Assembly: GCA_018824405.1 (NCBI GenBank)
Contig: JAHJGO010000009.1
Coordinates: 1-64,000 of the forward strand
Origin: Gammaproteobacteria bacterium
GTDB lineage: Bacteria; Pseudomonadota; Gammaproteobacteria; Burkholderiales; Sulfuricellaceae
Length of the DNA: 64,000 nucleotides
Direction of reading: 5' to 3'
Below, in pieces: positions 1 to 64,000 of this stretch. The notes beneath the pieces are model-generated. The model made no database searches, was not told the origin of the DNA, and was given only the letters and a program-made list of their open reading frames with translations. Numbering within the stretch: the stretch's first letter is position 1; each line of letters starts with the position of its first letter. The translations under genes and the position numbers were made by a program.

Positions 1-1
1 C

Positions 2-442
2 CTGACAATCGAGCACATGAAATTCGGACTTGTGGAAAAATTCTTTACCGAAAGGATGTATCCGGAGCTTGCTGACAAGGCGGGTGTGAAGCGGCCGGAT
101 GTGGTGTGGCATTGCCGTGATGGGCAGGTGATCGCTGTCGAAGTGGAACTCACCAGCAAGTGGGGGCGCCAACTGGATGAGTTCGTCCTGAGAATGCATC
201 AGTCCATACACAAATACTCGGCGGGGTATGTGGTCTTCACCGATTCCCCGGCAATCCATAAACGCTACGCCTCTGCTATGGCAGAGGGTGCGCCGGTTTC
301 GTCCTGGATAAAAGATGAGCGCGGTTATTGGCGTATTGCCGGTGTTCAGGAAATCGAAGCGGCATTTGCATGCCGCGTTCAGGTCAGGTTCATTGACGAT
401 CATGGTAAGGATGTAGTGAAGAAGATGCCCAGGAACGAATAA
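2..442 (+). CDS. Replication-relaxation-like protein, C-terminal part (probably 5'-truncated by window edge)
   Basis: The frame is open from the first base of the window; the first ATG is at 17, but the preceding codons (LTIEH) read smoothly into it, so the gene probably starts outside. The segment KRPDVVW followed by IAVEVELTSK has the spacing of a PD-(D/E)xK nuclease-like core, and this order (basic PD motif, then AVEVEL-K, then a later hydrophobic YVVFTD strand) resembles the C-terminal part of replication-relaxation/relaxosome proteins of plasmids and integrative elements. It is followed by a palindromic site and a second accessory gene in the same orientation, which supports a mobile-element origin. 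The family assignment is inferred from motif pattern only; it could be another nuclease-fold accessory protein. Confidence 0.55.
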   Translation: MTIEHMKFGLVEKFFTERMYPELADKAGVKRPDVVWHCRDGQVIAVEVELTSKWGRQLDEFVLRMHQSIHKYSAGYVVFTDSPAIHKRYASAMAEGAPVSSWIKDERGYWRIAGVQEIEAAFACRVQVRFIDDHGKDVVKKMPRNE

Positions 443-462
443 GCCATTCATTTCGTTCTGAT

Positions 463-494
463 GCCCGTAACGGTTACGCGTAACTGTTACGGGC
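463..494. promoter_or_regulatory. 32-bp near-perfect palindrome, operator-like
   Basis: Four alternating GTAAC/GTTAC half-sites form a palindrome centred on GTTACGCGTAAC (473-484), flanked by outer arms GCCCGTAAC and GTTACGGGC with a single mismatched pair. It lies in the 82-bp gap between the two accessory genes, about 30 bp before the start of the downstream gene, a typical place for an autoregulatory operator or a partition/transfer protein site. There is no T-run, so a terminator is unlikely. Function is inferred from symmetry and position. Confidence 0.5.
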
Positions 495-524
495 CGGCTT
501 CAATCTTTACCTGCGGAACCCGTT

Positions 525-983
525 ATGACAGCACAAGCCAATGACAACATTATTGATATCGCACCTCATCTTGAAGAAGAACACCTGGCGCAAGAACACG
601 GACTGGTCAGGACGACTGCCTATGTGGTGAGTCCTGCCCGGAAAAAAGAGCAAAAGGAAGGCGCTGCCAGGCGCATGGCGGAAATGCGCGAACGCAAGAA
701 GGCCGCCGGTCTGGTGATGTGCGAGCTGCCGATTGCAATGGCCGAGGCAATCAAGTCAGCGGGTGGGCCTGAAGCCTGGCTTGCATCCATTCAGGCCAAA
801 TCAGAACCCCTGGTCGTAGAAGTCGAGAAAATCGTCGAAGTGGTCAAGACCGACACCGTCAAGCTGGACAAGGCCAGATCGGAAATCGCAGCGCTGAAAG
901 AAGCGCTGGAACAGGAAGGGCAAATGCGGGCGGAGATTTATGAAATGTCACTGCTGGATCGGATATTAGGGCGTTGGCCATAA
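525..983 (+). CDS. Hypothetical mobile-element accessory protein with C-terminal coiled coil
   Basis: This encodes 152 residues. The centre holds a basic stretch (ARRMAEMRERKKAAGLV) followed by a short helix-rich segment ending GGPEAWLASI, which recalls small DNA-binding accessory proteins of plasmids. Residues from about 95 onward have heptad-like hydrophobic spacing (VEVEKIVEVV, then LDKARSEIAALKEALEQEG), predicting a coiled coil and probable oligomerisation. No enzymatic motif is visible. It lies downstream of a relaxation-protein-like gene and an operator-like palindrome. I do not recognise the family; a role in DNA binding or element maintenance is only inferred from context. Confidence 0.6.
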   Translation: MTAQANDNIIDIAPHLEEEHLAQEHGLVRTTAYVVSPARKKEQKEGAARRMAEMRERKKAAGLVMCELPIAMAEAIKSAGGPEAWLASIQAKSEPLVVEVEKIVEVVKTDTVKLDKARSEIAALKEALEQEGQMRAEIYEMSLLDRILGRWP

Positions 984-1009
984 TTCTGGGATAACAAGCA
1001 GGAATCCCA

Positions 1010-1117
1010 ATGCGTATTCCTGGTAATCGGCAGGCATACGGGAGCAAGGCACCCAAGCCAGCATCAAAGTTGCTCAGCGAGACACCCGATGGCGATCTTC
1101 AGACGAAACTGATTTGA
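1010..1117 (+). CDS. Possible small ORF or truncated element gene, 35 codons
   Basis: An ATG at 1010 is preceded by AGGA at six-base spacing and opens a 35-codon frame (begins MRIPGNRQAYGSK, ends LQTKLI) closing with TGA at 1115. The peptide is polar and basic with no recognisable domain. Its position at the end of the mobile-element-like block suggests either a genuine small gene or the cut-off start of a longer element gene. From 1118 to 1188 I see nothing else. Confidence 0.3.
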   Translation: MRIPGNRQAYGSKAPKPASKLLSETPDGDLQTKLI

Positions 1118-1188
1118 ATTTCATTGCCCTGGTCTGCCATAGGGCTGTGGCTTGAGTCCTATAGAATATCAGCGTATTTCAGATTGGC

Positions 1189-1611
1189 TCAATCCGTAGA
1201 CGCAGGCCCTTTTCTCAAACGCTTAACTTCCCCGCGTTGCTGTTTTCCTTCCAGGCGCCGTCTCTTGGACGCCAGGGTTGGCCGTGTCTTGACCCGAGGC
1301 TTGGGCTTTTCAATCGCAGAGCGAATTAGCTCGATCAATCGCGCCATCGCATCTTCTCTATTTCTATTTTGAGTGCGAAAGCGGCTCGCCTCGATAAGCA
1401 GCACGCCGTCCTCCGTCATGCGTCTACCCGCAAGCCTCCCCAAACGTAGACGTACATCATCAGGTAGCGTCAGGCAATGCGCTGCATCAAAACGTAATTG
1501 AACTGCGCTGGAAACTTTGTTGACATTCTGACCACCGGGTCCGGAAGCTCTGATGAACAGCAATTCGATCTCGTTCTCGTCGATAGAGAGCTGGGGGGTA
1601 ATCCATATCAT
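1189..1611 (-). CDS. arfB: Alternative ribosome-rescue factor ArfB (peptidyl-tRNA hydrolase)
   Basis: ArfB rescues stalled ribosomes by placing a release-factor-like GGQ loop in the peptidyl-transferase centre while its basic tail fills the empty mRNA channel. The 140-residue product starts MIWITPQLSID, carries the catalytic GPGGQNVNK motif near residue 26, and ends in a lysine/arginine-rich tail (KRRRLEGKQQRG, then KRLRKG), matching the usual family length. I chose ATG 1611 over the longer upstream frame because similarity begins exactly there. The start overlaps by ATGA the stop of a truncated second arfB copy. The tail is intact, so the gene should be functional. Confidence 0.93.
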   Translation of the reverse strand: MIWITPQLSIDENEIELLFIRASGPGGQNVNKVSSAVQLRFDAAHCLTLPDDVRLRLGRLAGRRMTEDGVLLIEASRFRTQNRNREDAMARLIELIRSAIEKPKPRVKTRPTLASKRRRLEGKQQRGEVKRLRKGPASTD

Positions 1612-1757
1612 AATGTGCGCATGGTCATGGAGTATTTCTGTTTCCGGCGATACGGATAAACCCTCTTGACATTCTGCCCGCCGGGTCCGGATGCACGGAT
1701 AAATTGCAGCACAATTTCGCGCTCTTCGATGGCGAGCTGTGGTGTAATTCGGATCAT
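1608..1757 (-). pseudogene. Truncated second arfB copy (N-terminal 31 codons plus unrelated tail)
   Basis: A 49-codon frame starts at ATG 1757 and reads MIRITPQLAIEEREIVLQF, then IRASGPGGQNVK. About 24 of its first 30 residues match the neighbouring intact ArfB. Homology stops right after the GGQNV codons: the shared DNA ends in CAGAATGTCAA, and about 18 unrelated codons follow to TGA at 1608. The catalytic loop is present but the rest of the fold and the basic tail are missing, so rescue activity is not expected. The copies differ at six of 30 residues, which indicates two lineages of arfB, not a fresh duplication. It may be the 5' remnant of the resident gene after recombination with an incoming copy. 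Confidence 0.75.
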
Positions 1758-1836
1758 GACTGCAGTTTAGCCTCTTCAAGCTCAAGCCGCGGCAAACCTG
1801 AATTTATTTTTTAACACCTTATTTGGAGATAGAACC

Positions 1837-2409
1837 ATGAAATTGCTACGCCTTTTTACCCTGTTCTTCGGCCTGTCCCTGAGTATTGGCGCGTACGCTG
1901 CCAACCCGATGGTTGAAATGAAGACCAACCTCGGCAGTTTTACCCTGGAACTGTACCCGGACAAAGCCCCCAAAACCGTCGAAAATTTCCTCCGCTATGT
2001 GAAGGGCGGCTTTTACAAGGGCACGGTATTCCACCGCGTGATCGACAATTTCATGATCCAGGGCGGCGGTTTCGACATAAACCTGCATGAAAAAGAGACT
2101 TTTTACCCGATTCAGAATGAAGCCACCAACGGCCTGAAAAACGACATCTACACCATCGCCATGGCACGCACCATGGACCCCCACTCCGCCTCGGCGCAGT
2201 TTTTCGTCAACGTCAAGGACAACGCATTTCTCAACCACACCGCCCCCAACACGCGCACCGGCTGGGGCTATGCCGTGTTCGGCAAGGTCGTGAAAGGCCA
2301 GGAAGTCGTCATGAAAATCGCCAAGGTCAGAACCGGCCCGCGCGACCCCATGCCTTCTGACGTGCCGCTGGAAAACGTGGTGATCGAGGACGTCAAACTG
2401 CTCAAATAA
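1837..2409 (+). CDS. ppiA: Periplasmic peptidyl-prolyl cis-trans isomerase, cyclophilin type
   Basis: This 190-residue protein catalyses proline cis-trans isomerisation of exported proteins. Residues 1-21 form a signal peptide (basic start, hydrophobic LFTLFFGLSLSIG core, AYA cleavage site), placing it in the periplasm. The cyclophilin core has the catalytic FHRVIDNFMIQGGG segment near residue 65, the SAQFFVN strand and GWGYAVFGKV near the end. A GGAGAT ribosome-binding site precedes ATG 1837. The gene is followed within a few bases by an ABC exporter, suggesting co-transcription. The choice of ppiA rather than ppiB rests on the signal peptide. Confidence 0.93.
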   Translation: MKLLRLFTLFFGLSLSIGAYAANPMVEMKTNLGSFTLELYPDKAPKTVENFLRYVKGGFYKGTVFHRVIDNFMIQGGGFDINLHEKETFYPIQNEATNGLKNDIYTIAMARTMDPHSASAQFFVNVKDNAFLNHTAPNTRTGWGYAVFGKVVKGQEVVMKIAKVRTGPRDPMPSDVPLENVVIEDVKLLK

Positions 2410-2413
2410 ATTG

Positions 2414-4201
2414 ATGCAAACCCCCGTAACCTACACCTGGCCCTACATTCTCGGCATCGCCCGGGAGCATAAAAAAGAGCTGATCGCCGCCCACGTCATC
2501 GCCGTTTTCGCGGCACTGGCGAGCGTGCCGATTCCTCTGCTCATGCCCTTGCTGGTGGACGAAGTGCTGCTGCACCAGCCGGGCGTCATGGTGGGCTGGA
2601 TCAACGGCCACTTTCCTGCTGCCTGGCAAGGTCCGCTGCTGTACGTCAGCGCCATCCTGGCAATGACCGTGCTGCTGCGGCTGATCGCGGCGATGCTGGG
2701 AGTATGGCAGACGCGCAATTTCACCCTCATCGCCAAGGATGTGTCCTACCGCCTGCGCGAAGGCCTGCTGCTACGCCTCAAGCGCATCGCCATGTCGGAG
2801 TACGAAACCCTGGGCAGCGGCGCGGTGGCTTCGCACTTCGTCACCGACCTCAATGCCGTCGATGATTTCATCGGCGCCACGGTCAGCAAATTCCTGGTGG
2901 CGCTGTTATCCATCGTCGGCACGGCGGCCATCCTGCTGTGGATGCACTGGCAGATGGCGCTTTTCATCCTGCTCATGAACCCGGTGGTGATCTACTTCAC
3001 CACGGTGCTGGGCAAGAAAGTCAAAACCCTCAAGAAGAAGGAAAACAGCGCTTTCGAGCTGTTCCAGCAGGCGCTCACCGAAACCCTGGACGCCATCCAG
3101 CAGATCCGCGCCGCCAACCGCGAGGAGCACTACATCAGCCGCGTGCTGGACAGGGCGCGCGGCATTCGCACCCACGCGGCCGCGTTCTCGTGGAAAAGCG
3201 ATGCCGCCAGCCGCCTTTCATTCATGGTGTTCCTGATCGGCTTCGACGTCTTCCGCGCCATCAGCATGCTGATGGTGGTGTTCTCCAACCTCACGGTGGG
3301 CGAGATGATGGCGGTGTTCGGCTACCTGTGGTTCATGATGGCGCCGGTGCAGGAAATCCTCGGGATTCAATATGCCTACTATGGCGCCAAGGCCGCTCTC
3401 GGCCGGATTAACCGCCTCATGGAACTGGATGAAGAGCCGCACTACCCGGCCCTGCACGACCCCTTCAGCGGCAGGCATACCGTGGGTGTGCGCATGGAGA
3501 ACATTTCCTTCCGCTACGGCGACGGCCCGCTGGTGCTCAACAACGTCACCCTCGACATCAAGCCGGGTGAAAAAATCGCCCTGGTAGGCGCTTCGGGCGG
3601 CGGGAAATCCACCCTGGTGCAGGTCATTCTCGGCCTCTACCCCATCGAGGCCGGCACGCTGTATTTCGATGAGGTTCCAGTCACGCAGATCGGCATGGAA
3701 GTGGTGCGCCAGCACGTCGCAACCGTGCTGCAGCACCCTGCCATCTTCAACGACACGGTTCGCGCCAACCTCACCATGGGCTGCGACTGCCCCGATGCGG
3801 AACTATGGCAGGCGCTGGAAGTGGCGCAACTGAAGGACATGGTGGAACAGCTTCCCCATGGGCTGGATACCATCGTCGGCCTTCAGGGCATCCGCATCTC
3901 CGGCGGCCAGCGCCAGCGCCTTGCCATTGCCCGCATGATTCTTGCCAAACCCCAGGTGGTGATCCTCGACGAAGCCACCTCAGCACTGGACGCGGAAACG
4001 GAAGCAAAACTGCACGATGCGCTGCGCGCATTCCTGCACGACCGCACCACCATCATCGTCGCCCACCGCCTCTCGGCGGTGAAGCAGGCCGACCGCATCT
4101 ACGTGTTCGAGGACGGCCACATCATCGAGGAAGGTGCCCACGAGGAATTGCTGAAAAGCGAGGGGCTATATAGCCGGCTGTATGGGCAGTTGCAGCATTA
4201 G
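2414..4201 (+). CDS. ABC exporter, fused transmembrane and ATPase domains (MsbA-like)
   Basis: A half-transporter of about 595 residues. The N-terminal 320 residues carry about six hydrophobic segments of the type-1 exporter fold; the C-terminal ATPase has Walker A GASGGGKST near residue 391, the signature ISGGQRQRLAIAR near 495, Walker B VVILDEATSALD and the switch histidine in IIVAHRLS. Such proteins work as homodimers and move lipids, peptides or drugs across the inner membrane; the substrate cannot be read from sequence. The start is either TTG 2411 or the adjacent ATG 2414, which I prefer; no clear ribosome-binding site is seen, consistent with coupling to the cyclophilin gene just upstream. 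Confidence 0.93.
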   Translation: MQTPVTYTWPYILGIAREHKKELIAAHVIAVFAALASVPIPLLMPLLVDEVLLHQPGVMVGWINGHFPAAWQGPLLYVSAILAMTVLLRLIAAMLGVWQTRNFTLIAKDVSYRLREGLLLRLKRIAMSEYETLGSGAVASHFVTDLNAVDDFIGATVSKFLVALLSIVGTAAILLWMHWQMALFILLMNPVVIYFTTVLGKKVKTLKKKENSAFELFQQALTETLDAIQQIRAANREEHYISRVLDRARGIRTHAAAFSWKSDAASRLSFMVFLIGFDVFRAISMLMVVFSNLTVGEMMAVFGYLWFMMAPVQEILGIQYAYYGAKAALGRINRLMELDEEPHYPALHDPFSGRHTVGVRMENISFRYGDGPLVLNNVTLDIKPGEKIALVGASGGGKSTLVQVILGLYPIEAGTLYFDEVPVTQIGMEVVRQHVATVLQHPAIFNDTVRANLTMGCDCPDAELWQALEVAQLKDMVEQLPHGLDTIVGLQGIRISGGQRQRLAIARMILAKPQVVILDEATSALDAETEAKLHDALRAFLHDRTTIIVAHRLSAVKQADRIYVFEDGHIIEEGAHEELLKSEGLYSRLYGQLQH

Positions 4202-4258
4202 GCCGACACCCTGGGCAATACCTATTCATTGGCACCACCCCCTGGATGCAGCCAAGGT

Positions 4259-4498
4259 TCAGGCCACAGAGCCGTCCATCCGGGACAGGTAGTCGTCCAT
4301 ATCCTGCAATGCCATTGCTACAGGCATTCCGGCATAAGGTAGTCGAGCCGTTACATATTCACCAAGTCCGCCTTGCAATGGCGGATTCGCTTCTGGCGCA
4401 TCCGGGAGCGGAGTGAAATCGCCCGATGCGAATCGGACATCTTGGGCCGTGCATTCTTTCTCCCACAGGCCGGTCGTCATATCCATCATGCTGATCAT
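4259..4498 (-). CDS. Hypothetical small protein, 79 residues
   Basis: The start at ATG 4498 is supported by a GGAGG ribosome-binding site five bases upstream; a further in-frame ATG at 4510 overlaps that site and is less likely. The product begins MISMMDMTTGLW and has no signal peptide, membrane segment or recognisable motif; it is acidic and ends YLSRMDGSVA. It stands alone, convergent with the ABC exporter. From 4499 to 4690 I see no gene and no clear terminator. Confidence 0.55.
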   Translation of the reverse strand: MISMMDMTTGLWEKECTAQDVRFASGDFTPLPDAPEANPPLQGGLGEYVTARLPYAGMPVAMALQDMDDYLSRMDGSVA

Positions 4499-4690
4499 GG
4501 TAACCTCCATTCGAGTTTCACTACCAGTAACTCTTTAACGCCATGAAACACAAAAAGTTGAGCTTGAACCCTCATTATTTTTGCCCCGCTTTATTACAAG
4601 CATGATGCATGCCTGATTGTTTCCACACCAGGCACGAATACCTCCAGATCGACGCCATGCGCTTAAAGGGCAATTTGTACCCAATACAGG

Positions 4691-5071
4691 CTATTTGAAA
4701 CAGAGCAAGTGGGACAATTCCCTGTCCAGCAGCGCCTCGTCGCCCAGGTTAAGCTCCACCAGCCGGCGCAAACGGGTCAGACTGTCCACGTCGATATGGC
4801 GGCATTCGATGCCGATTTGCTGACCTTCGTGATGCGCCACCACGCCCTCCATCACGATCACCTCCCCACCCTCGCCCAGATCGAGCTTCAATTGGCAGAT
4901 TTCTCCCAGACGATCCGCAACAGGCTGCTGCAACTCCACCAATGCGCCCTTGAGGGCGATATCCAGCAATTGCGCTGGCTGAGCCTCTTCCCACCCCAAG
5001 ATGAGCTGAACATCTGCGCAAAAGGAAATACGGGAAAAGTGGCGCTGCTCATTGTCAGGCGTTTGCATCAT
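4691..5071 (-). CDS. PilZ domain protein, putative c-di-GMP effector
   Basis: The product is 126 residues. Near the N-terminus it has RHFSRISFCADVQL, a variant of the PilZ c-di-GMP-binding RxxxR box, then the LLDIALKGALVEL strand that corresponds to the family D/NxSxxG motif, here with alanine and lysine replacements. I chose ATG 5071 because GGAG lies six bases upstream, whereas the frame extended to 5224 has no ribosome-binding site and an atypical sequence. The divergent DxA-K-G motif may weaken or abolish nucleotide binding. The gene is isolated; the gap 5072-5318 holds presumably its promoter and nothing else I can identify. Confidence 0.8.
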   Translation of the reverse strand: MMQTPDNEQRHFSRISFCADVQLILGWEEAQPAQLLDIALKGALVELQQPVADRLGEICQLKLDLGEGGEVIVMEGVVAHHEGQQIGIECRHIDVDSLTRLRRLVELNLGDEALLDRELSHLLCFK

Positions 5072-5318
5072 ATTCAACTCCGGTCGTACGATTCTTGATG
5101 GGATAGCGGCTAGGGAGCAAGGGCGCTGCCATGGCCATCTTACCATCCAGGCAACTGTCGGCAACTGGATCCCCGCCTCATTGCCCGTCCACGTCTGCGC
5201 AAACAGGACGGTCCAAAGATACAAATTGAAACTACTCCCGGCTCTCGCCCACGGTACAATCAGAAAACTCGCTTTAAGCAGCTTTCCCTAGTCAAATTCA
5301 CGCCTTTCCGAAGACTCC

Positions 5319-6428
5319 ATGTTCAATGCTCACCCCCCAAAACAATACATCATTGCGTCAATCCAGGCGCGGCCGGACTGTGGCTCGTCGAGGGCGAAAG
5401 CATTGACAGTAAAACGTGCATGCGTCCTGTTGCTTTTGTCTGGCATGCTGCCGCTATCGGCCACCGGGGCTGCTTTCGAGAAATGTGCTGCAATCGTTCC
5501 AGATACAGAACGCCTGGCCTGCTACGACCAAGTCGCGGCACAATCGGTGCTGCCGTCACCGGTTCCCGCCGAGCCGGAGAACGGGACAATGGCGGAACAG
5601 CGTCCTGAAAGTCTAGCTGAGGCAGATTCGTTCCTTGGCAAGCGCTGGGAACTGGATGAGCGTTCAAAAAATGGAACCTTCCGTTTTCGCGAATACAAAC
5701 CGGTTTATATCCTGCCTTTCCATCACAGCAACAACCCCAATCAGTCGCCAACTTCACCAGCGCCGGATCATTCCGCATCTTCGCCCATGCCTTCCGGCAG
5801 TACCGATGTGAAGTATCAGCTGAGTTTCAAAACCAAGCTATGGGAGGATATCTTCGGGGACAATGGCAACCTGTGGTTCGGCTACACACAGCAGTCGCAC
5901 TGGCTGCTTTACAACTCGCAAGTTTCATCACCATTCCGCGAAACCAATTACGAGCCCGAGCTGATTTTTTCCCTGCGCACGGATGTCGATTTACCTGGGA
6001 TGCGCTGGCGCATGCTGAACCTGGGTCTCGCACATCAATCAAATGGGCGCGGCCTGCCGCTTTCGCGCAGCTGGAACAGGGTCTATGCTCAATTCGGGCT
6101 GGAACGCGACAAACTCACCCTGTTCGTGCGCCCCTGGCTGCGCCTGCCTGAACACAGCGAGAAGGATGACAATCCGGATATTTCCCGTTTCATGGGCAAC
6201 GGAGATGTGCAGATCGACTACCGGAGCGGTGAAAACACCTACTCAGCCCTGGGACGCTACAGCCTCAGTGGTAATCATGGCGCTTTGCAATTGAGCTGGG
6301 GGTTTCCGATATCACGCGCGCTCAAGGGATATCTGCAAGTCTTTAGCGGCTACGGCGAGAGCCTGATCGACTACAACCACAACCAGACCAGCATCGGCCT
6401 TGGCTTTTCGTTGCAGGAGTGGCGATGA
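5319..6428 (+). CDS. pldA: Outer-membrane phospholipase A (OMPLA family)
   Basis: OMPLA is an outer-membrane barrel that hydrolyses misplaced phospholipids and needs calcium-driven dimerisation. The catalytic triad is visible in LGLAHQSNGRGLPLSRSWN: His239, Ser241 and Asn253, with the same 12-residue Ser-to-Asn spacing as in the E. coli enzyme, and the chain ends in alternating beta-strand residues and a terminal aromatic-rich segment. A signal peptide (RACVLLLLSGMLPLSATGAA) lies unusually far in; TTG 5403 with GAGG upstream is a plausible alternative start that would put the signal peptide at the N-terminus. After it comes a short cysteine motif (CAAIVPDTERLACYD) found in several secreted proteins and a proline/serine linker near residues 140-165. 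Confidence 0.92.
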   Translation: MFNAHPPKQYIIASIQARPDCGSSRAKALTVKRACVLLLLSGMLPLSATGAAFEKCAAIVPDTERLACYDQVAAQSVLPSPVPAEPENGTMAEQRPESLAEADSFLGKRWELDERSKNGTFRFREYKPVYILPFHHSNNPNQSPTSPAPDHSASSPMPSGSTDVKYQLSFKTKLWEDIFGDNGNLWFGYTQQSHWLLYNSQVSSPFRETNYEPELIFSLRTDVDLPGMRWRMLNLGLAHQSNGRGLPLSRSWNRVYAQFGLERDKLTLFVRPWLRLPEHSEKDDNPDISRFMGNGDVQIDYRSGENTYSALGRYSLSGNHGALQLSWGFPISRALKGYLQVFSGYGESLIDYNHNQTSIGLGFSLQEWR

Positions 6429-6458
6429 GCCTGAACAGCATGCAGATCAGTTAAATGT

Positions 6459-6953
6459 TCACTTTTTGGGCGCGATTTTTTTACAGCCAAACGGCAAATA
6501 AGCATCGGGGATATCCGTTTTATTCTCGCCCTTGACGACCATCTTGTCAGGCACGGCCGCGTTCCCGCAAATCCAGGCGATCGGAACGACAGGCGAATCT
6601 TCCACAATGGCTGGACGGATCGACAGGATTTTGCCTTTCAACAAACCATGCGCGCTATTTCCGAAAGTCATGTGAATAACACCGTCTGCCACGAATAGTG
6701 AACTGATGTGGTTGCTCACGATGTTATCCGCATCCGGCAAGCCGGCTTCCTTATTATCTTCCGGGAAACTTTCCGTAGCTTTCCTGTAAGCCGAGATCGG
6801 CTCCTTGGCAGTGTCCGCAAAGGGAACGGCCGCGGCAATCTGTTCTCGCACAATCTTCGATTGATAGGAGGGGATTGCCATCGCAGCCAGAATGCCGAAT
6901 ACGGCCAGGACAACCAGCATTTCAACTGCGGAAAACCCGGTTTGTCTTAACAT
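6459..6953 (-). CDS. Type IV pilin-like protein (prepilin)
   Basis: This 164-residue protein has a class III signal: a short basic leader MLRQTG followed by FSAVEMLVVLAVFGILAAMA. The cleavage glycine, mature Phe1 and Glu5 are typical of prepilins processed by PilD and assembled in type IV pili or type II secretion pseudopili. The C-terminal half contains two cysteines (WICGN and PFGCKK) that could form the pilin D-region disulfide. I chose ATG 6953 because AAGGA lies nine bases before it; the TTG at 6962 sits on top of that site. No other pilus gene is nearby, so it is an orphan major- or minor-pilin-like gene. Confidence 0.88.
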   Translation of the reverse strand: MLRQTGFSAVEMLVVLAVFGILAAMAIPSYQSKIVREQIAAAVPFADTAKEPISAYRKATESFPEDNKEAGLPDADNIVSNHISSLFVADGVIHMTFGNSAHGLLKGKILSIRPAIVEDSPVVPIAWICGNAAVPDKMVVKGENKTDIPDAYLPFGCKKIAPKK

Positions 6954-6971
6954 TGACTTCAATCCTTTGGT

Positions 6972-7091
6972 TTAAAACTCCGGCACGACATTCATTGTTT
7001 CAAAGTCGCATGGTGCAGGCAACTTTTTTCTGAAAGCGTCGGCAGTTGCCGCTGCGGATTCCAGGCTGAAGCGCATCCCGGTTCCGATCAT
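6972..7091 (-). CDS. Unannotated 39-codon ORF coupled to greB
   Basis: ATG 7091 lies just beyond the greB stop and is preceded by GGAGG with six-base spacing, the best ribosome-binding site in this region. The frame encodes MIGTGMRFSLESAAATADAF, then RKKLPAPCDFETMNVVPEF, and stops at 6972, 18 bases before the pilin ATG. There is no membrane segment or known motif; one cysteine is present. Close packing between greB and the pilin gene and the strong ribosome-binding site argue for translation. I do not recognise it, and conservation in relatives is unknown to me. Confidence 0.5.
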   Translation of the reverse strand: MIGTGMRFSLESAAATADAFRKKLPAPCDFETMNVVPEF

Positions 7092-7092
7092 C

Positions 7093-7647
7093 TCAGACCT
7101 CCAGCGCCTGATAGCGGATCTCCACCACGTCCAGTTCCTCCACCCCGCCCGGCGTGCGCAGCGTCACCACATCGCCTTCGCGCGCCTTGAGCAGCGCTTT
7201 CGCCAGTGGGGAAACCCAGCTGATGCGGCCCCGGCCCACGTCCACTTCGTCTAGGCCGACGATGCTGTAGGTTTTTTCTTCGCCCATCTGATTGCTCACC
7301 GTGACTGTCGCACCGAAGAACACCTGGTCGCAATCTCCGCGCTGTGCGGGGTCGATCACCTCGGAGTGTTCGAGCCGCTTGGAAAGGAAACGAATGCGCC
7401 GGTCGATTTCGCGCAGACGCTTCTTGCCGTAGATGTAATCGCCGTTTTCCGAGCGGTCACCGTTGGAGGCCGCCCAGGTAATGGTCTTGACCAGCGCCGG
7501 GCGTTCCGTTTTCCAGAGCTGGTCGAACTCATCCATCAGGTGCCGGTAGCCGCCCGGCGTGATGTAGTTTTTCACGCCCAAGGGCAGTTTTGGCGAATCA
7601 TCGAGGTCTTCGTTGTCCTCGCTTTCCCGGGTGAACGCTTTACTCAT
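7093..7647 (-). CDS. greB: Transcription elongation factor GreB
   Basis: GreB rescues backtracked RNA polymerase by inserting its coiled-coil into the secondary channel and promoting RNA cleavage. The N-terminal coiled coil contains the tip acidic motif within ASNGDRSENGDYIYGKKRL, and the C-terminal FKBP-like domain contains ISWVSPLAKALL. The 184-residue length includes about 20 extra acidic residues at the N-terminus. I chose ATG 7647 (MSKAFTRE) because the frame further upstream belongs to the preceding gene, whose TAA stop lies inside this start region. The ENGDYIYGKKRLREIDRR sequence is more GreB- than GreA-like. Confidence 0.93.
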   Translation of the reverse strand: MSKAFTRESEDNEDLDDSPKLPLGVKNYITPGGYRHLMDEFDQLWKTERPALVKTITWAASNGDRSENGDYIYGKKRLREIDRRIRFLSKRLEHSEVIDPAQRGDCDQVFFGATVTVSNQMGEEKTYSIVGLDEVDVGRGRISWVSPLAKALLKAREGDVVTLRTPGGVEELDVVEIRYQALEV

Positions 7648-9679
7648 GGTCATGCTGCTCATGGAAGCGCCAGGTATTCCTGCCTTCTTTCTTCGCCCGG
7701 TACATGGCGCTATCGGCATTTTCGAGCAGTGTTTCAGCGTCATCGCCATGGTCCGGAAAGATTGCGATCCCAGTACTGGCGGTCACCTGCGCCTCTTGTC
7801 CTCCTGCCAGCACGGGACTGGAAACGGCTGCCCCGATTTTCGCGCTGACGCGATCAATATCGACGATCTCCTCCATTTCGACCAGGATAATGGCAAATTC
7901 ATCACCGCCCAGCCGAGCCACGGTATCGTTCTCGCGCACATTCTTTTTCAGGCGTTTAGCGATTTCCACCAGCAACTGGTCACCTGCCGCATGGCCCAGC
8001 CTATCGTTGACCGCCTTGAAGCCATCGAGATCAATCAGCATCACCACCACGGAACGCCCGCTACGTTTGGCATAGCCCATCGCCTGACGCAGGCGGTCGA
8101 ACATCAGGTCACGATTGGGCAGGCCGCACAGGGGGTCATGATAGGCGCGGCGCCACAACTCCCGCTCGGCACGCTTGGCTTCAGAAATGTCGCGTGAAAT
8201 GCCGACATAATTAATGGTCTTGCCGCTTTCGTCCTTCACCGCCACGATGGAAAGCCAGCGGGGTGCGATCTCGCCGGACTTGTAGCGATCCCATATCTCT
8301 CCCTGCCATTGCCCTTCTTGCAACAAGGAACGCCACATTTCCTCATAGAATTCGCGCTTGTGTCGGCCTGATTGCAGCAAGCGCGGATTCTGCCCCAGCA
8401 GATCTTCACGCAGATAGCCGGTGGTTTCTGTAAAACCGGGATTGACATCAAGGATATTGGCATTGGCATCTGTGACAACCACGCCCTCGGCAGCATTCTC
8501 GAATACGCGTGCCGCCAGGCGCAGGCGATTTTCCGCTTCTTGCTGCTGCGTAACGTCCTGCACAGTGCCGAGCATCCGCAGCGGTTTTCCTGTGCTGTCG
8601 CGAGTAATTTCGGCACTTTCGCGCACTATGCGCAAGCCGCCGTCGGGCCGCACCACGCGATGCACGATATCGTAAGCCTGCTCGCCGCCCAAGACGCGGT
8701 TCACGGCATCCATCACCGCCTGCCTGTCCTCAAGATGAACGGATGCCAGGAAGGCTTCATAGGTCGCCCCGAACTGCTGTGGCAACAGGCCAAAAATCCG
8801 GTACACCTCGTCCGACCAGTGTAGCGTGCCATGTTCGATATCCCAGTCCCAGTGTCCCATATGGCCAATGCGTTGCGCCTCGGCCAGGCGCGCCAGGCTG
8901 GCGCCAAGCTCCGCTGTCCTGGCTGCCACATCCTGCTCCAGATGGTCGCGCGCCTTCCGCAGCGCTTCCTCAACTTGGCGGCGCCCGGAAATCTCCTGCA
9001 ACAGGTCAGCCTGGTTGAGCCGCAAACGGCGCAGCACCACCGTGCTGGTGAGCACGACAACCATCATGGCTGCCAGCATCAGGCCCATCATTGCGAGGAA
9101 ACTGCGCTGATAGGCCTGCCGCGCACTCCGATCGGATTTTTCTGTCATGGAATTGTAGTGCGCGATGATGCCTTCGAATTTTTCCAGCACCTTGTCCTGG
9201 GCCGGGAGAACCTGGCTCCGCATGATCTTTCCGGCTTCTTCATTCTTCCCCTCCTGAAGAAGCTCGGCCGCCTGCTCGATAAATGGCGTCGCCCAGTTGG
9301 TCAACTCGCGCAATTCCTCGAGCAATTTCGCGCATTCCCTGTCCACCGAGTCCGCTGCAATCTGTTCAAGTTGGGTACGCAAGCCCACAAACTGACCGGC
9401 CCGAGAGAGGAAGCGCATATGGATATAGTCCTGCACGAAGGGGTCGTTCTCGAGCATCATGGCATTAAGGTCTACGGCCCGTTCACGGACGATGGCGCGA
9501 AGCTGGTGAACCAGCTCGATCCGGTTATTATCGAGCCGCGCCACATCACGGTTACGGCGCATTTCGTCATGATGCATATATCCGACGAATCCGGTTGCGG
9601 CCATGAGCATCACCACCATCAGAAAGCTCATGGCAATCTGGAGATTCGAGCGCGACAGATTCATTTGAAATTTTCCCAT
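7640..9679 (-). CDS. Membrane-bound sensor diguanylate cyclase (4-helix sensor, PAS, PAS, GGDEF)
   Basis: This protein of about 679 residues probably makes c-di-GMP in response to a periplasmic signal. Two hydrophobic segments bracket an all-helical periplasmic domain of about 160 residues. After the second segment come a coiled coil, two PAS domains (one with WDIEHGTLHWSDEVY, one with FENAAEGVVVTDANANILD) with PAC-like tails, and a C-terminal cyclase domain with an intact RLGGDEFAIIL active site. An RENDTVARLGGDEF arrangement supplies the RxxD product-inhibition site. There is no EAL domain. I chose ATG 9679 (MGKFQMNL); the frame is open to 9736, which would overlap pcm. The stop overlaps the greB start. 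Confidence 0.9.
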   Translation of the reverse strand: MGKFQMNLSRSNLQIAMSFLMVVMLMAATGFVGYMHHDEMRRNRDVARLDNNRIELVHQLRAIVRERAVDLNAMMLENDPFVQDYIHMRFLSRAGQFVGLRTQLEQIAADSVDRECAKLLEELRELTNWATPFIEQAAELLQEGKNEEAGKIMRSQVLPAQDKVLEKFEGIIAHYNSMTEKSDRSARQAYQRSFLAMMGLMLAAMMVVVLTSTVVLRRLRLNQADLLQEISGRRQVEEALRKARDHLEQDVAARTAELGASLARLAEAQRIGHMGHWDWDIEHGTLHWSDEVYRIFGLLPQQFGATYEAFLASVHLEDRQAVMDAVNRVLGGEQAYDIVHRVVRPDGGLRIVRESAEITRDSTGKPLRMLGTVQDVTQQQEAENRLRLAARVFENAAEGVVVTDANANILDVNPGFTETTGYLREDLLGQNPRLLQSGRHKREFYEEMWRSLLQEGQWQGEIWDRYKSGEIAPRWLSIVAVKDESGKTINYVGISRDISEAKRAERELWRRAYHDPLCGLPNRDLMFDRLRQAMGYAKRSGRSVVVMLIDLDGFKAVNDRLGHAAGDQLLVEIAKRLKKNVRENDTVARLGGDEFAIILVEMEEIVDIDRVSAKIGAAVSSPVLAGGQEAQVTASTGIAIFPDHGDDAETLLENADSAMYRAKKEGRNTWRFHEQHDHE

Positions 9680-9722
9680 TTGGACAGCAGAATTCTGACC
9701 ATTATCGGTTGGATGCTCTGGA

Positions 9723-10400
9723 TCAAACCACGCCACCTCGCCCAGTCAGCGGCACGAAGGCCACCGGCAGGACATTGTGTGTAGCCACTTCACCCGCTGT
9801 GTTTTTTTCCACCAGCAACAGATCCTGACGCATATAAGGCAAGCCCACCGGGATCACCATGCGGCCACCGGGCTTGAGCTGTTCGACCAGGGGCGGTGGA
9901 ATTTCAGGCGCAGCGGCGGTGACGATGATACCATCGAAAGGTGCATGCTCCGGCCAGCCCTGGTAGCCGTCGCCCTGCCGCACCGTCACATTGCCATAAC
10001 CCAGGCGCGTCAGGCGATCCTGGGCTTCCTGCGCCAGCTCGGGCACGATTTCCAGGGAATACACCTGCTTCACCAGTCGCGACAGCACCGCGCTCTGGTA
10101 ACCCGAACCGCAGCCGACTTCGAGCACCACATGATGCGGCTGAGGCGCCAGCAGATCGCTCATCAGCGCCACGATAAAGGGCTGCGAAATGGTCTGACCA
10201 CGGCCAATCGACAGCGGCCCGTTATCATAGGCCCAATCCTCCAGCCCTTGCGGCACGAAGGCATGGCGCGGCACCTGTTTCATTGCCTCCAGGACGCGCG
10301 GATCCAGCTCGGACTTGCCGATCCAGGCGCGCGTTTCGGAAGTCTCCCAGCCGATGTCGTGCAGCATGCGCTCGATCCCGGCATGGATTTTTGTGGTCAT
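9723..10400 (-). CDS. pcm: Protein-L-isoaspartate O-methyltransferase
   Basis: The 225-residue enzyme methylates isoaspartyl residues in damaged proteins using S-adenosylmethionine. Diagnostic sequences are PRHAFVPQ, the GRGQTISQPFIVALM substrate loop and the SAM motif I VVLEVGCGSGYQSAVL, followed by motif II DGIIVTAAAPEIPP. Length and start (MTTKIHAGIERML) are standard. It is transcribed toward the sensor cyclase and diverges from the membrane-protein gene at 10469; the 68-bp gap between the starts should hold both promoters. Confidence 0.95.
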   Translation of the reverse strand: MTTKIHAGIERMLHDIGWETSETRAWIGKSELDPRVLEAMKQVPRHAFVPQGLEDWAYDNGPLSIGRGQTISQPFIVALMSDLLAPQPHHVVLEVGCGSGYQSAVLSRLVKQVYSLEIVPELAQEAQDRLTRLGYGNVTVRQGDGYQGWPEHAPFDGIIVTAAAPEIPPPLVEQLKPGGRMVIPVGLPYMRQDLLLVEKNTAGEVATHNVLPVAFVPLTGRGGVV

Positions 10401-10468
10401 GGAAAGCTGTGTTCCAGAAAAGAGGTATGCGCGTTATTCTATCAAATCCATGCCGTATACTTTCCCTT

Positions 10469-11203
10469 ATGAATCTGATCAGCGCACTCAAACTTGCATT
10501 TCTTAACCTGCTTCATCCCCGCATGCTGGCACTGCTCCTGCTGCCGATGGGTTTTTCGCTCTTGCTATGGGGCGGGCTGGCCGTCTGGTTCTGGGGCGAC
10601 TGGGCCAGCGCACTGGGCCACTGGCTGGCCAGCAGCGCGGTTGGACCCTATGTTGAGGGCGTGACCTGGCTGGCCGGTTCGGCGGTGACTTTCCTGATCC
10701 TGCTGATCCTGATTCCGCTGGCTTATGTCACCGCCCTGCTCATCGTGTCGGTTTTCGCCATGCCGATGATGGTGCGTCATGTGGCGCAAAGCCGTTTCCC
10801 CAATCTGCATCTGGAACACGGCGGCAGCAACCTGGGCTCGGCCTGGAACAGCTTTGCCGCACTGGCGATTTATCTGCTGCTTTGGTTCATCACCTTGCCA
10901 CTGTGGCTGCTGAGCGGACCCCTGGCGCTGGTGTTCCCGGTGCTGCTCAACGCCTATCTCAACCAGCGCCTGTTTCGCTACGATGCGCTGGCCGAACATG
11001 CGAGCGAGGAGGAATTCGCCGCCCTGATGGAACGTTCTGGCAAGAAACTCTACCTGCTGGGCGGCATGCTGGGGCTGCTCCAGTATGTGCCACTGCTTAA
11101 CTTCCTGGCACCAGTGTACATCGGGCTGGCCTTCACCCACTTCTGCCTCGATGATCTGGAAAAACTGCGCATGGAGAAAGCCGGGCTGGTCGTGACAGGA
11201 TAA
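10469..11203 (+). CDS. EI24-domain (CysZ-like) inner-membrane protein
   Basis: This 244-residue protein has about five to six hydrophobic segments, including PRMLALLLLPMGFSLLLWGG, a long pair between residues 70 and 110, and LWFITLPLWLLSGPLALVFP near 150. It matches the general pattern of the EI24/CysZ family, with a conserved NLLHPRM start and the LNAYLNQRLFRYDALAEHAS segment following the fourth helix. In some bacteria members import sulfate, but that function cannot be assumed here. ATG 10469 is chosen because the membrane-protein sequence starts there and the open frame upstream is arginine-rich, antisense to pcm. Confidence 0.85.
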   Translation: MNLISALKLAFLNLLHPRMLALLLLPMGFSLLLWGGLAVWFWGDWASALGHWLASSAVGPYVEGVTWLAGSAVTFLILLILIPLAYVTALLIVSVFAMPMMVRHVAQSRFPNLHLEHGGSNLGSAWNSFAALAIYLLLWFITLPLWLLSGPLALVFPVLLNAYLNQRLFRYDALAEHASEEEFAALMERSGKKLYLLGGMLGLLQYVPLLNFLAPVYIGLAFTHFCLDDLEKLRMEKAGLVVTG

Positions 11204-11245
11204 ATCGTCAAGCAAAAAACCAATCCCCCCAGCCTCCCCTTGTCA

Positions 11246-11405
11246 CCCGCAAGGAGTATCTCCGCCGAGAGCGGCAGCAAAGCTGCACGCACAGGCGAGA
11301 CAGGGAAGGAGCACAAACCGGAGAGGTGCCTTTCCCCCCTGAAATGGGTCAAGCAGGCAATCCGCGCAGCGGATGCTCGCACAAGGGGGGATCAAGGGGG
11401 GGGTT
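11246..11405. repeat. Intergenic mosaic repeat, copy A
   Basis: The stretch 11246-11286 (starting CCCGCAAGGAGTATCTCCGC and ending GGCAGCAAAGCTGC) matches, with a few substitutions, the internal part of a second repeat found inside purN at about 15018-15058. The following bases to 11405 contain runs of C and G (CCCCCC, GGGGGG) that can pair as stems. It fills most of the 214-bp gap between the convergent genes ending at 11203 and 11418. No gene is visible. The convergent position is typical of REP-like elements. Confidence 0.6.
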
Positions 11406-11417
11406 GAGGCAGGGTAA

Positions 11418-12065
11418 TTACCGAACACCCATTTCCGCCAGCGTCTCCGCCGCAATCTCGCGCACTTCGGCATTCTCATCTGCAAGGCAGGCCTTGAGAT
11501 AGGGCACGATCTGTTCGCCACCGATGAGCGACAGGTAATGGCAGGCATCGGCCCGCGTCAGAGCATCCGCGTGGCGAGTCAGTTCGCCCAGGCCGGGAAT
11601 CATCACCTCGGCGATGGCATCGCCCTGAAACTCTTCCAGCACCGCACCGATGCCCAGGCGCACCGCCATGCTGGATTCCGCATCAGCCAGCAGCGTCACC
11701 AGGGCCTGCAGGCGCTGCGGTTGTTGGCGCGCCATGGCTTCCACCTTGTCGCGGCGGCCATTCTTGAGCAGATGCAGAAAAAATTCCGGCATGCCGCGCG
11801 GCGTGCCGGATAGATCCGCCCAGCGGCGCAGCTCGCCAGGCGTCTGCACGCCCTCCAGCTCGAATTCGCCGATCCGCATCCAGGGCACGGTGCGCACGCC
11901 AAGGGCTGCGGCCTGTTCCGGATGCACCGCGATATTGACCGCTTCCAGCAGTCCGATGACGCCCTCCTTCACCAGCCCGGACAGGCCTTCCAGCACCGCC
12001 GGGCAGTGCGGGCATCCAGGCGTGAGCAGGAGTAAAGCATCCGGTATTTCACGCGATTCTGCCAT
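11418..12065 (-). CDS. Thioredoxin-fold protein fused to HEAT repeats
   Basis: This protein of 215 residues has a thioredoxin-like N-terminus with a CPHCPAV redox motif near residue 18 and a cis-proline VRTVPWMRIG near residue 58, followed from about residue 130 by helical HEAT-type repeats (ADACHYLSLIG, then LADENAEVREIAAETLAEM). There is no signal peptide, so it is cytoplasmic. The combination suggests a redox-active adaptor that docks on a partner protein. It follows hda with a two-base gap and is probably translated from the same message. The start ATG 12065 (MAESREIPDALLLL) is chosen over a longer frame overlapping hda. Confidence 0.82.
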   Translation of the reverse strand: MAESREIPDALLLLTPGCPHCPAVLEGLSGLVKEGVIGLLEAVNIAVHPEQAAALGVRTVPWMRIGEFELEGVQTPGELRRWADLSGTPRGMPEFFLHLLKNGRRDKVEAMARQQPQRLQALVTLLADAESSMAVRLGIGAVLEEFQGDAIAEVMIPGLGELTRHADALTRADACHYLSLIGGEQIVPYLKACLADENAEVREIAAETLAEMGVR

Positions 12066-12067
12066 GG

Positions 12068-12745
12068 CTATAGCTCCATTTCGATTTGCAGCAACTGGCG
12101 CAGCAGGGGCACCGTCACTGGGCGCTGCTGCTCCAGGGTGATGCGGTCCAGCGCGTCGAGCACCGCCATCAGCGAAGGCAGGTCGCGCCGCCAATGGCGC
12201 AGCAGGTAATCCAGCACTTCCTGCGGCAAGGAAAAGCCGCGCGCCCTGGCATGCTCCTGCAGGGCCAGTTCCTTTTCCATATCATTCAGGCCCTGCATCT
12301 GGTAAACCAAACCCCAGCCGAGGCGGGTCGCCACGTCGGGGCGCACCTCAAGCTGCGCAGGCGGGCACGGCCCGCTGGCGACGAAAAACCCGCCATCTTC
12401 GCGCAAGTCATTGTAAAGATTGAACAGGGCGATCTGATCCTCGGCGTCCAGCCGGGCCACATCATCCACCGCCACCAGCACCCCCTCACCCGGATGGACC
12501 GGGATGGCCTCGCCCTCTGTCACCAGCAAGGCAGGCTGACCCATATCCTGAGCTGCTGCCACCAGGCCGCGCAGCAAATGCGACTTACCGCTGCCCGCCT
12601 CACCCCACAGGTACACGGCGCGTTCACGTGCGCTGCCTGCCAGCAGTTGCCGCAATGTCTGCATCAACTCGGCATTGCGCCCGACAACAAAATTATCCAG
12701 GGTGGCTTCAAAAACAGGTGAGATTTCCAGCAGCAACTGTTTCAT
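12068..12745 (-). CDS. hda: DnaA regulatory inactivator Hda
   Basis: Hda, a DnaA-related AAA+ protein, works with the replisome clamp to stimulate ATP hydrolysis by DnaA after initiation. The 225-residue product begins with MKQLLLEIS, close to the clamp-binding QL-L motif at the N-terminus of Hda, and has a Walker A GEAGSGKSH, a Walker B LVAVDDVARLD and a C-terminal lid region. It lacks the DnaA DNA-binding domain, which separates it from DnaA. It sits between an Fe-S flavoreductase gene and a thioredoxin-HEAT gene, all on the minus strand with gaps of only a few bases. Confidence 0.92.
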   Translation of the reverse strand: MKQLLLEISPVFEATLDNFVVGRNAELMQTLRQLLAGSARERAVYLWGEAGSGKSHLLRGLVAAAQDMGQPALLVTEGEAIPVHPGEGVLVAVDDVARLDAEDQIALFNLYNDLREDGGFFVASGPCPPAQLEVRPDVATRLGWGLVYQMQGLNDMEKELALQEHARARGFSLPQEVLDYLLRHWRRDLPSLMAVLDALDRITLEQQRPVTVPLLRQLLQIEMEL

Positions 12746-12747
12746 GG

Positions 12748-13764
12748 CTAAAATCGATGGAACGAATCAATATGTAAATGCGCAGCCGGCAAGCCGTGCT
12801 TGAGCAGCAATGCGCGCGTCTCTGGCACAGCGTGTTCAGGGCCGGTCATGTAAATCCGGAAGCGGGACAGATCCGGATGCTCTGCAACAATGCGCTGAGC
12901 GCCCAGCAACTGCCCGATCTCCGTATCCGAAAACGGACTGTTCCCCGCACCTTCATCCAGCAGTGATGTATAGGAAAAATTATCCAGGGCATCCAGCCAG
13001 GAGCGGCAGAGATTGTCCAGATAATGATCGCCCGCCCTTGAAGCCACCCAGTAAAGCCGGATTGGCGGGGCATATTCGAGCGAAATGGCGTGTTCGATCA
13101 GGCTCTTGATGGGCGCAAAACCGGTGTCGTAGGCAAGAAAAATGACTTCCTCGTTCGCTTCATCATCAAAAGTAAAATGCCCTGAAGGACCGGTCAACTT
13201 CACCGCTTGATTGAGTTTCAGCGCGGAAAAGCAATATTCTGCAAAGGGGTCGCCGGGCACGCGCTGAATATGGAACTGCAGGTTCATCGCATTGCAGGGG
13301 CAACTGGCGATGGACTTGTTGCGCGGAGGCAAGCCGGGAATTTCCAGCATGGCGTGCTGCCCGGCCAGAAAGCGCAGGGACTGGCTGCGCGGCGTCCGCA
13401 GATGCACCACCATCACATCCGGATGCGGCTGCTCGATCTTGGCTACCCGCGTTTCAATCTGTTGCAGCGGCATGTCTTCTGCCCTGCCCGCCTCACGCAC
13501 CTCAATTTCCAGATCTTCCTGCGTGCAGGCATGACAGGTCAGAAAATAGCCTGCCGCCTTTTCAGCCGCACTGAACTGGTAATCAGGCACGCTGCACGGC
13601 GCCAGATGCCCAGAAACAAGACGGGCCTTGCACTCGCCGCAGGCACCGCTGTTGCAACTGTATGGAATGGAGATACCGGCTCGCAACGCCCCGTCCAGCA
13701 CAGACTCATGAGGGCCGATATTAAACTCTCGCCCACTGGGCAGAATGCGGATTGTTGCAGTCAT
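12748..13764 (-). CDS. 2Fe-2S ferredoxin-flavoreductase (CDP-6-deoxy-glucoseen reductase-like)
   Basis: The product of about 338 residues joins an N-terminal plant-type ferredoxin (PYSCNSGACGECKARL and a distant FLTCHACT supplying the fourth cysteine) to an FNR-like reductase. The FAD-binding part and the nicotinamide-binding segment AYDTGFAPIKSLIEHAISL are present. Such proteins pass electrons from NAD(P)H through FAD to the Fe-S centre; database names such as CDP-6-deoxy-L-threo-D-glycero-4-hexulose-3-dehydrase reductase are often attached, but the physiological acceptor here is unknown because no sugar-pathway gene is near. ATG 13764 (MTATIRILPSG) is preferred to ATG 13788. It diverges from purM. 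Confidence 0.85.
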   Translation of the reverse strand: MTATIRILPSGREFNIGPHESVLDGALRAGISIPYSCNSGACGECKARLVSGHLAPCSVPDYQFSAAEKAAGYFLTCHACTQEDLEIEVREAGRAEDMPLQQIETRVAKIEQPHPDVMVVHLRTPRSQSLRFLAGQHAMLEIPGLPPRNKSIASCPCNAMNLQFHIQRVPGDPFAEYCFSALKLNQAVKLTGPSGHFTFDDEANEEVIFLAYDTGFAPIKSLIEHAISLEYAPPIRLYWVASRAGDHYLDNLCRSWLDALDNFSYTSLLDEGAGNSPFSDTEIGQLLGAQRIVAEHPDLSRFRIYMTGPEHAVPETRALLLKHGLPAAHLHIDSFHRF

Positions 13765-13884
13765 ATGGCTAAAAATCATAGCACACATGCCTCAATCCCT
13801 GACCAGTCCAAAGCCACCTCGAGCCAACTGCATGGCTATCATTTAAGGTAAAATGGCACAAATTTTTGCTGCCATGGAATACAA

Positions 13885-14930
<1,046 letters not shown>

Positions 14931-14934
<4 letters not shown>

Positions 14935-15740
14935 ACGGGCATAGCAAAGAGCCGCAACCCGCAATGAAAACAGTTATGCCCGTTACCCTCTCTCCTAACT
15001 CTCTCCCGGAGGGCGCACCCGCAGGGAGTGTCCCCGCCGGGATTGGCAGCAAAGCTGCTCAATCCGGCGAGAAGAAAGACGCAGGTTCGCTGCGCGAGGC
15101 CCATATTAAACGCATCATCATTCTCATCTCCGGGCGCGGCAGCAACATGCAGGCGATCCTGGAAGCCGGACTGCCGGTGGAAATCGCCGCCGTCATCAGC
15201 AACAAACCCGAAGCCAAGGGACTGGAAGTCGCGGCACAGCACGGCATCGCTACCGCCGTAGTGGACCACCGCCAGCACGCCAGTCGCGAACAGTTTGATG
15301 CCGCGCTGGCAGAGAAAATTGACAGTTTCCAGCCGGACCTAGTGGTGCTGGCCGGTTTCATGCGCATCCTGACGGAAGGCTTCGTCAACCGTTATCAGGG
15401 CCGTCTGATCAATATCCATCCAGCTCTGCTGCCCGCCTTTCCCGGCCTCGACACCCATGAGAAGGCCTTGCAGGAAGGCGTCAGGATTCACGGCTGCACG
15501 GTGCACTTCGTCACTCCGACCGTGGACCACGGCCCGATTATCTCCCAGGCCGCTGTGCCGGTTCTGCCTGACGACACCCCAGACGCCCTGGCCGCAAGAG
15601 TGCTGGAACAGGAACACCTGACCTACCCCGAGGCCATCCGCTGGTTTGCCGAAGGGCGCATTCGCCTGGAACACGGCCGGGTGAAATCGGACATTTTGCA
15701 GGCCTCCGCGCCTGCACTGAGGTCGCCATGGGCCGCCTGA
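14931..15740 (+). CDS. purN: Phosphoribosylglycinamide formyltransferase, with repeat at N-terminus
   Basis: PurN transfers a formyl group from formyl-tetrahydrofolate to GAR. The conserved enzyme begins [19 protein letters not shown] at residue 59 and contains the formate-handling segment [15 protein letters not shown] and [18 protein letters not shown] with the catalytic Asn/His/Asp set. The first 58 codons are not PurN: about 38 of them come from a repeat (14986-15100) shared with other loci. If GTG 14931 is used, the protein has this foreign extension. An alternative is initiation at ATT 15105, which has GAGG five bases upstream and gives 211 residues, close to the E. coli length of 212. 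The 3' end overlaps the next gene by 13 bases. Confidence 0.93.
14986..15100. repeat. Mosaic repeat copy B, inside the purN 5' region
   Basis: The left end (CCCTCTCTCCTAACTCTCTC) and right end (GACGCAGGTTCGCTGCGCGA) match copy C in rsmB almost exactly, whereas the internal part (CCCGCAGGGAGTGTCCCCGC to GGCAGCAAAGCTGCT) matches the intergenic copy A. The element therefore looks modular. It lies between the purM stop and the conserved start of PurN and keeps the frame open, so it adds a peptide to purN or forms its leader. The terminal GAGG could serve as a ribosome-binding site for ATT 15105. Confidence 0.72.
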
Positions 15741-16450
15741 TCCTCCTTTTTCTGGCGCTCGCCAGCTTCACAGCGCAGGCCGCACCCCCGAAAAAGATCG
15801 ATGCCACCTACCGCGTGCTGAAAAGCGGCCAGCTGGTGGGCAAGGTCACTGAGCATTTCGAGCACGATGGCAAACGCTACCGCATCGAAAGCACGACGGC
15901 CGCCATCGGCATTTTTGCGCTCTTTGCCAAGGGCGACATTCGCCTTGTCAGCGAGGGGGAGATTACCCCGAACGGCCTGCGCCCGCTGCATTTCGAGCAT
16001 CATCGCGGGTCTGATCCGGCCAAGCTGATCGTGGCCGATTTTGACTGGGAAAAGCGCGTTGTCAGCCACAAATACGACGGGAAAGTCGAAACCGATTCGC
16101 TTCAGGATGGTGTGCAGGACCGGATCAGCCAGCACTACCAGTTCATGTTTCAGCCGCCTCGGCAGAAGGATATCGACATCCACCTGAGCACCGGGCGCAA
16201 GCTCAATCTTTACAACTACCGGATGGTTGGCGAAGAATCCACGCAGACGCTCATCGGCCTCATCAAGACCATGCATATCTCCAAACAGCGCACGCCGGAT
16301 GAGGATGGTATCGACCTGTGGCTGGCAAAATCCCGGTTTTACTATCCGGTACGCATCGTGTTCGACGAGAAGGATGGCGGCAGGCTGGAACAGCAACTGG
16401 AAAGTCTGTATCCCCCGGCAGCCACTGAGCTCAAACCCGCGAAACGGTGA
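15728..16450 (+). CDS. DUF3108 domain protein, periplasmic
   Basis: This is a 240-residue protein with a signal peptide ([18 protein letters not shown]) and one DUF3108 domain, shown by the GQLVGKVTEHFEHDGKRY opening and the TGRKLNLYNYRMVGEES, LIGLIKTMHIS and IDLWLAKSRFYYPVRI segments shared with the next gene. The fold is probably an all-beta cup in the periplasm; its biochemical role is not established. It overlaps purN by 13 bases and is followed by a second DUF3108 gene with GTGA overlap, so the three are likely co-translated. Confidence 0.88.
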   Translation: MGRLILLFLALASFTAQAAPPKKIDATYRVLKSGQLVGKVTEHFEHDGKRYRIESTTAAIGIFALFAKGDIRLVSEGEITPNGLRPLHFEHHRGSDPAKLIVADFDWEKRVVSHKYDGKVETDSLQDGVQDRISQHYQFMFQPPRQKDIDIHLSTGRKLNLYNYRMVGEESTQTLIGLIKTMHISKQRTPDEDGIDLWLAKSRFYYPVRIVFDEKDGGRLEQQLESLYPPAATELKPAKR

Positions 16451-17436
16451 CCCCGGCCGCATTCAAACGCTTCTTCTGGGCACTGGCCCTGTCCCTGCTG
16501 GTTCACCTGATTGTAACTTTCGGACCCAGCATTCCCCTGCCTGAATATCAGCCCGACCCGGTCATGGAAGCGTCCATCAGGCCATTGCCGCCTCCCCCGC
16601 CTGCCGTAAAAAAACCCAGGCCGCGCCCCAGACTGGCGCCGAGAAAGCCTCCTGAGCCTGCCACATCAGGCTCGCCACCTGCGCCTGAATCCGTCGTGGC
16701 TGCAGAACCGGAACAGGCATCCGCGGCAACGCAGGAAGAACCATCCCCACCCGCGCCCCCGGAAAGCATAATCGCCGAGGAAGCCCCCATCACCCTGCCG
16801 GAACACGCGGAAATCCGCTACACCCTGTACAAGGGGCGGGACGGATTTCCCGTGGGCAAGGCCGTGCACACCTGGAAGCGCGAAGGAAAAAGCTATTCCA
16901 TCACCCAGATCGCCGAAGCCAGCGGCATCGTGTCTTTTTTTTACAGCGGCCGCCATGTCCAGATCAGCCAGGGCGTCATCACGGCCAGCGGCATGCAGCC
17001 CGATTCATACTGGGTGCAGCGTGGGCAGCGCGCGGACAGGACCGATACCGCAAAATTCGACTGGAATGACAGACAACTCACTTTCGGCACCGGCAGCGAC
17101 ACGCGCACCGTGCGCCTGCCGGATGGCACGCAGGATCTGCTCAGCTTCCTCTACCAGCTCGCCTTCGCCCCACCGCTGGAAGGCAGCACCCGCCTCCATA
17201 TCACCACCGGTCGCAAGCTGGGCAACTATGGCTACGAGTCACGGGGAGAGGAAACGCTTGAAACCCCACTTGGCCTCATCAAGACCCTGCGCATCGCCCA
17301 ACTGCGCCAGGAAGGGGAAGAAAACACGGAAATCTGGCTGGCGACGGAGTATCATTACCTTCCGCTAAAAATCCGTTTCACCGACAAACAAGGCAGCGTG
17401 ATGGAACAAACCGCTGCCGCCATCGATATCAAATAA
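16447..17436 (+). CDS. TonB-like anchored DUF3108 protein
   Basis: The 329-residue protein starts with a single N-terminal membrane segment (FFWALALSLLVHLIVTF), then a proline-rich, lysine/arginine-containing stretch of about 90 residues (PPPPPAVKKPRPRPRLAPRK) like the periplasm-spanning region of TonB, and ends in a DUF3108 domain paralogous to the preceding gene (TGRKLGNYGYESRGEE, LGLIKTLRIAQL, EIWLATEYHYLPLKI). It starts at GTG 16447 overlapping the previous stop. The layout suggests an inner-membrane anchor presenting a DUF3108 domain toward the outer membrane; no TonB C-terminal domain is seen. Confidence 0.85.
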   Translation: MTPAAFKRFFWALALSLLVHLIVTFGPSIPLPEYQPDPVMEASIRPLPPPPPAVKKPRPRPRLAPRKPPEPATSGSPPAPESVVAAEPEQASAATQEEPSPPAPPESIIAEEAPITLPEHAEIRYTLYKGRDGFPVGKAVHTWKREGKSYSITQIAEASGIVSFFYSGRHVQISQGVITASGMQPDSYWVQRGQRADRTDTAKFDWNDRQLTFGTGSDTRTVRLPDGTQDLLSFLYQLAFAPPLEGSTRLHITTGRKLGNYGYESRGEETLETPLGLIKTLRIAQLRQEGEENTEIWLATEYHYLPLKIRFTDKQGSVMEQTAAAIDIK

Positions 17437-17438
17437 TC

Positions 17439-18782
17439 ATGCCCATCCCCGTTTCCCGCTTCGGCCATCTCGTTCACGCCCTGCAATCCGTCATGCGGCT
17501 GCACGAGCCTGCTGACGCCAACCTGCACAACTATTTCCGTATTCACCGCGAACTCGGCAGCCAGGACCGCGCCTTCGTGGCCGAGAATGTCTATGCCGCC
17601 CTGCGCCGCAAGCGTTTTCTCGAACACCTGATCGGCCCCCTCTCTCCTGACTCTCTCCCAGCCTTCGACTACGCTCAGGCTACGGGAGAGCGGGACGCAG
17701 GCTCGCTACGCGAGACTCAAACCACTGCCACCCCGCGTCAGTTGGCGCTGGCCACCCTGATGAAGTTGCAGGGCATCAATGCGCGCGAACTGGCGCCGCT
17801 GCTCATGGATAGCGAAGAGGAATGGCTGAAACAGCTCAAGGCGATACCCACCAGCGATTTGCCGCTCGCCGTGCAGGCCGACTTCCCCGACTGGCTGATG
17901 GAAAAGCTGTCCGCCTTCATGTCCGAGGCCGACATCCTGGCGCTGGCGCGCGGCATGCAGCAACCGGCACCACTGGATCTGCGCGTCAACACCCTGCTCG
18001 ACAAGCGCGACGAGGTGCTGCACACCCTGATCAACAGCGACGGCATCGCGGCAGAAATCACGCCCCATTCCCCGTTCGGCTTGCGCCTCAAGGACAAGCC
18101 TTCGCTCAACCGGAATTCGCTTTTCATCAAGGGCAAGATCGAGGTTCAGGACGAAGGCAGCCAGCTAATCGGCCTGCTCGTGGCGCCGCAGCGCCGCGAG
18201 ATGGTGGTGGATTTCTGCGCCGGCGCGGGCGGTAAGACCCTGCTGCTGGGCGCGCTGATGCAGAATTCTGGCCGCGTCTACGCCTTCGACATCTCGGAAA
18301 AACGCCTCAACAATCTCAAGCCGCGCCTCAAGCGTTCCGGTCTATCCAACCTGCACCCGCAGCTCATCTCCAACGAGAACGACCTCAAGATCAAACGTCT
18401 GGCCGGAAAAATCGACCGCGTGCTGGTGGATGCCCCATGCAGCGGCCTCGGCACTTTGCGCCGCAACCCGGATATGAAATGGCGCCAGACGCCCGAAGGC
18501 ATCGCCGATTTGACACAAAAACAGGCAGCAATCCTGCTGGCCGCCTCCCGCCTGCTGAAGACCGGCGGACGCCTGGTGTATGCCACCTGCAGTTTCCTGC
18601 CCGAGGAAAACCAGCAGATTGTTGAAGCCTTTCTTGCGCAACATCCTGATTTCAAGCTGCTGGATGCCGGCGAAATCCTTGCCGCCCAGCACGTCGCCCT
18701 GAATACCGGGAAATACCTGCAACTCCTGCCCCATGTTCATGGTACTGACGGGTTTTTTGCGGCAGTAATGGAAAAGATCTAA
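17439..18782 (+). CDS. rsmB: RsmB/NOP-family rRNA cytosine-C5 methyltransferase, with repeat insertion
   Basis: This enzyme methylates a cytosine in ribosomal RNA using S-adenosylmethionine. The C-terminal catalytic domain has VVDFCAGAGGKTLLLGALM for SAM binding, the motif IV VDAPCSGLGTLRRNPDMKW and the nucleophile-bearing YATCSFLPEENQQ. The N-terminal region is helical, as in RsmB. About 27 residues (roughly 67-93, beginning SPDSLPAFDYAQATGERDAG) are translated repeat DNA, inserted in frame between helices of the N-terminal domain. Whether the target is C967 of 16S rRNA cannot be proved from sequence, so the symbol is provisional. A terminator follows at 18795. Confidence 0.87.
   Translation: MPIPVSRFGHLVHALQSVMRLHEPADANLHNYFRIHRELGSQDRAFVAENVYAALRRKRFLEHLIGPLSPDSLPAFDYAQATGERDAGSLRETQTTATPRQLALATLMKLQGINARELAPLLMDSEEEWLKQLKAIPTSDLPLAVQADFPDWLMEKLSAFMSEADILALARGMQQPAPLDLRVNTLLDKRDEVLHTLINSDGIAAEITPHSPFGLRLKDKPSLNRNSLFIKGKIEVQDEGSQLIGLLVAPQRREMVVDFCAGAGGKTLLLGALMQNSGRVYAFDISEKRLNNLKPRLKRSGLSNLHPQLISNENDLKIKRLAGKIDRVLVDAPCSGLGTLRRNPDMKWRQTPEGIADLTQKQAAILLAASRLLKTGGRLVYATCSFLPEENQQIVEAFLAQHPDFKLLDAGEILAAQHVALNTGKYLQLLPHVHGTDGFFAAVMEKI
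17638..17717. repeat. Mosaic repeat copy C, in-frame inside rsmB
   Basis: The ends (CCCTCTCTCCTGACTCTCTC and GACGCAGGCTCGCTACGCGA) match copy B within purN, while the centre (TTCGACTACGCTCAGGCTAC) is different. The insert is translated as part of the methyltransferase N-terminal domain without breaking the frame. Confidence 0.7.
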
Positions 18783-18794
18783 GAAATACAAAAG

Positions 18795-18823
18795 GCTCCA
18801 GGGGTTTTCCTCGGGAGCTTTTG
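18795..18823 (+). terminator. Rho-independent terminator after rsmB
   Basis: GCTCC (18795-18799) pairs with GGAGC (18814-18818), extended inward by AGGGG/CCTC around a TTTT loop and followed by a short T-run (CTTTTG). It sits 13 bases after the rsmB stop and probably ends the purMN-DUF3108-rsmB operon. From 18824 to 19074 I see no gene; this gap presumably holds the promoter of the OmpA-like gene. Confidence 0.65.
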
Positions 18824-19074
18824 CTGGCAATCAGTCGGCGTCTGAAATCGTGGTCCGTCCACTATTACTCTGCTGCAAATCCATCCTGAAATCGACGGGA
18901 ATCATCATGCCACCGATGAATTCCTCTTGAATCATTTCCCTACGTCATTTGCCGGATTGAATGGTTCGGACAGTAAGCGTAGGATTGGCTGCAGGTAGAG
19001 GGCGGAATGGAATTCAATAAACAGTGCCAACATATGTCCTTCTTCAAGGTTTGCTTTATTTAGGGAGAATTACC

Positions 19075-19920
19075 ATGAAACATATGTATTTCACATTACC
19101 CGCCGCACTCCTTTCAACACTCGCTTGCGGGCTTGTATTCGCAGCCAACGATGCCAAAGGATGCAAGGATCATCAACTTTTCACGCGCATGAATAATTAT
19201 TCCATCTTTGAATGCAAGACCAGATATGAACAACTAGTCATCAAGTTCGACAATGACCCAAAATCGGCCAAAAACCTGACGCTCGAGGGCGATCTCACCT
19301 CCCTTTCCTATGGCTATGACTCCACGGCCCCCGGCGCAGCAGCATCAAGGCCCAGCGAATTGCAGGTGATGCGCAATTACCAGATTGCCGGCAAGGAAAA
19401 AGGCGGAGAAGTCATTGTCGATAAACCTGGCTACACTGCGTTGAAATTTAACCGAGAAGGAAGCACGGTATACGCGGTCGTGCGGGGATACAGCGGTGCG
19501 GCCCGCATATACCTGGATGTCCTGGAAGTAAAAGCCATGGCACAGGAAGTCACTGCGAACCTGATGTGGGATACGCTGAAAAAAGATGGCTTTGTTTCTT
19601 TGCAGATCAACTTTGATACCAACAAGTCCGTCATCAAGTCCGAGTCAATGCCATTGGTCAAGCAGATTGTTGAGCTAATGAAAAGCCAGCCTGCGCTAAA
19701 AGTTTCCATCGAAGGCCACACCGATAACCAGGGGAATGCAACCGCCAACAAGACACTGTCGCTGGATCGTGCCAAGGCTGTGATTGCGGCAGTTGCAGCG
19801 GAGGGCATCAAGGCTGACAGGATGACAGCGGAAGGCTGGGGACAAGAAAGGCCCGTGGCCGACAACCGTACGGAGGAAGGCCGCGCCAAGAATCGTCGCG
19901 TCGAACTGGTCAAGAAATAG
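19075..19920 (+). CDS. OmpA-family peptidoglycan-associated protein
   Basis: The 281-residue product has a signal peptide (FTLPAALLSTLACGLVFA) and a C-terminal OmpA-like domain with LQINFDTNKSVIKSES, VSIEGHTDNQGNATANKTLS, LDRAKAVIAA and the closing NRRVELVKK; Asp and Arg in TDNQG and NRRVE are the diaminopimelate-binding residues. The middle 140 residues are of unknown fold. A start at ATG 19075 is supported by AGGGAGA upstream. There is no lipobox cysteine at the signal-peptide end, so it is probably soluble or barrel-associated and not Pal. It is monocistronic. Confidence 0.88.
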   Translation: MKHMYFTLPAALLSTLACGLVFAANDAKGCKDHQLFTRMNNYSIFECKTRYEQLVIKFDNDPKSAKNLTLEGDLTSLSYGYDSTAPGAAASRPSELQVMRNYQIAGKEKGGEVIVDKPGYTALKFNREGSTVYAVVRGYSGAARIYLDVLEVKAMAQEVTANLMWDTLKKDGFVSLQINFDTNKSVIKSESMPLVKQIVELMKSQPALKVSIEGHTDNQGNATANKTLSLDRAKAVIAAVAAEGIKADRMTAEGWGQERPVADNRTEEGRAKNRRVELVKK

Positions 19921-19931
19921 CAGTCTGAATT

Positions 19932-19953
19932 GCCCCGGCAACATCACCGGGGC
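19932..19953 (+). terminator. Possible stem-loop terminator after the OmpA-like gene
   Basis: A GC-rich stem, GCCCCGG (19932-19938) with CCGGGGC (19947-19953), begins 11 bases after the stop codon. There is no T-run on either strand, so intrinsic termination would be weak; it may instead stabilise the mRNA 3' end. Confidence 0.35.
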
Positions 19954-19959
19954 GCGCCG

Positions 19960-20673
19960 AGCCCGGCTCCATATCGTGCTGCGGCATGACGACAGCGGCC
20001 AGCACACTGCTTTCGTCAGTGCACAGAATCGTATCCGAAGGTAGCAATGGCTTGAGCGCAGCCACGAGATTCGCTTTGCCATCAGCGCGTAGCACCCGCG
20101 CGATCCCGAGCAACCAACACCGGCACCTGCTCTCTGGATAATCCACGCGTGGCGGCTAGTCCGCCTCGTCGCCGCGACTTTCGATCAAGGTCACCGCCCT
20201 TAGCGGGAATGCAGGAAGAAGGTCTCATCCGCCTCTGCGATCCCGACAAACGATTGCGCTTGAACCGCTTTCGGGGCGCTCATGAAACGGTGGCGCCAAC
20301 GAAATACCGTACTTCGTGCCACCTTCAGCCGCTTGGCAGCCTGTGTAATGGTAACGCCATCACGTAATACTTCGGACTGCGTCAGCCACTTCGATTTCTG
20401 GCGCAAGCGCGCCAGCGGTGTTCCCGTCAGGGCATTGAATGTCCGGCAACAATCTCGGCACTTGTAGCGCAGCAAACCTCTGGTGCTGCCGTTCCTGATC
20501 ATTCTCTCACCGCTACAGTGCGGACTGTGCCGAAGAGGTTCAGCATGTTCGATGACCCCCACGGATGCAGCCGTACCATTCTCGGCCGCCAAGTCATCCA
20601 GTAGATCCCTGCGTTGCCCGAAGGTCAGCTTTACAAGCATCGCCTTCAGCTTCTTCAATTCCCGTTGCCTCAT
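19960..20673 (-). pseudogene. Degenerate IS1595-family transposase
   Basis: From ATG 20673 the frame encodes the N-terminal half of an IS1595/ISXO2-like transposase: a zinc-ribbon-like region (HCSGERMIRNGSTRGLLRYK, then CRDCCRTF), a helix-turn-helix near VTITQAAKRLKVARSTVFRW and the first catalytic aspartate in GIAEADETFF. It is broken by a stop at about 20204. Matching transposase sequence continues in other frames: GLSREQVPVLVARDR near 20110-20150, then ADGKANLVAALKPLLPSDT with CTDESSV down to about 19990, so at least two frameshifts are needed. The C-terminal catalytic part is missing. The coordinates of the left end are approximate. Confidence 0.8.
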
Positions 20674-20770
20674 CTCGCCTTCCTGGTCGACTCATCAATG
20701 TGACCAGTTTGGCAACCCGCAGGCTCAGGACGTAAGCCCATCATTAATTAACGCGAATTGTGCCAAACAA

Positions 20771-20805
20771 AAAAGCCCCGAAGGTTTCCCTTCGGGGCTT
20801 TTTCT
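20771..20805 (-). terminator. Strong rho-independent terminator downstream of pnp
   Basis: On the minus strand GCCCCGAAGG-GAAA-CCTTCGGGGC forms a perfect ten-pair stem with a GNRA-type tetraloop followed by TTTTTT. It lies 20 bases after the pnp stop. An A/T-rich tract on the other side means it may also stop transcription coming from the plus strand. Confidence 0.93.
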
Positions 20806-20824
20806 AGCCGTTAGCAGGTATTAC

Positions 20825-22954
20825 TTACTCGCTGGCTTGCGGCTGTTCAGCAGGCGCTTGCGGAGCCGGAGCATCCAGCAGGGCCTTCATGGACAGGCGC
20901 AGACGGCCTTTATCATCCGCTTCAAGCACTTTCACCTTGACCGCCTGACCTTCCTTGAGATGGTCGGCTACTGCATTGACGCGCTCGTGGGCGATCTGGG
21001 AGATGTGCAGCAGACCATCCTTGCCAGGCAATACGCTCACAATGGCGCCAAAATCCAGCAGCTTGATCACAGTACCATCGTAGGTCCGGCCCACTTCCAC
21101 TTCAGCAGTGATGTCGGCAATGCGTTTCTTCGCCAGTTCGCCAGCTTCGGAGCTCATGCAGGCGATAGTCACGGTGCCGTCTTCGCCGATGTCGATGCTG
21201 GTGCCGGTTTCTTCCGTCAGAGCACGGATCACCGCGCCGCCCTTGCCGATCACGTCACGGATTTTCTCCGGGTTGATCTTCATGGTGATCATGCGTGGTG
21301 CAAAATCGGACAGCTCTTCACGCGGCTTGCCAACGGCTTCCTTCATGATGCCGAGGATGTGCATGCGGCCTTCCTTCGCCTGGCTCAGGGCGGCCTGCAT
21401 GATGTCCTTGGTAATGCCGTTGATCTTGATGTCCATCTGCAGCGCGGTCACGCCAGTTTCGGTGCCAGCCACCTTGAAGTCCATGTCGCCAAGGTGATCT
21501 TCGTCGCCCAGGATGTCGGTCAGCACGGCAAAACGGTTGCCTTCCTTGATCAGGCCCATGGCGATACCTGCCACGTGATCCTTCAGAGGTACGCCGGCAT
21601 CCATCAGGGACAGGCAGCCACCGCAAACTGACGCCATGGAGCTGGAGCCGTTGGATTCGGTGATTTCCGATACCACGCGCATGGAGTAACCGAAGTCCGC
21701 CGCATCGGGCAGAACAGCTACCAGTGCGCGCTTGGCCAGACGGCCATGGCCGATTTCGCGGCGCTTGGGCGTGCCTACGCGACCGGTTTCGCCGGTCGAG
21801 TACGGAGGGAAATTGTAGTGCAGCATGAAGCGGTCGGAATACTCGCCCTGCAGTGCGTCGATTTTCTGCTCGTCGCGCGCGGTGCCCAGGGTTGCCACCA
21901 CCAGCGCCTGGGTTTCGCCACGCGTAAACAGGGCTGAACCATGGGTGCGCGGCAATACGCCGGTACGGATTGTGATAGGACGCACGGTGCGTGTGTCGCG
22001 ACCGTCGATACGTGGTTCGCCGTCGAGAATCTGGCCACGTACGATCTTGGCTTCCAGGTCCTGAAACAGGTTCTTGATATGGTTGATGCGGTCGGAATCG
22101 GCACCATCACCAGACACCGCTACCACTACGCGGCTGCGGATTTCATCCACTTGAGCATAGCGCGCCTGCTTTTGCTTGATCTGATAGGCCTTGCGTACAT
22201 CGGCTTCAGCCAGTTCGGCAATTTTCGCGACCAGTTCAGCGTCTTTCTCGGGAGCAGTCCATTCCCAGGCTTCGGCGGCAACTTCTTCAGCCAATTCATT
22301 GATGGCGTTGATGGCAGCCAGTAAATTATCGTGACCGAATACTACAGCGCCCAGCATGACTTCTTCCGACAGTTGCTGCGCTTCAGATTCGACCATCAGC
22401 ACAGCGGTATCGGTACCTGCAACCACCAGATCCAGTTGCGTGGTTTTCATTTCCGTTGCGGTCGGATTGAGCACGTAGTTGCCGTCGATATAGCCCACGC
22501 GCGCTGCGCCGATCGGGCCATCGAAGGGAATGCCTGAGATGGCGAGCGCAGCAGAGGCGCCCAGCATGGCGGGAATGTCGGCGTCGATTTCGGCATTCGA
22601 AGACATGACCGTGGCAACGATCTGCACTTCATTGTAAAAGCCTTCCGGAAACAGCGGACGCAGGGGGCGGTCAATCAGCCGCGAAGTCAGGATTTCCTTC
22701 TCGGATGGACGGCCCTCGCGCTTGAAGAAGCCACCGGGGATCTTGCCCGCGGCATAAGTGCGTTCCTGATAATCGACGGTCAGCGGGAAGAAATCCTGCC
22801 CGGGTTTGACATCCTTGTTACCGACTACGGTGACCAGCACCACGGTACCATCCATGTCCACCATCACAGCGCCATGTGCCTGTCGGGCGATCTCGCCCGT
22901 TTCCAGGGTGACTTCATGACGCCCAAAGGAAAAATTTTTCTTGATATGCTTCAA
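20825..22954 (-). CDS. pnp: Polyribonucleotide nucleotidyltransferase
   Basis: PNPase degrades RNA 3' to 5' by phosphorolysis as a trimer in the degradosome. The 709-residue protein has two RNase PH-like cores ([16 protein letters not shown] in the first; [15 protein letters not shown] in the catalytic second core), a KH domain ([20 protein letters not shown] near residue 560) and an S1 domain ([20 protein letters not shown], then [12 protein letters not shown]). It ends in a short acidic/alanine-proline tail. Upstream is rpsO, the classic rpsO-pnp order, with a 62-bp gap, and a strong terminator follows. Confidence 0.98.
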
Positions 22955-23016
22955 TGCCAGATCCTTTTTTCTTGTTGCTCGATGCTTGTTGCCAATAAAT
23001 TATCTACACAGACAAT

Positions 23017-23286
23017 TTATTTACGCAGGCCCAGGCGCTCGATCAGGGTGCGATAGCGATCGCCGCTCTTGCCCTTCAGGTAATCCAGCAATTTGCGGCG
23101 CTTGCTTACCAGTTTCAGCAGGCCACGGCGTGAATGGTGGTCCTTGGCGTTGACCTTGAAGTGACCGGTCAGGTCGTTGATACGAGCGGTCATCAGAGCA
23201 ACCTGAACTTCCGGTGAGCCGGTGTCGGCAGCTGCAGTTTGATAATCTTGCACGATTTGTGCTTTTTGCTCGGTGGTTACAGACAT
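23017..23286 (-). CDS. rpsO: 30S ribosomal protein S15
   Basis: The 89-residue protein ([16 protein letters not shown] start, [20 protein letters not shown] and the [20 protein letters not shown] 16S-rRNA-binding helix) is a standard S15. The initiator is ATG 23286, not the in-frame ATG at 23298, which lies in the leader and would disturb the conserved N-terminus. It is co-oriented with pnp. Confidence 0.97.
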
Positions 23287-23348
23287 CTTCCTCTCCAAAA
23301 ACTTAAATCGTGCATTTTACCTGTTTTAAGGGAAAAATCACAAGTAAA

Positions 23349-24140
23349 TTAAGACTCTCTTGACCTGCCAGACCCGCGCGTCTGCCGCACTCGCTCAAAA
23401 AAACAGATGGCGGCTGCCGCTGCGGCATTGAGCGATTCCATTGCGCCCGGCATCGGGATGCGAACCTGCTGCGTGGCAGCCTGCTGCAGGGCGGGCGATA
23501 CGCCTGCACCTTCGTTGCCAATGACAAACGCCACTGGCCCGGCAAGATCCAGATCATACAGATCCGCCTCGGCCTGCAAGCTCGTCACGACCACATTACC
23601 GGCAAATTTTTCGGCAGCCTCCAGCAGTTCCACCCCCTCACGAATTGGCAGATGAAAATGCGCGCCCATTCCGCCCCGCAGCACTCGTGGCGACCAGGCA
23701 TCGGCACACCCTGTTGACAGGTAGGCCACCTCTGCACCTGCGGCGGCGGCAGAGCGCAGGATGGAGCCAAGATTGCCAGGATCCTGGAGCGCCTCCAGAA
23801 ATACCGCGAAATGAATTTTCTCCACCACTGGCAGCTGCGGGATTGCTATCTGCGCCAGAATGCCTGTTGGCGACTCCACTGGCGCAATTTCCTGAAACAG
23901 GGAATCGCTCATGAGCGTTAGCGGGACAAACGGCAATTTCTCCAGCAGGGAACGGATTTCCACCCGTGACTGCCCGGAGTCCGACACGATCAGCATGTGC
24001 GGCAAGCCTACCTGCTCTGCATAAGCCGCAATGAGGTGCTCTCCATCCAGCAAGGCCTGCCCGGTTTTTTTCCTTTCACGCCTGTTCTGGGCGAGCTTCC
24101 TGAGAGACTTGAACAAGGCATTGTCGCGCGAAACAATCAC
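23349..24140 (-). CDS. TrmH/SpoU-family RNA 2'-O-ribose methyltransferase
   Basis: The protein (about 263 residues) has an N-terminal substrate-binding part (SLRKLAQNRRERKKTGQALL, LDGEHL) and a SPOUT knot domain with the family motifs LQDPGNLGSILRSAAAAGA, VAFVIGNEGAGVSP and the final IPMPGAMESLNAAAAAAICF. Such enzymes methylate ribose in 23S rRNA or tRNA; the exact target is not decided by sequence. The probable start GTG 24140 overlaps the stop of the pentapeptide-repeat gene by GTGA; GTG 24146 is an alternative. Confidence 0.9.
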   Translation of the reverse strand: MIVSRDNALFKSLRKLAQNRRERKKTGQALLDGEHLIAAYAEQVGLPHMLIVSDSGQSRVEIRSLLEKLPFVPLTLMSDSLFQEIAPVESPTGILAQIAIPQLPVVEKIHFAVFLEALQDPGNLGSILRSAAAAGAEVAYLSTGCADAWSPRVLRGGMGAHFHLPIREGVELLEAAEKFAGNVVVTSLQAEADLYDLDLAGPVAFVIGNEGAGVSPALQQAATQQVRIPMPGAMESLNAAAAAAICFFERVRQTRGSGRSRES

Positions 24141-24991
24141 CGGCACTGACCCCGCGAGCCCACCGCGCACTCCCGTCCATCCTGCCAGATGGCATGGTCC
24201 AATACAGCACCCTTGAAAGAAGCGGATACCAGCGAGGCACCGCGCAGGTCGCTGTAGCTCAGGTCCGCCCCATCCAGATCGGCATCATTCAGATTGGCAT
24301 GATTGAAGTTTGCACCGAGCAGAGCAGCCCTTTTAAATCGGGAACCCGACAGGTCAGCGCGGGAAAAATTGGCATAAGACAGATTACTGCCGCTGAGGTC
24401 GGCACCGCGCAGGCGGATTTCCTGCTTGTCACAGCCACTCCAGTTGACCCGGGGCACAGCAGCCTGCTGACACTGGGGCTGTTCAGGCACTACACCCACC
24501 TTGAACGGATTGACTGGCTGGTAAAAAAACAATCCCAGCATCACCAGTAGCACCAGCACTGAAATAACGATAATCGCACCAAGGTAGCGCCAGCGGCCAG
24601 GCCGGCGCTCAAGCTCGGGGTGGAGATGTGGAAGAGCCAGCACATCGGGGCTGACATTGGTTTTTCGTCGCTCCTCGCCACGCGGTCCGCCGGCGTTTTC
24701 ATGTAGTCGCCGGTCATGGTGGGTGCGTTCATCCGCCCAGCGGTGTGCCGCCTTGAGGCGCTCTTCCAGCCATTGTTTCCTTTCGGGATCGATCTCGGAC
24801 TGCAGTTCCAGCAACTCTGCCGGCAACAGGGCGCGCACCGTCATCAAAGGCTGCCATTCCAGCTGGTCCATGCTGACCTCGTCAGAAGGGTCAAATCTCC
24901 CCAGCAAAACGTGGTTGGCTACAACCTGATTCGGAAATGGTCCTCTCACCACCCTCTCGCGGCGCACATACCAAAGTTGACGATCACTCAA
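24137..24991 (-). CDS. Membrane protein with GYF-like N-terminus and pentapeptide repeats
   Basis: The 284-residue product begins with a GYF_2/PilZ-like small domain (LWYVRRERVVRGPFPNQVV, with the family WYV...GPF pattern), then a charged linker, one transmembrane helix (YLGAIIVISVLVLLVMLGLF) near residue 150 and a periplasmic right-handed quadrilateral helix of pentapeptide repeats (LRGADLSGSNLSYANFSRAD and following A-D/N-L-x units) from about 205 to 270. It overlaps the TrmH-like gene by GTGA. Pentapeptide-repeat proteins can mimic DNA or act as scaffolds; with an N-terminal GYF-like domain in the cytoplasm and repeats outside, an adaptor role is plausible but unproved. Confidence 0.83.
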   Translation of the reverse strand: MSDRQLWYVRRERVVRGPFPNQVVANHVLLGRFDPSDEVSMDQLEWQPLMTVRALLPAELLELQSEIDPERKQWLEERLKAAHRWADERTHHDRRLHENAGGPRGEERRKTNVSPDVLALPHLHPELERRPGRWRYLGAIIVISVLVLLVMLGLFFYQPVNPFKVGVVPEQPQCQQAAVPRVNWSGCDKQEIRLRGADLSGSNLSYANFSRADLSGSRFKRAALLGANFNHANLNDADLDGADLSYSDLRGASLVSASFKGAVLDHAIWQDGRECAVGSRGQCR

Positions 24992-25054
24992 TACAGGAAT
25001 CCTTCATGCGCTATAGTTTAGGGAACCGCTGCAGTCTAGCCCGAATGGCACATT

Positions 25055-25999
25055 ATGAAAATAACCCTGATTACCCCTTATGCAGGACACTCCCGTACTG
25101 GAAACCGTAATACTGCCTATCGCTACGCCCATTTTCTCCGTGAGCTCGGCCACAAAGTCAGCATACAGGTGAACTGGGATGGTCGCCCGGCCGACATGAT
25201 GCTGGCCCTGCACGCCCGCCGCAGCCATGACGCTATCCGCCGTTTCGCTGACAGCCACCCCCAACGACCACTGATTCTCGCCCTGACCGGCACCGACCTG
25301 TATCGCGACATCCGGGAGGACAGTTCGGCCCGGCTATCCATGAGTCTGGCCACGCGCATGATCATTCTGCAGGAAATGGGCCTGAATGAGCTAACTGAAA
25401 CGCAGCAGATCAAGACGCGCGTCATATACCAATCTGTTGCCCCAACAAAACCACGGCCCAGACTCAAGGCATTTTTTCAGATCGCTGTAATTGGCCACTT
25501 GCGCGAGGAAAAAGATCCTTTTTGCTGCGCATATGCCCTACCCTACTTGCCCACCAAATCAAGAATCCGCGTAATTCAGATGGGAGGCGCTCTGGAACCT
25601 GCCCTGGCGGAACAAGCTGAAGCACTGGCGCAGCAGGACAGCCGTTATCTCTGGCTGGGAGAGCTGCCGCATTGGCGCACCATGCAAAAACTGGCACAAA
25701 GCCATCTGATGGTCATCAGTTCGCGCATGGAGGGTGGCGCAAATGTGATCTGCGAAGCTGTTGCCGCCGGGGTACCGGTGATCGCATCAGACATTTCCGG
25801 CAACATCGGCATGCTGGGGGAAAACTATGCCGGTTATTATCCGCTGGGAAATGAATTCTTACTGGCCGAGCGCATAAGCCGGGCCATGTGCGATGAAAAT
25901 TACTACCGTAAATTGCTGGAGCGATGTCAGGCACGCCATTACTTGTTCAGCCCGGAACGCGAAAAAAAAGCCCTTGAATCTCTTCTGGGCGAACTCTAA
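25055..25999 (+). CDS. senB: SenB-type selenosugar synthase / TIGR04348 family glycosyltransferase
   Basis: The 314-residue GT-B glycosyltransferase matches the TIGR04348 pattern that later was shown to include SenB, which makes a selenosugar from UDP-GlcNAc and selenophosphate for selenoneine synthesis. Visible features are the N-terminal TPYAGHSRTGNRNTAYRYA, the WDGRPADMMLALHARRS segment, LALTGTDLYRDI, and the C-terminal nucleotide-sugar site HLMVISSRMEGGANVICEAV. No senA or senC homologue is in this window, so the pathway is not demonstrated. The gene is monocistronic, divergent from the pentapeptide gene. If SenB is right, it should need selenophosphate from SelD. Confidence 0.75.
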   Translation: MKITLITPYAGHSRTGNRNTAYRYAHFLRELGHKVSIQVNWDGRPADMMLALHARRSHDAIRRFADSHPQRPLILALTGTDLYRDIREDSSARLSMSLATRMIILQEMGLNELTETQQIKTRVIYQSVAPTKPRPRLKAFFQIAVIGHLREEKDPFCCAYALPYLPTKSRIRVIQMGGALEPALAEQAEALAQQDSRYLWLGELPHWRTMQKLAQSHLMVISSRMEGGANVICEAVAAGVPVIASDISGNIGMLGENYAGYYPLGNEFLLAERISRAMCDENYYRKLLERCQARHYLFSPEREKKALESLLGEL

Positions 26000-26049
26000 G
26001 CCCTGACACTCAGGCTTTCAGAAGACAGGAGCTCAAATAGCCATTTCTG

Positions 26050-27540
26050 TTATTTTCTCGCCAGATGGCCCAGGCCATCTGCGGCACGCACACACAGTTT
26101 TTTGAATTCAATATAACTGTGCTCATCCAGACTGCACTCGCCATGTTTGCGGTCGGCATAAAACAGGCCCACCGGCTTACCATGCACGAAAATGGACATG
26201 GCAAAAAATTCACCCGCACCAATTGTTTTCAGCACCTCAGGCGGAATCAGGGGCGCCAGGGTGTTGGCATTGGCGGGGCTGAACCATACCCCCTGCATTT
26301 TTTCGAGCAGACGCACAAACAGGTTGGAGCTGCGCAGATCGACTTCGAATTGCCGTAAAGGAGACCCGGGAGGCGCGCCATGAACATATTTGGTTTTAAG
26401 AAAAGCGCGGTCACGAGAAATGAGGCTGAACACAATGTGATTAAGGCCAATCCCTTCATGCATCCCCTGCAGCACCAGAGTCATCATGTCGTGCAGGTCA
26501 AGCGAACCATCGAGGTGCGCACTGATTTCATCCATTACCTGCTGCAACCTGACGGGGTTTGGCATCATGCAGAGCACGGCATCGTCACCTTCCTTCTGCG
26601 CCAGCACGGCTCCTTCCCGGTCGAGCTTGGTGTCCGGCAAGCGCTCCTCCTCCCATGGCCCTGGCAACATGGGCAGCCATGCTGCAGCAGGCGGTACGCC
26701 ATACCATTGCCAGTGACGCGCGGCGGAAACTGCCGTCTGGTGCACAAGCCAGGTTGTCGTTTCCAGCGGCAGGTTCAGATTTTCCGCCATCGCCGCCAGG
26801 GTTGCTTCCATGGGAGCGCCGTACCAGCCTCTTTCAGCCATGTGTGCAATGGATACGCCCAACAGCACACCTTGGGCTCGCGGAATTCCGGCATTGCGGC
26901 AATCCACCAGATCCGCCAGCATCTCGGGAAAATGCCAGGCCGCAGCAAGGGCCAGGCGGAAGTCCGCTACAGAAAATCCCATGATTTTTTCGTGGGCCAC
27001 GCCATAGTAGCGACGTTCGCGCCTCACCGAATCGCGAATCTCCTGTGCGCGCTGCGGGGCATACAGCCACAGCATGATATTGCTCATATCATGCAGCAGC
27101 GCCGCAATATAGACCTCTTCCACCCGGATATCCTGATGCTGGATGGCCCACTGCCGGGCCTGGTAAGCCGCATGCATGGAACGGCTATAGACCTGAAGCA
27201 CGCTGGTAAGCACAAGCGGCTGCTGCGCCAGCAGGTCTTCAAGCGCCACAAGGGCAGAAAAATGCTTGAACAGTGGCACAGCACCCAGCATCATGATGGC
27301 GTGCTCCACACTGGTAATCTCGGTTCCCAGACGTCCGCGCCGCGCAGAATTTGCCAGTCGCAGTACTTTCAGGGTCATCAGCGGATCGCGCAGAATAACC
27401 ACCGCGAGCTGCGATGCTGTCAACCGTTCCGCACTGGGACGCAGCTTCCCGAGCTCCTGGATAGTGCGGCGCAACACCGGCACATCCTGCGTTTCCAGAA
27501 AAGCGACCCACTTTTGCAGGGTGGTTGGCAGCGTGCTCAT
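26050..27540 (-). CDS. HDOD domain protein with C-terminal GAF-like domain
   Basis: The 496-residue cytoplasmic protein starts with an HDOD domain (residues about 20-220: LTASQLAVVILRDPLMTLKV, SVEHAIMMLGAVPLFKHF and ALLHDMSNIMLW), a catalytically inactive relative of HD hydrolases used in bacterial signalling. The C-terminal 170 residues (HIVFSLISRDRAFLKTKYV, AMSIFVHGKPVGLFYADRKH) look like a GAF sensory module. Start ATG 27540 overlaps the stop of the preceding methyltransferase by four bases (ATGA), so both are translated from one message. The signal sensed is unknown. Confidence 0.87.
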   Translation of the reverse strand: MSTLPTTLQKWVAFLETQDVPVLRRTIQELGKLRPSAERLTASQLAVVILRDPLMTLKVLRLANSARRGRLGTEITSVEHAIMMLGAVPLFKHFSALVALEDLLAQQPLVLTSVLQVYSRSMHAAYQARQWAIQHQDIRVEEVYIAALLHDMSNIMLWLYAPQRAQEIRDSVRRERRYYGVAHEKIMGFSVADFRLALAAAWHFPEMLADLVDCRNAGIPRAQGVLLGVSIAHMAERGWYGAPMEATLAAMAENLNLPLETTTWLVHQTAVSAARHWQWYGVPPAAAWLPMLPGPWEEERLPDTKLDREGAVLAQKEGDDAVLCMMPNPVRLQQVMDEISAHLDGSLDLHDMMTLVLQGMHEGIGLNHIVFSLISRDRAFLKTKYVHGAPPGSPLRQFEVDLRSSNLFVRLLEKMQGVWFSPANANTLAPLIPPEVLKTIGAGEFFAMSIFVHGKPVGLFYADRKHGECSLDEHSYIEFKKLCVRAADGLGHLARK

Positions 27541-28370
27541 ATCACAGGCACATCGCTCAAGCGGTAAATATAAAGTCTGGACTGGTGCAGGTCATCCAGA
27601 GGTACCATTTCATTCGGCTCCACGCCGGGAACCTGGAAAGTATTGCTGATAAAGAGCGTCCCTGGCCGCATTTCCTGCTGAACCTTGCGCCACAAATCTG
27701 CCATGGGTACCGGCGAGAGGTAAGCATAAACCACGTCGAAGGGCTGTAAATCAACGTGCCACAGACTAGCCCAGCGGACCTCATAACACCCCGATCCTAG
27801 CCGCATGCGCAGCCAGCTCAACAAAAAAGGCAAAGGCGCAATTTCCATACCCACATAGCGGCCATCCGGCCTCTGCTGTGCAAGAAAATGCAGCAGCCCG
27901 CCAAGGCCGGAACCCAGATCGGCCACCACAGCGGAAGCCGGAAGGCGCTCTGCCACGGCCTCCCAGGCCTTGTGACTGGAAAGATACAAGGGGACCCTGG
28001 TTCTGGCGACGCTCCAGTAAACCAGAAGCAACAGTGCAAAAATCGCCAGATACCAGTATGGCTCAAGCCCCAACCCGTTCATCGTCACCAGTCCTGGCAC
28101 AAACAGAATATTGATCGGCAGCCACCAGCGCGGCAACTGCCACGCCCAGCCCAGCCCAGCCGCGATGATACCGATGCAAAGAGCATGCTGCAGCGGCAGT
28201 AAAGAAACCTCAATACGCTCCAGCACCGGCATACCCAGCATCAGCCACAGCAGCACGGACACGGCCTGAACCAGCAATGATTTCAGGCCTGGCGCCATCT
28301 CCCTGGCCAAAGGCGAAGAATCGGGCGGCAGCAGAGCCGCCGCGCGCTCAGTGCTTGGCTGGAGCGGCAC
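27537..28370 (-). CDS. Membrane-anchored SAM-dependent methyltransferase-like protein
   Basis: The 277-residue protein has three or four N-terminal hydrophobic segments (SLLVQAVSVLLWLMLGMPVL, LCIGIIAAGLGWAW, YWYLAIFALLLLVYWSVA) followed by a Rossmann domain with SAM motif I SAVVADLGSGLGGLLHFLA and a following acidic strand end YVGMEIAP. It is similar in layout to small membrane methyltransferases but the substrate is not evident. It overlaps motB upstream by 23 bases and the HDOD gene downstream by ATGA. The arrangement links it to the flagellar-motor and signalling operon. Confidence 0.8.
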   Translation of the reverse strand: MPLQPSTERAAALLPPDSSPLAREMAPGLKSLLVQAVSVLLWLMLGMPVLERIEVSLLPLQHALCIGIIAAGLGWAWQLPRWWLPINILFVPGLVTMNGLGLEPYWYLAIFALLLLVYWSVARTRVPLYLSSHKAWEAVAERLPASAVVADLGSGLGGLLHFLAQQRPDGRYVGMEIAPLPFLLSWLRMRLGSGCYEVRWASLWHVDLQPFDVVYAYLSPVPMADLWRKVQQEMRPGTLFISNTFQVPGVEPNEMVPLDDLHQSRLYIYRLSDVPVI

Positions 28371-29310
28371 TCATCACCTCTTTATCGTGATCCTGCAGCG
28401 AACCGGCCACATCCGCCTTGGTGGCAACTTCAACTTCGGCCTTGTCCCCCTTGGTGACGGCTTCTTCCGCGTCCTTGTTCATGACGATAAGGCTGATGCG
28501 GCGGTTGACAGGACTTTCCGGATTTGCCTGATCGAAAGGCACCGCGGAAGACAACCCGACCACACGCAACATTTTTCCATCTTCCATGCCTCCAGCCACC
28601 AGTTCACGTCGCGAAGCATTGGCACGATCGGCAGAAAGCTCCCAGTTGCTGTAGCCCTTGTCGCCCCCGGAATAGGGTGTGGCATCAGTATGCCCGGAGA
28701 GAGAAATGCGGTTATCGACCTCATTCAGCACCTTGCCGATTTCGCGCAGGATGACCTGGGTATAGGGTTTGAGATGCGCACCGCCGCTATCGAACATAGG
28801 CCGGTTTTTCTCATCCACGATCTGGATGCGCAGCCCCTCCTTGGTGATGTCCAGCATCAACTGTTTCTTGAATTGCTTGAGCAGGGGATTACTGTCTATG
28901 GTTTTTTCCAGCCTCTCCTTCAGGCCTTCCAGTTTGATCGACTCCTGGCGCTTGAGTTCGGCTTTGGCCGCTTCAAGATTGATGGTTTTTTTCTTGACGA
29001 TCTCGGGGGCGCCCTTTACGACCTGACCAGATTTGCGGCTGAGATCCGTGCCACCGCCCTTGATCACGCTGGACGCATCACCACTGCCTGATCCACCCTG
29101 CAAGGCAACCTTGAGCGGAGTCTTGAAGTACTCCGCAATGCCTTCCATATCTCCCTTGGCCGTTGAACCCAGCAGCCACATCAGGAGGAAAAAGGCCATC
29201 ATCGCGGTCACGAAGTCCGCATAGGCGATTTTCCACGCCCCACCGTGGTGGCCGTGACCGCCTTTCTTGATTTTCTTGATGACTATGGGGCGTTGGGAGT
29301 CGTCACTCAT
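28348..29310 (-). CDS. motB: Flagellar motor stator protein MotB
   Basis: The 320-residue protein has the MotB layout: a short cytoplasmic basic start (IVIKKIKKGGHGHHG), one transmembrane helix with the proton-carrying aspartate (WKIAYADFVTAMMAFFLLMW), a long periplasmic linker, and an OmpA-like peptidoglycan-binding domain (LREIGKVLNEVDNRISLSGH, then TDATPY) near residues 180-270. The tail is acidic/alanine-rich. Together with motA immediately upstream it forms a complete stator pair. Confidence 0.94.
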   Translation of the reverse strand: MSDDSQRPIVIKKIKKGGHGHHGGAWKIAYADFVTAMMAFFLLMWLLGSTAKGDMEGIAEYFKTPLKVALQGGSGSGDASSVIKGGGTDLSRKSGQVVKGAPEIVKKKTINLEAAKAELKRQESIKLEGLKERLEKTIDSNPLLKQFKKQLMLDITKEGLRIQIVDEKNRPMFDSGGAHLKPYTQVILREIGKVLNEVDNRISLSGHTDATPYSGGDKGYSNWELSADRANASRRELVAGGMEDGKMLRVVGLSSAVPFDQANPESPVNRRISLIVMNKDAEEAVTKGDKAEVEVATKADVAGSLQDHDKEVMSAAPAKH

Positions 29311-29359
29311 ATTTTAAGTTCTCGCTTACCTGCCATGGCTGAACGCTGACAGTTGACAG

Positions 29360-30220
29360 CTATTTCCCTTTGGCCTGCTTGACGTGCTCTTCCAGTTCGA
29401 GAAAGCTCGGGCGCTCGGTGGAATACAACACCTTGCGGCCAAATTCGACTGCCACCTGAGGCGCGTAACCGTTCAGGCTGGCGAGCAGGGTCACCTTGAC
29501 GCACTCGAACACCTTGCTGGATTCCTGCAACTTGTTTTCCAGCAGGGTCGAAACCGGCCCCACGAAACCATAGGCCAGCAAAATACCGAGGAATGTACCC
29601 ACCAGCGCAGCGGCAATCAGCATACCCAGTTCCGAGGGCGGAATACCCACCGATTCCATGGTATGCACCACACCCATCACCGCCGCCACGATGCCGAATG
29701 CCGGCAGGCCATCACCCAGCTTGGCTACGGCAGAAACCGGAATATGGCCTTCCTGATGATGAGTTTCGATTTCGTTATCCATCAGGTTCTCGATTTCCAT
29801 GGCATTGAGGTTGCCCCCCACCATCAGGCGCAGATAATCGGTAATGAATTCGACCACGTGGTGATCGTGTGAAATCGTCGGATATTTGCTGAAAATCGGA
29901 CTGGCGTGAGGGTCTTCCACATCCGACTCGATCGACATCAAGCCTTCCTTACGCACCTTGGCCAGAAGTTCGAACAACAAGGCCAGCAATTCCATGTACA
30001 GCGATTTGGTGTATTTCGAGCCCTTGAAAATGGATGGCAGAGCCTTGAGGGTCGCTTTCAAGACTTTGGGTCCGCTGCCAACCAGCATGGCGCCCAGGGC
30101 GCCACCACCGATCATGATCACCTCGACGGGCTGCCAGAGTGATGCAAGATGGCCACCAGCCATGGCAAAGCCACCGAAAATTGATGCCAGAATAACGATG
30201 TAACCAACTATCACCAACAT
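29360..30220 (-). CDS. motA: Flagellar motor stator protein MotA
   Basis: The 286-residue protein has four membrane segments (two at the N-terminus, MLVIVGYIVILASIFGGFAM and following, and two near residues 165-225) with the cytoplasmic loop between them carrying charged residues for contact with the rotor. The segments SAVAKLGDGLPAFGIVAAVM and GTFLGILLAYGFVGPVS are typical MotA signatures. Translated before motB with a 49-base gap. Confidence 0.95.
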   Translation of the reverse strand: MLVIVGYIVILASIFGGFAMAGGHLASLWQPVEVIMIGGGALGAMLVGSGPKVLKATLKALPSIFKGSKYTKSLYMELLALLFELLAKVRKEGLMSIESDVEDPHASPIFSKYPTISHDHHVVEFITDYLRLMVGGNLNAMEIENLMDNEIETHHQEGHIPVSAVAKLGDGLPAFGIVAAVMGVVHTMESVGIPPSELGMLIAAALVGTFLGILLAYGFVGPVSTLLENKLQESSKVFECVKVTLLASLNGYAPQVAVEFGRKVLYSTERPSFLELEEHVKQAKGK

Positions 30221-30303
30221 CTTATTAAGCTCCGCTTGACCTTGGCCGGACCGTCACGCCAAGTGAATTTTTTACCAACTGTAACAAGTTCTATCATTCA
30301 GTG

Positions 30304-30759
30304 CTATGCCAACAAGGCGCCAGCAGTGGCCAGCGCAATTGTCAGCAGCCCCAGACTCAAGTTAATCCCTACCATCTGGCGGATATTTGCCAGGGATGCA
30401 CCGCCTGTTTTCCAGTCCTGATTTTCCACGCTTTTCTTGAGGCGGGCATAAGGCGCAAAGAACACATGGGCAAAAATCGCCATCATGATGAGTCCAAGGC
30501 CCAGCATGGCATGCACGTAAAGCGGAATGACCTTCATGCCGCCCATCAACATGATCATGAACAGACCTGACCCCAATACGGCTGCAACACACACCCATAC
30601 CCAGGGGAAAAAACGCCGGAACACGCCCACCCACAACTGCAGGCGCAAAGGCGGCTCAAGCAGGTCGGCGGCTACTGGGCGCAATACCTGATGGGCGAAA
30701 AACATACCCCCTACCCAGATCACGATTCCCAATACATGCAACATGATCATGAATTTCAT
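30304..30759 (-). CDS. CopD-family inner-membrane protein
   Basis: The 151-residue protein has four hydrophobic segments, beginning MKFMIMLHVLGIVIWVGGMF and including FPWVWVCVAAVLGSGLFMIM and a later LGLGLIMMAIFAHVFF. A histidine in the first helix (LHVLG), His in FFAHQVL and His in YVHAML are the sort of heme- or copper-ligand histidines found in CopD/DUF2214-type proteins. ATG 30759 is chosen since membrane sequence begins there. Function is undetermined; a redox membrane role is only suggested. Confidence 0.8.
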   Translation of the reverse strand: MKFMIMLHVLGIVIWVGGMFFAHQVLRPVAADLLEPPLRLQLWVGVFRRFFPWVWVCVAAVLGSGLFMIMLMGGMKVIPLYVHAMLGLGLIMMAIFAHVFFAPYARLKKSVENQDWKTGGASLANIRQMVGINLSLGLLTIALATAGALLA

Positions 30760-30775
30760 TGATATTTCCTCTGGT

Positions 30776-31348
30776 TTAATTGACTTCGATTTCCAGCGCT
30801 CGCCTGACTGGACCAAAGCTGCGCCGATGCTGGGGCGTTACGCCATGTCGCTGTATAGCCTGTAAATGCACAGCCGTAGGATAACCCTTATGGCGGGCAA
30901 AATCATATTGTGGATAAATCAGGTGCAATTCACGCATTTCGGCGTCTCTTGCGGTTTTGGCCAGTATGGAAGCAGCCGAGATCTCCGCCACCAGGCTGTC
31001 GCCCTTGACCACTGCGTACACCGGCACGGACAAAGGGGGGCAGTGCAGGCCATCCACTGCAACTTCATGAGGCACCACGGCCAGTCCCTCCACCGCCCGT
31101 TTCATCGCCAGCAGGCTGGCCTGGAGAATATTGATGCGATCTATTTCTTCGGCCGAAGCGCTGGCGATTGCCCAGGCCAGCGCGTATTCCCTGATCTCAA
31201 GTGCCAGGGCTTCACGTTTTTTTTCACTCAGCTTCTTGGAATCTGCCAGCCCGATAATGGGGTGCGCCGGGTCGAGAATCACTGCAGCGGCAAACACCGC
31301 CCCGACCAGCGGACCTCGACCGGCCTCGTCCACGCCGCACAGGGTCAT
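30776..31348 (-). CDS. rnhB: Ribonuclease HII
   Basis: RNase HII removes ribonucleotides from DNA duplexes. The 190-residue product begins [20 protein letters not shown] with the first catalytic Asp-Glu pair, has [16 protein letters not shown] next and the third acidic residue in VAVDGLHCP; the fourth lies in the [15 protein letters not shown] region with the [15 protein letters not shown] substrate segment. The start TGATG overlaps the lpxB stop, supporting translational coupling. An ATG 15 bases upstream in lpxB is rejected. Confidence 0.95.
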
Positions 31349-32514
31349 CACGCCTTGCTCCACTGCGGCACATAATGCAACACCGCCGCGCAGGCACGTT
31401 CCGCCGTATTTTGCCGCAAACTCTCATGCATGTGCTGGAACTCGGCTTCCAATCCATTCTGCACCTGAGTGTCATGCAGCAGATTCAGCAAGGCCTGCGA
31501 CAGATTGTCGGGAGTGGCATCCTCCTGAAGCAGTTCGGGAACCACAAAGCGGCCGGCCAGAACATTCGGCAGCCCGACATAAGGCAGATAGCCCTTGCGC
31601 CGCATCAGGAAGGCAGACAACCGGGACAGCTTGTAGGTAATCACCATGGGGCGCTTGAGCAGGGCCGTTTCCAGGGTGGCCGTGCCGGAGGCCACCAGCA
31701 CCACATTGGCAGCGGTCAGGGCGGTATGCGCATGGCCGAACAGGATTTTCAGCGGCAGGTTTCCCGCATCAAGTTTGTACATGGCATCCTGGAAGAAGTC
31801 ACGCGTCTCGCGGCTGATCAGTGGCACCAGGAACTGGATATCAGGCTCGACGCTGGCAATTTTTTGCGCTGTCCGGATAAACAGTTCCGCCATGTAGTGC
31901 AATTCGCTTTGCCGACTGCCCGGGAGCATGGCAATAATATTCCCCTGGGCTGGCAGCTTGAGCTGCACACGCATTGCGGCACGGTCAGGCTGTTGCGGCA
32001 GCATATCTGCCATGGGATGACCAACATAAGTGACAGGCACGCCCGCCTCTTCATAAATCTTCGGCTCGAAGGGAAACAGGGCGAGGATGTGTGTCACCGA
32101 ACGCGCAATGGTTTTGACCCGTTCGCGGCGCCATGCCCAGACCGATGGGCTGACATAGTGAATGGTAGGGATGCCGTGCGCCTTGAGTGTTTTTTCCAGG
32201 CCGAGATTGAAATCTGGCGCGTCCACGCCGATGAACAGATCCGGCGGATTGGCCAGAAAGTAGCGCTTCAGTTTGCGTCGGATACCGAGTATTTCAGCAA
32301 AATGCCGCAACACCTCAAGATAGCCGCGCACCGCCAGCTTTTCCATGGGGAACAGGGATTTCGCTCCTGCCGCCTGCATTTTTGGCCCGGCTATGCCAAT
32401 AAAATCGATATCCGGCAGCTTCTCGCAGAGTGCGGCAATCAGATGACTGCCGAGCAAATCGCCCGAAGCCTCGCCCGCGACGATACCAATCCTGAGCCTG
32501 CGTCCTTCCGCCAC
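31348..32514 (-). CDS. lpxB: Lipid-A-disaccharide synthase
   Basis: LpxB joins UDP-diacylglucosamine and lipid X to form the lipid A disaccharide. The protein (about 388 residues) has the GT19 fold: [48 protein letters not shown] and the C-terminal [22 protein letters not shown] 32514 is preferred because AGGAG lies seven bases upstream; another GTG six bases further upstream is possible. It is preceded by lpxA within 14 bases. Confidence 0.96.
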
Positions 32515-32528
32515 AACCACTCTCCTGT

Positions 32529-33299
32529 TTAGCGGATAATGCCGCGAGTGGATTTAGCCAGGAATTCAAGCAATAAAGCGATTTCCGGGAATGCCTGGCT
32601 CTGTTCTGCCAGTACCTGTTTGGCGTCTTTCAGGCTCAGGCCCGACTTGTACAGTGTCTTGTAGGCACGCCGCAATGCCATGACGGTATCGGCCGAAAAT
32701 CCCCGCCGCTTCAGTCCCTCGGAGTTGATTCCGTGCGGCGCAGTGGGATTGCCGCCCACAGTCACATAGGGCGGCACATCCATGGTGATGACCGAGCTGA
32801 TGCCGGTAATACAGTGCGCGCCGACATGGCAAAACTGATGAACCCCGGTAAAGCCGCCAAGTATGGCGAAATCATCGATCGTAACATGCCCCGCCAAAGT
32901 GGCATTGTTGGCAAATATCGTGCTGTTGCCGATCTGGCAGTCGTGCGCGATATGCACGTAGGCCATCACCCAGTTATCGTTTCCCAGTCGCGTCACGCCC
33001 AGGTCTTGCGCCGTCCCCAGGTTGAAGGTGCAAAATTCACGGATAGTGTTGCGATCGCCGATTTCAAGCCGGGTCGGTTCACCGGCATATTTCTTGTCCT
33101 GCGGCACCTCGCCCAGGCTGGAAAACTGGAATATCTTATTGTCGCGGCCAATCCGGGTATGTCCAGAAATCACCGCATGGGGGCCAATCCAGGTATGGTC
33201 GCCAACTTCCACGTGTTCGCCTATCAGCGAATAGGCGCCGACGGCAACCCCCTCTCCAAGGCGGGCGCCAGGGTGAACAATTGCGGTTGGGTGAATCAT
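32529..33299 (-). CDS. lpxA: UDP-N-acetylglucosamine acyltransferase
   Basis: This 256-residue left-handed beta-helix enzyme adds the first acyl chain in lipid A synthesis. Hexapeptide repeats begin IHPTAIVHPGARLGEGVAVG; the catalytic histidine is in AYVHIAHDCQIGNS and the C-terminal helical part has GINSEGLKRRGFS, which contributes to the acyl ruler. The order lpxA after fabZ and before lpxB is the standard one. The gap to fabZ is nine bases. Confidence 0.97.
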   Translation of the reverse strand: MIHPTAIVHPGARLGEGVAVGAYSLIGEHVEVGDHTWIGPHAVISGHTRIGRDNKIFQFSSLGEVPQDKKYAGEPTRLEIGDRNTIREFCTFNLGTAQDLGVTRLGNDNWVMAYVHIAHDCQIGNSTIFANNATLAGHVTIDDFAILGGFTGVHQFCHVGAHCITGISSVITMDVPPYVTVGGNPTAPHGINSEGLKRRGFSADTVMALRRAYKTLYKSGLSLKDAKQVLAEQSQAFPEIALLLEFLAKSTRGIIR

Positions 33300-33308
33300 G
33301 ACGGCACC

Positions 33309-33746
33309 TTAGACAATGTCGCGCTTGGCGCACATCAGTTCGGCCTCGGCCACAATTTCTCCGCCCACTTTTGCTTCAGCCTTGAATTTCCAGATGCCGC
33401 GCATATTGCGCAGTATCTCGACATGCAGGTGCAACTGGTCGCCGGCGGTGACAGGTTTCTTGAAGCGTGCGTTGTCGATACCGACAAAATAGAACACCGA
33501 GTTTTCATCCGGCATGGAGCCCATGGTCTTGAACGACAGGATGCCGGCCGCCTGCGCCAGCGCCTCCATGATCAGCACGCCCGGCATTACCGGATGATGG
33601 GGAAAATGCCCCTGAAAAAAAGGCTCGTTGATGGTGACATTCTTGACGGCAACAATATTTTTTCCCGGTTCGCATTCCAGCACCCGGTCCACCAGCAGGA
33701 AGGGGTAGCGGTGCGGCAAATGCGCCATGACTTCATGAATATCCAT
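33309..33746 (-). CDS. fabZ: 3-hydroxyacyl-ACP dehydratase FabZ
   Basis: The 145-residue hot-dog-fold enzyme dehydrates 3-hydroxyacyl-ACP in fatty acid synthesis. It shows [20 protein letters not shown], then [20 protein letters not shown] with the catalytic His and the later Glu in [11 protein letters not shown] 33746 (MDIHEVM) is chosen; the frame is open much further upstream only because it is antisense-free overlap with lpxD. Sequence agrees with FabZ more than FabA, since no FabA-type extension is present. Confidence 0.96.
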
Positions 33747-33751
33747 GCTGC

Positions 33752-34804
33752 TCACGATTTCTTCCTTTCCAGTTCTGAAATCTTTTGTTCCAGCTGCCGG
33801 ATCTTGTCCGCCATGCTGTCTAGATGGCGCAAGTGCGCCGCATTTTTTAACCACTGCTCGTGAGTGGAAAACGGCATCGCCGAGGTATAAGCACCAGGTT
33901 TGCTGATGGATTTGGTAATCAGCGTGCCGGACGATACCGAAACATTGTCTGCAATGCTCAAATGCCCAAGTATCATGCCTGCACCACCAACTGTGCAATT
34001 GCGTCCGATTCTGGCACTGCCGGCAATCCCCACACAGCCGGCCATGGCGCTATGAGCGCCAATACGAACGTTATGCGCGACCTGAATCAGGTTATCCAGC
34101 TTCACTCCTTCCTCGATCACCGTGTCTTCCAGTGCCCCGCGGTCGATGGTGGTATTGGCGCCGATTTCGACATCATCGCCGATCACCACCCGGCCAATCT
34201 GGGGGATTTTCAGCCAGCGGCCTTCTTCGTGCGCCAGGCCAAATCCATCTGCACCGATCACGGCGCCGGAATGAACAATCACGCGCGCCCCCAACTGGCA
34301 TTGATGGTATATCACCACCCGTGGATACAGGCGGGTGTCATCCCCAATGTCGACTTTGTCGCCAATTATACAACCTGCACCGATAACGACTCGCTCACCA
34401 ATACGCGCTCCGTGCCCGATATGTACAAAAGGGCCAACCGAGGCGCTGGCTGCAACGACAGCACCCTGCTCCACCACTGCCGAGGAATGAATCCCTGCGA
34501 TAGCAGGCTCATCCGGGTTGAGCAGCGCAATTACCCTGGCAAAATAGGCAGAAGGGTTATTGCTGATAATACGTGGCTTCTGCGTTGCCTCAGCGTTTTT
34601 CTGACTCAGGATAACCGCACCGGCCCGAGTAGTATCAAGTTGTTTCTTGAAGCGTGTTGAAGTAAAAAAACTGATATTTTGAGACTGAGCAGATTCCAGC
34701 GCGGCAACCTGTTCGATTCGAGTCTGGGCATCACCCAGCAACTCGCCTCCCAGACGCGCCACGATTTCACCCAGCGTATATGTATGCTCCATGCCGACGT
34801 TCAC
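33752..34804 (-). CDS. lpxD: UDP-3-O-(3-hydroxyacyl)glucosamine N-acyltransferase
   Basis: LpxD adds the second N-linked acyl chain in lipid A synthesis. The 350-residue product has the uridine-binding N-terminal part ([16 protein letters not shown]), a hexapeptide-repeat beta-helix with [20 protein letters not shown] and the catalytic histidine in [15 protein letters not shown], and a coiled-coil C-terminus ([20 protein letters not shown]). GTG 34804 has AGGA eight bases upstream and is preferred to ATG 34792. A hairpin with T-run precedes it at 34821. Confidence 0.96.
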
Positions 34805-34820
34805 GGACTGTTCCTGATGA

Positions 34821-34843
34821 AAAACCGGCCGGAAGACCGGCCC
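34821..34843 (-). terminator. Hairpin with T-run between skp and lpxD (attenuator-like)
   Basis: On the minus strand GGCCGG-TCTT-CCGGCC followed by GGTTTTT forms a compact stem immediately after the skp stop and about 17 bases before the lpxD start. It resembles an intrinsic terminator; because lpx genes downstream are essential it more likely acts as a partial terminator or mRNA-processing site lowering lpxD expression relative to bamA-skp. Confidence 0.65.
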
Positions 34844-34848
34844 TGAAT

Positions 34849-35349
34849 TTATTTCTCGGACAGCGCCTTGAGCACTTTCTCGGTCACATCGATACGATGA
34901 CTTGCGTACACGGCTTCCTGCAGAATGAGGTCGAACTTCTCGCTCTCGGCAATGGCAATGATTGCCTTGTTGGCGCGTTCCTGAACTGCGGAAAGCTCCT
35001 CATTGCGACGCAAGTTGAGGTCTTCTCGGAACTCGCGCTGGGAACGCTGAAAATCACGATTCAGGTTGGCGAGATCGCGTTCCTTGTTGCGGCGTTCGGT
35101 ATCGCTGATGGTCACGCCCTCACGCTCCAGATAAGCCTGCAGATCCTTGGCCTGTTTCGCCATTTTCTGCAGCTCCTGATCGCGGACGGCAAATTCTTTC
35201 TCCAGCTTTTTCTGCGCCTTCTGCGCTGGCGCTGCTTCGCGGAAAACGCGCTCGGTGTTGACAAAACCGATTTTGAATTCGGTTGCGGCAGCCACGGCAC
35301 CGATGTGCATCAGTGACAGGGCAAGTATCGTCATGCCAATCTTTTTCAC
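34849..35349 (-). CDS. skp: Periplasmic chaperone Skp (OmpH family)
   Basis: The 166-residue protein has a signal peptide (IGMTILALSLMHIGAVAAA), a short beta start (FKIGFVNTERVF) and a long charged coiled coil (residues about 40-135, KLEKEFAVRDQELQKMAKQA and on), as expected for the trimeric jellyfish-like chaperone of outer-membrane proteins. It lies directly between bamA and lpxD, the conserved location. Confidence 0.94.
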   Translation of the reverse strand: MKKIGMTILALSLMHIGAVAAATEFKIGFVNTERVFREAAPAQKAQKKLEKEFAVRDQELQKMAKQAKDLQAYLEREGVTISDTERRNKERDLANLNRDFQRSQREFREDLNLRRNEELSAVQERANKAIIAIAESEKFDLILQEAVYASHRIDVTEKVLKALSEK

Positions 35350-35366
35350 TTCACTTCTCCTAAATC

Positions 35367-37643
35367 CTAAAATACGGTGCCCATCTGGAACTGAAACACT
35401 TCAGTCTTGTCTCCATCTTTCTTGTTAAGCGGTTGCGCCAGACTGAATTTCAACGGTCCGACGGGGGAATGCCAGCTCAACGCCAAACCGCTTGCATAGC
35501 GGAATCCGCCAAAATCAAAATTTTCGTCCTTGCCAAATACCATGCCGCCATCCACGAATACGCCAAGACGAACTGATTTGTCGGCTCCAAGTCCGGGGAA
35601 GGGGAACATCATTTCAACCGTGCCCACAACGCGTCTAGTGCCGCCGACCGCATTGTCAAACTCATCCCGCGGCCCAAGGGAACTGGTGCGATAACCGCGT
35701 ACCGAGCCTATGCCGCCAGCGTAGAAGTTCTTGAAAAAAGGCAGCGGCTTGCTGCCATAGCCATCGGCGTAACCCACTTCGCCATTCAGCAGCAGCGTGT
35801 ATTTTTTGGCAAAAGTTTGCAGATGCTGGTACTGGTAGGAAATCTTGTAATATTCAAGATCCAGTCCCGGCAACCCGACTTCACCGTAAACGCGCTGCAG
35901 GCCTCCGCTCGTGGGATAAAGCAGGCTGTCGCGCGTATCCCGTGCCCAGCCCAGGTCGGCACGGGCGGTTTTGACGCTGTCACCGAATAAATTCACAAAA
36001 TCAATATAGCGCTGTGCGCTTTCTGCATCCACCGTAGTATCGATTTTTTCCAGCGCCAATCCCATATTGACGGTGTCTTTTTCATTCAGAGGGACGCCGA
36101 AGCGCATGCCGCCGCCCAGCGTCGACGTTTTATAACTACTAACAGTCGATAGACTCGTCGGATTAACGTCACGCTTGTAGATATCAAAACCGCGGCTGAC
36201 GCCATCATCGGTGAAATAAGGATTGGTGTAAGACAATGAATAAATCTTGTTGATGCTGCCGCTGTTCACCTGCGCGGCAATGAAATTACCGCTGCCGAAC
36301 ACGTTCTGCTGCGAGATGGAACCACTCAGCACCAAGCCTTCTGAACTGGAAAAACCGGCACCCGCCATGACGCTTCCGGTCGGCTTTTCGGTCACACTGT
36401 AATTCAGATCCACCTGGTCCGTAGTGCCGGGAACGGCGGGGGTTTCCACATTGATGTCGGAAAAATAACCCAGGCGCTGCAACCTTTCTCGTGAACGGTT
36501 GATCTTGTCGGCCGCATACCAGCCGCCTTCGATTTGACGCATCTCACGCCGCAACACCTCGTCACGTGTTTTGGTGTTGCCGGCCATATTGATGCGCCGC
36601 ACATAAACACGGCGGCCGGGATCAAGGAAGAAGGTGAAGGCGGCAGTCGCTTTTTCCTTGTTGATTTCCGGTACTGCATTGACGTTGGCGAAGGCATAGC
36701 CGTCATTACCCAGGCGATCGCTGATGGCCTTGCTGGATTCGGTCAGCTTCTCACGTGAAAACACATCGCCGGTCTTCACTTTGATCAGCTTGCTGAGTTC
36801 TTCCTCCGGCACCAGCAGCTCTCCTGCCAGCTTGACATCGGAAATGGTGTATCTGGCACCTTCATGCACATTGATGGTGATATAGATGTCGTTCTTGTCG
36901 GGCGAAATCGAAACCTGCGTGGATTCCACGTTGAATTCGAGGTATCCGCGGTTCAGATAGAAAGAGCGCAGCGTTTCCAGGTCGGCAGACAGTTTCTGTT
37001 TGGAATACTGGTCGTTCTTGCTGTACCAGGTCATCCAGCCCGAGGTGGACAGCACGAACTGCTCCAGCAGTTCCTTTTCCTTGAAGGTTTCGTTACCGAC
37101 GATATTGATCTGCTTGATCTTGGCAATCTCGCCTTCTGAAATATCGAAGCTGATACCAACCCGATTACGCTCCAGCGGCGTGACCGTGGTGGTGATCGTC
37201 ACGCCATATTTACCGCGACTGAAATACTGCCGCTTCAACTCCTGCTCGGCGCGATCGAGCAAGGCCTTGTCAAATATCTTGGATTCAGCCAGACCTGCCA
37301 TTTTAAGGCCGTCCTTGAGCTGCTCCTTGCTAAATTCCTTGCTGCCGGTAATGTCCACCTGGGCAATCGCCGGCCGTTCCTGCACCATTACCACCAGCAC
37401 GCCATTATCCGACTCCAGGCGCACATCTTTGAAGAAACCGGTGGCATATAGCGCCTTGACTGCAGCAGCCACCTTTTCGTCATCCAGCGTGTCACCCACC
37501 TTGACAGGCAGATAGCTGAATACCGTACCGGCTTCGGTACGCTGAATACCTTCCACCCGGATATCTTTGACGACAACAGGTTCAATAGCTGCAGCAGAAA
37601 CCGCGTACAGAGAGGCAATCAGGAACGGGATGAGTTTTTTCAT
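35367..37643 (-). CDS. bamA: Outer membrane protein assembly factor BamA
   Basis: BamA inserts beta-barrel proteins into the outer membrane. The 758-residue precursor has a signal peptide (FLIASLYAVSAAA), five POTRA domains (starting VVKDIRVEGIQRTEAGTVFS; the last before residue 420) and a C-terminal barrel with the conserved GGIGSVRGYRTSSLGPRDEF segment (variant of the VRGF/Y motif) and a terminal phenylalanine (QMGTVF). It overlaps the rseP stop by TAATG. Confidence 0.97.
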   Translation of the reverse strand: MKKLIPFLIASLYAVSAAAIEPVVVKDIRVEGIQRTEAGTVFSYLPVKVGDTLDDEKVAAAVKALYATGFFKDVRLESDNGVLVVMVQERPAIAQVDITGSKEFSKEQLKDGLKMAGLAESKIFDKALLDRAEQELKRQYFSRGKYGVTITTTVTPLERNRVGISFDISEGEIAKIKQINIVGNETFKEKELLEQFVLSTSGWMTWYSKNDQYSKQKLSADLETLRSFYLNRGYLEFNVESTQVSISPDKNDIYITINVHEGARYTISDVKLAGELLVPEEELSKLIKVKTGDVFSREKLTESSKAISDRLGNDGYAFANVNAVPEINKEKATAAFTFFLDPGRRVYVRRINMAGNTKTRDEVLRREMRQIEGGWYAADKINRSRERLQRLGYFSDINVETPAVPGTTDQVDLNYSVTEKPTGSVMAGAGFSSSEGLVLSGSISQQNVFGSGNFIAAQVNSGSINKIYSLSYTNPYFTDDGVSRGFDIYKRDVNPTSLSTVSSYKTSTLGGGMRFGVPLNEKDTVNMGLALEKIDTTVDAESAQRYIDFVNLFGDSVKTARADLGWARDTRDSLLYPTSGGLQRVYGEVGLPGLDLEYYKISYQYQHLQTFAKKYTLLLNGEVGYADGYGSKPLPFFKNFYAGGIGSVRGYRTSSLGPRDEFDNAVGGTRRVVGTVEMMFPFPGLGADKSVRLGVFVDGGMVFGKDENFDFGGFRYASGLALSWHSPVGPLKFSLAQPLNKKDGDKTEVFQFQMGTVF

Positions 37644-39010
37644 TATTGGCCGGAAAGCAAACGGTTAATGTCGTTGTAAAAGGCGAAGGCCATGAGCACC
37701 ATCAGCAGCGCCATTCCGATCTGCTGGCCGATTTCCATGGCGCGATCCGAAACCGGGCTTCCCTTCAAGATTTCGGCAATATAATACATCAAATGCCCGC
37801 CATCCAATAATGGGATGGGCAACAAATTGAGCACGCCCAGGCTGATGCTGATCAATGCCAGAAAGCTCAGGTAGGGAAGCCAGCCCATATGCGCCGACTG
37901 GCCGGCATAATCTGCAATCGTAATGGGGCCACTGATGTTTTTGAGCGATACCTGTCCCACCACCATGCGCCCCAGCATGTTCAGGCTGAACACAGAAGTA
38001 TCCCAGGTTTTGTGCAGCGCCGCCCCCAGCGCCTGGAATGGAGGGTAACGCACTTCCGTCATAAGTTTCTTGCCAAGCTCTGCATCCAACTCTGGGGCTG
38101 CACCGATTTTCCCCACCACCTTGCCCTGTTCGGTTGCGGCTGAAGGCGTCACCTGCATCGTCAACAATTGCTTGCCGCGCCGGATTTCCAATGTCAGCGG
38201 GCGTTCCGGATGGCTCCTCACCCACTCCACCAGATCTTCCCAGCGTGATACAGACTTGCCGTTGACGACCTCAATTTCATCGCCCATCTGCATGCCGGCC
38301 TTTTCGCCTGCACCGCCCTGCACCAGCTTGCCGATAATCGGTCGCAACACGGGACGGAAATGGGTCAATCCCAGTTTTTCAAGGAAATCGCCATCCAGAT
38401 CATCTGCCGTCAGACCTGATGTTTCCAGAATATGGAACTGGATTTCGCCCCGATCGTTACGGGTTTCAATTTTAACGCCCTGTTTATTCATGACGCGCTT
38501 GAGCAGCAACCAGCGCGTATCCTGCCACGTCACAACGGCCTCGCCGTCAATCGACGTCATTATTTCGCCTGGCTGAAAACCTGCCAGCGCTGCAGGGCTG
38601 CCAGGCGCTGGCTGACCCAGCATGGGCTTAACACCCGGCACTCCGCTGATGAACAGGAGCCAATACAGGATAATGGCCAACAGAAAATTAGCCACCGGGC
38701 CAGCCGCAACAATCAGAATACGGCGCCAGACCGACTGACGATTGAAGGCACGCGGCAGTTCATGCGGCGCGACTTCACCTTCGCGCTCGTCCAGCATTTT
38801 GACGTAGCCTCCCAGGGGAAATGCCGCCAAAGCCCATTCCGTGCCGTCGCGGCCTAATTTCCTGACTGCCAGAGGTTTGCCGAAACCAATCGAAAAGCGC
38901 AGCACTTTCACACCGCACAAGCGCGCCACCCAGTAGTGTCCCAGCTCGTGCACCACGATCAGGACGCCCAGAGCAAGGCCAAATGCCGCAAGCGTAAATA
39001 GCAGACTCAT
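37643..39010 (-). CDS. rseP: Site-2 zinc metalloprotease RseP
   Basis: RseP cleaves transmembrane anti-sigma factors in the envelope stress response. The 455-residue protein has the zinc motif in [20 protein letters not shown] near the N-terminus, two PDZ domains (the second: [20 protein letters not shown]), and the second active-site motif [16 protein letters not shown] near residue 400, in about four membrane segments. Start ATG 39010 overlaps the dxr stop by ATGA. Confidence 0.96.
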
Positions 39011-40239
39011 GAATTGAGTGAAGCGTGAAGGGTAAAAGAGGAAGAGCCGGACTTTCCCTGGCTCTGGATGTGTTGAATAGCGATCTCACGTGCCAGACGG
39101 TCGGCCTGCTGAACGTCTTCCAGGCAATTCACCGGCATTGCACTGATTTCTTCCAGCGCATGCTCGATCACTGACGGTATCCCGAGGAAAGGCAATTTTT
39201 CATCGAGAAAGGCCGCCACTGCCACTTCATTGGCCGCATTGAGAACCGCCGGAGCCGTTCCGCCGCAGCGCAAGGCCTGATAGGCCAGATCCAGACAGCG
39301 GAAACGCGTCATGTCCGGCGCCTCGAAATCCAGGCGGGCAATCTTGAACAGGTCGAGCGGTGAAACCCCGGCATGGATGCGCTCCGGAAAGCCCAGCGCA
39401 TAGGCGATCGGCGTGCGCATATCCGGGTTGCCCAGCTGGGCCAGTACCGAGCCATCCGCATACTCCACCATGGAGTGAATCACGCTCTGCGGATGGACAA
39501 CCACCTGGATCTGGTCCGCAGGGGCGTCGAACAGCCAGTGCGCCTCGATGACTTCCAGCCCCTTGTTCATCATGCTGGCAGAGTCCACTGAAATCTTGCG
39601 GCCCATGGACCAGTTGGGATGGGCGCAGGCCTGTGCCGGCGTCACGTTTTCCAGTGCTGACAAGGGCTGGCTGCGGAATGGCCCACCCGAAGCTGTAAGC
39701 AGAATGCGCGTCACGCCTACGGCTTTCAACCCGCGCCCGAAATCGCGTGGCAGGGACTGAAAAATAGCATTGTGCTCGCTGTCTATCGGCAGCAGTTCGG
39801 AGCCACTCTCGCGCACCGCATCCATGAACACGCGACCGGACATCACCAGTGTCTCTTTATTGGCGAGCAGAATCTTCTTGCCCGCCCGCGCCGCCGCCAA
39901 TGAGGGACGCAATCCAGCCGCGCCGACAATCGCCGCCATGACGCTGTCCACTTGAGGCAGGGAAGAAACCCGTTCCAGCGCTTCAACACCATGCAGCACC
40001 TCGGTTGCCAGACCGGCCGCCATGATTTTCGACTGCAACTGCTGCGCCGCATCTGCGTCCAGCAACACGGCAAAAACCGGCTTAAACTGCTGGCACTGCG
40101 AGAACAGCTTATCAACCTGCGAATGGGCTGTCAGCGCAACCACCTGAAACAAGTCGGGGTGGCGCGCGATGACGTCCAGAGTGCTGACACCGATCGATCC
40201 GGTAGAGCCAAGTACGGTGATGTTTTGCTTATCAGCCAT
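39007..40239 (-). CDS. dxr: 1-deoxy-D-xylulose-5-phosphate reductoisomerase
   Basis: Dxr makes methylerythritol phosphate, the committed step of non-mevalonate isoprenoid synthesis. The 410-residue enzyme has the NADPH motif [18 protein letters not shown], then [28 protein letters not shown] with the metal-binding Asp/Glu, [12 protein letters not shown] and [20 protein letters not shown]. It overlaps rseP by ATGA and follows cdsA by two bases. Confidence 0.97.
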
Positions 40240-40241
40240 GA

Positions 40242-41036
40242 TCAGATAATGGAAAACCCAGTAACAAAATAAGCAGCCGCTGCCAGAGGCAGGGCCGCCG
40301 TCAGCGCGTCGATGCGATCCAGCACGCCCCCGTGCCCGGGCAGAATATGGCCGCTATCCTTGATCCCTGCCTGGCGCTTGAGCCAGGATTCGAACAGATC
40401 GCCCACCACGCTCAAGGACGCCATGGCCAGAAGCAGTATATAGCCAGGGAAAGGTACATTCAGCACACTTTCCAGCGCCAGCCACAACGAACCGTACAGC
40501 GTAACGCCCAGCAGGCCGCCCACGACGCCTTCCCAGGTTTTACCCGGGCTGATGGAAGGCGCCAGTTTGTGTTTCCCGAAAGCCCGCCCTGCAAAATAGG
40601 CACCAATGTCCGCTACCGCCACTACGGCCATCAGACCGAACAGCAGCGCCGGGCGCATGACATGAAAATCCATCAGCGCAAACCAGGTAGGGAACAGCAC
40701 CATCCAACCTGTTGCCGCCAGCACAAGCGGATGTCGCATCTTCCAACCAAGCAGCAGCCAGGGCAGAACCAGCAGCAGCCAGAAAGCGACTGCTACAGGG
40801 TAGGCCCAAGTTATCGGTGTTTTCAGGAAAAAAAATACCAGACCAAATGCAATGGTCAGAATCAAATAAGCCCATCGCCCGATTTTAGAGTAAGCGGCCA
40901 TGCCGCCCCATTCCCAGGCACCGATGGCGATCACACCCAGAGTCAGCCAGCCCCAGTACAGGCTGGGCAGGCGAAACAACCCGAACAGCACCACGAACAG
41001 CAGGGCGAAAGCCGTGATCACGCGGGTTTTAAGCAT
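40242..41036 (-). CDS. cdsA: Phosphatidate cytidylyltransferase
   Basis: CdsA makes CDP-diacylglycerol for phospholipid synthesis. The 264-residue integral membrane protein has about seven to eight hydrophobic helices and the family signature near residues 200-235: [20 protein letters not shown] followed by [13 protein letters not shown], with the Asp/Lys catalytic residues. Start ATG 41036 overlaps uppS by eight bases. Confidence 0.95.
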
Positions 41037-41784
41037 GGGTTTTCAATTGATCGCTGGTCCGCCCGAAACGGCGTTCGCGCTGCTGATAGGAATGAATCGC
41101 CCGGTCCAGTTCAGCTGCATTGAAATCCGGCCAAAGCGCATCCGTGAAATACAGCTCTGAATAAGCCAGTTGCCACAGCAGGAAATTGCTGATGCGTTCC
41201 TCGCCACCGGTGCGGATAAACAGATCGGGCTCAGGCGCGTAGGACATGGAAAGGTAAGGCTGCATATCGGCCTCGCCAAAACCTGCAGCCAGTTCGGGTC
41301 GGGCTTTCAGCATGGCTTGCACGGCCTGCATGATATCCCAGCGGCCACCGTAATTGGCGGCAATAGTTAGCGTCAACTTGGAATTATTCGCGGTCAAAGC
41401 TACGGAATTTCGTACCAGTTCGACCAGACGAGGCTCGAACCGTGAAAGGTCGCCGATGATTTTGAGACAGACACCGTTGTGGTGCAGCTTGCTCACTTCT
41501 TTTTCCAGCGCCAGCACGAAAAGCTGCATCAGAAAGGACACTTCCTCCTCTGGGCGACGCCAGTTTTCGCTGCTGAAAGCAAACAGGGTGAGATATTCGA
41601 CGCCGCGTTCAATGCAGGACTTGACCATCTCGCGCACCGTCTCCAGGCCGCGTTTATGTCCCATGACACGTGGAAAATGACGTTTCTTCGCCCAGCGGCC
41701 ATTGCCATCCATGATCATGGCAATGTGCCGGGGAATGTGCGACACCGCTGGAATTTCGCGGGTCGAGCTTTTTGAAAGGACCAC
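41029..41784 (-). CDS. uppS: Undecaprenyl diphosphate synthase
   Basis: UppS makes the C55 lipid carrier of cell-wall synthesis from FPP and isopentenyl diphosphate. The 251-residue product shows [20 protein letters not shown] with the catalytic Asp, [28 protein letters not shown] and [20 protein letters not shown], the typical UPPS regions. It overlaps cdsA and is ten bases from frr. Confidence 0.96.
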
Positions 41785-41794
41785 TAGATCTGGC

Positions 41795-42352
41795 TCAAAT
41801 CGCCATCAATTCAGTTTCTTTGACCTGCAACATTTTGTCCACTTCCGCCACGTAGCGGTCAGTGATTTTCTGAATGTCATCCTGGGCACGGCGATCATCA
41901 TCCTCGCTGATCTCCTTGTCCTTGAGCAAATCCTTGAAGTGGGCATTGGCATCGCGGCGAATGTTGCGAATCGCCACCTTGGCGCCCTCGCCTTCATGCT
42001 TGACCACCTTGATCAGTTCACGGCGCCGTTCTTCAGTCAAGGCTGGCATTGGCACCCGTATCAGGTCGCCCTGCGAGGCCGGGTTCAACCCCAGGTCTGA
42101 ATCCCGAATAGCCCGTTCCACAGCACCCACCATTTTCTTTTCCCATGGCGCCACACCGATGGTACGCGAATCAATCAGGGTCACGTTGGCAATCTGGTTG
42201 ATCGCCGTCGGACTGCCATAGTAATCGACCATCACGTGATCCAGAATCCCGGTATGGGCGCGCCCGGTGCGCACCTTGGCCAGATCGGCCTTGAGTGCTT
42301 CCAGGGACTTCTGCATTTTCTGTTCAGCAGTATTTTTAAGGTCTGAAATCAT
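41795..42352 (-). CDS. frr: Ribosome recycling factor
   Basis: The 185-residue protein splits post-termination ribosomes together with EF-G. It is a typical [23 protein letters not shown] start, [20 protein letters not shown], then [18 protein letters not shown] and [20 protein letters not shown] near the middle. It sits between pyrH and uppS in the standard order. Confidence 0.97.
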
Positions 42353-42395
42353 GTTTTTGTGTCCTTCCGTCCTGCAGCCGCCTGAAGGAGGCTAC

Positions 42396-43112
42396 TTAAC
42401 AATACACCCGTGTACCTTCGTCCTCGCCCATCACCACGCGCTTGAGCGCGCCCGGCTTGAAGATACTGAACACGCCCAGCGGCATGCTCTGGTCGCGGCA
42501 CAGGGCCAGTGCGGTTGCATCCATCACCTTGAGATTGCGGCTGATCGCCTCGTCAAAACTCAATTGCTGATAGCGCATGGCTTCCGGATTGGTTTTCGGA
42601 TCGTCGGTATACACGCCATCCACCTTGGTCGCCTTGAGCACCACTTCCGCCCCGACTTCCATGGCGCGCAGGGCGGCCGCAGTATCGGTGGTGAAAAACG
42701 GGTTGCCGGTGCCGGCACCGAAAATCACCACTTTGCCTTCTTCCAGATAGCGGATCGCCTTGCCGCGAATATAAGGCTCGGCCACCGCTTCGATGGCCAG
42801 CGCGGTCTGCACCCTGCTCGCCACACCGATGCGGCGCATGGCGTCCTGTAGTGCGAGGGCATTCATGACCGTGGCCAGCATGCCCATGTAATCTGCGGTG
42901 GCGCGGTCCATGCCTGCAGCAGCAGGGGCCACACCACGAAAAATATTGCCGCCGCCGATGACCACCCCCACCTGCACGCCCATGCGTACCACCTCGGCTA
43001 TTTCATCGACAATACGTTCGATGGTGGGCCGGTTGATACCGTAACTGTCGTCGCCCATCAGGGCTTCGCCGGACAGCTTGAGCAGGATGCGTTTATAGGC
43101 AGGAGCGGTCAT
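42396..43112 (-). CDS. pyrH: UMP kinase
   Basis: PyrH phosphorylates UMP to UDP and is allosterically controlled by GTP and UTP. The 238-residue protein belongs to the amino-acid-kinase fold: [54 protein letters not shown] and the acceptor-side [20 protein letters not shown]. The 43-bp gap to frr and 12-bp gap to tsf support an operon. Confidence 0.97.
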
Positions 43113-43124
43113 GGCTTTAGGTCC

Positions 43125-44003
43125 TTATACCTTTGCTGCGGCAGCAACTTCGGCTGCGTAATCCACCACTTTCTTCTCGATACCTTCGCCCACGATGTAC
43201 ATGGTGAATGCACTGACAGTGGCCTTCTTGCCTGCCAGCAGTTTTTCCACGGTCTGGTCCGGGTCCTTTACGAAAGGCTGGCCCATCAGGGTCACTTCCG
43301 CCAGGTACTTGGCGATACGGCCTTCTACCATCTTGGCGATGATGTCGGCTGGTTTGCCGGATTCTGCGGCCTGTGCCGAGAAAATCTTGCGCTCGTTTTC
43401 CAGCAGATCGGCCGGAACCTGGTCTTTGGAAACGCATACCGGCTTGCTGGCTGCGATATGCATGGCGATATCCTTGCCCAATTGCTCGTCGCCGCCGGTG
43501 CTGTCGACCATCACGCCGATGCGAGTGCCATGCAGATAGGTGGTCAACTTGCCGGAAGTCTCGGCACGCACCAGGCGACGCAGGGAGATGTTCTCGCCCA
43601 GCTTCATGATCAGTGCCTGACGATTTTCTTCCACGGTCTGGCCGGAAGGCAGCTTGGCAGAAGCCAGCGTGTCGATGTCTTCGATGCCCTGTTCGGCAAC
43701 CAGCTGAGCCAGCGCCTTGGCAAATGCAGCAAAATCTTCATTCTTGGAAACGAAATCGGTTTCGCAGTTCACTTCCACCAGTGCGCCCTTGTGACCGTCG
43801 GCACTGATGAAGCTGCCAACCACGCCTTCAGCTGCAATGCGGCTGGCAGCCTTGTTGGCCTTGGCACCGCTCTTGATGCGCAGCAGCTCTTCCGCCGCCT
43901 TCATGTCGCCGGCCGTCTCGGTCAGCGCTTTCTTGCATTCCATCATGCCCAAGCCGGTCAGCTCGCGCAGCTCTTTAACCATACCTGCGGTAATGTCCGC
44001 CAT
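43125..44003 (-). CDS. tsf: Elongation factor Ts
   Basis: EF-Ts recycles EF-Tu by removing GDP. The 292-residue protein starts [20 protein letters not shown] with the conserved [10 protein letters not shown] and later [16 protein letters not shown]-Tu-contact segment, and a C-terminal [20 protein letters not shown] coiled region. ATG 44003 is preferred to TTG 44009 because AGGAG has seven-base spacing to the ATG. Confidence 0.97.
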
Positions 44004-44041
44004 ATTCAAACTCCTAAATTTCTCTAATATCCAAAGCTAAA

Positions 44042-44063
44042 AAAAGGGGCTTCCGCCCCTTTT
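44042..44063 (-). terminator. Attenuator/terminator between rpsB and tsf
   Basis: AAAAGGGGC-GGAA-GCCCCTTTT, a perfect nine-pair inverted repeat on the minus strand with an additional T-run after it, lies in the 70-bp gap between rpsB and tsf. Similar partial terminators between these genes are known in other bacteria and would set the S2 to EF-Ts ratio. Confidence 0.85.
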
Positions 44064-44073
44064 CTGCGGAGAA

Positions 44074-44820
44074 TCAACCCGCTGTCTGTTCCGTGTCACT
44101 CACCTCGACGAACTCGTCGCCCTTGATGATATCCGTAACGACCTGACTGCGGCCTTCCAGGATGGCATCGGCCATGCCTTGAGCGTACAAGCGAATCGCT
44201 TTGCTCGAATCGTCATTGCCAGGAATTACGTAATCCACGCCGATTGGCGAGTTGTTGGTATCCACGATACCAATCACGGGAATACCCAGTTTTTTGGCTT
44301 CGGTGATGGCACCGCTTTCGTAGCCCACGTCGATCACGAACATGGCATCCGGCAAGCCGCCCATGTCCTTGATGCCGCCCAGGCTACGTTCCAGCTTGAT
44401 CATTTCGCGCTTGAATCCCAGCGCTTCTTTTTTCGACAGGCGCTCTATGCTGCCATCTTCAATCATGGCCTCCATTTCCTTGAGGCGCTTGATAGACAGC
44501 TTTACCGTCTTGAAATTGGTGAGCATGCCGCCCAGCCAGCGGTAATCCACATAAGGCGCACCGGCGCGTGCGGCTTCTTCCTTTACGATCTCGCGAGCCT
44601 GGCGCTTGGTGCCGACGAACAGGATGTTACCCTTGTTGCTGGCCATCTTGCGCACGAACTTGGTTGCCTCTTCATACATCGGCAGAGACTTTTCCAGGTT
44701 CACGATATGAATCTTGTTGCGGTCACCGAAGATGAACGGAGCCATCTTGGGGTTCCAGTAGCGGGTCTGGTGACCGAAATGAACGCCTGCTTCGAGCATT
44801 TGGCGCATAGTTACTGACAT
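44074..44820 (-). CDS. rpsB: 30S ribosomal protein S2
   Basis: The 248-residue protein has the S2 hallmarks [58 protein letters not shown] and [20 protein letters not shown]. Ribosome-binding site AAAAGGAG precedes ATG 44820. A strong promoter and about 150 bases of structured leader lie upstream, and tsf follows through an attenuator. Confidence 0.98.
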
Positions 44821-44971
44821 GGTAAAACTCCTTTTAAGGGTTAAGCCTCCATCCGTCCGCTTGCGACCCGCCGGAAAAAATCCGTTCGAGCACCCTTAAC
44901 GGGACAGATGTGCGTATTTACCGCCTTGCGGCGGCGTCATAATTTGGCCACATCCAAAGCCAGCCAAATTG
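44821..44971 (-). promoter_or_regulatory. rpsB leader RNA, possible S2 autoregulatory structure
   Basis: Between the predicted transcript start and the rpsB ATG about 150 bases are non-coding. GTTAAGGGTG (44891-44900) is complementary to the ACCCTTAA segment near 44834-44844 that directly adjoins the AAAAGGAG ribosome-binding site, so long-range pairing could hide the translation start. A GGCGGG/CCGCC-rich hairpin and a T-run (ATTTTTTCC) lie between. E. coli rpsB has an S2-binding leader; the homology of this structure is inferred, not demonstrated. Confidence 0.5.
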
Positions 44972-44978
44972 GGCCGCG

Positions 44979-45008
44979 ATAATAGCATAATTGAGCACCA
45001 CTATTCAA
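44979..45008 (-). promoter_or_regulatory. Strong sigma-70-type promoter of rpsB
   Basis: On the minus strand a -35 box TTGAAT (45003-45008) is separated by 18 bases from a -10 box TATTAT (44979-44984) that is preceded by TGC, an extended -10 feature. Transcription would begin near 44972, immediately downstream of the ankyrin gene stop, and read into the rpsB leader. Confidence 0.65.
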
Positions 45009-45018
45009 TCGCTCTGGC

Positions 45019-45708
45019 CTATTTATTAATGCCTTTTGTGTTTCTGAGCTTAGTGGCTTGTTCCAGCAGTTCGCCAATATCGGTATTGCCAATGCTCAGC
45101 GCCATATCCAGCGCTGATTCACCCTGCTTGCTGCGCAGTCGGGGGTCCGCGCCCAGACGCAGCAACAGAGAAACACACTTGATGCAGCCCTGTTTCGAGG
45201 CCAGCATCAGCGCAGAGAGGCCGGCATCGGTCTGGCCGTCAACCGGCACGCCATAACTCAGGAGCAGCCGGACCGTATCCGCATGGCCGGAATAGGCTGC
45301 ATACATCAGCGGATTCCAGCCCTTGCCATTTGCTCCAAGAGCCGCGCCCCGCGCCACCAGCTGCTCGATCACCAGGTTGTGTCCATTGTATGCGGCAAGC
45401 ATCACTGCCGTTTCCCCATACAGATTTCTCTGGTACACCTTGGCGCCATGTGCCAGCAACTGCCGCACCACCTCGAGCGTTCCCTCACGCGCAGCCATCA
45501 TCAGGGCAGTGTAGCCCTGCTCGTCCTGCACATTGGGATCCATGCCCTGCCGCAACAGTTGTTCCACTGAATCCACATCGGCATTTTTAATGGCAATAAA
45601 CATATTGCCAATGCTCGAGTCAGCATTGGCACCGACCGGCAAAGCAAGGCTCAAGCAGGGAACAATCAGCCACACTGCAAGACACCGAAAAAAAGGTCGT
45701 TTTAACAT
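45019..45708 (-). CDS. Secreted ankyrin-repeat protein
   Basis: The 229-residue protein has a signal peptide (FFRCLAVWLIVPCLSLALPV with GANA cleavage) and about five ankyrin repeats from residue 40 to 215 (YTALMMAAREGTLEVVRQLL; NPLMYAAYSGHADTVRLLLS; SALMLASKQGCIKCVSLLLR). Periplasmic ankyrin proteins act as protein-binding scaffolds or in stress protection; the partner is unknown. ATG 45708 overlaps the stop of the metallo-hydrolase gene, so they are coupled. Confidence 0.87.
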   Translation of the reverse strand: MLKRPFFRCLAVWLIVPCLSLALPVGANADSSIGNMFIAIKNADVDSVEQLLRQGMDPNVQDEQGYTALMMAAREGTLEVVRQLLAHGAKVYQRNLYGETAVMLAAYNGHNLVIEQLVARGAALGANGKGWNPLMYAAYSGHADTVRLLLSYGVPVDGQTDAGLSALMLASKQGCIKCVSLLLRLGADPRLRSKQGESALDMALSIGNTDIGELLEQATKLRNTKGINK

Positions 45709-46466
45709 TGCAGGCGCAATCCGTCATGGGCCGGACATATTCCGGCAGGAAGCTGTGCACTCAATTCCGAATACTCCAGTTCATGTGTCATGTGTATCAG
45801 CAGGGTTTCCCGCGCTCCGATTTTTTCTGCCCATGCGACCGCTTCTTCCATGCTGAAGTGCGTAGGGTGAGGGCGGTAACGCAAGCAATCCAGCAGCAGA
45901 TAATCCAGTCCCTGCAGCTTTTCCATGCTTGCTGCCGAAATATCCGATACATCGGTCAGGTACGCCATGTTGCCAATGCGGTAAGCCAGAATTTCGTATT
46001 TTCCATGCATCACAGGCACCGGAATCACCTCCACACCACCGGCAACAAAAGGTCCATCAACCGCATGCGCCCGGAGCACCGGCTTGTCCCAGTGATGCTG
46101 TTCGTGGTGTGGAAAGGCATAGCCGAAACGCTGCACGATGCCCTGCAAGGTCGCTTCATTGCCATATACGGGAATCGGCTGGCGTTGCAGATGGCAGAAG
46201 CTGCGCAGGTCGTCGAGGCCATTCAGGTGGTCGGCGTGGTAATGGGTGTAGAGCACCGCGTCCACGCGGGTGAGCTTCTCGCGCAGAGCCTGTAGCCGGA
46301 GATCCGGCCCGGTGTCCACCAGCAGCACGGCGCCATCGTCCATGTGCACAGCAATCGAACAGCGCGTGCGTTTGTTGCGTGAATCCGGGGACAAACAGGT
46401 GTTGCAGCCACAGCCGATCACCGGCGTGCCAGCGCTGGAGCCGGTGCCGAGAAAGACTATCTCCAT
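45702..46466 (-). CDS. Metallo-beta-lactamase-fold hydrolase (PhnP-like)
   Basis: The 254-residue cytoplasmic enzyme has the family metal motif TGPDLRLQALREKLTRVDAV, then YTHYHADHLNGLDD (HxHxDH), later MHGKYEILAYRIGNMAYLTD and a final HMTHELEY histidine. The N-terminal GCGCNTCLSPDSRNKRTRCS with cysteines is the mark of PhnP/YcbJ-like phosphodiesterases that act on cyclic phosphates. The physiological substrate is not given. It overlaps tatD by ten bases and the ankyrin gene by seven. Confidence 0.9.
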   Translation of the reverse strand: MEIVFLGTGSSAGTPVIGCGCNTCLSPDSRNKRTRCSIAVHMDDGAVLLVDTGPDLRLQALREKLTRVDAVLYTHYHADHLNGLDDLRSFCHLQRQPIPVYGNEATLQGIVQRFGYAFPHHEQHHWDKPVLRAHAVDGPFVAGGVEVIPVPVMHGKYEILAYRIGNMAYLTDVSDISAASMEKLQGLDYLLLDCLRYRPHPTHFSMEEAVAWAEKIGARETLLIHMTHELEYSELSAQLPAGICPAHDGLRLQC

Positions 46467-47233
46467 GCCTGAGCAGCCCGGAACAGCTCGAAAAAATTGT
46501 GCGTCGTGGCCGCACCCACTTCCTCAAGGCTGATACCGCGCAAATGGGCAATCTCCTCGGCCACATGGCGCACATAGGCGGGTTCGTTGGTCTTGCCGCG
46601 ATAGGGAACCGGCGCCAGATAAGGCGAGTCGGTTTCGATCAGCATGCGTTCCAGAGGAACGTATTTCGCAACCTCTTTCAGCTCCAGCGCCTTCTTGAAG
46701 GTCACGATACCGGAGAAGGAAATATAAAAATTCAGCGCCATCGCCTGTTCGGCCACGTCCATGCTTTCGGTGAAGCAGTGCATCACCCCGCCCACCCGTT
46801 CGGCACCCTCCTCGCGCATGATGCGCAAGGTGTCTTCTGCCGCTGCACGGGTGTGAATGATCAGCGGCTTGCCGCATTGCACTGCAGCACGGATATGGGT
46901 ACGAAAACGCTCGCGCTGCCATTCCAGATCGCCCGTCAGGCGGAAATAGTCTAGCCCGGTTTCGCCCACGGCGATCACCTTGGAGTGGCTCGCCAGGTCA
47001 ACCAGCTGCTCGACATCCGGCTCCGCGCAATCTTCGTGATCGGGATGCACGCCGACGGAAGCCAGGATATTGGGATGCTGTTCCGCCAGTTCGCGGATCT
47101 GCGGAAACGCAGCCAGTTCGACACTGACGCACAGGGCATGCGTCACCTGATTGTGAGCCATGGCGGCCAGCAAGTCGGGAATGCGCTCGGCCAGACCGGG
47201 GAAATTGATGTGACAGTGTGAATCTATGAACAT
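46457..47233 (-). CDS. tatD: TatD-family metal-dependent DNase
   Basis: The 258-residue TIM-barrel hydrolase has the metal ligands in FIDSHCHINFPGL, the VGVHPDHEDC segment, VGETGLDYFRLTGDLEWQRE, IIHTRAAAEDTLRIM, HCFTESMD and the conserved ETDSPYLAPVPYRGK. TatD proteins are exodeoxyribonucleases with a role in DNA repair or quality control. Start ATG 47233 precedes a 91-base gap that contains an inverted repeat. Confidence 0.94.
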   Translation of the reverse strand: MFIDSHCHINFPGLAERIPDLLAAMAHNQVTHALCVSVELAAFPQIRELAEQHPNILASVGVHPDHEDCAEPDVEQLVDLASHSKVIAVGETGLDYFRLTGDLEWQRERFRTHIRAAVQCGKPLIIHTRAAAEDTLRIMREEGAERVGGVMHCFTESMDVAEQAMALNFYISFSGIVTFKKALELKEVAKYVPLERMLIETDSPYLAPVPYRGKTNEPAYVRHVAEEIAHLRGISLEEVGAATTHNFFELFRAAQAWR

Positions 47234-47247
47234 TGCTTAAGAATCTT

Positions 47248-47319
47248 GATGGGTAATGGGTGATGAGTCATGGGGAACAGATTCCGGTGAACCACTTCAC
47301 TCATCATCCATTACCCATC
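47248..47319. repeat. Large imperfect inverted repeat between tatD and a PilZ gene
   Basis: Arms of 21 bases, beginning GATGGGTAATGGGTGATGAG and ending with its complement at 47299-47319, match at all but one position around a 30-base loop. The GGGTAATGGGTGATGAGT pattern is that of intergenic REP-like hairpins. There is no T-run, so intrinsic termination is not obvious; it is at the end of the holB-PilZ transcript, where it could protect or terminate the mRNA. Confidence 0.75.
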
Positions 47320-47324
47320 TCTCA

Positions 47325-47693
47325 TCACATAGTATGTGTCGGGCGAGTGGATTTGAGGTTGCCGCCCAGCAAGCCCTCGATCTTGTTGCGCGCGGCAATG
47401 CCGCTTTCGTTATCGGAAAATTGCACACCAACGCCCCGGGATTTGTTGCCCTGCGCCTCGGCTGGCGTAATCCAGGCCACCTTGCCGGCTACCGGCAATT
47501 TGTTGGGATCGTCCATCAGGGTCAGCAACATGAACACCTCATCGCCCAGGCGGTAAGCCTTGGTAGTCGGGATGAAAATACCGCCACCCTTGAGAAAAGG
47601 CATGTACGCCGCATACAGTGCCGGCTTTTCCTTGATGCTCAGTGACAACACCCCGGGGCGGGAAACGGGGGCTTTGCTCTCGGCTTCAGCCAT
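47325..47693 (-). CDS. PilZ-domain protein (PilZ/PilZ-like accessory)
   Basis: The 122-residue protein resembles the PilZ of type IV pilus biology: PGVLSLSIKEKPALYAAYMP, GGGIFIPTTKAYRLGDEVFM, KVAWITPAEAQGNKSRGVGV. The canonical c-di-GMP-binding RxxxR box is absent, as in the original PilZ protein. It overlaps holB by eight bases, a linkage conserved in many Proteobacteria (tmk-holB-pilZ-tatD). A direct role in pilus assembly is inferred from that synteny. Confidence 0.88.
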   Translation of the reverse strand: MAEAESKAPVSRPGVLSLSIKEKPALYAAYMPFLKGGGIFIPTTKAYRLGDEVFMLLTLMDDPNKLPVAGKVAWITPAEAQGNKSRGVGVQFSDNESGIAARNKIEGLLGGNLKSTRPTHTM

Positions 47694-48720
47694 GATCAGA
47701 CTCTATCAGGTTCATTAACTGCATATAGGATAACAATAATTGCTCCAGAAACAACTGTGTATTCAGTGGATGATGCACAATTTTTTGCGCTGCCAGCAGC
47801 TCTTTCTGAAACGTCAGGGCGGCTTGCAAAGGAATATGTGGCGCCAGCGCACGGACTTCGGCAGCGAAATCCGGCTGATAACGGATCAACCCGCTCAGGC
47901 GACAGCCTATCAGGTCATACAGCCACTGCTGCAACCATAGCACCATGTTGGGCAAATCCATTTTCTCGTTTTTTTCCGCCAGCGCAATGGGATCCAGTAC
48001 CTGCGGCCGTGCCAGTTGGGACAGAAAGGCCTGGCGCAGCTCCTGCAGTTCGTCCCCGGACAAGGCCTGCGCCGCCAGTGGTGCATAGCCCGCCTGAGCC
48101 AGGAATGGCGCCGGGTCAGCCACGCCCTGCTGGTGCAGCCATGCCGTAGCCTGCGCCAGCGGCGGCACCGGGAAAGCCAGCTTGAGGCAGCGGCTCCGCA
48201 CCGTAGGCAGCAGGGCTTGCGCCTGATGCGTCACGAGCATGATCAGAGTCTGCGGCGGCGGCTCTTCCAGGGTTTTCAGCAGGGCATTAGCAGCATTGGT
48301 GTTCATGGCCTCGGCCGGATGGATCAGGATCACGCGCATGCCGTTACGGTGCGTGCTCAGGCTCACCAGCCCGGCCAGTTCGCGAATCTGCTCGATCTTG
48401 ATTTCATGGCTGGGCTTCTTGCCCTTGGCCGGCTTGTCATCCTCGGCCTCGGTCAGCACCTCGGGCTCCACACTGCGAAAATCGGGATGATTCCCCTGCG
48501 CAAGCCAGCCACAGGCGAGACATTTTCCGCACCCTTCGCCCGATGGCAGGGGCGTTTCGCACAGCAGGCCCTGCGCCAGCGCGCGTGCAAACTCAAGCTT
48601 GCCGACGCCCTTGCGCCCCTGTAGCAGCAGGGCATGCGGCAGATTCCGGCGCATCGCATTGATCTGCCGCCAGATCTCCGTTTGCCAGGGATAGATAGCC
48701 ACGATCTTAAAGTCCGCCAA
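47686..48720 (-). CDS. holB: DNA polymerase III subunit delta'
   Basis: Delta' is part of the clamp loader. The 344-residue protein has an AAA+ fold with the P-loop variant [18 protein letters not shown], the zinc-binding [10 protein letters not shown] cluster following the acidic GEG stretch, the SRC motif in [17 protein letters not shown] and a helical C-terminal collar domain. It overlaps tmk by 14 bases and the PilZ gene by 8. Confidence 0.94.
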
Positions 48721-49312
48721 GCAGGGTTTCCAGTTCCGCGCGGATCTGCGGCACTGTTCGGGTCGAATCGATCACGCGGATGCGCTCCGGAAACTGCGCT
48801 GCACGGGCGAGGTAAGCTTGCCGCACACGCTGAAAAAAGTCCTGTTTCTCCTGCTCGAAGCGGTCCAGCGTGACGCTGGCGGAAAGGCGTTGCCGCGCCA
48901 CTTCAAGCGGCACATCGAAGAGCAGGGTCAGATCGGGCTGCAGACCCTGCTGCACCCAGTCTTCCAGGATGAGCAGGCGCGCTTCGTCGATGCCGCGGCC
49001 ACCGCCCTGGTAGGCGAAGCTGGCATCGGTAAAACGGTCGGAAATCACCCACTTCCCGGCCTCCAGCGCCGGCAGGATGACCTGCGCCAGATGTTCGCGC
49101 CGCGAGGCGAACATCAGCAGCGCCTCAGTCTCCAGGTGCATGGCATGATTGAGCAGCAGACCACGCAAACTCTCGCCCAGCGGCGTGCCGCCCGGCTCCC
49201 GGGTCACCACCACTTCCTGTCCGCGCTGCATCAGCGTCTCCGCCAGCCAGTCGAGATGGGTGCTTTTGCCTGCCCCGTCGATACCTTCCAGAGTAATGAA
49301 TTTGCCTTTAAT
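48707..49312 (-). CDS. tmk: Thymidylate kinase, apparent ATT start
   Basis: Tmk phosphorylates dTMP. The conserved enzyme reads [20 protein letters not shown] (P-loop) then [35 protein letters not shown] and [16 protein letters not shown]. In this frame a TAG stop lies 24 bases before the IKGK codons, and no ATG, GTG or TTG occurs until ATG 49231, which lies after the P-loop and would remove it. ATT 49312 has AGGGAG six bases upstream and gives 201 residues, close to the family's usual size. It overlaps the mltG stop by three bases. A sequencing error is possible but the ribosome-binding-site spacing favours a real AUU start. Confidence 0.9.
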
Positions 49313-50312
49313 TTTGCGCTCCCTGTCTACGACCTAACTGGTAGCGAGCCACCGCCAGATTGTGTTCTTCCAGACTGTTCGAAAACTTGTGCGTGCCGTT
49401 GCCCTTGCCGACGAAATATAGCGCTTTTGTCGTTGCCGGGTGAACGGCAGCCTGCAATGCTCCCCAGCCCGGCATCGCGATCGGCCCCGGCGGCAGGCCA
49501 AAGCGGGTATAGGTATTATACGGCGTATCCGTCAGCAGATCGGCGCGACGCAGGTTGCCGTCGAAACTGTCACCCATGCCGTAAATGACCGTCGGGTCGG
49601 TCTGCATGCGCATATTGATGCGCAGGCGGTTGACGAACACACCTGCAATCATCGGCCGCTCGTTCGCCTGCCCCGTTTCCTTTTCGATAATGGATGCCAT
49701 GATCAAAACCTCATAGGGCGCATTGTAGGGCAACAGGGGATCCCGCTCTGCCCACACACTGGCAAGGCGCTTCTGCATTGCCAGGTAGGCGCGCCTGAGG
49801 ATATCCAGATCGCTCATGCCGCTGCTGAAATAATAGGTGTCCGGAAAAAACAGCCCTTCCGCCAGGGCTTCATGGGCGCCAATTTTTTCCAGGATTTCCT
49901 GCTCGCTCAGTTGTGCAGAATCGTGACGAACCGCCTCGTGCTGATCCAGGGCCTGCCGCATGCGCTTGAAATTCCAGCCTTCGATCAAGGCGATTTCGCT
50001 CTGGCTCACGTCACCCCGGGTGATCATGCGGAACAGCTGAAACGGGGTGGGATTGGCTTCCAGATAATAATTGCCGGCCTTGAGTTCACCCGCCTTGCCC
50101 AGTACGCGCACCAGCATGGTGAAACTCCACGGCTCTTTCAGGACATCGGCCTCCACCAGCTGGCTAGCCACGCTGCGCAGGGAGCTGCCATGCTTGAGGG
50201 TGAAACCATAGGGCGTATTTGGCAATTGAAGCGGCGTGAAGACAAAATAGGCCGTCCAGCCTGCCACCAGCAATGTCATCAGCACGACGAGCCGCAGCAG
50301 TTTCTTAATCAT
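49308..50312 (-). CDS. mltG: Endolytic transglycosylase MltG
   Basis: MltG cuts nascent peptidoglycan and helps to end glycan strand elongation. The 334-residue protein has one N-terminal membrane helix ([20 protein letters not shown]), a LysM-like segment ([20 protein letters not shown]) and the YceG domain with [20 protein letters not shown] containing the catalytic Glu, [14 protein letters not shown] and [20 protein letters not shown]. It overlaps pabC by eight bases. Confidence 0.95.
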
Positions 50313-51108
50313 CCCGGTCTTCCAGCAGAGACCTCAAGCGGGCGCTGACTGCGCCGCCATTCCATACCCGGCCATTGAATTCGCGCACTTGCCACAGGCC
50401 GATCACGCTGTTGCACAACATCACTTCATCCGCCGCCATCAATTCATCCAGCGCAAGCGGCGCAACATGGGTTGCCAGCCCCAGTTCCGCCGCAAAATCA
50501 AGGATGCGATCGCGCTGCACGCCCGCCACACCGCAGCGGCCCAGATCCGGTGTATGCAGTACCCCTGCACGGCAGCTGAACACATTGCTCATGGTGCCTT
50601 CAATGACGTTGCCCGCCTCGTCCAGCAACAGCCCTTCGGCAATCGCCGCATCTTTCCATTCCATGCGCGCCAGCACGTTTTCCAGCCGGTTGAGATGCTT
50701 GACCCCCGCCAGGCGAGGCTGCGAACCTAGACGCAAGCCGCACAAGCGCACTTTCACCCCGTTCATGTAGTGGCTGGAAGGATAATCCGGCAGGGCGCTG
50801 GCCGTCACAATACGCCTTGGCCCGGCATCCCCTGACACGGCATAGCCTCGTGCGCCCGGACCGCGTGTGACGATGATCTTGGCCACGCAATCCGGCGGCA
50901 GTTGTGCCAATTCGGTGGCCAGTATTGCGGAATCGGGACAGCGCAAATTGAGCGCGGCGCAATCAGCTGACAGCTTTGCATATTGCCTGGCCCAACAGCG
51001 GGACCCCCCCCCCTCCCTTTTCAGGGTGCGGAACACACCATCGCCATAAAGCAGGCCTCGGTCATTGGCGGAAACAACATCCGACGGGATGCCATCGATC
51101 AGCGTCAT
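50305..51108 (-). CDS. pabC: Aminodeoxychorismate lyase
   Basis: PabC releases pyruvate to make para-aminobenzoate for folate. The 267-residue PLP enzyme of fold type IV has LYGDGVFRTLKREGGG, the catalytic lysine in GVKHLNRLENVLARMEWK and the PLP-phosphate-binding NVIEGTMSNVFSCRAG. ATG 51108 (MTLIDGIPSD) is chosen; upstream ATGs give an unlikely extension. Codons around residues 32-36 contain a run of ten G (51004-51013), a possible slippage site. It overlaps mltG. Confidence 0.92.
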   Translation of the reverse strand: MTLIDGIPSDVVSANDRGLLYGDGVFRTLKREGGGSRCWARQYAKLSADCAALNLRCPDSAILATELAQLPPDCVAKIIVTRGPGARGYAVSGDAGPRRIVTASALPDYPSSHYMNGVKVRLCGLRLGSQPRLAGVKHLNRLENVLARMEWKDAAIAEGLLLDEAGNVIEGTMSNVFSCRAGVLHTPDLGRCGVAGVQRDRILDFAAELGLATHVAPLALDELMAADEVMLCNSVIGLWQVREFNGRVWNGGAVSARLRSLLEDRDD

Positions 51109-51225
51109 GAAATCCATGCGGTCAGGAAAAAGTGACATTCTACTGCATGTGAATCAAACGGGTTTCAATCTGCATGCGGAGCGTCGGCGAAGCGAAATGG
51201 GATGGGCGCTAACGGCAGGGAAAAA

Positions 51226-52689
51226 TCAGCTCACTGTCTGATGCACAGGAATCCATATCCTGAACATTGTACCCTTGCCGACCTCGCTTTCCACCTCGAT
51301 TTTGCCGTGGTGTTTACCGATGATGCCATAGGAAAGCGATAACCCCAGGCCAGTGCCCTTACCTACCGGCTTGGTGGTAAAAAAGGGGTCAAAGATACGT
51401 GTCAGGTTCTCGGGCGCGATTCCCTTGCCGGTGTCGGAAAACTCGACCCACACCATCTCATCCTTAGTGCCGGTACGAATCACAATCCTGCCTTGCCCTC
51501 CCTCGCCGATGGCGTGGGAAGCATTGACCAGCATATTCATGAAAACCTGATTGAGCTGCGAGGCAAGACATTCCACCTGGGGAATGTCGCCATATTCCTT
51601 CACCACCTCGGCACTGTATTTGATTTCATTGTTGACCACGTTGAGCGTACTGTCGATGCCCTTGTGCAGATCGACCCATTGCCATTCCGTCTCGTCAACG
51701 TGAGAAAAATCCTTGAGGTCCTGCACAATCCGCTTCACCCGCACGATGCCCTCGGTGGACTCTTTAAGCAAATCAACGATGTCCTGCCTGAGATAATCCC
51801 ATTCCGCTGCCTTCTTCAAGACACGGATTTCCTCCAGGGCAGACAATTCGCCCAAGCTTGAAGCGACGCGCTCGTAAGCATCCGTCACCCTGAACAGTTT
51901 TTCAACATACTGCCCCAAGGTGCTCAAATTGGAATTGACGTAGCCGATGGGATTATTGATCTCGTGCGCCACGCCCGCCGCAAGCTGGCCTATGGAAGCC
52001 ATTTTCTCAGATTGCAACAACTGGTTGTGAGCTTCCTCCAGCTTCCTGATCAGCGCCTTTTGTTCCTCCTTTTCCCGCTGCAGAGCTTCTTCCGCCAGCT
52101 TGCGCGCGGTGATATCACGGAAGCTCAGCACCCGCCTGACATTTTCCTCACCTTGGGCATGGGGCAGCGAATAGCATTCGATCACCCGCCCGTCATTGCA
52201 ATCGAAGGTATCGTGGCACTCCGATTCGGGGTGATGACACAAATATTCCAGCTTTTCGGTAAACGCTCCGTGATCCCTGATCTGGCTCTGCAGATGCGCC
52301 ATCAAAGTGGCGTGATTCCAGAAAGCAACAACCTCCTTCGGCACGTTCATCATCTCGATGAAGCGCCGGTTGAAGCGTACGATCCTGGCCTCGTCGTCCA
52401 GCACCAGAATGCCATCGGCGGTGGATTCCAGAGTGTCGCCAAGAAGGGAAAGCAGTAATTCGAGCTGCGTCTCGGCTTCATGCCGAACAGCCAGTTCATC
52501 GCGCAATTCCGAATTGCGCTCGTTCAGTTCGCGCGACATCAACTCAAGCGAGCGCTCGATCATTCCACGGTCCGCATCCGCACTGGCATAAGCTTCGTCC
52601 ACCGCCGCCAGAAACAGCTCCCAGTCAGGCGGCAGTTCGGTTTTGTTTCCCAGGAAGCGTTTGATCTGGCGTTCAAGCAGGCGGTGCAT
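51226..52689 (-). CDS. PAS-domain sensor histidine kinase
   Basis: The 487-residue soluble kinase has a coiled N-terminal region, a PAS domain (ESTADGILVLDDEARIVRFN near residue 90-200), a second coil, the phosphoacceptor histidine His242 in AAGVAHEINNPIGYVNSN and an HATPase domain with N-box NQVFMNMLVNASHAI, G1 DTGKGIAPENLTRIF and G2 GKGTGLGLSLSYGI. There is no membrane segment or receiver domain, and no response regulator is next to it. The gene starts three bases after the FIST-protein stop, so its input is probably the FIST protein. Confidence 0.9.
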   Translation of the reverse strand: MHRLLERQIKRFLGNKTELPPDWELFLAAVDEAYASADADRGMIERSLELMSRELNERNSELRDELAVRHEAETQLELLLSLLGDTLESTADGILVLDDEARIVRFNRRFIEMMNVPKEVVAFWNHATLMAHLQSQIRDHGAFTEKLEYLCHHPESECHDTFDCNDGRVIECYSLPHAQGEENVRRVLSFRDITARKLAEEALQREKEEQKALIRKLEEAHNQLLQSEKMASIGQLAAGVAHEINNPIGYVNSNLSTLGQYVEKLFRVTDAYERVASSLGELSALEEIRVLKKAAEWDYLRQDIVDLLKESTEGIVRVKRIVQDLKDFSHVDETEWQWVDLHKGIDSTLNVVNNEIKYSAEVVKEYGDIPQVECLASQLNQVFMNMLVNASHAIGEGGQGRIVIRTGTKDEMVWVEFSDTGKGIAPENLTRIFDPFFTTKPVGKGTGLGLSLSYGIIGKHHGKIEVESEVGKGTMFRIWIPVHQTVS

Positions 52690-52692
52690 GCC

Positions 52693-53838
52693 TCAGGACC
52701 CTTGATTTTCCGAAAACGTGGTAATGGTCATGGTCTGGTTGTGCAACTCGCAACGGGAGATCGCATCGTGCGGGCAAATTTCGCCATAGGAATAGAATCC
52801 GGTCAGCGCCGCGCGCTTGCCCAGCACCTCGCGCACGCTCTCGACCTCTTCCTCGATGCGCTGCTTGAGCACCAGCTTTCGTCCCACGCAACTGATCAGG
52901 ATGGCCAGTTCGGGCAAGACGCTGCCCAGCGCTTCATAACCTGCCCGGGCGGCATCGCTCGCGCCATCGATCAGGCGGTCAAAATTGGCCTTCATCAGAC
53001 GGGCATAAGCGCCCTCTGGCAAGTCACCGGCAAAAGTCATGCTGTTGTCTTCCTCGTTCACTGCCAGCAAGGTACGCACCACGCTGTAACCGCCATCCTG
53101 CTGACGCAATGCCAGCGGGAACAGCAGGCCGGTCGATGGCAGACCTGCAGCGTGCTCTCCCAGATAGCTCTTGTACAGCGCCAGCGCGGACTGGCCATCG
53201 AGTTCATACAGCACGTTACCGCTGGAGCGGGTAACCAGACGCTCCGGGCCGAAGGAATCCCAGCCGCCAAGCGAACCGTAGCCCACCCGAATTCGCTCGC
53301 CATAGAACCCCAGCGCTGCGATGCGCCCCGGAGCGGGCTCGCCGTCAGCCCAGACCAGGGTATTCTGAAAGCGGCTGCCGTCACCGGCCAGCCCGCCTGT
53401 TGCCACGACACCGGCAGGCAAATGGTCGCGCAGCCCCTTCACCAGCTCGCTGCCATTAACTTGCAAGCCATCGGAAAGTACCAGCACATGACGCAGCCCG
53501 CCAGTGCCGAGCTCAGTTGCCAGCGCTCTCCCCGCACCATAACTGTCGCTGTCGCCAAGAGTCGTCACTGCCAGCTCCAGACGCGTATCCTCGAACTGTA
53601 CCGCCGTCACCGCCAGCGAATCGTCCCTGACCCGCGTACCGCAAATCTCACCTGCGGTGGAGCACCCGGTAATCAGCGCACGTGGAAAAGCCGCGCGGAT
53701 TGCGTCAATCTCCTCCTTTCGCGACAGGCAACCTGGCGCGCCGAACACCAGCACCCAGTTTGCAGCCTCGCCTACGCGGCCTTCCCCCTCCTGTTGCCAG
53801 CCCTCAGTTTCCGTCCAGTAACGCTGCTCAATTTTCAT
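52693..53838 (-). CDS. FIST-domain sensor protein
   Basis: The 381-residue protein has an N-terminal FIST domain (ALITGCSTAGEICGTRVRDD, HVLVLSDGLQVNGSELVKGL, GLAGDGSRFQNTLVWADG) and a FIST_C domain (ALALYKSYLGEHAAGLPSTG, SCVGRKLVLKQRIEEEVESV, ALTGFYSYGEICPHDAISRC). FIST domains bind small ligands, probably amino acids, and are paired with signalling proteins. The kinase gene directly downstream is the probable partner. The product has no signal peptide. Confidence 0.9.
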   Translation of the reverse strand: MKIEQRYWTETEGWQQEGEGRVGEAANWVLVFGAPGCLSRKEEIDAIRAAFPRALITGCSTAGEICGTRVRDDSLAVTAVQFEDTRLELAVTTLGDSDSYGAGRALATELGTGGLRHVLVLSDGLQVNGSELVKGLRDHLPAGVVATGGLAGDGSRFQNTLVWADGEPAPGRIAALGFYGERIRVGYGSLGGWDSFGPERLVTRSSGNVLYELDGQSALALYKSYLGEHAAGLPSTGLLFPLALRQQDGGYSVVRTLLAVNEEDNSMTFAGDLPEGAYARLMKANFDRLIDGASDAARAGYEALGSVLPELAILISCVGRKLVLKQRIEEEVESVREVLGKRAALTGFYSYGEICPHDAISRCELHNQTMTITTFSENQGS

Positions 53839-54182
53839 CCTGATTATCCCGCGAGAATCGTCCTTGGCAATATCCTACAAACCCATCGCCCTGTCCACCC
53901 GAGCCCAACCTGTGTCTTCTTGGGCATGCTGATCACCACGCAGCGGATCAGCACACCTAGTAAAGGGTTTCAGTGGTTAATCAAGGTCACCTACTTTGAA
54001 ATACGCGCAGTCTCCATTACGCTTGTGCCGCATCAGCAAACGCCCACGCAGATCAAGTTTACATTTCTGCTTCGGAAGCCGCAGTTCGGCTAAGATATGC
54101 TTTTTTCGTTTTGCCGCTTCTGATCTCTGAAGCAAGCCAAGATTCCTGATGGCAATCTTAAATTCATGGATGTCGTAACAAA
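53839..54182. other. Gene-free interval between FIST gene and mutS
   Basis: This 344-base divergent gap should carry both promoters. On the minus strand a frame from about 54180 to a TAA at 53977 is open, containing a basic stretch (KRKKHILAELRLPKQKCKLD) and ending DCAYFKVGDLD, but it has no ATG, GTG or well-placed ribosome-binding site and no homology I recognise. No terminator or repeat is evident. Confidence 0.4.
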
Positions 54183-56771
54183 TTGCCAGTTAAAACCAGA
54201 CAAGACTCTTCGCAGGGAGTTGAAAAACACACCCCGATGATGCAGCAGTATCTGCGCATCAAGGCGGAAAACCCCGGCATGCTGCTGTTTTACCGCATGG
54301 GGGATTTTTACGAGCTGTTTTTCAGCGATGCGGAACGGGCGGCGCAGCTCTTGGGCATCACGCTCACCACCCGTGGCGCCTCGGCAGGCGAGCCGATCAA
54401 GATGGCGGGCGTGCCTTATCACGCCGCCGAGCAATACCTCGCCAAGCTGGTCAAGCTGGGCGAGACAGTCGCCATCTGCGAGCAGGTGGGTGACCCGGCC
54501 ACTTCGAAAGGGCCAGTGGAACGCAAGGTGGCGCGCATCATCACGCCCGGCACGCTGACCGACGCCGCCCTGCTCGACGACAAGCGCGACAGCCTGCTGC
54601 TGGCGGCAACCGCCCACCGTGGCCGGCTCGGCGTGGCCTGGCTAAATCTCGCCAGCGGCCGCTTCACGCTGATGGAAATCGCACCGGAGCAGCTTGGCGC
54701 GACGCTGGAACGGCTCGGCCCCTCGGAAATCCTGCATCCAGATGACTTTACCCATGCCGCCCTGGTCAGCGCCAAGTGCGCCACCAGAACGCTTGCAAGC
54801 TGGCAGTTCGACCTGGATTCAGCCCGCAACAAGCTGACAGCACAATTTGGCACCCGCGATCTGGATGGCTTCGGCTGTGCCGGCCTGAATCCGGCGATTG
54901 CCGCCGCCGGCGCCCTGCTGGAATATGCCCAGAACACGCAGTGCGGCAAGCTGCCCCACATCCAGGGCCTGCGCGTGGAACGCGAAAGCGACTATGTGCT
55001 GCTCGACGCCGCTGCGCGACGCAATCTCGAAATCAGCGAAACCCTGCGCGGCGAAGCTGCGCCCACCCTGCTCTCCATGCTCGACACCTGCGCCACCGGC
55101 ATGGGTAGCCGCACCCTGCGCCACTGGCTGCACCACCCGCTGCGCAACTACGACACCCTGCGCAGCCGTCAGGATGCCATTGCCACCCTGCTGGGCGATG
55201 GCGGCGCTGCACCCCACCAGCACATCCACAAAATCCTGCGCCAGTGCGCGGACATCGAACGCATCACCGGTCGCATCGCCCTGCGCAGCGCCCGCCCGCG
55301 CGACCTGTCCGGCTTGCGCGACAGCCTGGCCCTGCTGCCCCAGTTGCAGGCCGTCCTGAACGCGCTCGACAGTCCGCGACTCGGGGAACTCAATCTAGCG
55401 ACCGAAGCGCCACAGCACATCACCGACACACTGCGGCAGGCGGTCATGCCCGAGCCCAGCAGCGTGCTGCGCGAAGGCGGCGTCATCGCCACCGGCTTCG
55501 ACCCTGAACTGGACGAACTGCGCGCCATCCAGACCAATTGCGGGGAATTCCTGCTCGAACTGGAAACCCGCGAGCGCGAACGTAGCGGAATCGCCAGCCT
55601 CAAGGTCGAATACAACCGGGTGCACGGCTTCTACATCGAGGTCAGCCGCGCCAATGCAGACAACGTGCCGGAAGATTACCGCCGCCGCCAGACCCTGAAA
55701 AATGCCGAACGCTACATCACCCCGGAACTCAAAGCCTTCGAGGACAAGGCGCTGTCCGCCTCGGAACGGGCGCTGGCGCGCGAGAAGCTGCTGTACGAAG
55801 GCCTGCTGGACCTGCTCCAGCCGCACCTTGGCACCCTCCAGTTCATCGCAGCCACGGTGGCTGAGCTGGATGTACTGTCGTCCCTCGCCGAGCGTGCTGG
55901 TGCGTTGAACCTGACCGCACCCGAATTCTGCGATGAGGCCGTGATCGACATTCAGGCGGGGCGGCACCTGGTCGTGGAAAACCAGACCGACAACTTCATC
56001 GCCAACGACGCCAAGCTCTCCCGCACGCGCCAGATGCTGCTCATCACCGGCCCCAACATGGGCGGCAAATCGACCTACATGCGCCAGACGGCGCTGATCG
56101 TGCTGCTGGCCTACTGCGGCAGCTTTGTCCCGGCACAGGGCGCGCGCATCGGCCCGATAGACCAGATTTTCACCCGCATCGGCGCATCGGACGATCTGGC
56201 CGGCGGACGCTCCACCTTCATGGTGGAAATGACCGAAACCGCCAACATCCTGCACAACGCCACCGAGAACAGCCTGGTGCTGCTGGACGAGATCGGGCGC
56301 GGCACGTCAACTTTCGACGGCCTGGCGCTGGCCTGGGCGATCTCACGCCAGCTGATCGGCAAAACCCGCTGCCACACCCTGTTCGCCACCCACTATTTCG
56401 AACTGACCCAGCTCGCGCAGGAATTCAAGCAGGTTGCCAACGTGCATCTCGATGCCGTGGAGCATCGCGACCGCATCGTGTTTCTGCACAGCGTGGAAGA
56501 AGGTCCGGCCAGTCAGAGCTATGGCCTGCAAGTGGCCCAATTGGCGGGTGTGCCGGCAAGCGTGATCCAGCAGGCAAAGAAACGCCTGTTGATACTGGAA
56601 CAGCAGGGACTGGAAGCCAGCCCTCAGCAGGATCTGTTTGCGGCAGCGCCCATCGAGGAAGCAGAGCATCCGGCGGTCGAGGCACTGAAACAGCTTGATC
56701 CTGACGAATTAAGCCCCAAGGCGGCACTGGAATTTATTTATCACTTGAGGAAGTTGGCAGTAGAATCATAA
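54183..56771 (+). CDS. mutS: DNA mismatch repair protein MutS
   Basis: MutS binds mispaired DNA and starts strand-directed repair. The 862-residue frame has the mismatch-reading Phe-x-Glu in [10 protein letters not shown], the connector and core domains, and the ATPase with Walker [16 protein letters not shown] near residue 620, Walker [17 protein letters not shown] and the [10 protein letters not shown] switch. The start is uncertain: TTG 54183 has no clear ribosome-binding site, and ATG 54237 ([13 protein letters not shown]) would give 844 residues. The family usually has a short extension before HTPMMQQ, which favours the longer form. Confidence 0.96.
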
Positions 56772-56836
56772 AAAGAGCAGATTATCCAAAATAAGTTTCG
56801 CATTGCCGATTTGGATCAATTATCACGGGAGGAACC

Positions 56837-59800
56837 ATGTCGATCTCAGCGAACTTGCTGCAATGTTCGAGGTGCTTGGCCATTCTGGCTATGTGCGCCA
56901 TCCCCATCACCGTCCAGGCAGCTCCCGAACTTCCCGCCGCGAAAATCATCAATATCAAGGGAGCCGGCCACTACCGGCCGGAAAAGGTGCAGCAATGGAG
57001 TCCGGCCAGCGTCAATCAGGGGCTGTTTGCCGGGCATTTTGTCAAAACCGGCGACCTTAGCAAGATGGCGCTGCTGTTCGTCGACCAAACCCAGCTCAGC
57101 CTCAACCAGAACAGCCAGCTGCAAATCAAGCAAGTGCAGGATTCGCAGAAAAACCTCGACACCACAGTGCGCCTGAACCAGGGCAGAAGCTGGACACAGT
57201 CGAAGCAGATATCCAATCGACTAACCATGGAAACACCTTCTGCAACCGCCGCGATTCGCGGCACGGACTGGGAAATGGAAGTGGACGAGAACGGCAAATC
57301 CACGCTGACGGTCCTGAGCGGCGCGGTGGAGTTTTACAACGAGCAAGGCCGGGTGACGGTAAACAAGAACGAGCAGGCTGTCGCCGAGGTCGGCAAGGCG
57401 CCGGTCAAGCTGATCATCCTCAATCCTCGCAACCGCGTGCAGTGGGTCAGCGCCTACTCCATTGAGACCTTGCGCCATATTTACCTGCATGATGAATCCT
57501 TATCGCATCTGCAGCAGGAACTGGCCGACATCAAGGGTAACGATCCCGCCAACTTGACCAAGCGCGGCAATATCCATGCGGACCTGGGGCAGTGGATCTC
57601 GGCCGAACAGCAATACCGCGACGCCATCGAACAGCAGCCCAACGCAGTCGGTGCACTATTGGGGATGGGCTATGTCGAACTGCATCGCGGCGACCTGAAG
57701 AAAGCCGAGTCCTACTTCGCCCGGATGCCGGGCGATAGCGAATTACTTGCACTGGGCCACGCCACTGCATTGATCCAGGGCGAGCAGTTCAAGTCTGCGC
57801 TGGAAACATTGCAACACCTCATCTCCACGCCGGATATCAAACAGCCCGCCGCCTACCTCATGCTGTCAGACCTGATGGTTTACAGCGGTGAGCCGGGCAA
57901 GGCGATCGAGACTCTCCAGCAAGCCCGGCAGCGCTTCCCCGGCAACCCGCGCATTGCCAGCCAGACGGCTCGCGTTCATTTGTTTGCCGATCAGCCTGAA
58001 GAAAGCGGAAAACAAATTCAGGAGGCATTCAAATTAAATCCGCATTCCCTCGACGCATACCTGACCATGGGGGCGCTAGCCAGGCAACAGGGCGACGCAA
58101 TAGGCGCCGAATCCGCCTTTCTGGTCGCGATCACTCTCAAGCCGGACGACGACAGGGGCTGGTATGGGCTCGGTTCGGTCGCAAGCGAAAAGGAAGATGT
58201 CAAAAAAGGCCGTGCCCACCTCAATCAGGCACTCGCCATTCAACCAAACGGCCCCGGCTACCGGGGCGAACTGGCAACCCTGGAGACGTTTGCCAATAAC
58301 CTCGGAATAGCCGAGGCGGAGTACCAGCAGGCGCTCAAGGACGACCCTGGCGACTATGTTTCCCTGACCGGCCTCGGGCTGCTGGAACTCAAGCGTGGCA
58401 ACACGCAACCGGCGCTGGAATCCTTTCTCAAGGCCAGCGTCATCGAGCCCCGCTACGCTCGGGCCCACATGTACACCGCAGTGACATACTACCAGTTGGG
58501 GCACGTCGGGCGTGCGCTGGAAGAGCTCGCCCGCGCCAAGGAGCTGGATGAAAAAGATCCCTTTCCCTACATGCTGGCAAGCATGATTTACGGCGACCAT
58601 TTCGAGGCCGGCAAGGCCGTCTCCGAGGGCAGGGAAGCCTTGCAGCGCATGCCCTACCTGAAATCTCTGAACCAGATCGCCAACGATCAGAAAGGCACCG
58701 CCAACCTTGGCAGCTCCCTGGCCTTCTTCGGTATGGAAGAGTGGGCATTCAACCACGCGCAGGAGTCCTACAACCCTCTCTGGGGCGGCAGCCACCTGTT
58801 CCTGGCCGACCGTTACCCCAATCTGTTCAACAAAAACTCCGAGCTGTTCCAGGGCTACCTGGTCGATCCCACAGCGTTCGGCGGCAGCACCCGCTTTCAG
58901 ACGCTGTTGCCCAAACCGGGGAATTATTTGAGTACGGGGATACGTTATAACTATCAGGATGAGTACAAGGCCTATCAGCCCTACTTCACAGCGAACGGAT
59001 ATACCAATTCCCTGTTTCCGCTGGCCTATTTCCTGGATGCCGGATATGTAAGAGTCGAGCCCGGATCCTCCGCCATCAGCGCCGACAGCACCACCCTGAC
59101 CGCAGCGCTGGGCGCCAATCCCATTCATGAACTCGGGCTATTCGGTTTCGCTACCCAGACCGACACCGATGGAAAACTCGGCATCCTTCCCCTCACCTAT
59201 AAATCCGACCGCCTGGATCTGGGGGGACATTACAAATTCTCGCCCACCTCACAACTCTGGCTCAAACTCGGCGACAACAAGGAAAAAACCCGCCTTTCCG
59301 GCCGCATTCCGGACGGGGATCTGGCCTATTCCTCGGACACGGACACGCGCGAATACCAGCTACGCCATATCTTCTCAGTCGACGCCAATACCCAAGTGAC
59401 ATGGGGCTACGAAACTGCCTCGCTCGATACGCCGCAGGCATTGTCCATTACCTTGCCAAATTACCCCGACAATCCTGCCGTCAACAGCATCAAAGCCCAG
59501 AATCGCTCCAGCGATACCTATTTTTCCGGACGCTTTTCGCTCACCGATGCGCTACTGGTGCAAACCGATTTCTTTCACCAGCGCTATACCAAGAAGGAGG
59601 ACGCCAGTCTGGGTCTGGTCGGCTATCCGGAAACCTTCGAATATAGTCAAAAAGAGCACACCGAAAGCGAGCTCAACAAGCGCTTGGGGCTGGTTTACCG
59701 CTGGGGAGGAAACCGCCTGATGCGAGCCGCTTATCAGGAATGGATTCGCCCCGCCTCCGTCAGCACCCTGAGCTCGATCACGACAGCGGGCATCCCGGTC

Positions 59801-60463
59801 GACGATCAGCTGGTATCGCCGGGAGGGCGTAGCGTCCGCTCCAAGGTGCAGATGGAATGGGAATGGAATCCGAGCACCTTCACCACCCTTTACGCCGACA
59901 ACCGCAAGGTCAAGAATGGCCCTGTCGCCGGCATCCTGAGCAGTTATCTGGAGGGGCTGGACAAGCTCAAGGGCAACAAGCTGATCAACGCGGCCAGCAT
60001 TGACGCGCTGGAAGGCACGCCGCTGTTCGACGAAGGAAATGCGCTATCCGCCGGAGTGGCCTTGAACCGGATTTTGAGCCGGCATTGGTCGGTATATACA
60101 CGTTATGTCTACACAGACTCGGAAATCACCGGTGACTCGCGCGTGGAAGGCTTCCCCATCCCCTATCTGCCGCGCCACCAGCTGGTTCTTGGCGCGACCT
60201 GGGCCGGCCCGCAGCGCATCTTTGTCAACGCGCTCGCCATCTGGCGCGGGGACCGCTTCGCCACAGTGGACAGAGAGGAACGAACAGACAATCCCGGCAC
60301 ATACGACGACTACAGTAAAAAGCTGCGTGCAGGCTGGGATGCCGGTTTACGTGCCTATTGGGAGTCGCAGGACAAGCATTGGTCTATCGATGGCGTGGTG
60401 GCCAACATCTTTTCCCAGAACAATTCCACCTTCTATGGGATAGATGCCAAATATCGTTTCTGA
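56837..60463 (+). CDS. FecR-TPR-outer membrane barrel fusion protein
   Basis: A 1208-residue exported protein with a signal peptide (CLAILAMCAIPITVQAAPEL). Residues about 55-150 form a FecR-like domain (PASVNQGLFAGHFVKTGDLS, LSLNQNSQLQIKQ, TPSATAAIRGTDWEMEVDEN, LTVLSGAVEFYNEQGRVTVN). Residues about 225-620 are tandem TPRs (EQQYRDAIEQQPNAVGALLG and similar). From about 690 to the C-terminal phenylalanine the sequence alternates in beta-strand fashion (LSTGIRYNYQDEYKAYQPYF, then DLGGHYKFSPTSQLWLKLGD) as in a TonB-receptor- or PgaA-like barrel. It overlaps the following cyclase gene by 20 bases. FecR domains usually act with anti-sigma factors; none is here. Function is unknown; see findings. 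Confidence 0.85.
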   Translation: MSISANLLQCSRCLAILAMCAIPITVQAAPELPAAKIINIKGAGHYRPEKVQQWSPASVNQGLFAGHFVKTGDLSKMALLFVDQTQLSLNQNSQLQIKQVQDSQKNLDTTVRLNQGRSWTQSKQISNRLTMETPSATAAIRGTDWEMEVDENGKSTLTVLSGAVEFYNEQGRVTVNKNEQAVAEVGKAPVKLIILNPRNRVQWVSAYSIETLRHIYLHDESLSHLQQELADIKGNDPANLTKRGNIHADLGQWISAEQQYRDAIEQQPNAVGALLGMGYVELHRGDLKKAESYFARMPGDSELLALGHATALIQGEQFKSALETLQHLISTPDIKQPAAYLMLSDLMVYSGEPGKAIETLQQARQRFPGNPRIASQTARVHLFADQPEESGKQIQEAFKLNPHSLDAYLTMGALARQQGDAIGAESAFLVAITLKPDDDRGWYGLGSVASEKEDVKKGRAHLNQALAIQPNGPGYRGELATLETFANNLGIAEAEYQQALKDDPGDYVSLTGLGLLELKRGNTQPALESFLKASVIEPRYARAHMYTAVTYYQLGHVGRALEELARAKELDEKDPFPYMLASMIYGDHFEAGKAVSEGREALQRMPYLKSLNQIANDQKGTANLGSSLAFFGMEEWAFNHAQESYNPLWGGSHLFLADRYPNLFNKNSELFQGYLVDPTAFGGSTRFQTLLPKPGNYLSTGIRYNYQDEYKAYQPYFTANGYTNSLFPLAYFLDAGYVRVEPGSSAISADSTTLTAALGANPIHELGLFGFATQTDTDGKLGILPLTYKSDRLDLGGHYKFSPTSQLWLKLGDNKEKTRLSGRIPDGDLAYSSDTDTREYQLRHIFSVDANTQVTWGYETASLDTPQALSITLPNYPDNPAVNSIKAQNRSSDTYFSGRFSLTDALLVQTDFFHQRYTKKEDASLGLVGYPETFEYSQKEHTESELNKRLGLVYRWGGNRLMRAAYQEWIRPASVSTLSSITTAGIPVDDQLVSPGGRSVRSKVQMEWEWNPSTFTTLYADNRKVKNGPVAGILSSYLEGLDKLKGNKLINAASIDALEGTPLFDEGNALSAGVALNRILSRHWSVYTRYVYTDSEITGDSRVEGFPIPYLPRHQLVLGATWAGPQRIFVNALAIWRGDRFATVDREERTDNPGTYDDYSKKLRAGWDAGLRAYWESQDKHWSIDGVVANIFSQNNSTFYGIDAKYRF

Positions 60464-62450
60464 GCAGCAGACAAGCACTCGCTTCAGCCACAGGCTGAAA
60501 ACGCCACTTCTGGCAATAGTGGCATGGGCGCTGCTTTTTTTGGCCAGCTTCAGCTCACAATGGCAGTTACTGGAAAACAAGGGCTTCGACCTGCTGTCGG
60601 TTTACACCGCGCCCATGCAATCCACCTTGCCGATCACCATCGTCGGAATCGACGAGCCTTCCTTCGCCGAGATCGGCCTGCGCTGGCCATGGCCGAGGGG
60701 ATTGCACGCCGAGTTGGTGGACAAGCTCAGGCAGGCGGGCGCTGCCGTCATCGCATTCGACCTGATCATGGATGTTGCTTCCACGCCGGATCAGGACAGC
60801 CAGCTGGCGGATGCGATCAAAAAATCAGGTAACGTGGTGCTGGCGGCGGACTGGGTATTCCAGGAAACTACCTATGCCCGCCAATGGCTACGTGTAGACC
60901 CGCTGAACGAGTTCATTCAGGCAGGCGCCTCCGGTGGGCTGGCAACCATGACACTGGATGGCGACATGATCATCCGCCAGTTGCCGCATAATCGGGACGC
61001 ATTCTGGCGCGTCATCCTGGACAAATTCGACCAGGCGCGCCCCGGCCTGCTGCCACCGGTCAAGCTTCCCAATAAACCCATGATCCGCTATCTGGGGCCG
61101 GATCACACCTTTCCCTACGTTTCCTATTACCAGGCCATAGACCCGGATAAATACCTGCCCAAGGATTTTTTCCGCGACCAGATCGTGCTAGTGGGCAGGG
61201 ACACCAAGGCGTCCCCTGACGCCGGAGCCGCCCAGGCGGACACTTTTCCCACGCCGTTTACGGCATCCACCCGATGGCTTACGCCCGGCGTGGAACTGCA
61301 CGCCAACATCCTGGAAAACGTCGTGCTTGACTTGGAGCTAGAGCAGGCGCCACCTGCGGCAAGATACGGCTTGCTGACCGTTGCCATCCTGCTGGCAACC
61401 CTGGGTATGCGTCGCTGGCGACCGCTACTGAGCGCGCTGCTTGGCATCGTCCTGATGGCAGCAATAATTGGCATGGACTGGTGGCTGTTCCGCTACAGCA
61501 ACATCTGGCTGCCAGCAGCATCCCCCCTGTTCGGAATCGTACTGATTTACCTGGGACAAGGCGGCATGACGCTCTATACCGAGCAGCAGCGCAAGCGGCA
61601 AATCAAGCTCGCATTCGAGCATTATGTCCCGCCCCAGGTGGTGGCGGAAATAATCTCCCATCCCGAACAGCTTAAGCTGGGCGGACAGAAGCGCGAGGTC
61701 ACGCTGCTGTTCACCGACCTCAAGGGTTTTACCGCCATTTCCGAGCAAATGAGCCCGGAGGCCGTCTCCCGGCTGCTCAACCGCCACCTGACCGAAATGA
61801 CGCGCATCATCCTGCACCACAATGGCACCGTGGACAAATTCATCGGTGATGCGATCATGGCTTTCTGGGGTGCCCCGCTGGATGATCCACAACAGGCAGT
61901 CCACGCCTGCCGCGCTGCCATGGAAATGCAGGAAGCGATGGTCATCATGCGGCAACAGCTTTCCTCTGAAGGTTTGCCGCCGCTTTACATGCGCATTGGC
62001 ATCCACTCCGGCAGCGCGATCGTGGGCAATATGGGCTCCAACGACCGCTTCGACTACTCCGCTATCGGCGATACGGTCAATCTGGCCTCACGCCTGGAAG
62101 GCATCAACAAGCTCTACGACACCGAGATTTTGTTGAGTGAAAACACTGCAGCTCAAATCCAAAAGAATTTCACTTTGCGACAAGTGGATAAGGTCAAGGT
62201 CAAAGGCAAGCTCGAAGCAGTGGAGATATTTACCCTGGAAACGAATGAAATAATCAATTCCCTGAACCAAGAAGCAATCGATGCCTACCGTAGTTCTCAA
62301 TGGGATCAAAGCGAATCCCTGTGGAAGAGGGTGCTGGAAATTTCTCCGCAAGACAGGATCGCCGCGATTTACCTTCAGCGTATTGCCGCTTTCAGAAAAA
62401 CGCCACCCCAGGAAAAATGGGGCGGCGCCGTGTTGCTGGAAAAGATGTAG
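60444..62450 (+). CDS. CHASE2-domain class III adenylate cyclase
   Basis: The 668-residue protein has an N-terminal membrane segment, a large periplasmic CHASE2 sensor (ITIVGIDEPSFAEIGLRWPW and AVIAFDLIMDVASTPDQDSQ), three membrane helices near residues 300-390 and a class III cyclase (TLLFTDLKGFTAISEQMSPE; DKFIGDAIMAFWGAP). Both metal aspartates, the adenine-selecting lysine in VDKFIGDA and aspartate in YSAIGDTVNLASRLEG are present, so ATP is the expected substrate. The C-terminus ends in a TPR-like helical pair. The gene overlaps the end of the FecR-TPR-barrel gene by 20 bases, suggesting co-translation and joint function. Confidence 0.93.
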   Translation: MPNIVSEQQTSTRFSHRLKTPLLAIVAWALLFLASFSSQWQLLENKGFDLLSVYTAPMQSTLPITIVGIDEPSFAEIGLRWPWPRGLHAELVDKLRQAGAAVIAFDLIMDVASTPDQDSQLADAIKKSGNVVLAADWVFQETTYARQWLRVDPLNEFIQAGASGGLATMTLDGDMIIRQLPHNRDAFWRVILDKFDQARPGLLPPVKLPNKPMIRYLGPDHTFPYVSYYQAIDPDKYLPKDFFRDQIVLVGRDTKASPDAGAAQADTFPTPFTASTRWLTPGVELHANILENVVLDLELEQAPPAARYGLLTVAILLATLGMRRWRPLLSALLGIVLMAAIIGMDWWLFRYSNIWLPAASPLFGIVLIYLGQGGMTLYTEQQRKRQIKLAFEHYVPPQVVAEIISHPEQLKLGGQKREVTLLFTDLKGFTAISEQMSPEAVSRLLNRHLTEMTRIILHHNGTVDKFIGDAIMAFWGAPLDDPQQAVHACRAAMEMQEAMVIMRQQLSSEGLPPLYMRIGIHSGSAIVGNMGSNDRFDYSAIGDTVNLASRLEGINKLYDTEILLSENTAAQIQKNFTLRQVDKVKVKGKLEAVEIFTLETNEIINSLNQEAIDAYRSSQWDQSESLWKRVLEISPQDRIAAIYLQRIAAFRKTPPQEKWGGAVLLEKM

Positions 62451-62479
62451 GAAGCCGATAAAACTGCTCCAGACATAAA

Positions 62480-62623
62480 TTACTGGATGGTATGCACCAA
62501 CTTGTATTTGTTGTTGAATAGCATGTCCGCTTCGTTCAGGCCATAACCTACATAGATCTGCGCACCCACCTGGCTCTGCACGTTTTCGTTGTTGAACACC
62601 TGCATCTGGCGTGAGGAAAGCAT
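62480..62623 (-). pseudogene. C-terminal remnant of a larger protein, 47 codons
   Basis: A frame from ATG 62623 to TAA 62480 reads MLSSRQMQVFNNENVQSQVG, then AQIYVGYGLNEADMLFNNKY and a short KLVHTIQ end. The AQIYVGYGLNEADML pattern resembles the C-terminal segment of large secreted or surface proteins, and there is no ribosome-binding site upstream, so this is more likely a remnant than a gene. The rest of 62451-62803 shows no gene. Confidence 0.4.
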
Positions 62624-62803
62624 ACAAAATCAGAAGGATGACAAAAACAATTGTATTGCATGCTCAAACTAGCCTTTGTTGTTGGGAAGCGGATTTGAAT
62701 CACTCAGCCCATAATCAACAAAACACTGCACAGCTTCCGGATTTTAATATGCCACCATCCCTCTTTCGGTGATACGTAATTCTTGGCTCGTTACACGTTT
62801 TAG

Positions 62804-63973
62804 GGAACCCCTGAACAAGTCCGCCGCCCTGTAAAATAGCGATCATTATGTCAGACCGACAAGCCCAGCCATGAAACAACTGAGTTTTGCTGCCAAAGAA
62901 TACGTGAAGAAGCCCAAGGAGACTCGGAAAGAGAAGTTTCTGCGGGAGATGGAAGCCGTGGTGCCCTGGGGTCGTTTGCTGTCAGTGATCGAGCCACACT
63001 ACCCCAAGGCAGGGAATGGTCGCCGGCCCTATGCGCTGTCGATCATGCTACGGATTCACTTCATGCAACAATGGTTCGGCTACAGTGATGCCGCCATGGA
63101 AGAAGCACTGCATGACGTGCCGCTGTTGCGGCACTTCGCCGGACTGGATGCCGGCACGGACTCGATGCCTGACGAGACCACCATCCTCAACTTCCGGCAC
63201 CTGCTGGAGTGTCATGGACTATCGAAGCAACTATTTGCCGAGGTGAATGGCCTGCTCACGGAGCAGGGATTGCTGCTGCGCGAAGGCACCACGGTCGATG
63301 CCACGCTGATCGCCGCCCCGCCCTCTACCAAGAACCGGGAGGGCAAGCGCGACCCGGCGATGACGCAGACCAGGAAAGGCAACCAGTGGTACTTTGGCAT
63401 GAAGGCGCATATTGGCGTGGACGATCAGAGTGGACTGGTACACACACTGGTGGGCACCACGGCCAAGGATTCTGACATGTCGCAATTCGCCGGACTACTG
63501 CATGGCGAGGAGGAGCGGGTCAGTGCGGATCGGGGTTACGACTACCCGCAGGTGCATGGGCACCTGCAACAGCACTTGGTAGAAGACTGGGTTGCCCGGA
63601 AGAGCAAACCCAACCAGGAGCTCGATGCCTGGACACGCGGGCTCAACCATGCGATTGCCAGGATACGTGCTATTGGCGAGCATCCGTTCCGGATATTGAA
63701 GCGCCAGTTTGGTTATACCAAGGTGCGTTATCGTGGCCTGTACAAGAACACGGCACAGCTGTACATGCTGTTTGCGCTGGGCAACCTGTTCCAGGTCAGG
63801 CGAGCGTTACTGGCGTCAGGGGCTTAATCCGCCCAGAACAAAGGGCTTTCGCCGGGAAATTGGCGAAACCCCGATAAAACGAGCAGTTTCAGGCTGTTCC
63901 GCGATGCATAAACAGACGAAAACGCAATTGTGAGAAATTCGAGGTGCCGAATTGCTACTTGTTCAGGGGTTCC
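62804..63973 (+). mobile_element. Complete IS5-family insertion sequence
   Basis: The 1170-bp element is bounded by inverted repeats GGAACCCCTGAACAAGT (62804-62820) and its complement (63957-63973), perfect over 17 bases, and flanked by a TTAG duplication (62800-62803 and 63974-63977), fitting the YTAR target of IS5 relatives. It contains one intact transposase gene. The good preservation indicates a recent insertion. It separates the CHASE2 cyclase region from the gene beginning at 63978. Confidence 0.93.
62871..63827 (+). CDS. IS5-family transposase
   Basis: The 318-residue DDE transposase begins MKQLSFAAKEYVKKPKETRK with a basic N-terminus, has the IS5 N-terminal signature ALSIMLRIHFMQQWFGYSDA and AMEEALHDVPLLRHFAGLD, and the catalytic residues in GTTVDATLIAAPPSTKNREG (Asp), VSADRGYDYP (Asp) and AIGEHPFRILKRQFGYTKVR (Glu). 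No frameshift or stop is seen, so it should be active. It lies inside the 1170-bp element. Confidence 0.95.
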   Translation: MKQLSFAAKEYVKKPKETRKEKFLREMEAVVPWGRLLSVIEPHYPKAGNGRRPYALSIMLRIHFMQQWFGYSDAAMEEALHDVPLLRHFAGLDAGTDSMPDETTILNFRHLLECHGLSKQLFAEVNGLLTEQGLLLREGTTVDATLIAAPPSTKNREGKRDPAMTQTRKGNQWYFGMKAHIGVDDQSGLVHTLVGTTAKDSDMSQFAGLLHGEEERVSADRGYDYPQVHGHLQQHLVEDWVARKSKPNQELDAWTRGLNHAIARIRAIGEHPFRILKRQFGYTKVRYRGLYKNTAQLYMLFALGNLFQVRRALLASGA

Positions 63974-63977
63974 TTAG

Positions 63978-64000
63978 ATGAAATATGTTGTCCTGTCCCA
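63978..64000 (+). CDS. Possible gene start cut off by the window end
   Basis: Directly after the right target duplication an ATG opens a frame (MKYVVLS) that runs off the window. No ribosome-binding site can be shown since the IS ends immediately upstream. If it is a gene, the IS inserted within its leader and may alter its expression. Confidence 0.25.

Follow-up and report, generated by a model that had tools for sequence, protein, structure and literature searches.

Two overlapping genes in a 64,000-nucleotide stretch of DNA (hereafter, the window) very probably act as a single sensing unit, a hitherto overlooked relative of the NsrA-CyaK system of Sinorhizobium meliloti. The upstream gene encodes a receptor-like precursor, while its neighbor encodes a CHASE2-bearing adenylate cyclase (Table 1). 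The locus would extend to other bacteria a mechanism hitherto linked with the symbiosis of legumes, and it makes FecR-CHASE2 binding and the propeller-ligand hypothesis described below directly testable.

Table 1. Features of the receptor and cyclase genes, with positions in the window
Feature	Position	Strand	Evidence and remarks
NsrA-like receptor gene	56837..60463	+	1208-aa precursor; FecR, TPR and predicted TonB-dependent-receptor-type barrel; Pfam, orthologues, NsrA homology
Signal peptide, residues 1-28	56837..56920	+	MSISANLLQCSRCLAILAMCAIPITVQA, then AP; cleavage after VQA judged by eye
FecR domain PF04773, residues 69-165, predicted periplasmic	57041..57331	+	Pfam 1.1e-13
TPR array, about residues 242-585	57560..58591	+	many Pfam TPR families, best 6e-26
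TPR-barrel linker, highly conserved, family hallmark	58652..58886	+	PYLKSLN..FG.E.WA..YAQESY.P....SHLFLADRY....K.SELFQGYL.DPTAFG
Predicted C-terminal outer-membrane barrel, TonB-dependent-receptor type, plugless	58887..60460	+	ends in YRF
Overlap of receptor and cyclase genes, 20 bases, ATG/TGA	60444..60463	+	
CyaK-like gene, 668 aa	60444..62450	+	CHASE2, membrane segments and class III adenylate cyclase
CHASE2 domain, residues 30-311	60531-61376	+	Pfam 2.6e-41
Class III adenylate cyclase, Guanylate_cyc, residues 416-598	61689-62237	+	Pfam 6.6e-30

The original prediction, made from the letters of the window, had given the coordinates of the receptor gene, the length of its product and the extent of the gene overlap exactly, and the FecR domain and TPR array that it placed in the precursor are borne out by Pfam. 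The FecR domain (AIRGTDWEMEVDE) is the best-conserved stretch of the receptor N-terminus. The conserved linker between the TPRs and the barrel, about 75 residues in length, could occupy the plugless barrel in place of a plug domain. Also correct was the description of the second product as a CHASE2 sensor with a catalytically complete cyclase: both domains are recognized by Pfam, and an alignment with five relatives locates all six catalytic positions, namely the metal residues D425 and D469, the purine-specifying (adenine) residues K465 and S539, and the transition-state residues N546 and R550. The second specificity position of bacterial adenylate cyclases is usually S, T or D.

Profile homology indicates that the C-terminal region of the receptor is a barrel of the TonB-dependent-receptor type. 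The corresponding Pfam family matches residues 782-1191 above the cut-off (2.3e-8), and PF00593 is matched individually by 12 of 19 family members. A profile of the receptor family also finds solved TonB-dependent receptors (5fok, 5fp1, 6v81 and 9c4o, at 6e-13 to 1e-10), with the match running through two separate barrel stretches, one N-terminal and one C-terminal. The terminal YRF (or RF) is retained in most of the family, and this agrees, as does the PF00593-type homology, with the C-terminal barrel ending in Phe that had been predicted. The structure prediction suggested at that time as a check proved unusable, leaving profile homology as the backing for the barrel: AlphaFold2, working from three-sequence alignments, reached a pLDDT of 34 for the mature protein and 33 for the barrel alone, so that the 22 strands of the barrel model carry too little confidence to count as evidence. 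Foldseek searches with this model returned no significant match (best E 1.1e-3, TM 0.15). Pfam detected neither the plug domain PF07715 nor a TonB-interaction module in the receptor, whose N-terminus is occupied by FecR and the TPRs.

The barrel profile draws a clear line between close relatives (E <1e-100 for complete sequences) and other barrels. By this measure the receptor family is rare and patchy, with matches in 13 of 399 order-level genomes and 4 of 369 class-level genomes, two of the latter four being more distant (E about 1e-34 to 1e-38). Linkage could be assessed at the fifteen loci outside the window that have enough flanking DNA. At 11 of these, distributed over several families and a gamma-proteobacterial symbiont, a CHASE2 cyclase gene immediately adjoins the barrel gene (G003, G011:C28, G249, G773, G505, G534, G629, G686, G409, G713 and, with the order reversed, G714). 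The cyclase of G007 lies in the same cluster, about 8-9 kb from the barrel gene, and no neighboring CHASE2 gene was found at the other three loci (G011:C50, G582, G657). The overlap of the two genes also recurs, measuring 20 bases in G003 and 1 base in G011:C28, the gamma symbiont and S. meliloti.

The two proteins share an evolutionary history. Their distance matrices correlate with r 0.86, and the partial correlation given MutS is 0.70, a value reached in none of 5000 permutations (p<1/5000); such a mirror-tree correlation shows a unit, not a contact, as co-transferred linked genes share their history whether or not the proteins touch. In G000, the genome of the window, the pair follows mutS. 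In G003 (75% identical) it is found elsewhere, with mutS on another contig, and the persistence of the pair and its 20-base overlap across these different contexts indicates that the pair moves as a unit. Conserved linkage, co-inheritance and changed context together identify the pair as a unit.

In the window, mutS lies upstream of the pair and a transposase gene downstream; the latter (62871-63827), directly 3' of the cyclase gene, is an intact DDE transposase gene (DUF772 and DDE_Tnp_1). These two neighbors confirm the earlier statement that no sigma or anti-sigma gene adjoins the pair. A classical FecIR system was considered and rejected, there being no ECF sigma or anti-sigma gene beside the receptor.

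The closest characterized counterpart is found on the pSymB replicon of Sinorhizobium. In a tblastn search, the window receptor aligned from residue 7 to residue 1194, out of 1208, with pSymB proteins, at identities of 22-24% and E values of about 1e-45 to 1e-48. The receptor-family barrel profile aligns with the NsrA barrel at an hhalign probability of 98.5% (E 1.8e-15). The pSymB gene was taken as nsrA from its position beside cyaK, its length and its architecture. Its product contains a FecR domain (1.6e-15) followed by TPRs, in the same order as the window receptor. In S. meliloti ml47 the annotated cyaK shares 1 base with the FecR-TPR-barrel gene, as does an adenylate/guanylate cyclase gene in RCAM1750. 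The cyaK of S. meliloti ml59 (L024, 8585-10530), intact in those two strains, is frame-shifted in the deposited record, through either a sequencing error or a real pseudogene.

According to Garnerone et al. in 2018 (doi 10.1128/JB.00019-18), NsrA-CyaK of S. meliloti reportedly acts in the autoregulation of infection. Later published accounts give genetic evidence that, in this alfalfa symbiont, both proteins are needed for perception of a proteinaceous plant signal and for the cAMP response; they place NsrA in the outer membrane as a beta-barrel receptor whose barrel spans residues 600-1200, and CyaK in the inner membrane as a cyclase (PMC7529298, PMC13001267). CyaK corresponds to SMb20776 (PMC5498481). 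Judged by sequence comparison, the architecture in the window is thus not new, and the novelty that the original prediction implied for a single FecR-TPR-barrel protein beside a cyclase is not supported: NsrA and CyaK are already so arranged, and FecR/CHASE2 neighbors are common.

How common they are can be seen in 41 related genomes, where 24 of 72 FecR genes have a CHASE2 gene no more than 4 kb away, compared with 0.6 expected. Such neighbors occur in several architectures among the relatives. Little is known about the stimulus of CHASE2, a very common type of sensor domain. G000 itself carries a second FecR gene beside a gene for a 737-aa CHASE2 cyclase (L039, G000:C17:154000-168000, 5149-8700); a few kb away, one ORF resembles an ECF sigma factor (2361-2924) and another its anti-sigma factor (1633-2364).

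We consider it probable that the two genes of the window form one trans-envelope cAMP-signaling unit of the NsrA-CyaK kind. The receptor would be anchored in the outer membrane through its plugless TonB-dependent-receptor-type barrel, with the TPR array and the N-terminal FecR domain hanging in the periplasm. An extracellular macromolecule, not necessarily uL2, would bind the barrel loops, and binding would be relayed through the TPRs to shift the position or exposure of FecR. The FecR domain may then contact the periplasmic CHASE2 domain of the inner-membrane cyclase, a contact that would switch cAMP synthesis on or off. For the FecR-CHASE2 step, support is provided by the general pairing of these genes and by published FecR clusters with CHASE2 kinases and cyclases. 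That the barrel protein may inform the CHASE2 cyclase and so change cAMP, as originally proposed, is supported by the conserved linkage, the co-inheritance and the full-length homology to NsrA. Neither of the outcomes that the original prediction had named as refuting it was obtained: profiles point to a C-terminal barrel, and relatives retain the gene pair.

With respect to the cAMP effector, G000 encodes eight cNMP-binding domains, and among the six proteins inspected by eye no canonical CRP/Clr was recognized: they comprise FNR-type proteins with an N-terminal Cys, one CRP-like protein in which the R-S/T-A signature of the pocket is missing, and an MscS-type channel (L100, G000:C11, about 52138-52389). 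The cyclic-nucleotide-binding domain at the C-terminus of this channel has the canonical pocket motif GEMGMMTGAPRST, and the channel might be a cAMP effector in G000.

At 9 of the 15 sister loci (L038, L036, L037, L022, L069, L070, L071, L074 and L075), the pair or the barrel gene is flanked by genes for exported beta-propeller proteins of the RCC1 or Vps10/BNR type. RCC1-repeat genes occur at G011:C50, G007, G534, G629, G686 and G409, and Vps10/BNR-type genes at G011:C28, G773 and G505; the G007 cluster also encodes LRR and InlB-repeat proteins. No propeller gene was found nearby in the window, G003 or the gamma symbiont, so propellers are not a defining part of the system. Only 4 of 41 genomes in the general sample have RCC1 genes, but in the family behind four of the six RCC1 cases they are common. 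Within one family, their co-occurrence with the barrel gene is weakly significant (9/10 vs 9/18, p 0.04), and the propeller link therefore rests on adjacency. A literature search found no paper joining RCC1 and FecR, and the propeller association of the sister loci appears to be unreported. The exported propellers are good candidates for the ligand or cargo of the receptor. A bolder and improbable extension is a three-part system, in which the receptor would have as its cognate ligand or cargo the exported propeller encoded in the same cluster, and would pass its own state on to the CHASE2 cyclase; the window copy would then be derived, its propeller neighbor having been lost or being encoded elsewhere. 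If true, cAMP would inform bacteria about the propellers on their own surface, as a sign of self, kin or surface integrity.

The same propeller genes bear on a different reading, in which the receptor serves chiefly as a channel that exports the propellers or assembles them at the surface, and the cyclase signals how export is proceeding, not whether an outside ligand is present. Adjoining RCC1 or Vps10/BNR genes in 9 of 15 relatives speak for such a channel, as do weak TPR_Slam and PgaA TPR matches in the receptor; the combination of TPRs and a barrel is, moreover, the architecture of BcsC, PgaA and Slam. However, the barrel matches TonB-dependent receptors rather than the barrels of those exporters, the window, G003 and the gamma symbiont have no propeller gene close by, and published genetics show NsrA acting as a receptor (PMC7529298). 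On balance we regard a primary role in export as distinctly unlikely.

The type of barrel might instead suggest an uptake receptor for iron or a vitamin, beside which the cyclase is regulated independently. Against this, FecR and TPRs stand where PF07715 and a TonB-interaction module would be; the conserved neighborhood contains no transporter or siderophore genes, and the cyclase is both linked and co-inherited. We judge this reading very unlikely, and a siderophore receptor was likewise considered and rejected. Finally, the two genes might be unrelated and adjacent by chance, as the 3 of 15 relatives without a neighboring cyclase could be taken to show. Against this, 11 of 15 keep the cyclase adjacent across several families, including the gamma-proteobacterial symbiont, S. 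meliloti does the same, and the partial r of 0.70 goes beyond what MutS explains. The supposition of the original prediction that the genes belong together has held, and a chance pair, by now scarcely conceivable, is refuted by the conserved linkage. The preferred reading remains a receptor-cyclase unit of the NsrA-CyaK kind.

Comparison with NsrA-CyaK reveals the same domain order (FecR, TPR and a C-terminal barrel of about 600 aa), similar receptor lengths (1208 aa in the window, 1197 aa for NsrA), homology along the full length of the receptor, and an overlapping downstream gene, in the same direction, for a CHASE2 class III cyclase. The systems differ in that the receptors share only about 23% identity, a level at which the ligand may differ. 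The NsrA barrel alone, unlike the window receptor, gives no PF00593 match, and its pI is acidic (4.5) whereas that of the window barrel is near neutral (6.1), so the electrostatic recognition of the basic protein uL2 proposed for NsrA need not apply. The host bacterium is also different, as may be the ligand and the downstream regulator, and no Clr orthologue was recognized among the cNMP-binding proteins inspected in G000.

Other systems share parts of this arrangement. Campylobacterota clusters contain a CHASE2 cyclase, a phosphodiesterase, a FecR outer-membrane protein and a TPR protein, proposed to act in one pathway (PMC9239204). As in the window, a CHASE2 cyclase is grouped with FecR and TPR functions, but these reside on separate proteins and a phosphodiesterase belongs to the cluster. 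The Burkholderia BiofilmReg operon encodes a LysM-FecR protein and a CHASE2 histidine kinase (PMC5192318), again placing a FecR-domain protein beside a CHASE2 sensor; its output, in contrast, is a two-component system, and its FecR protein has LysM, with no TPRs or barrel reported. FecA-FecR-FecI likewise carries a signal from the outer membrane to the cytoplasm by means of a TonB-dependent-receptor-type barrel and a domain named FecR. In the window, by contrast, FecR is fused to the barrel protein, the plug is missing, the output would be cAMP, and neither an inner-membrane anti-sigma protein nor an adjoining ECF sigma factor is present. Taken with its relatives, the locus supports a simple rule in which CHASE2 has as its partner a FecR domain that extends inward from the outer membrane or cell wall.
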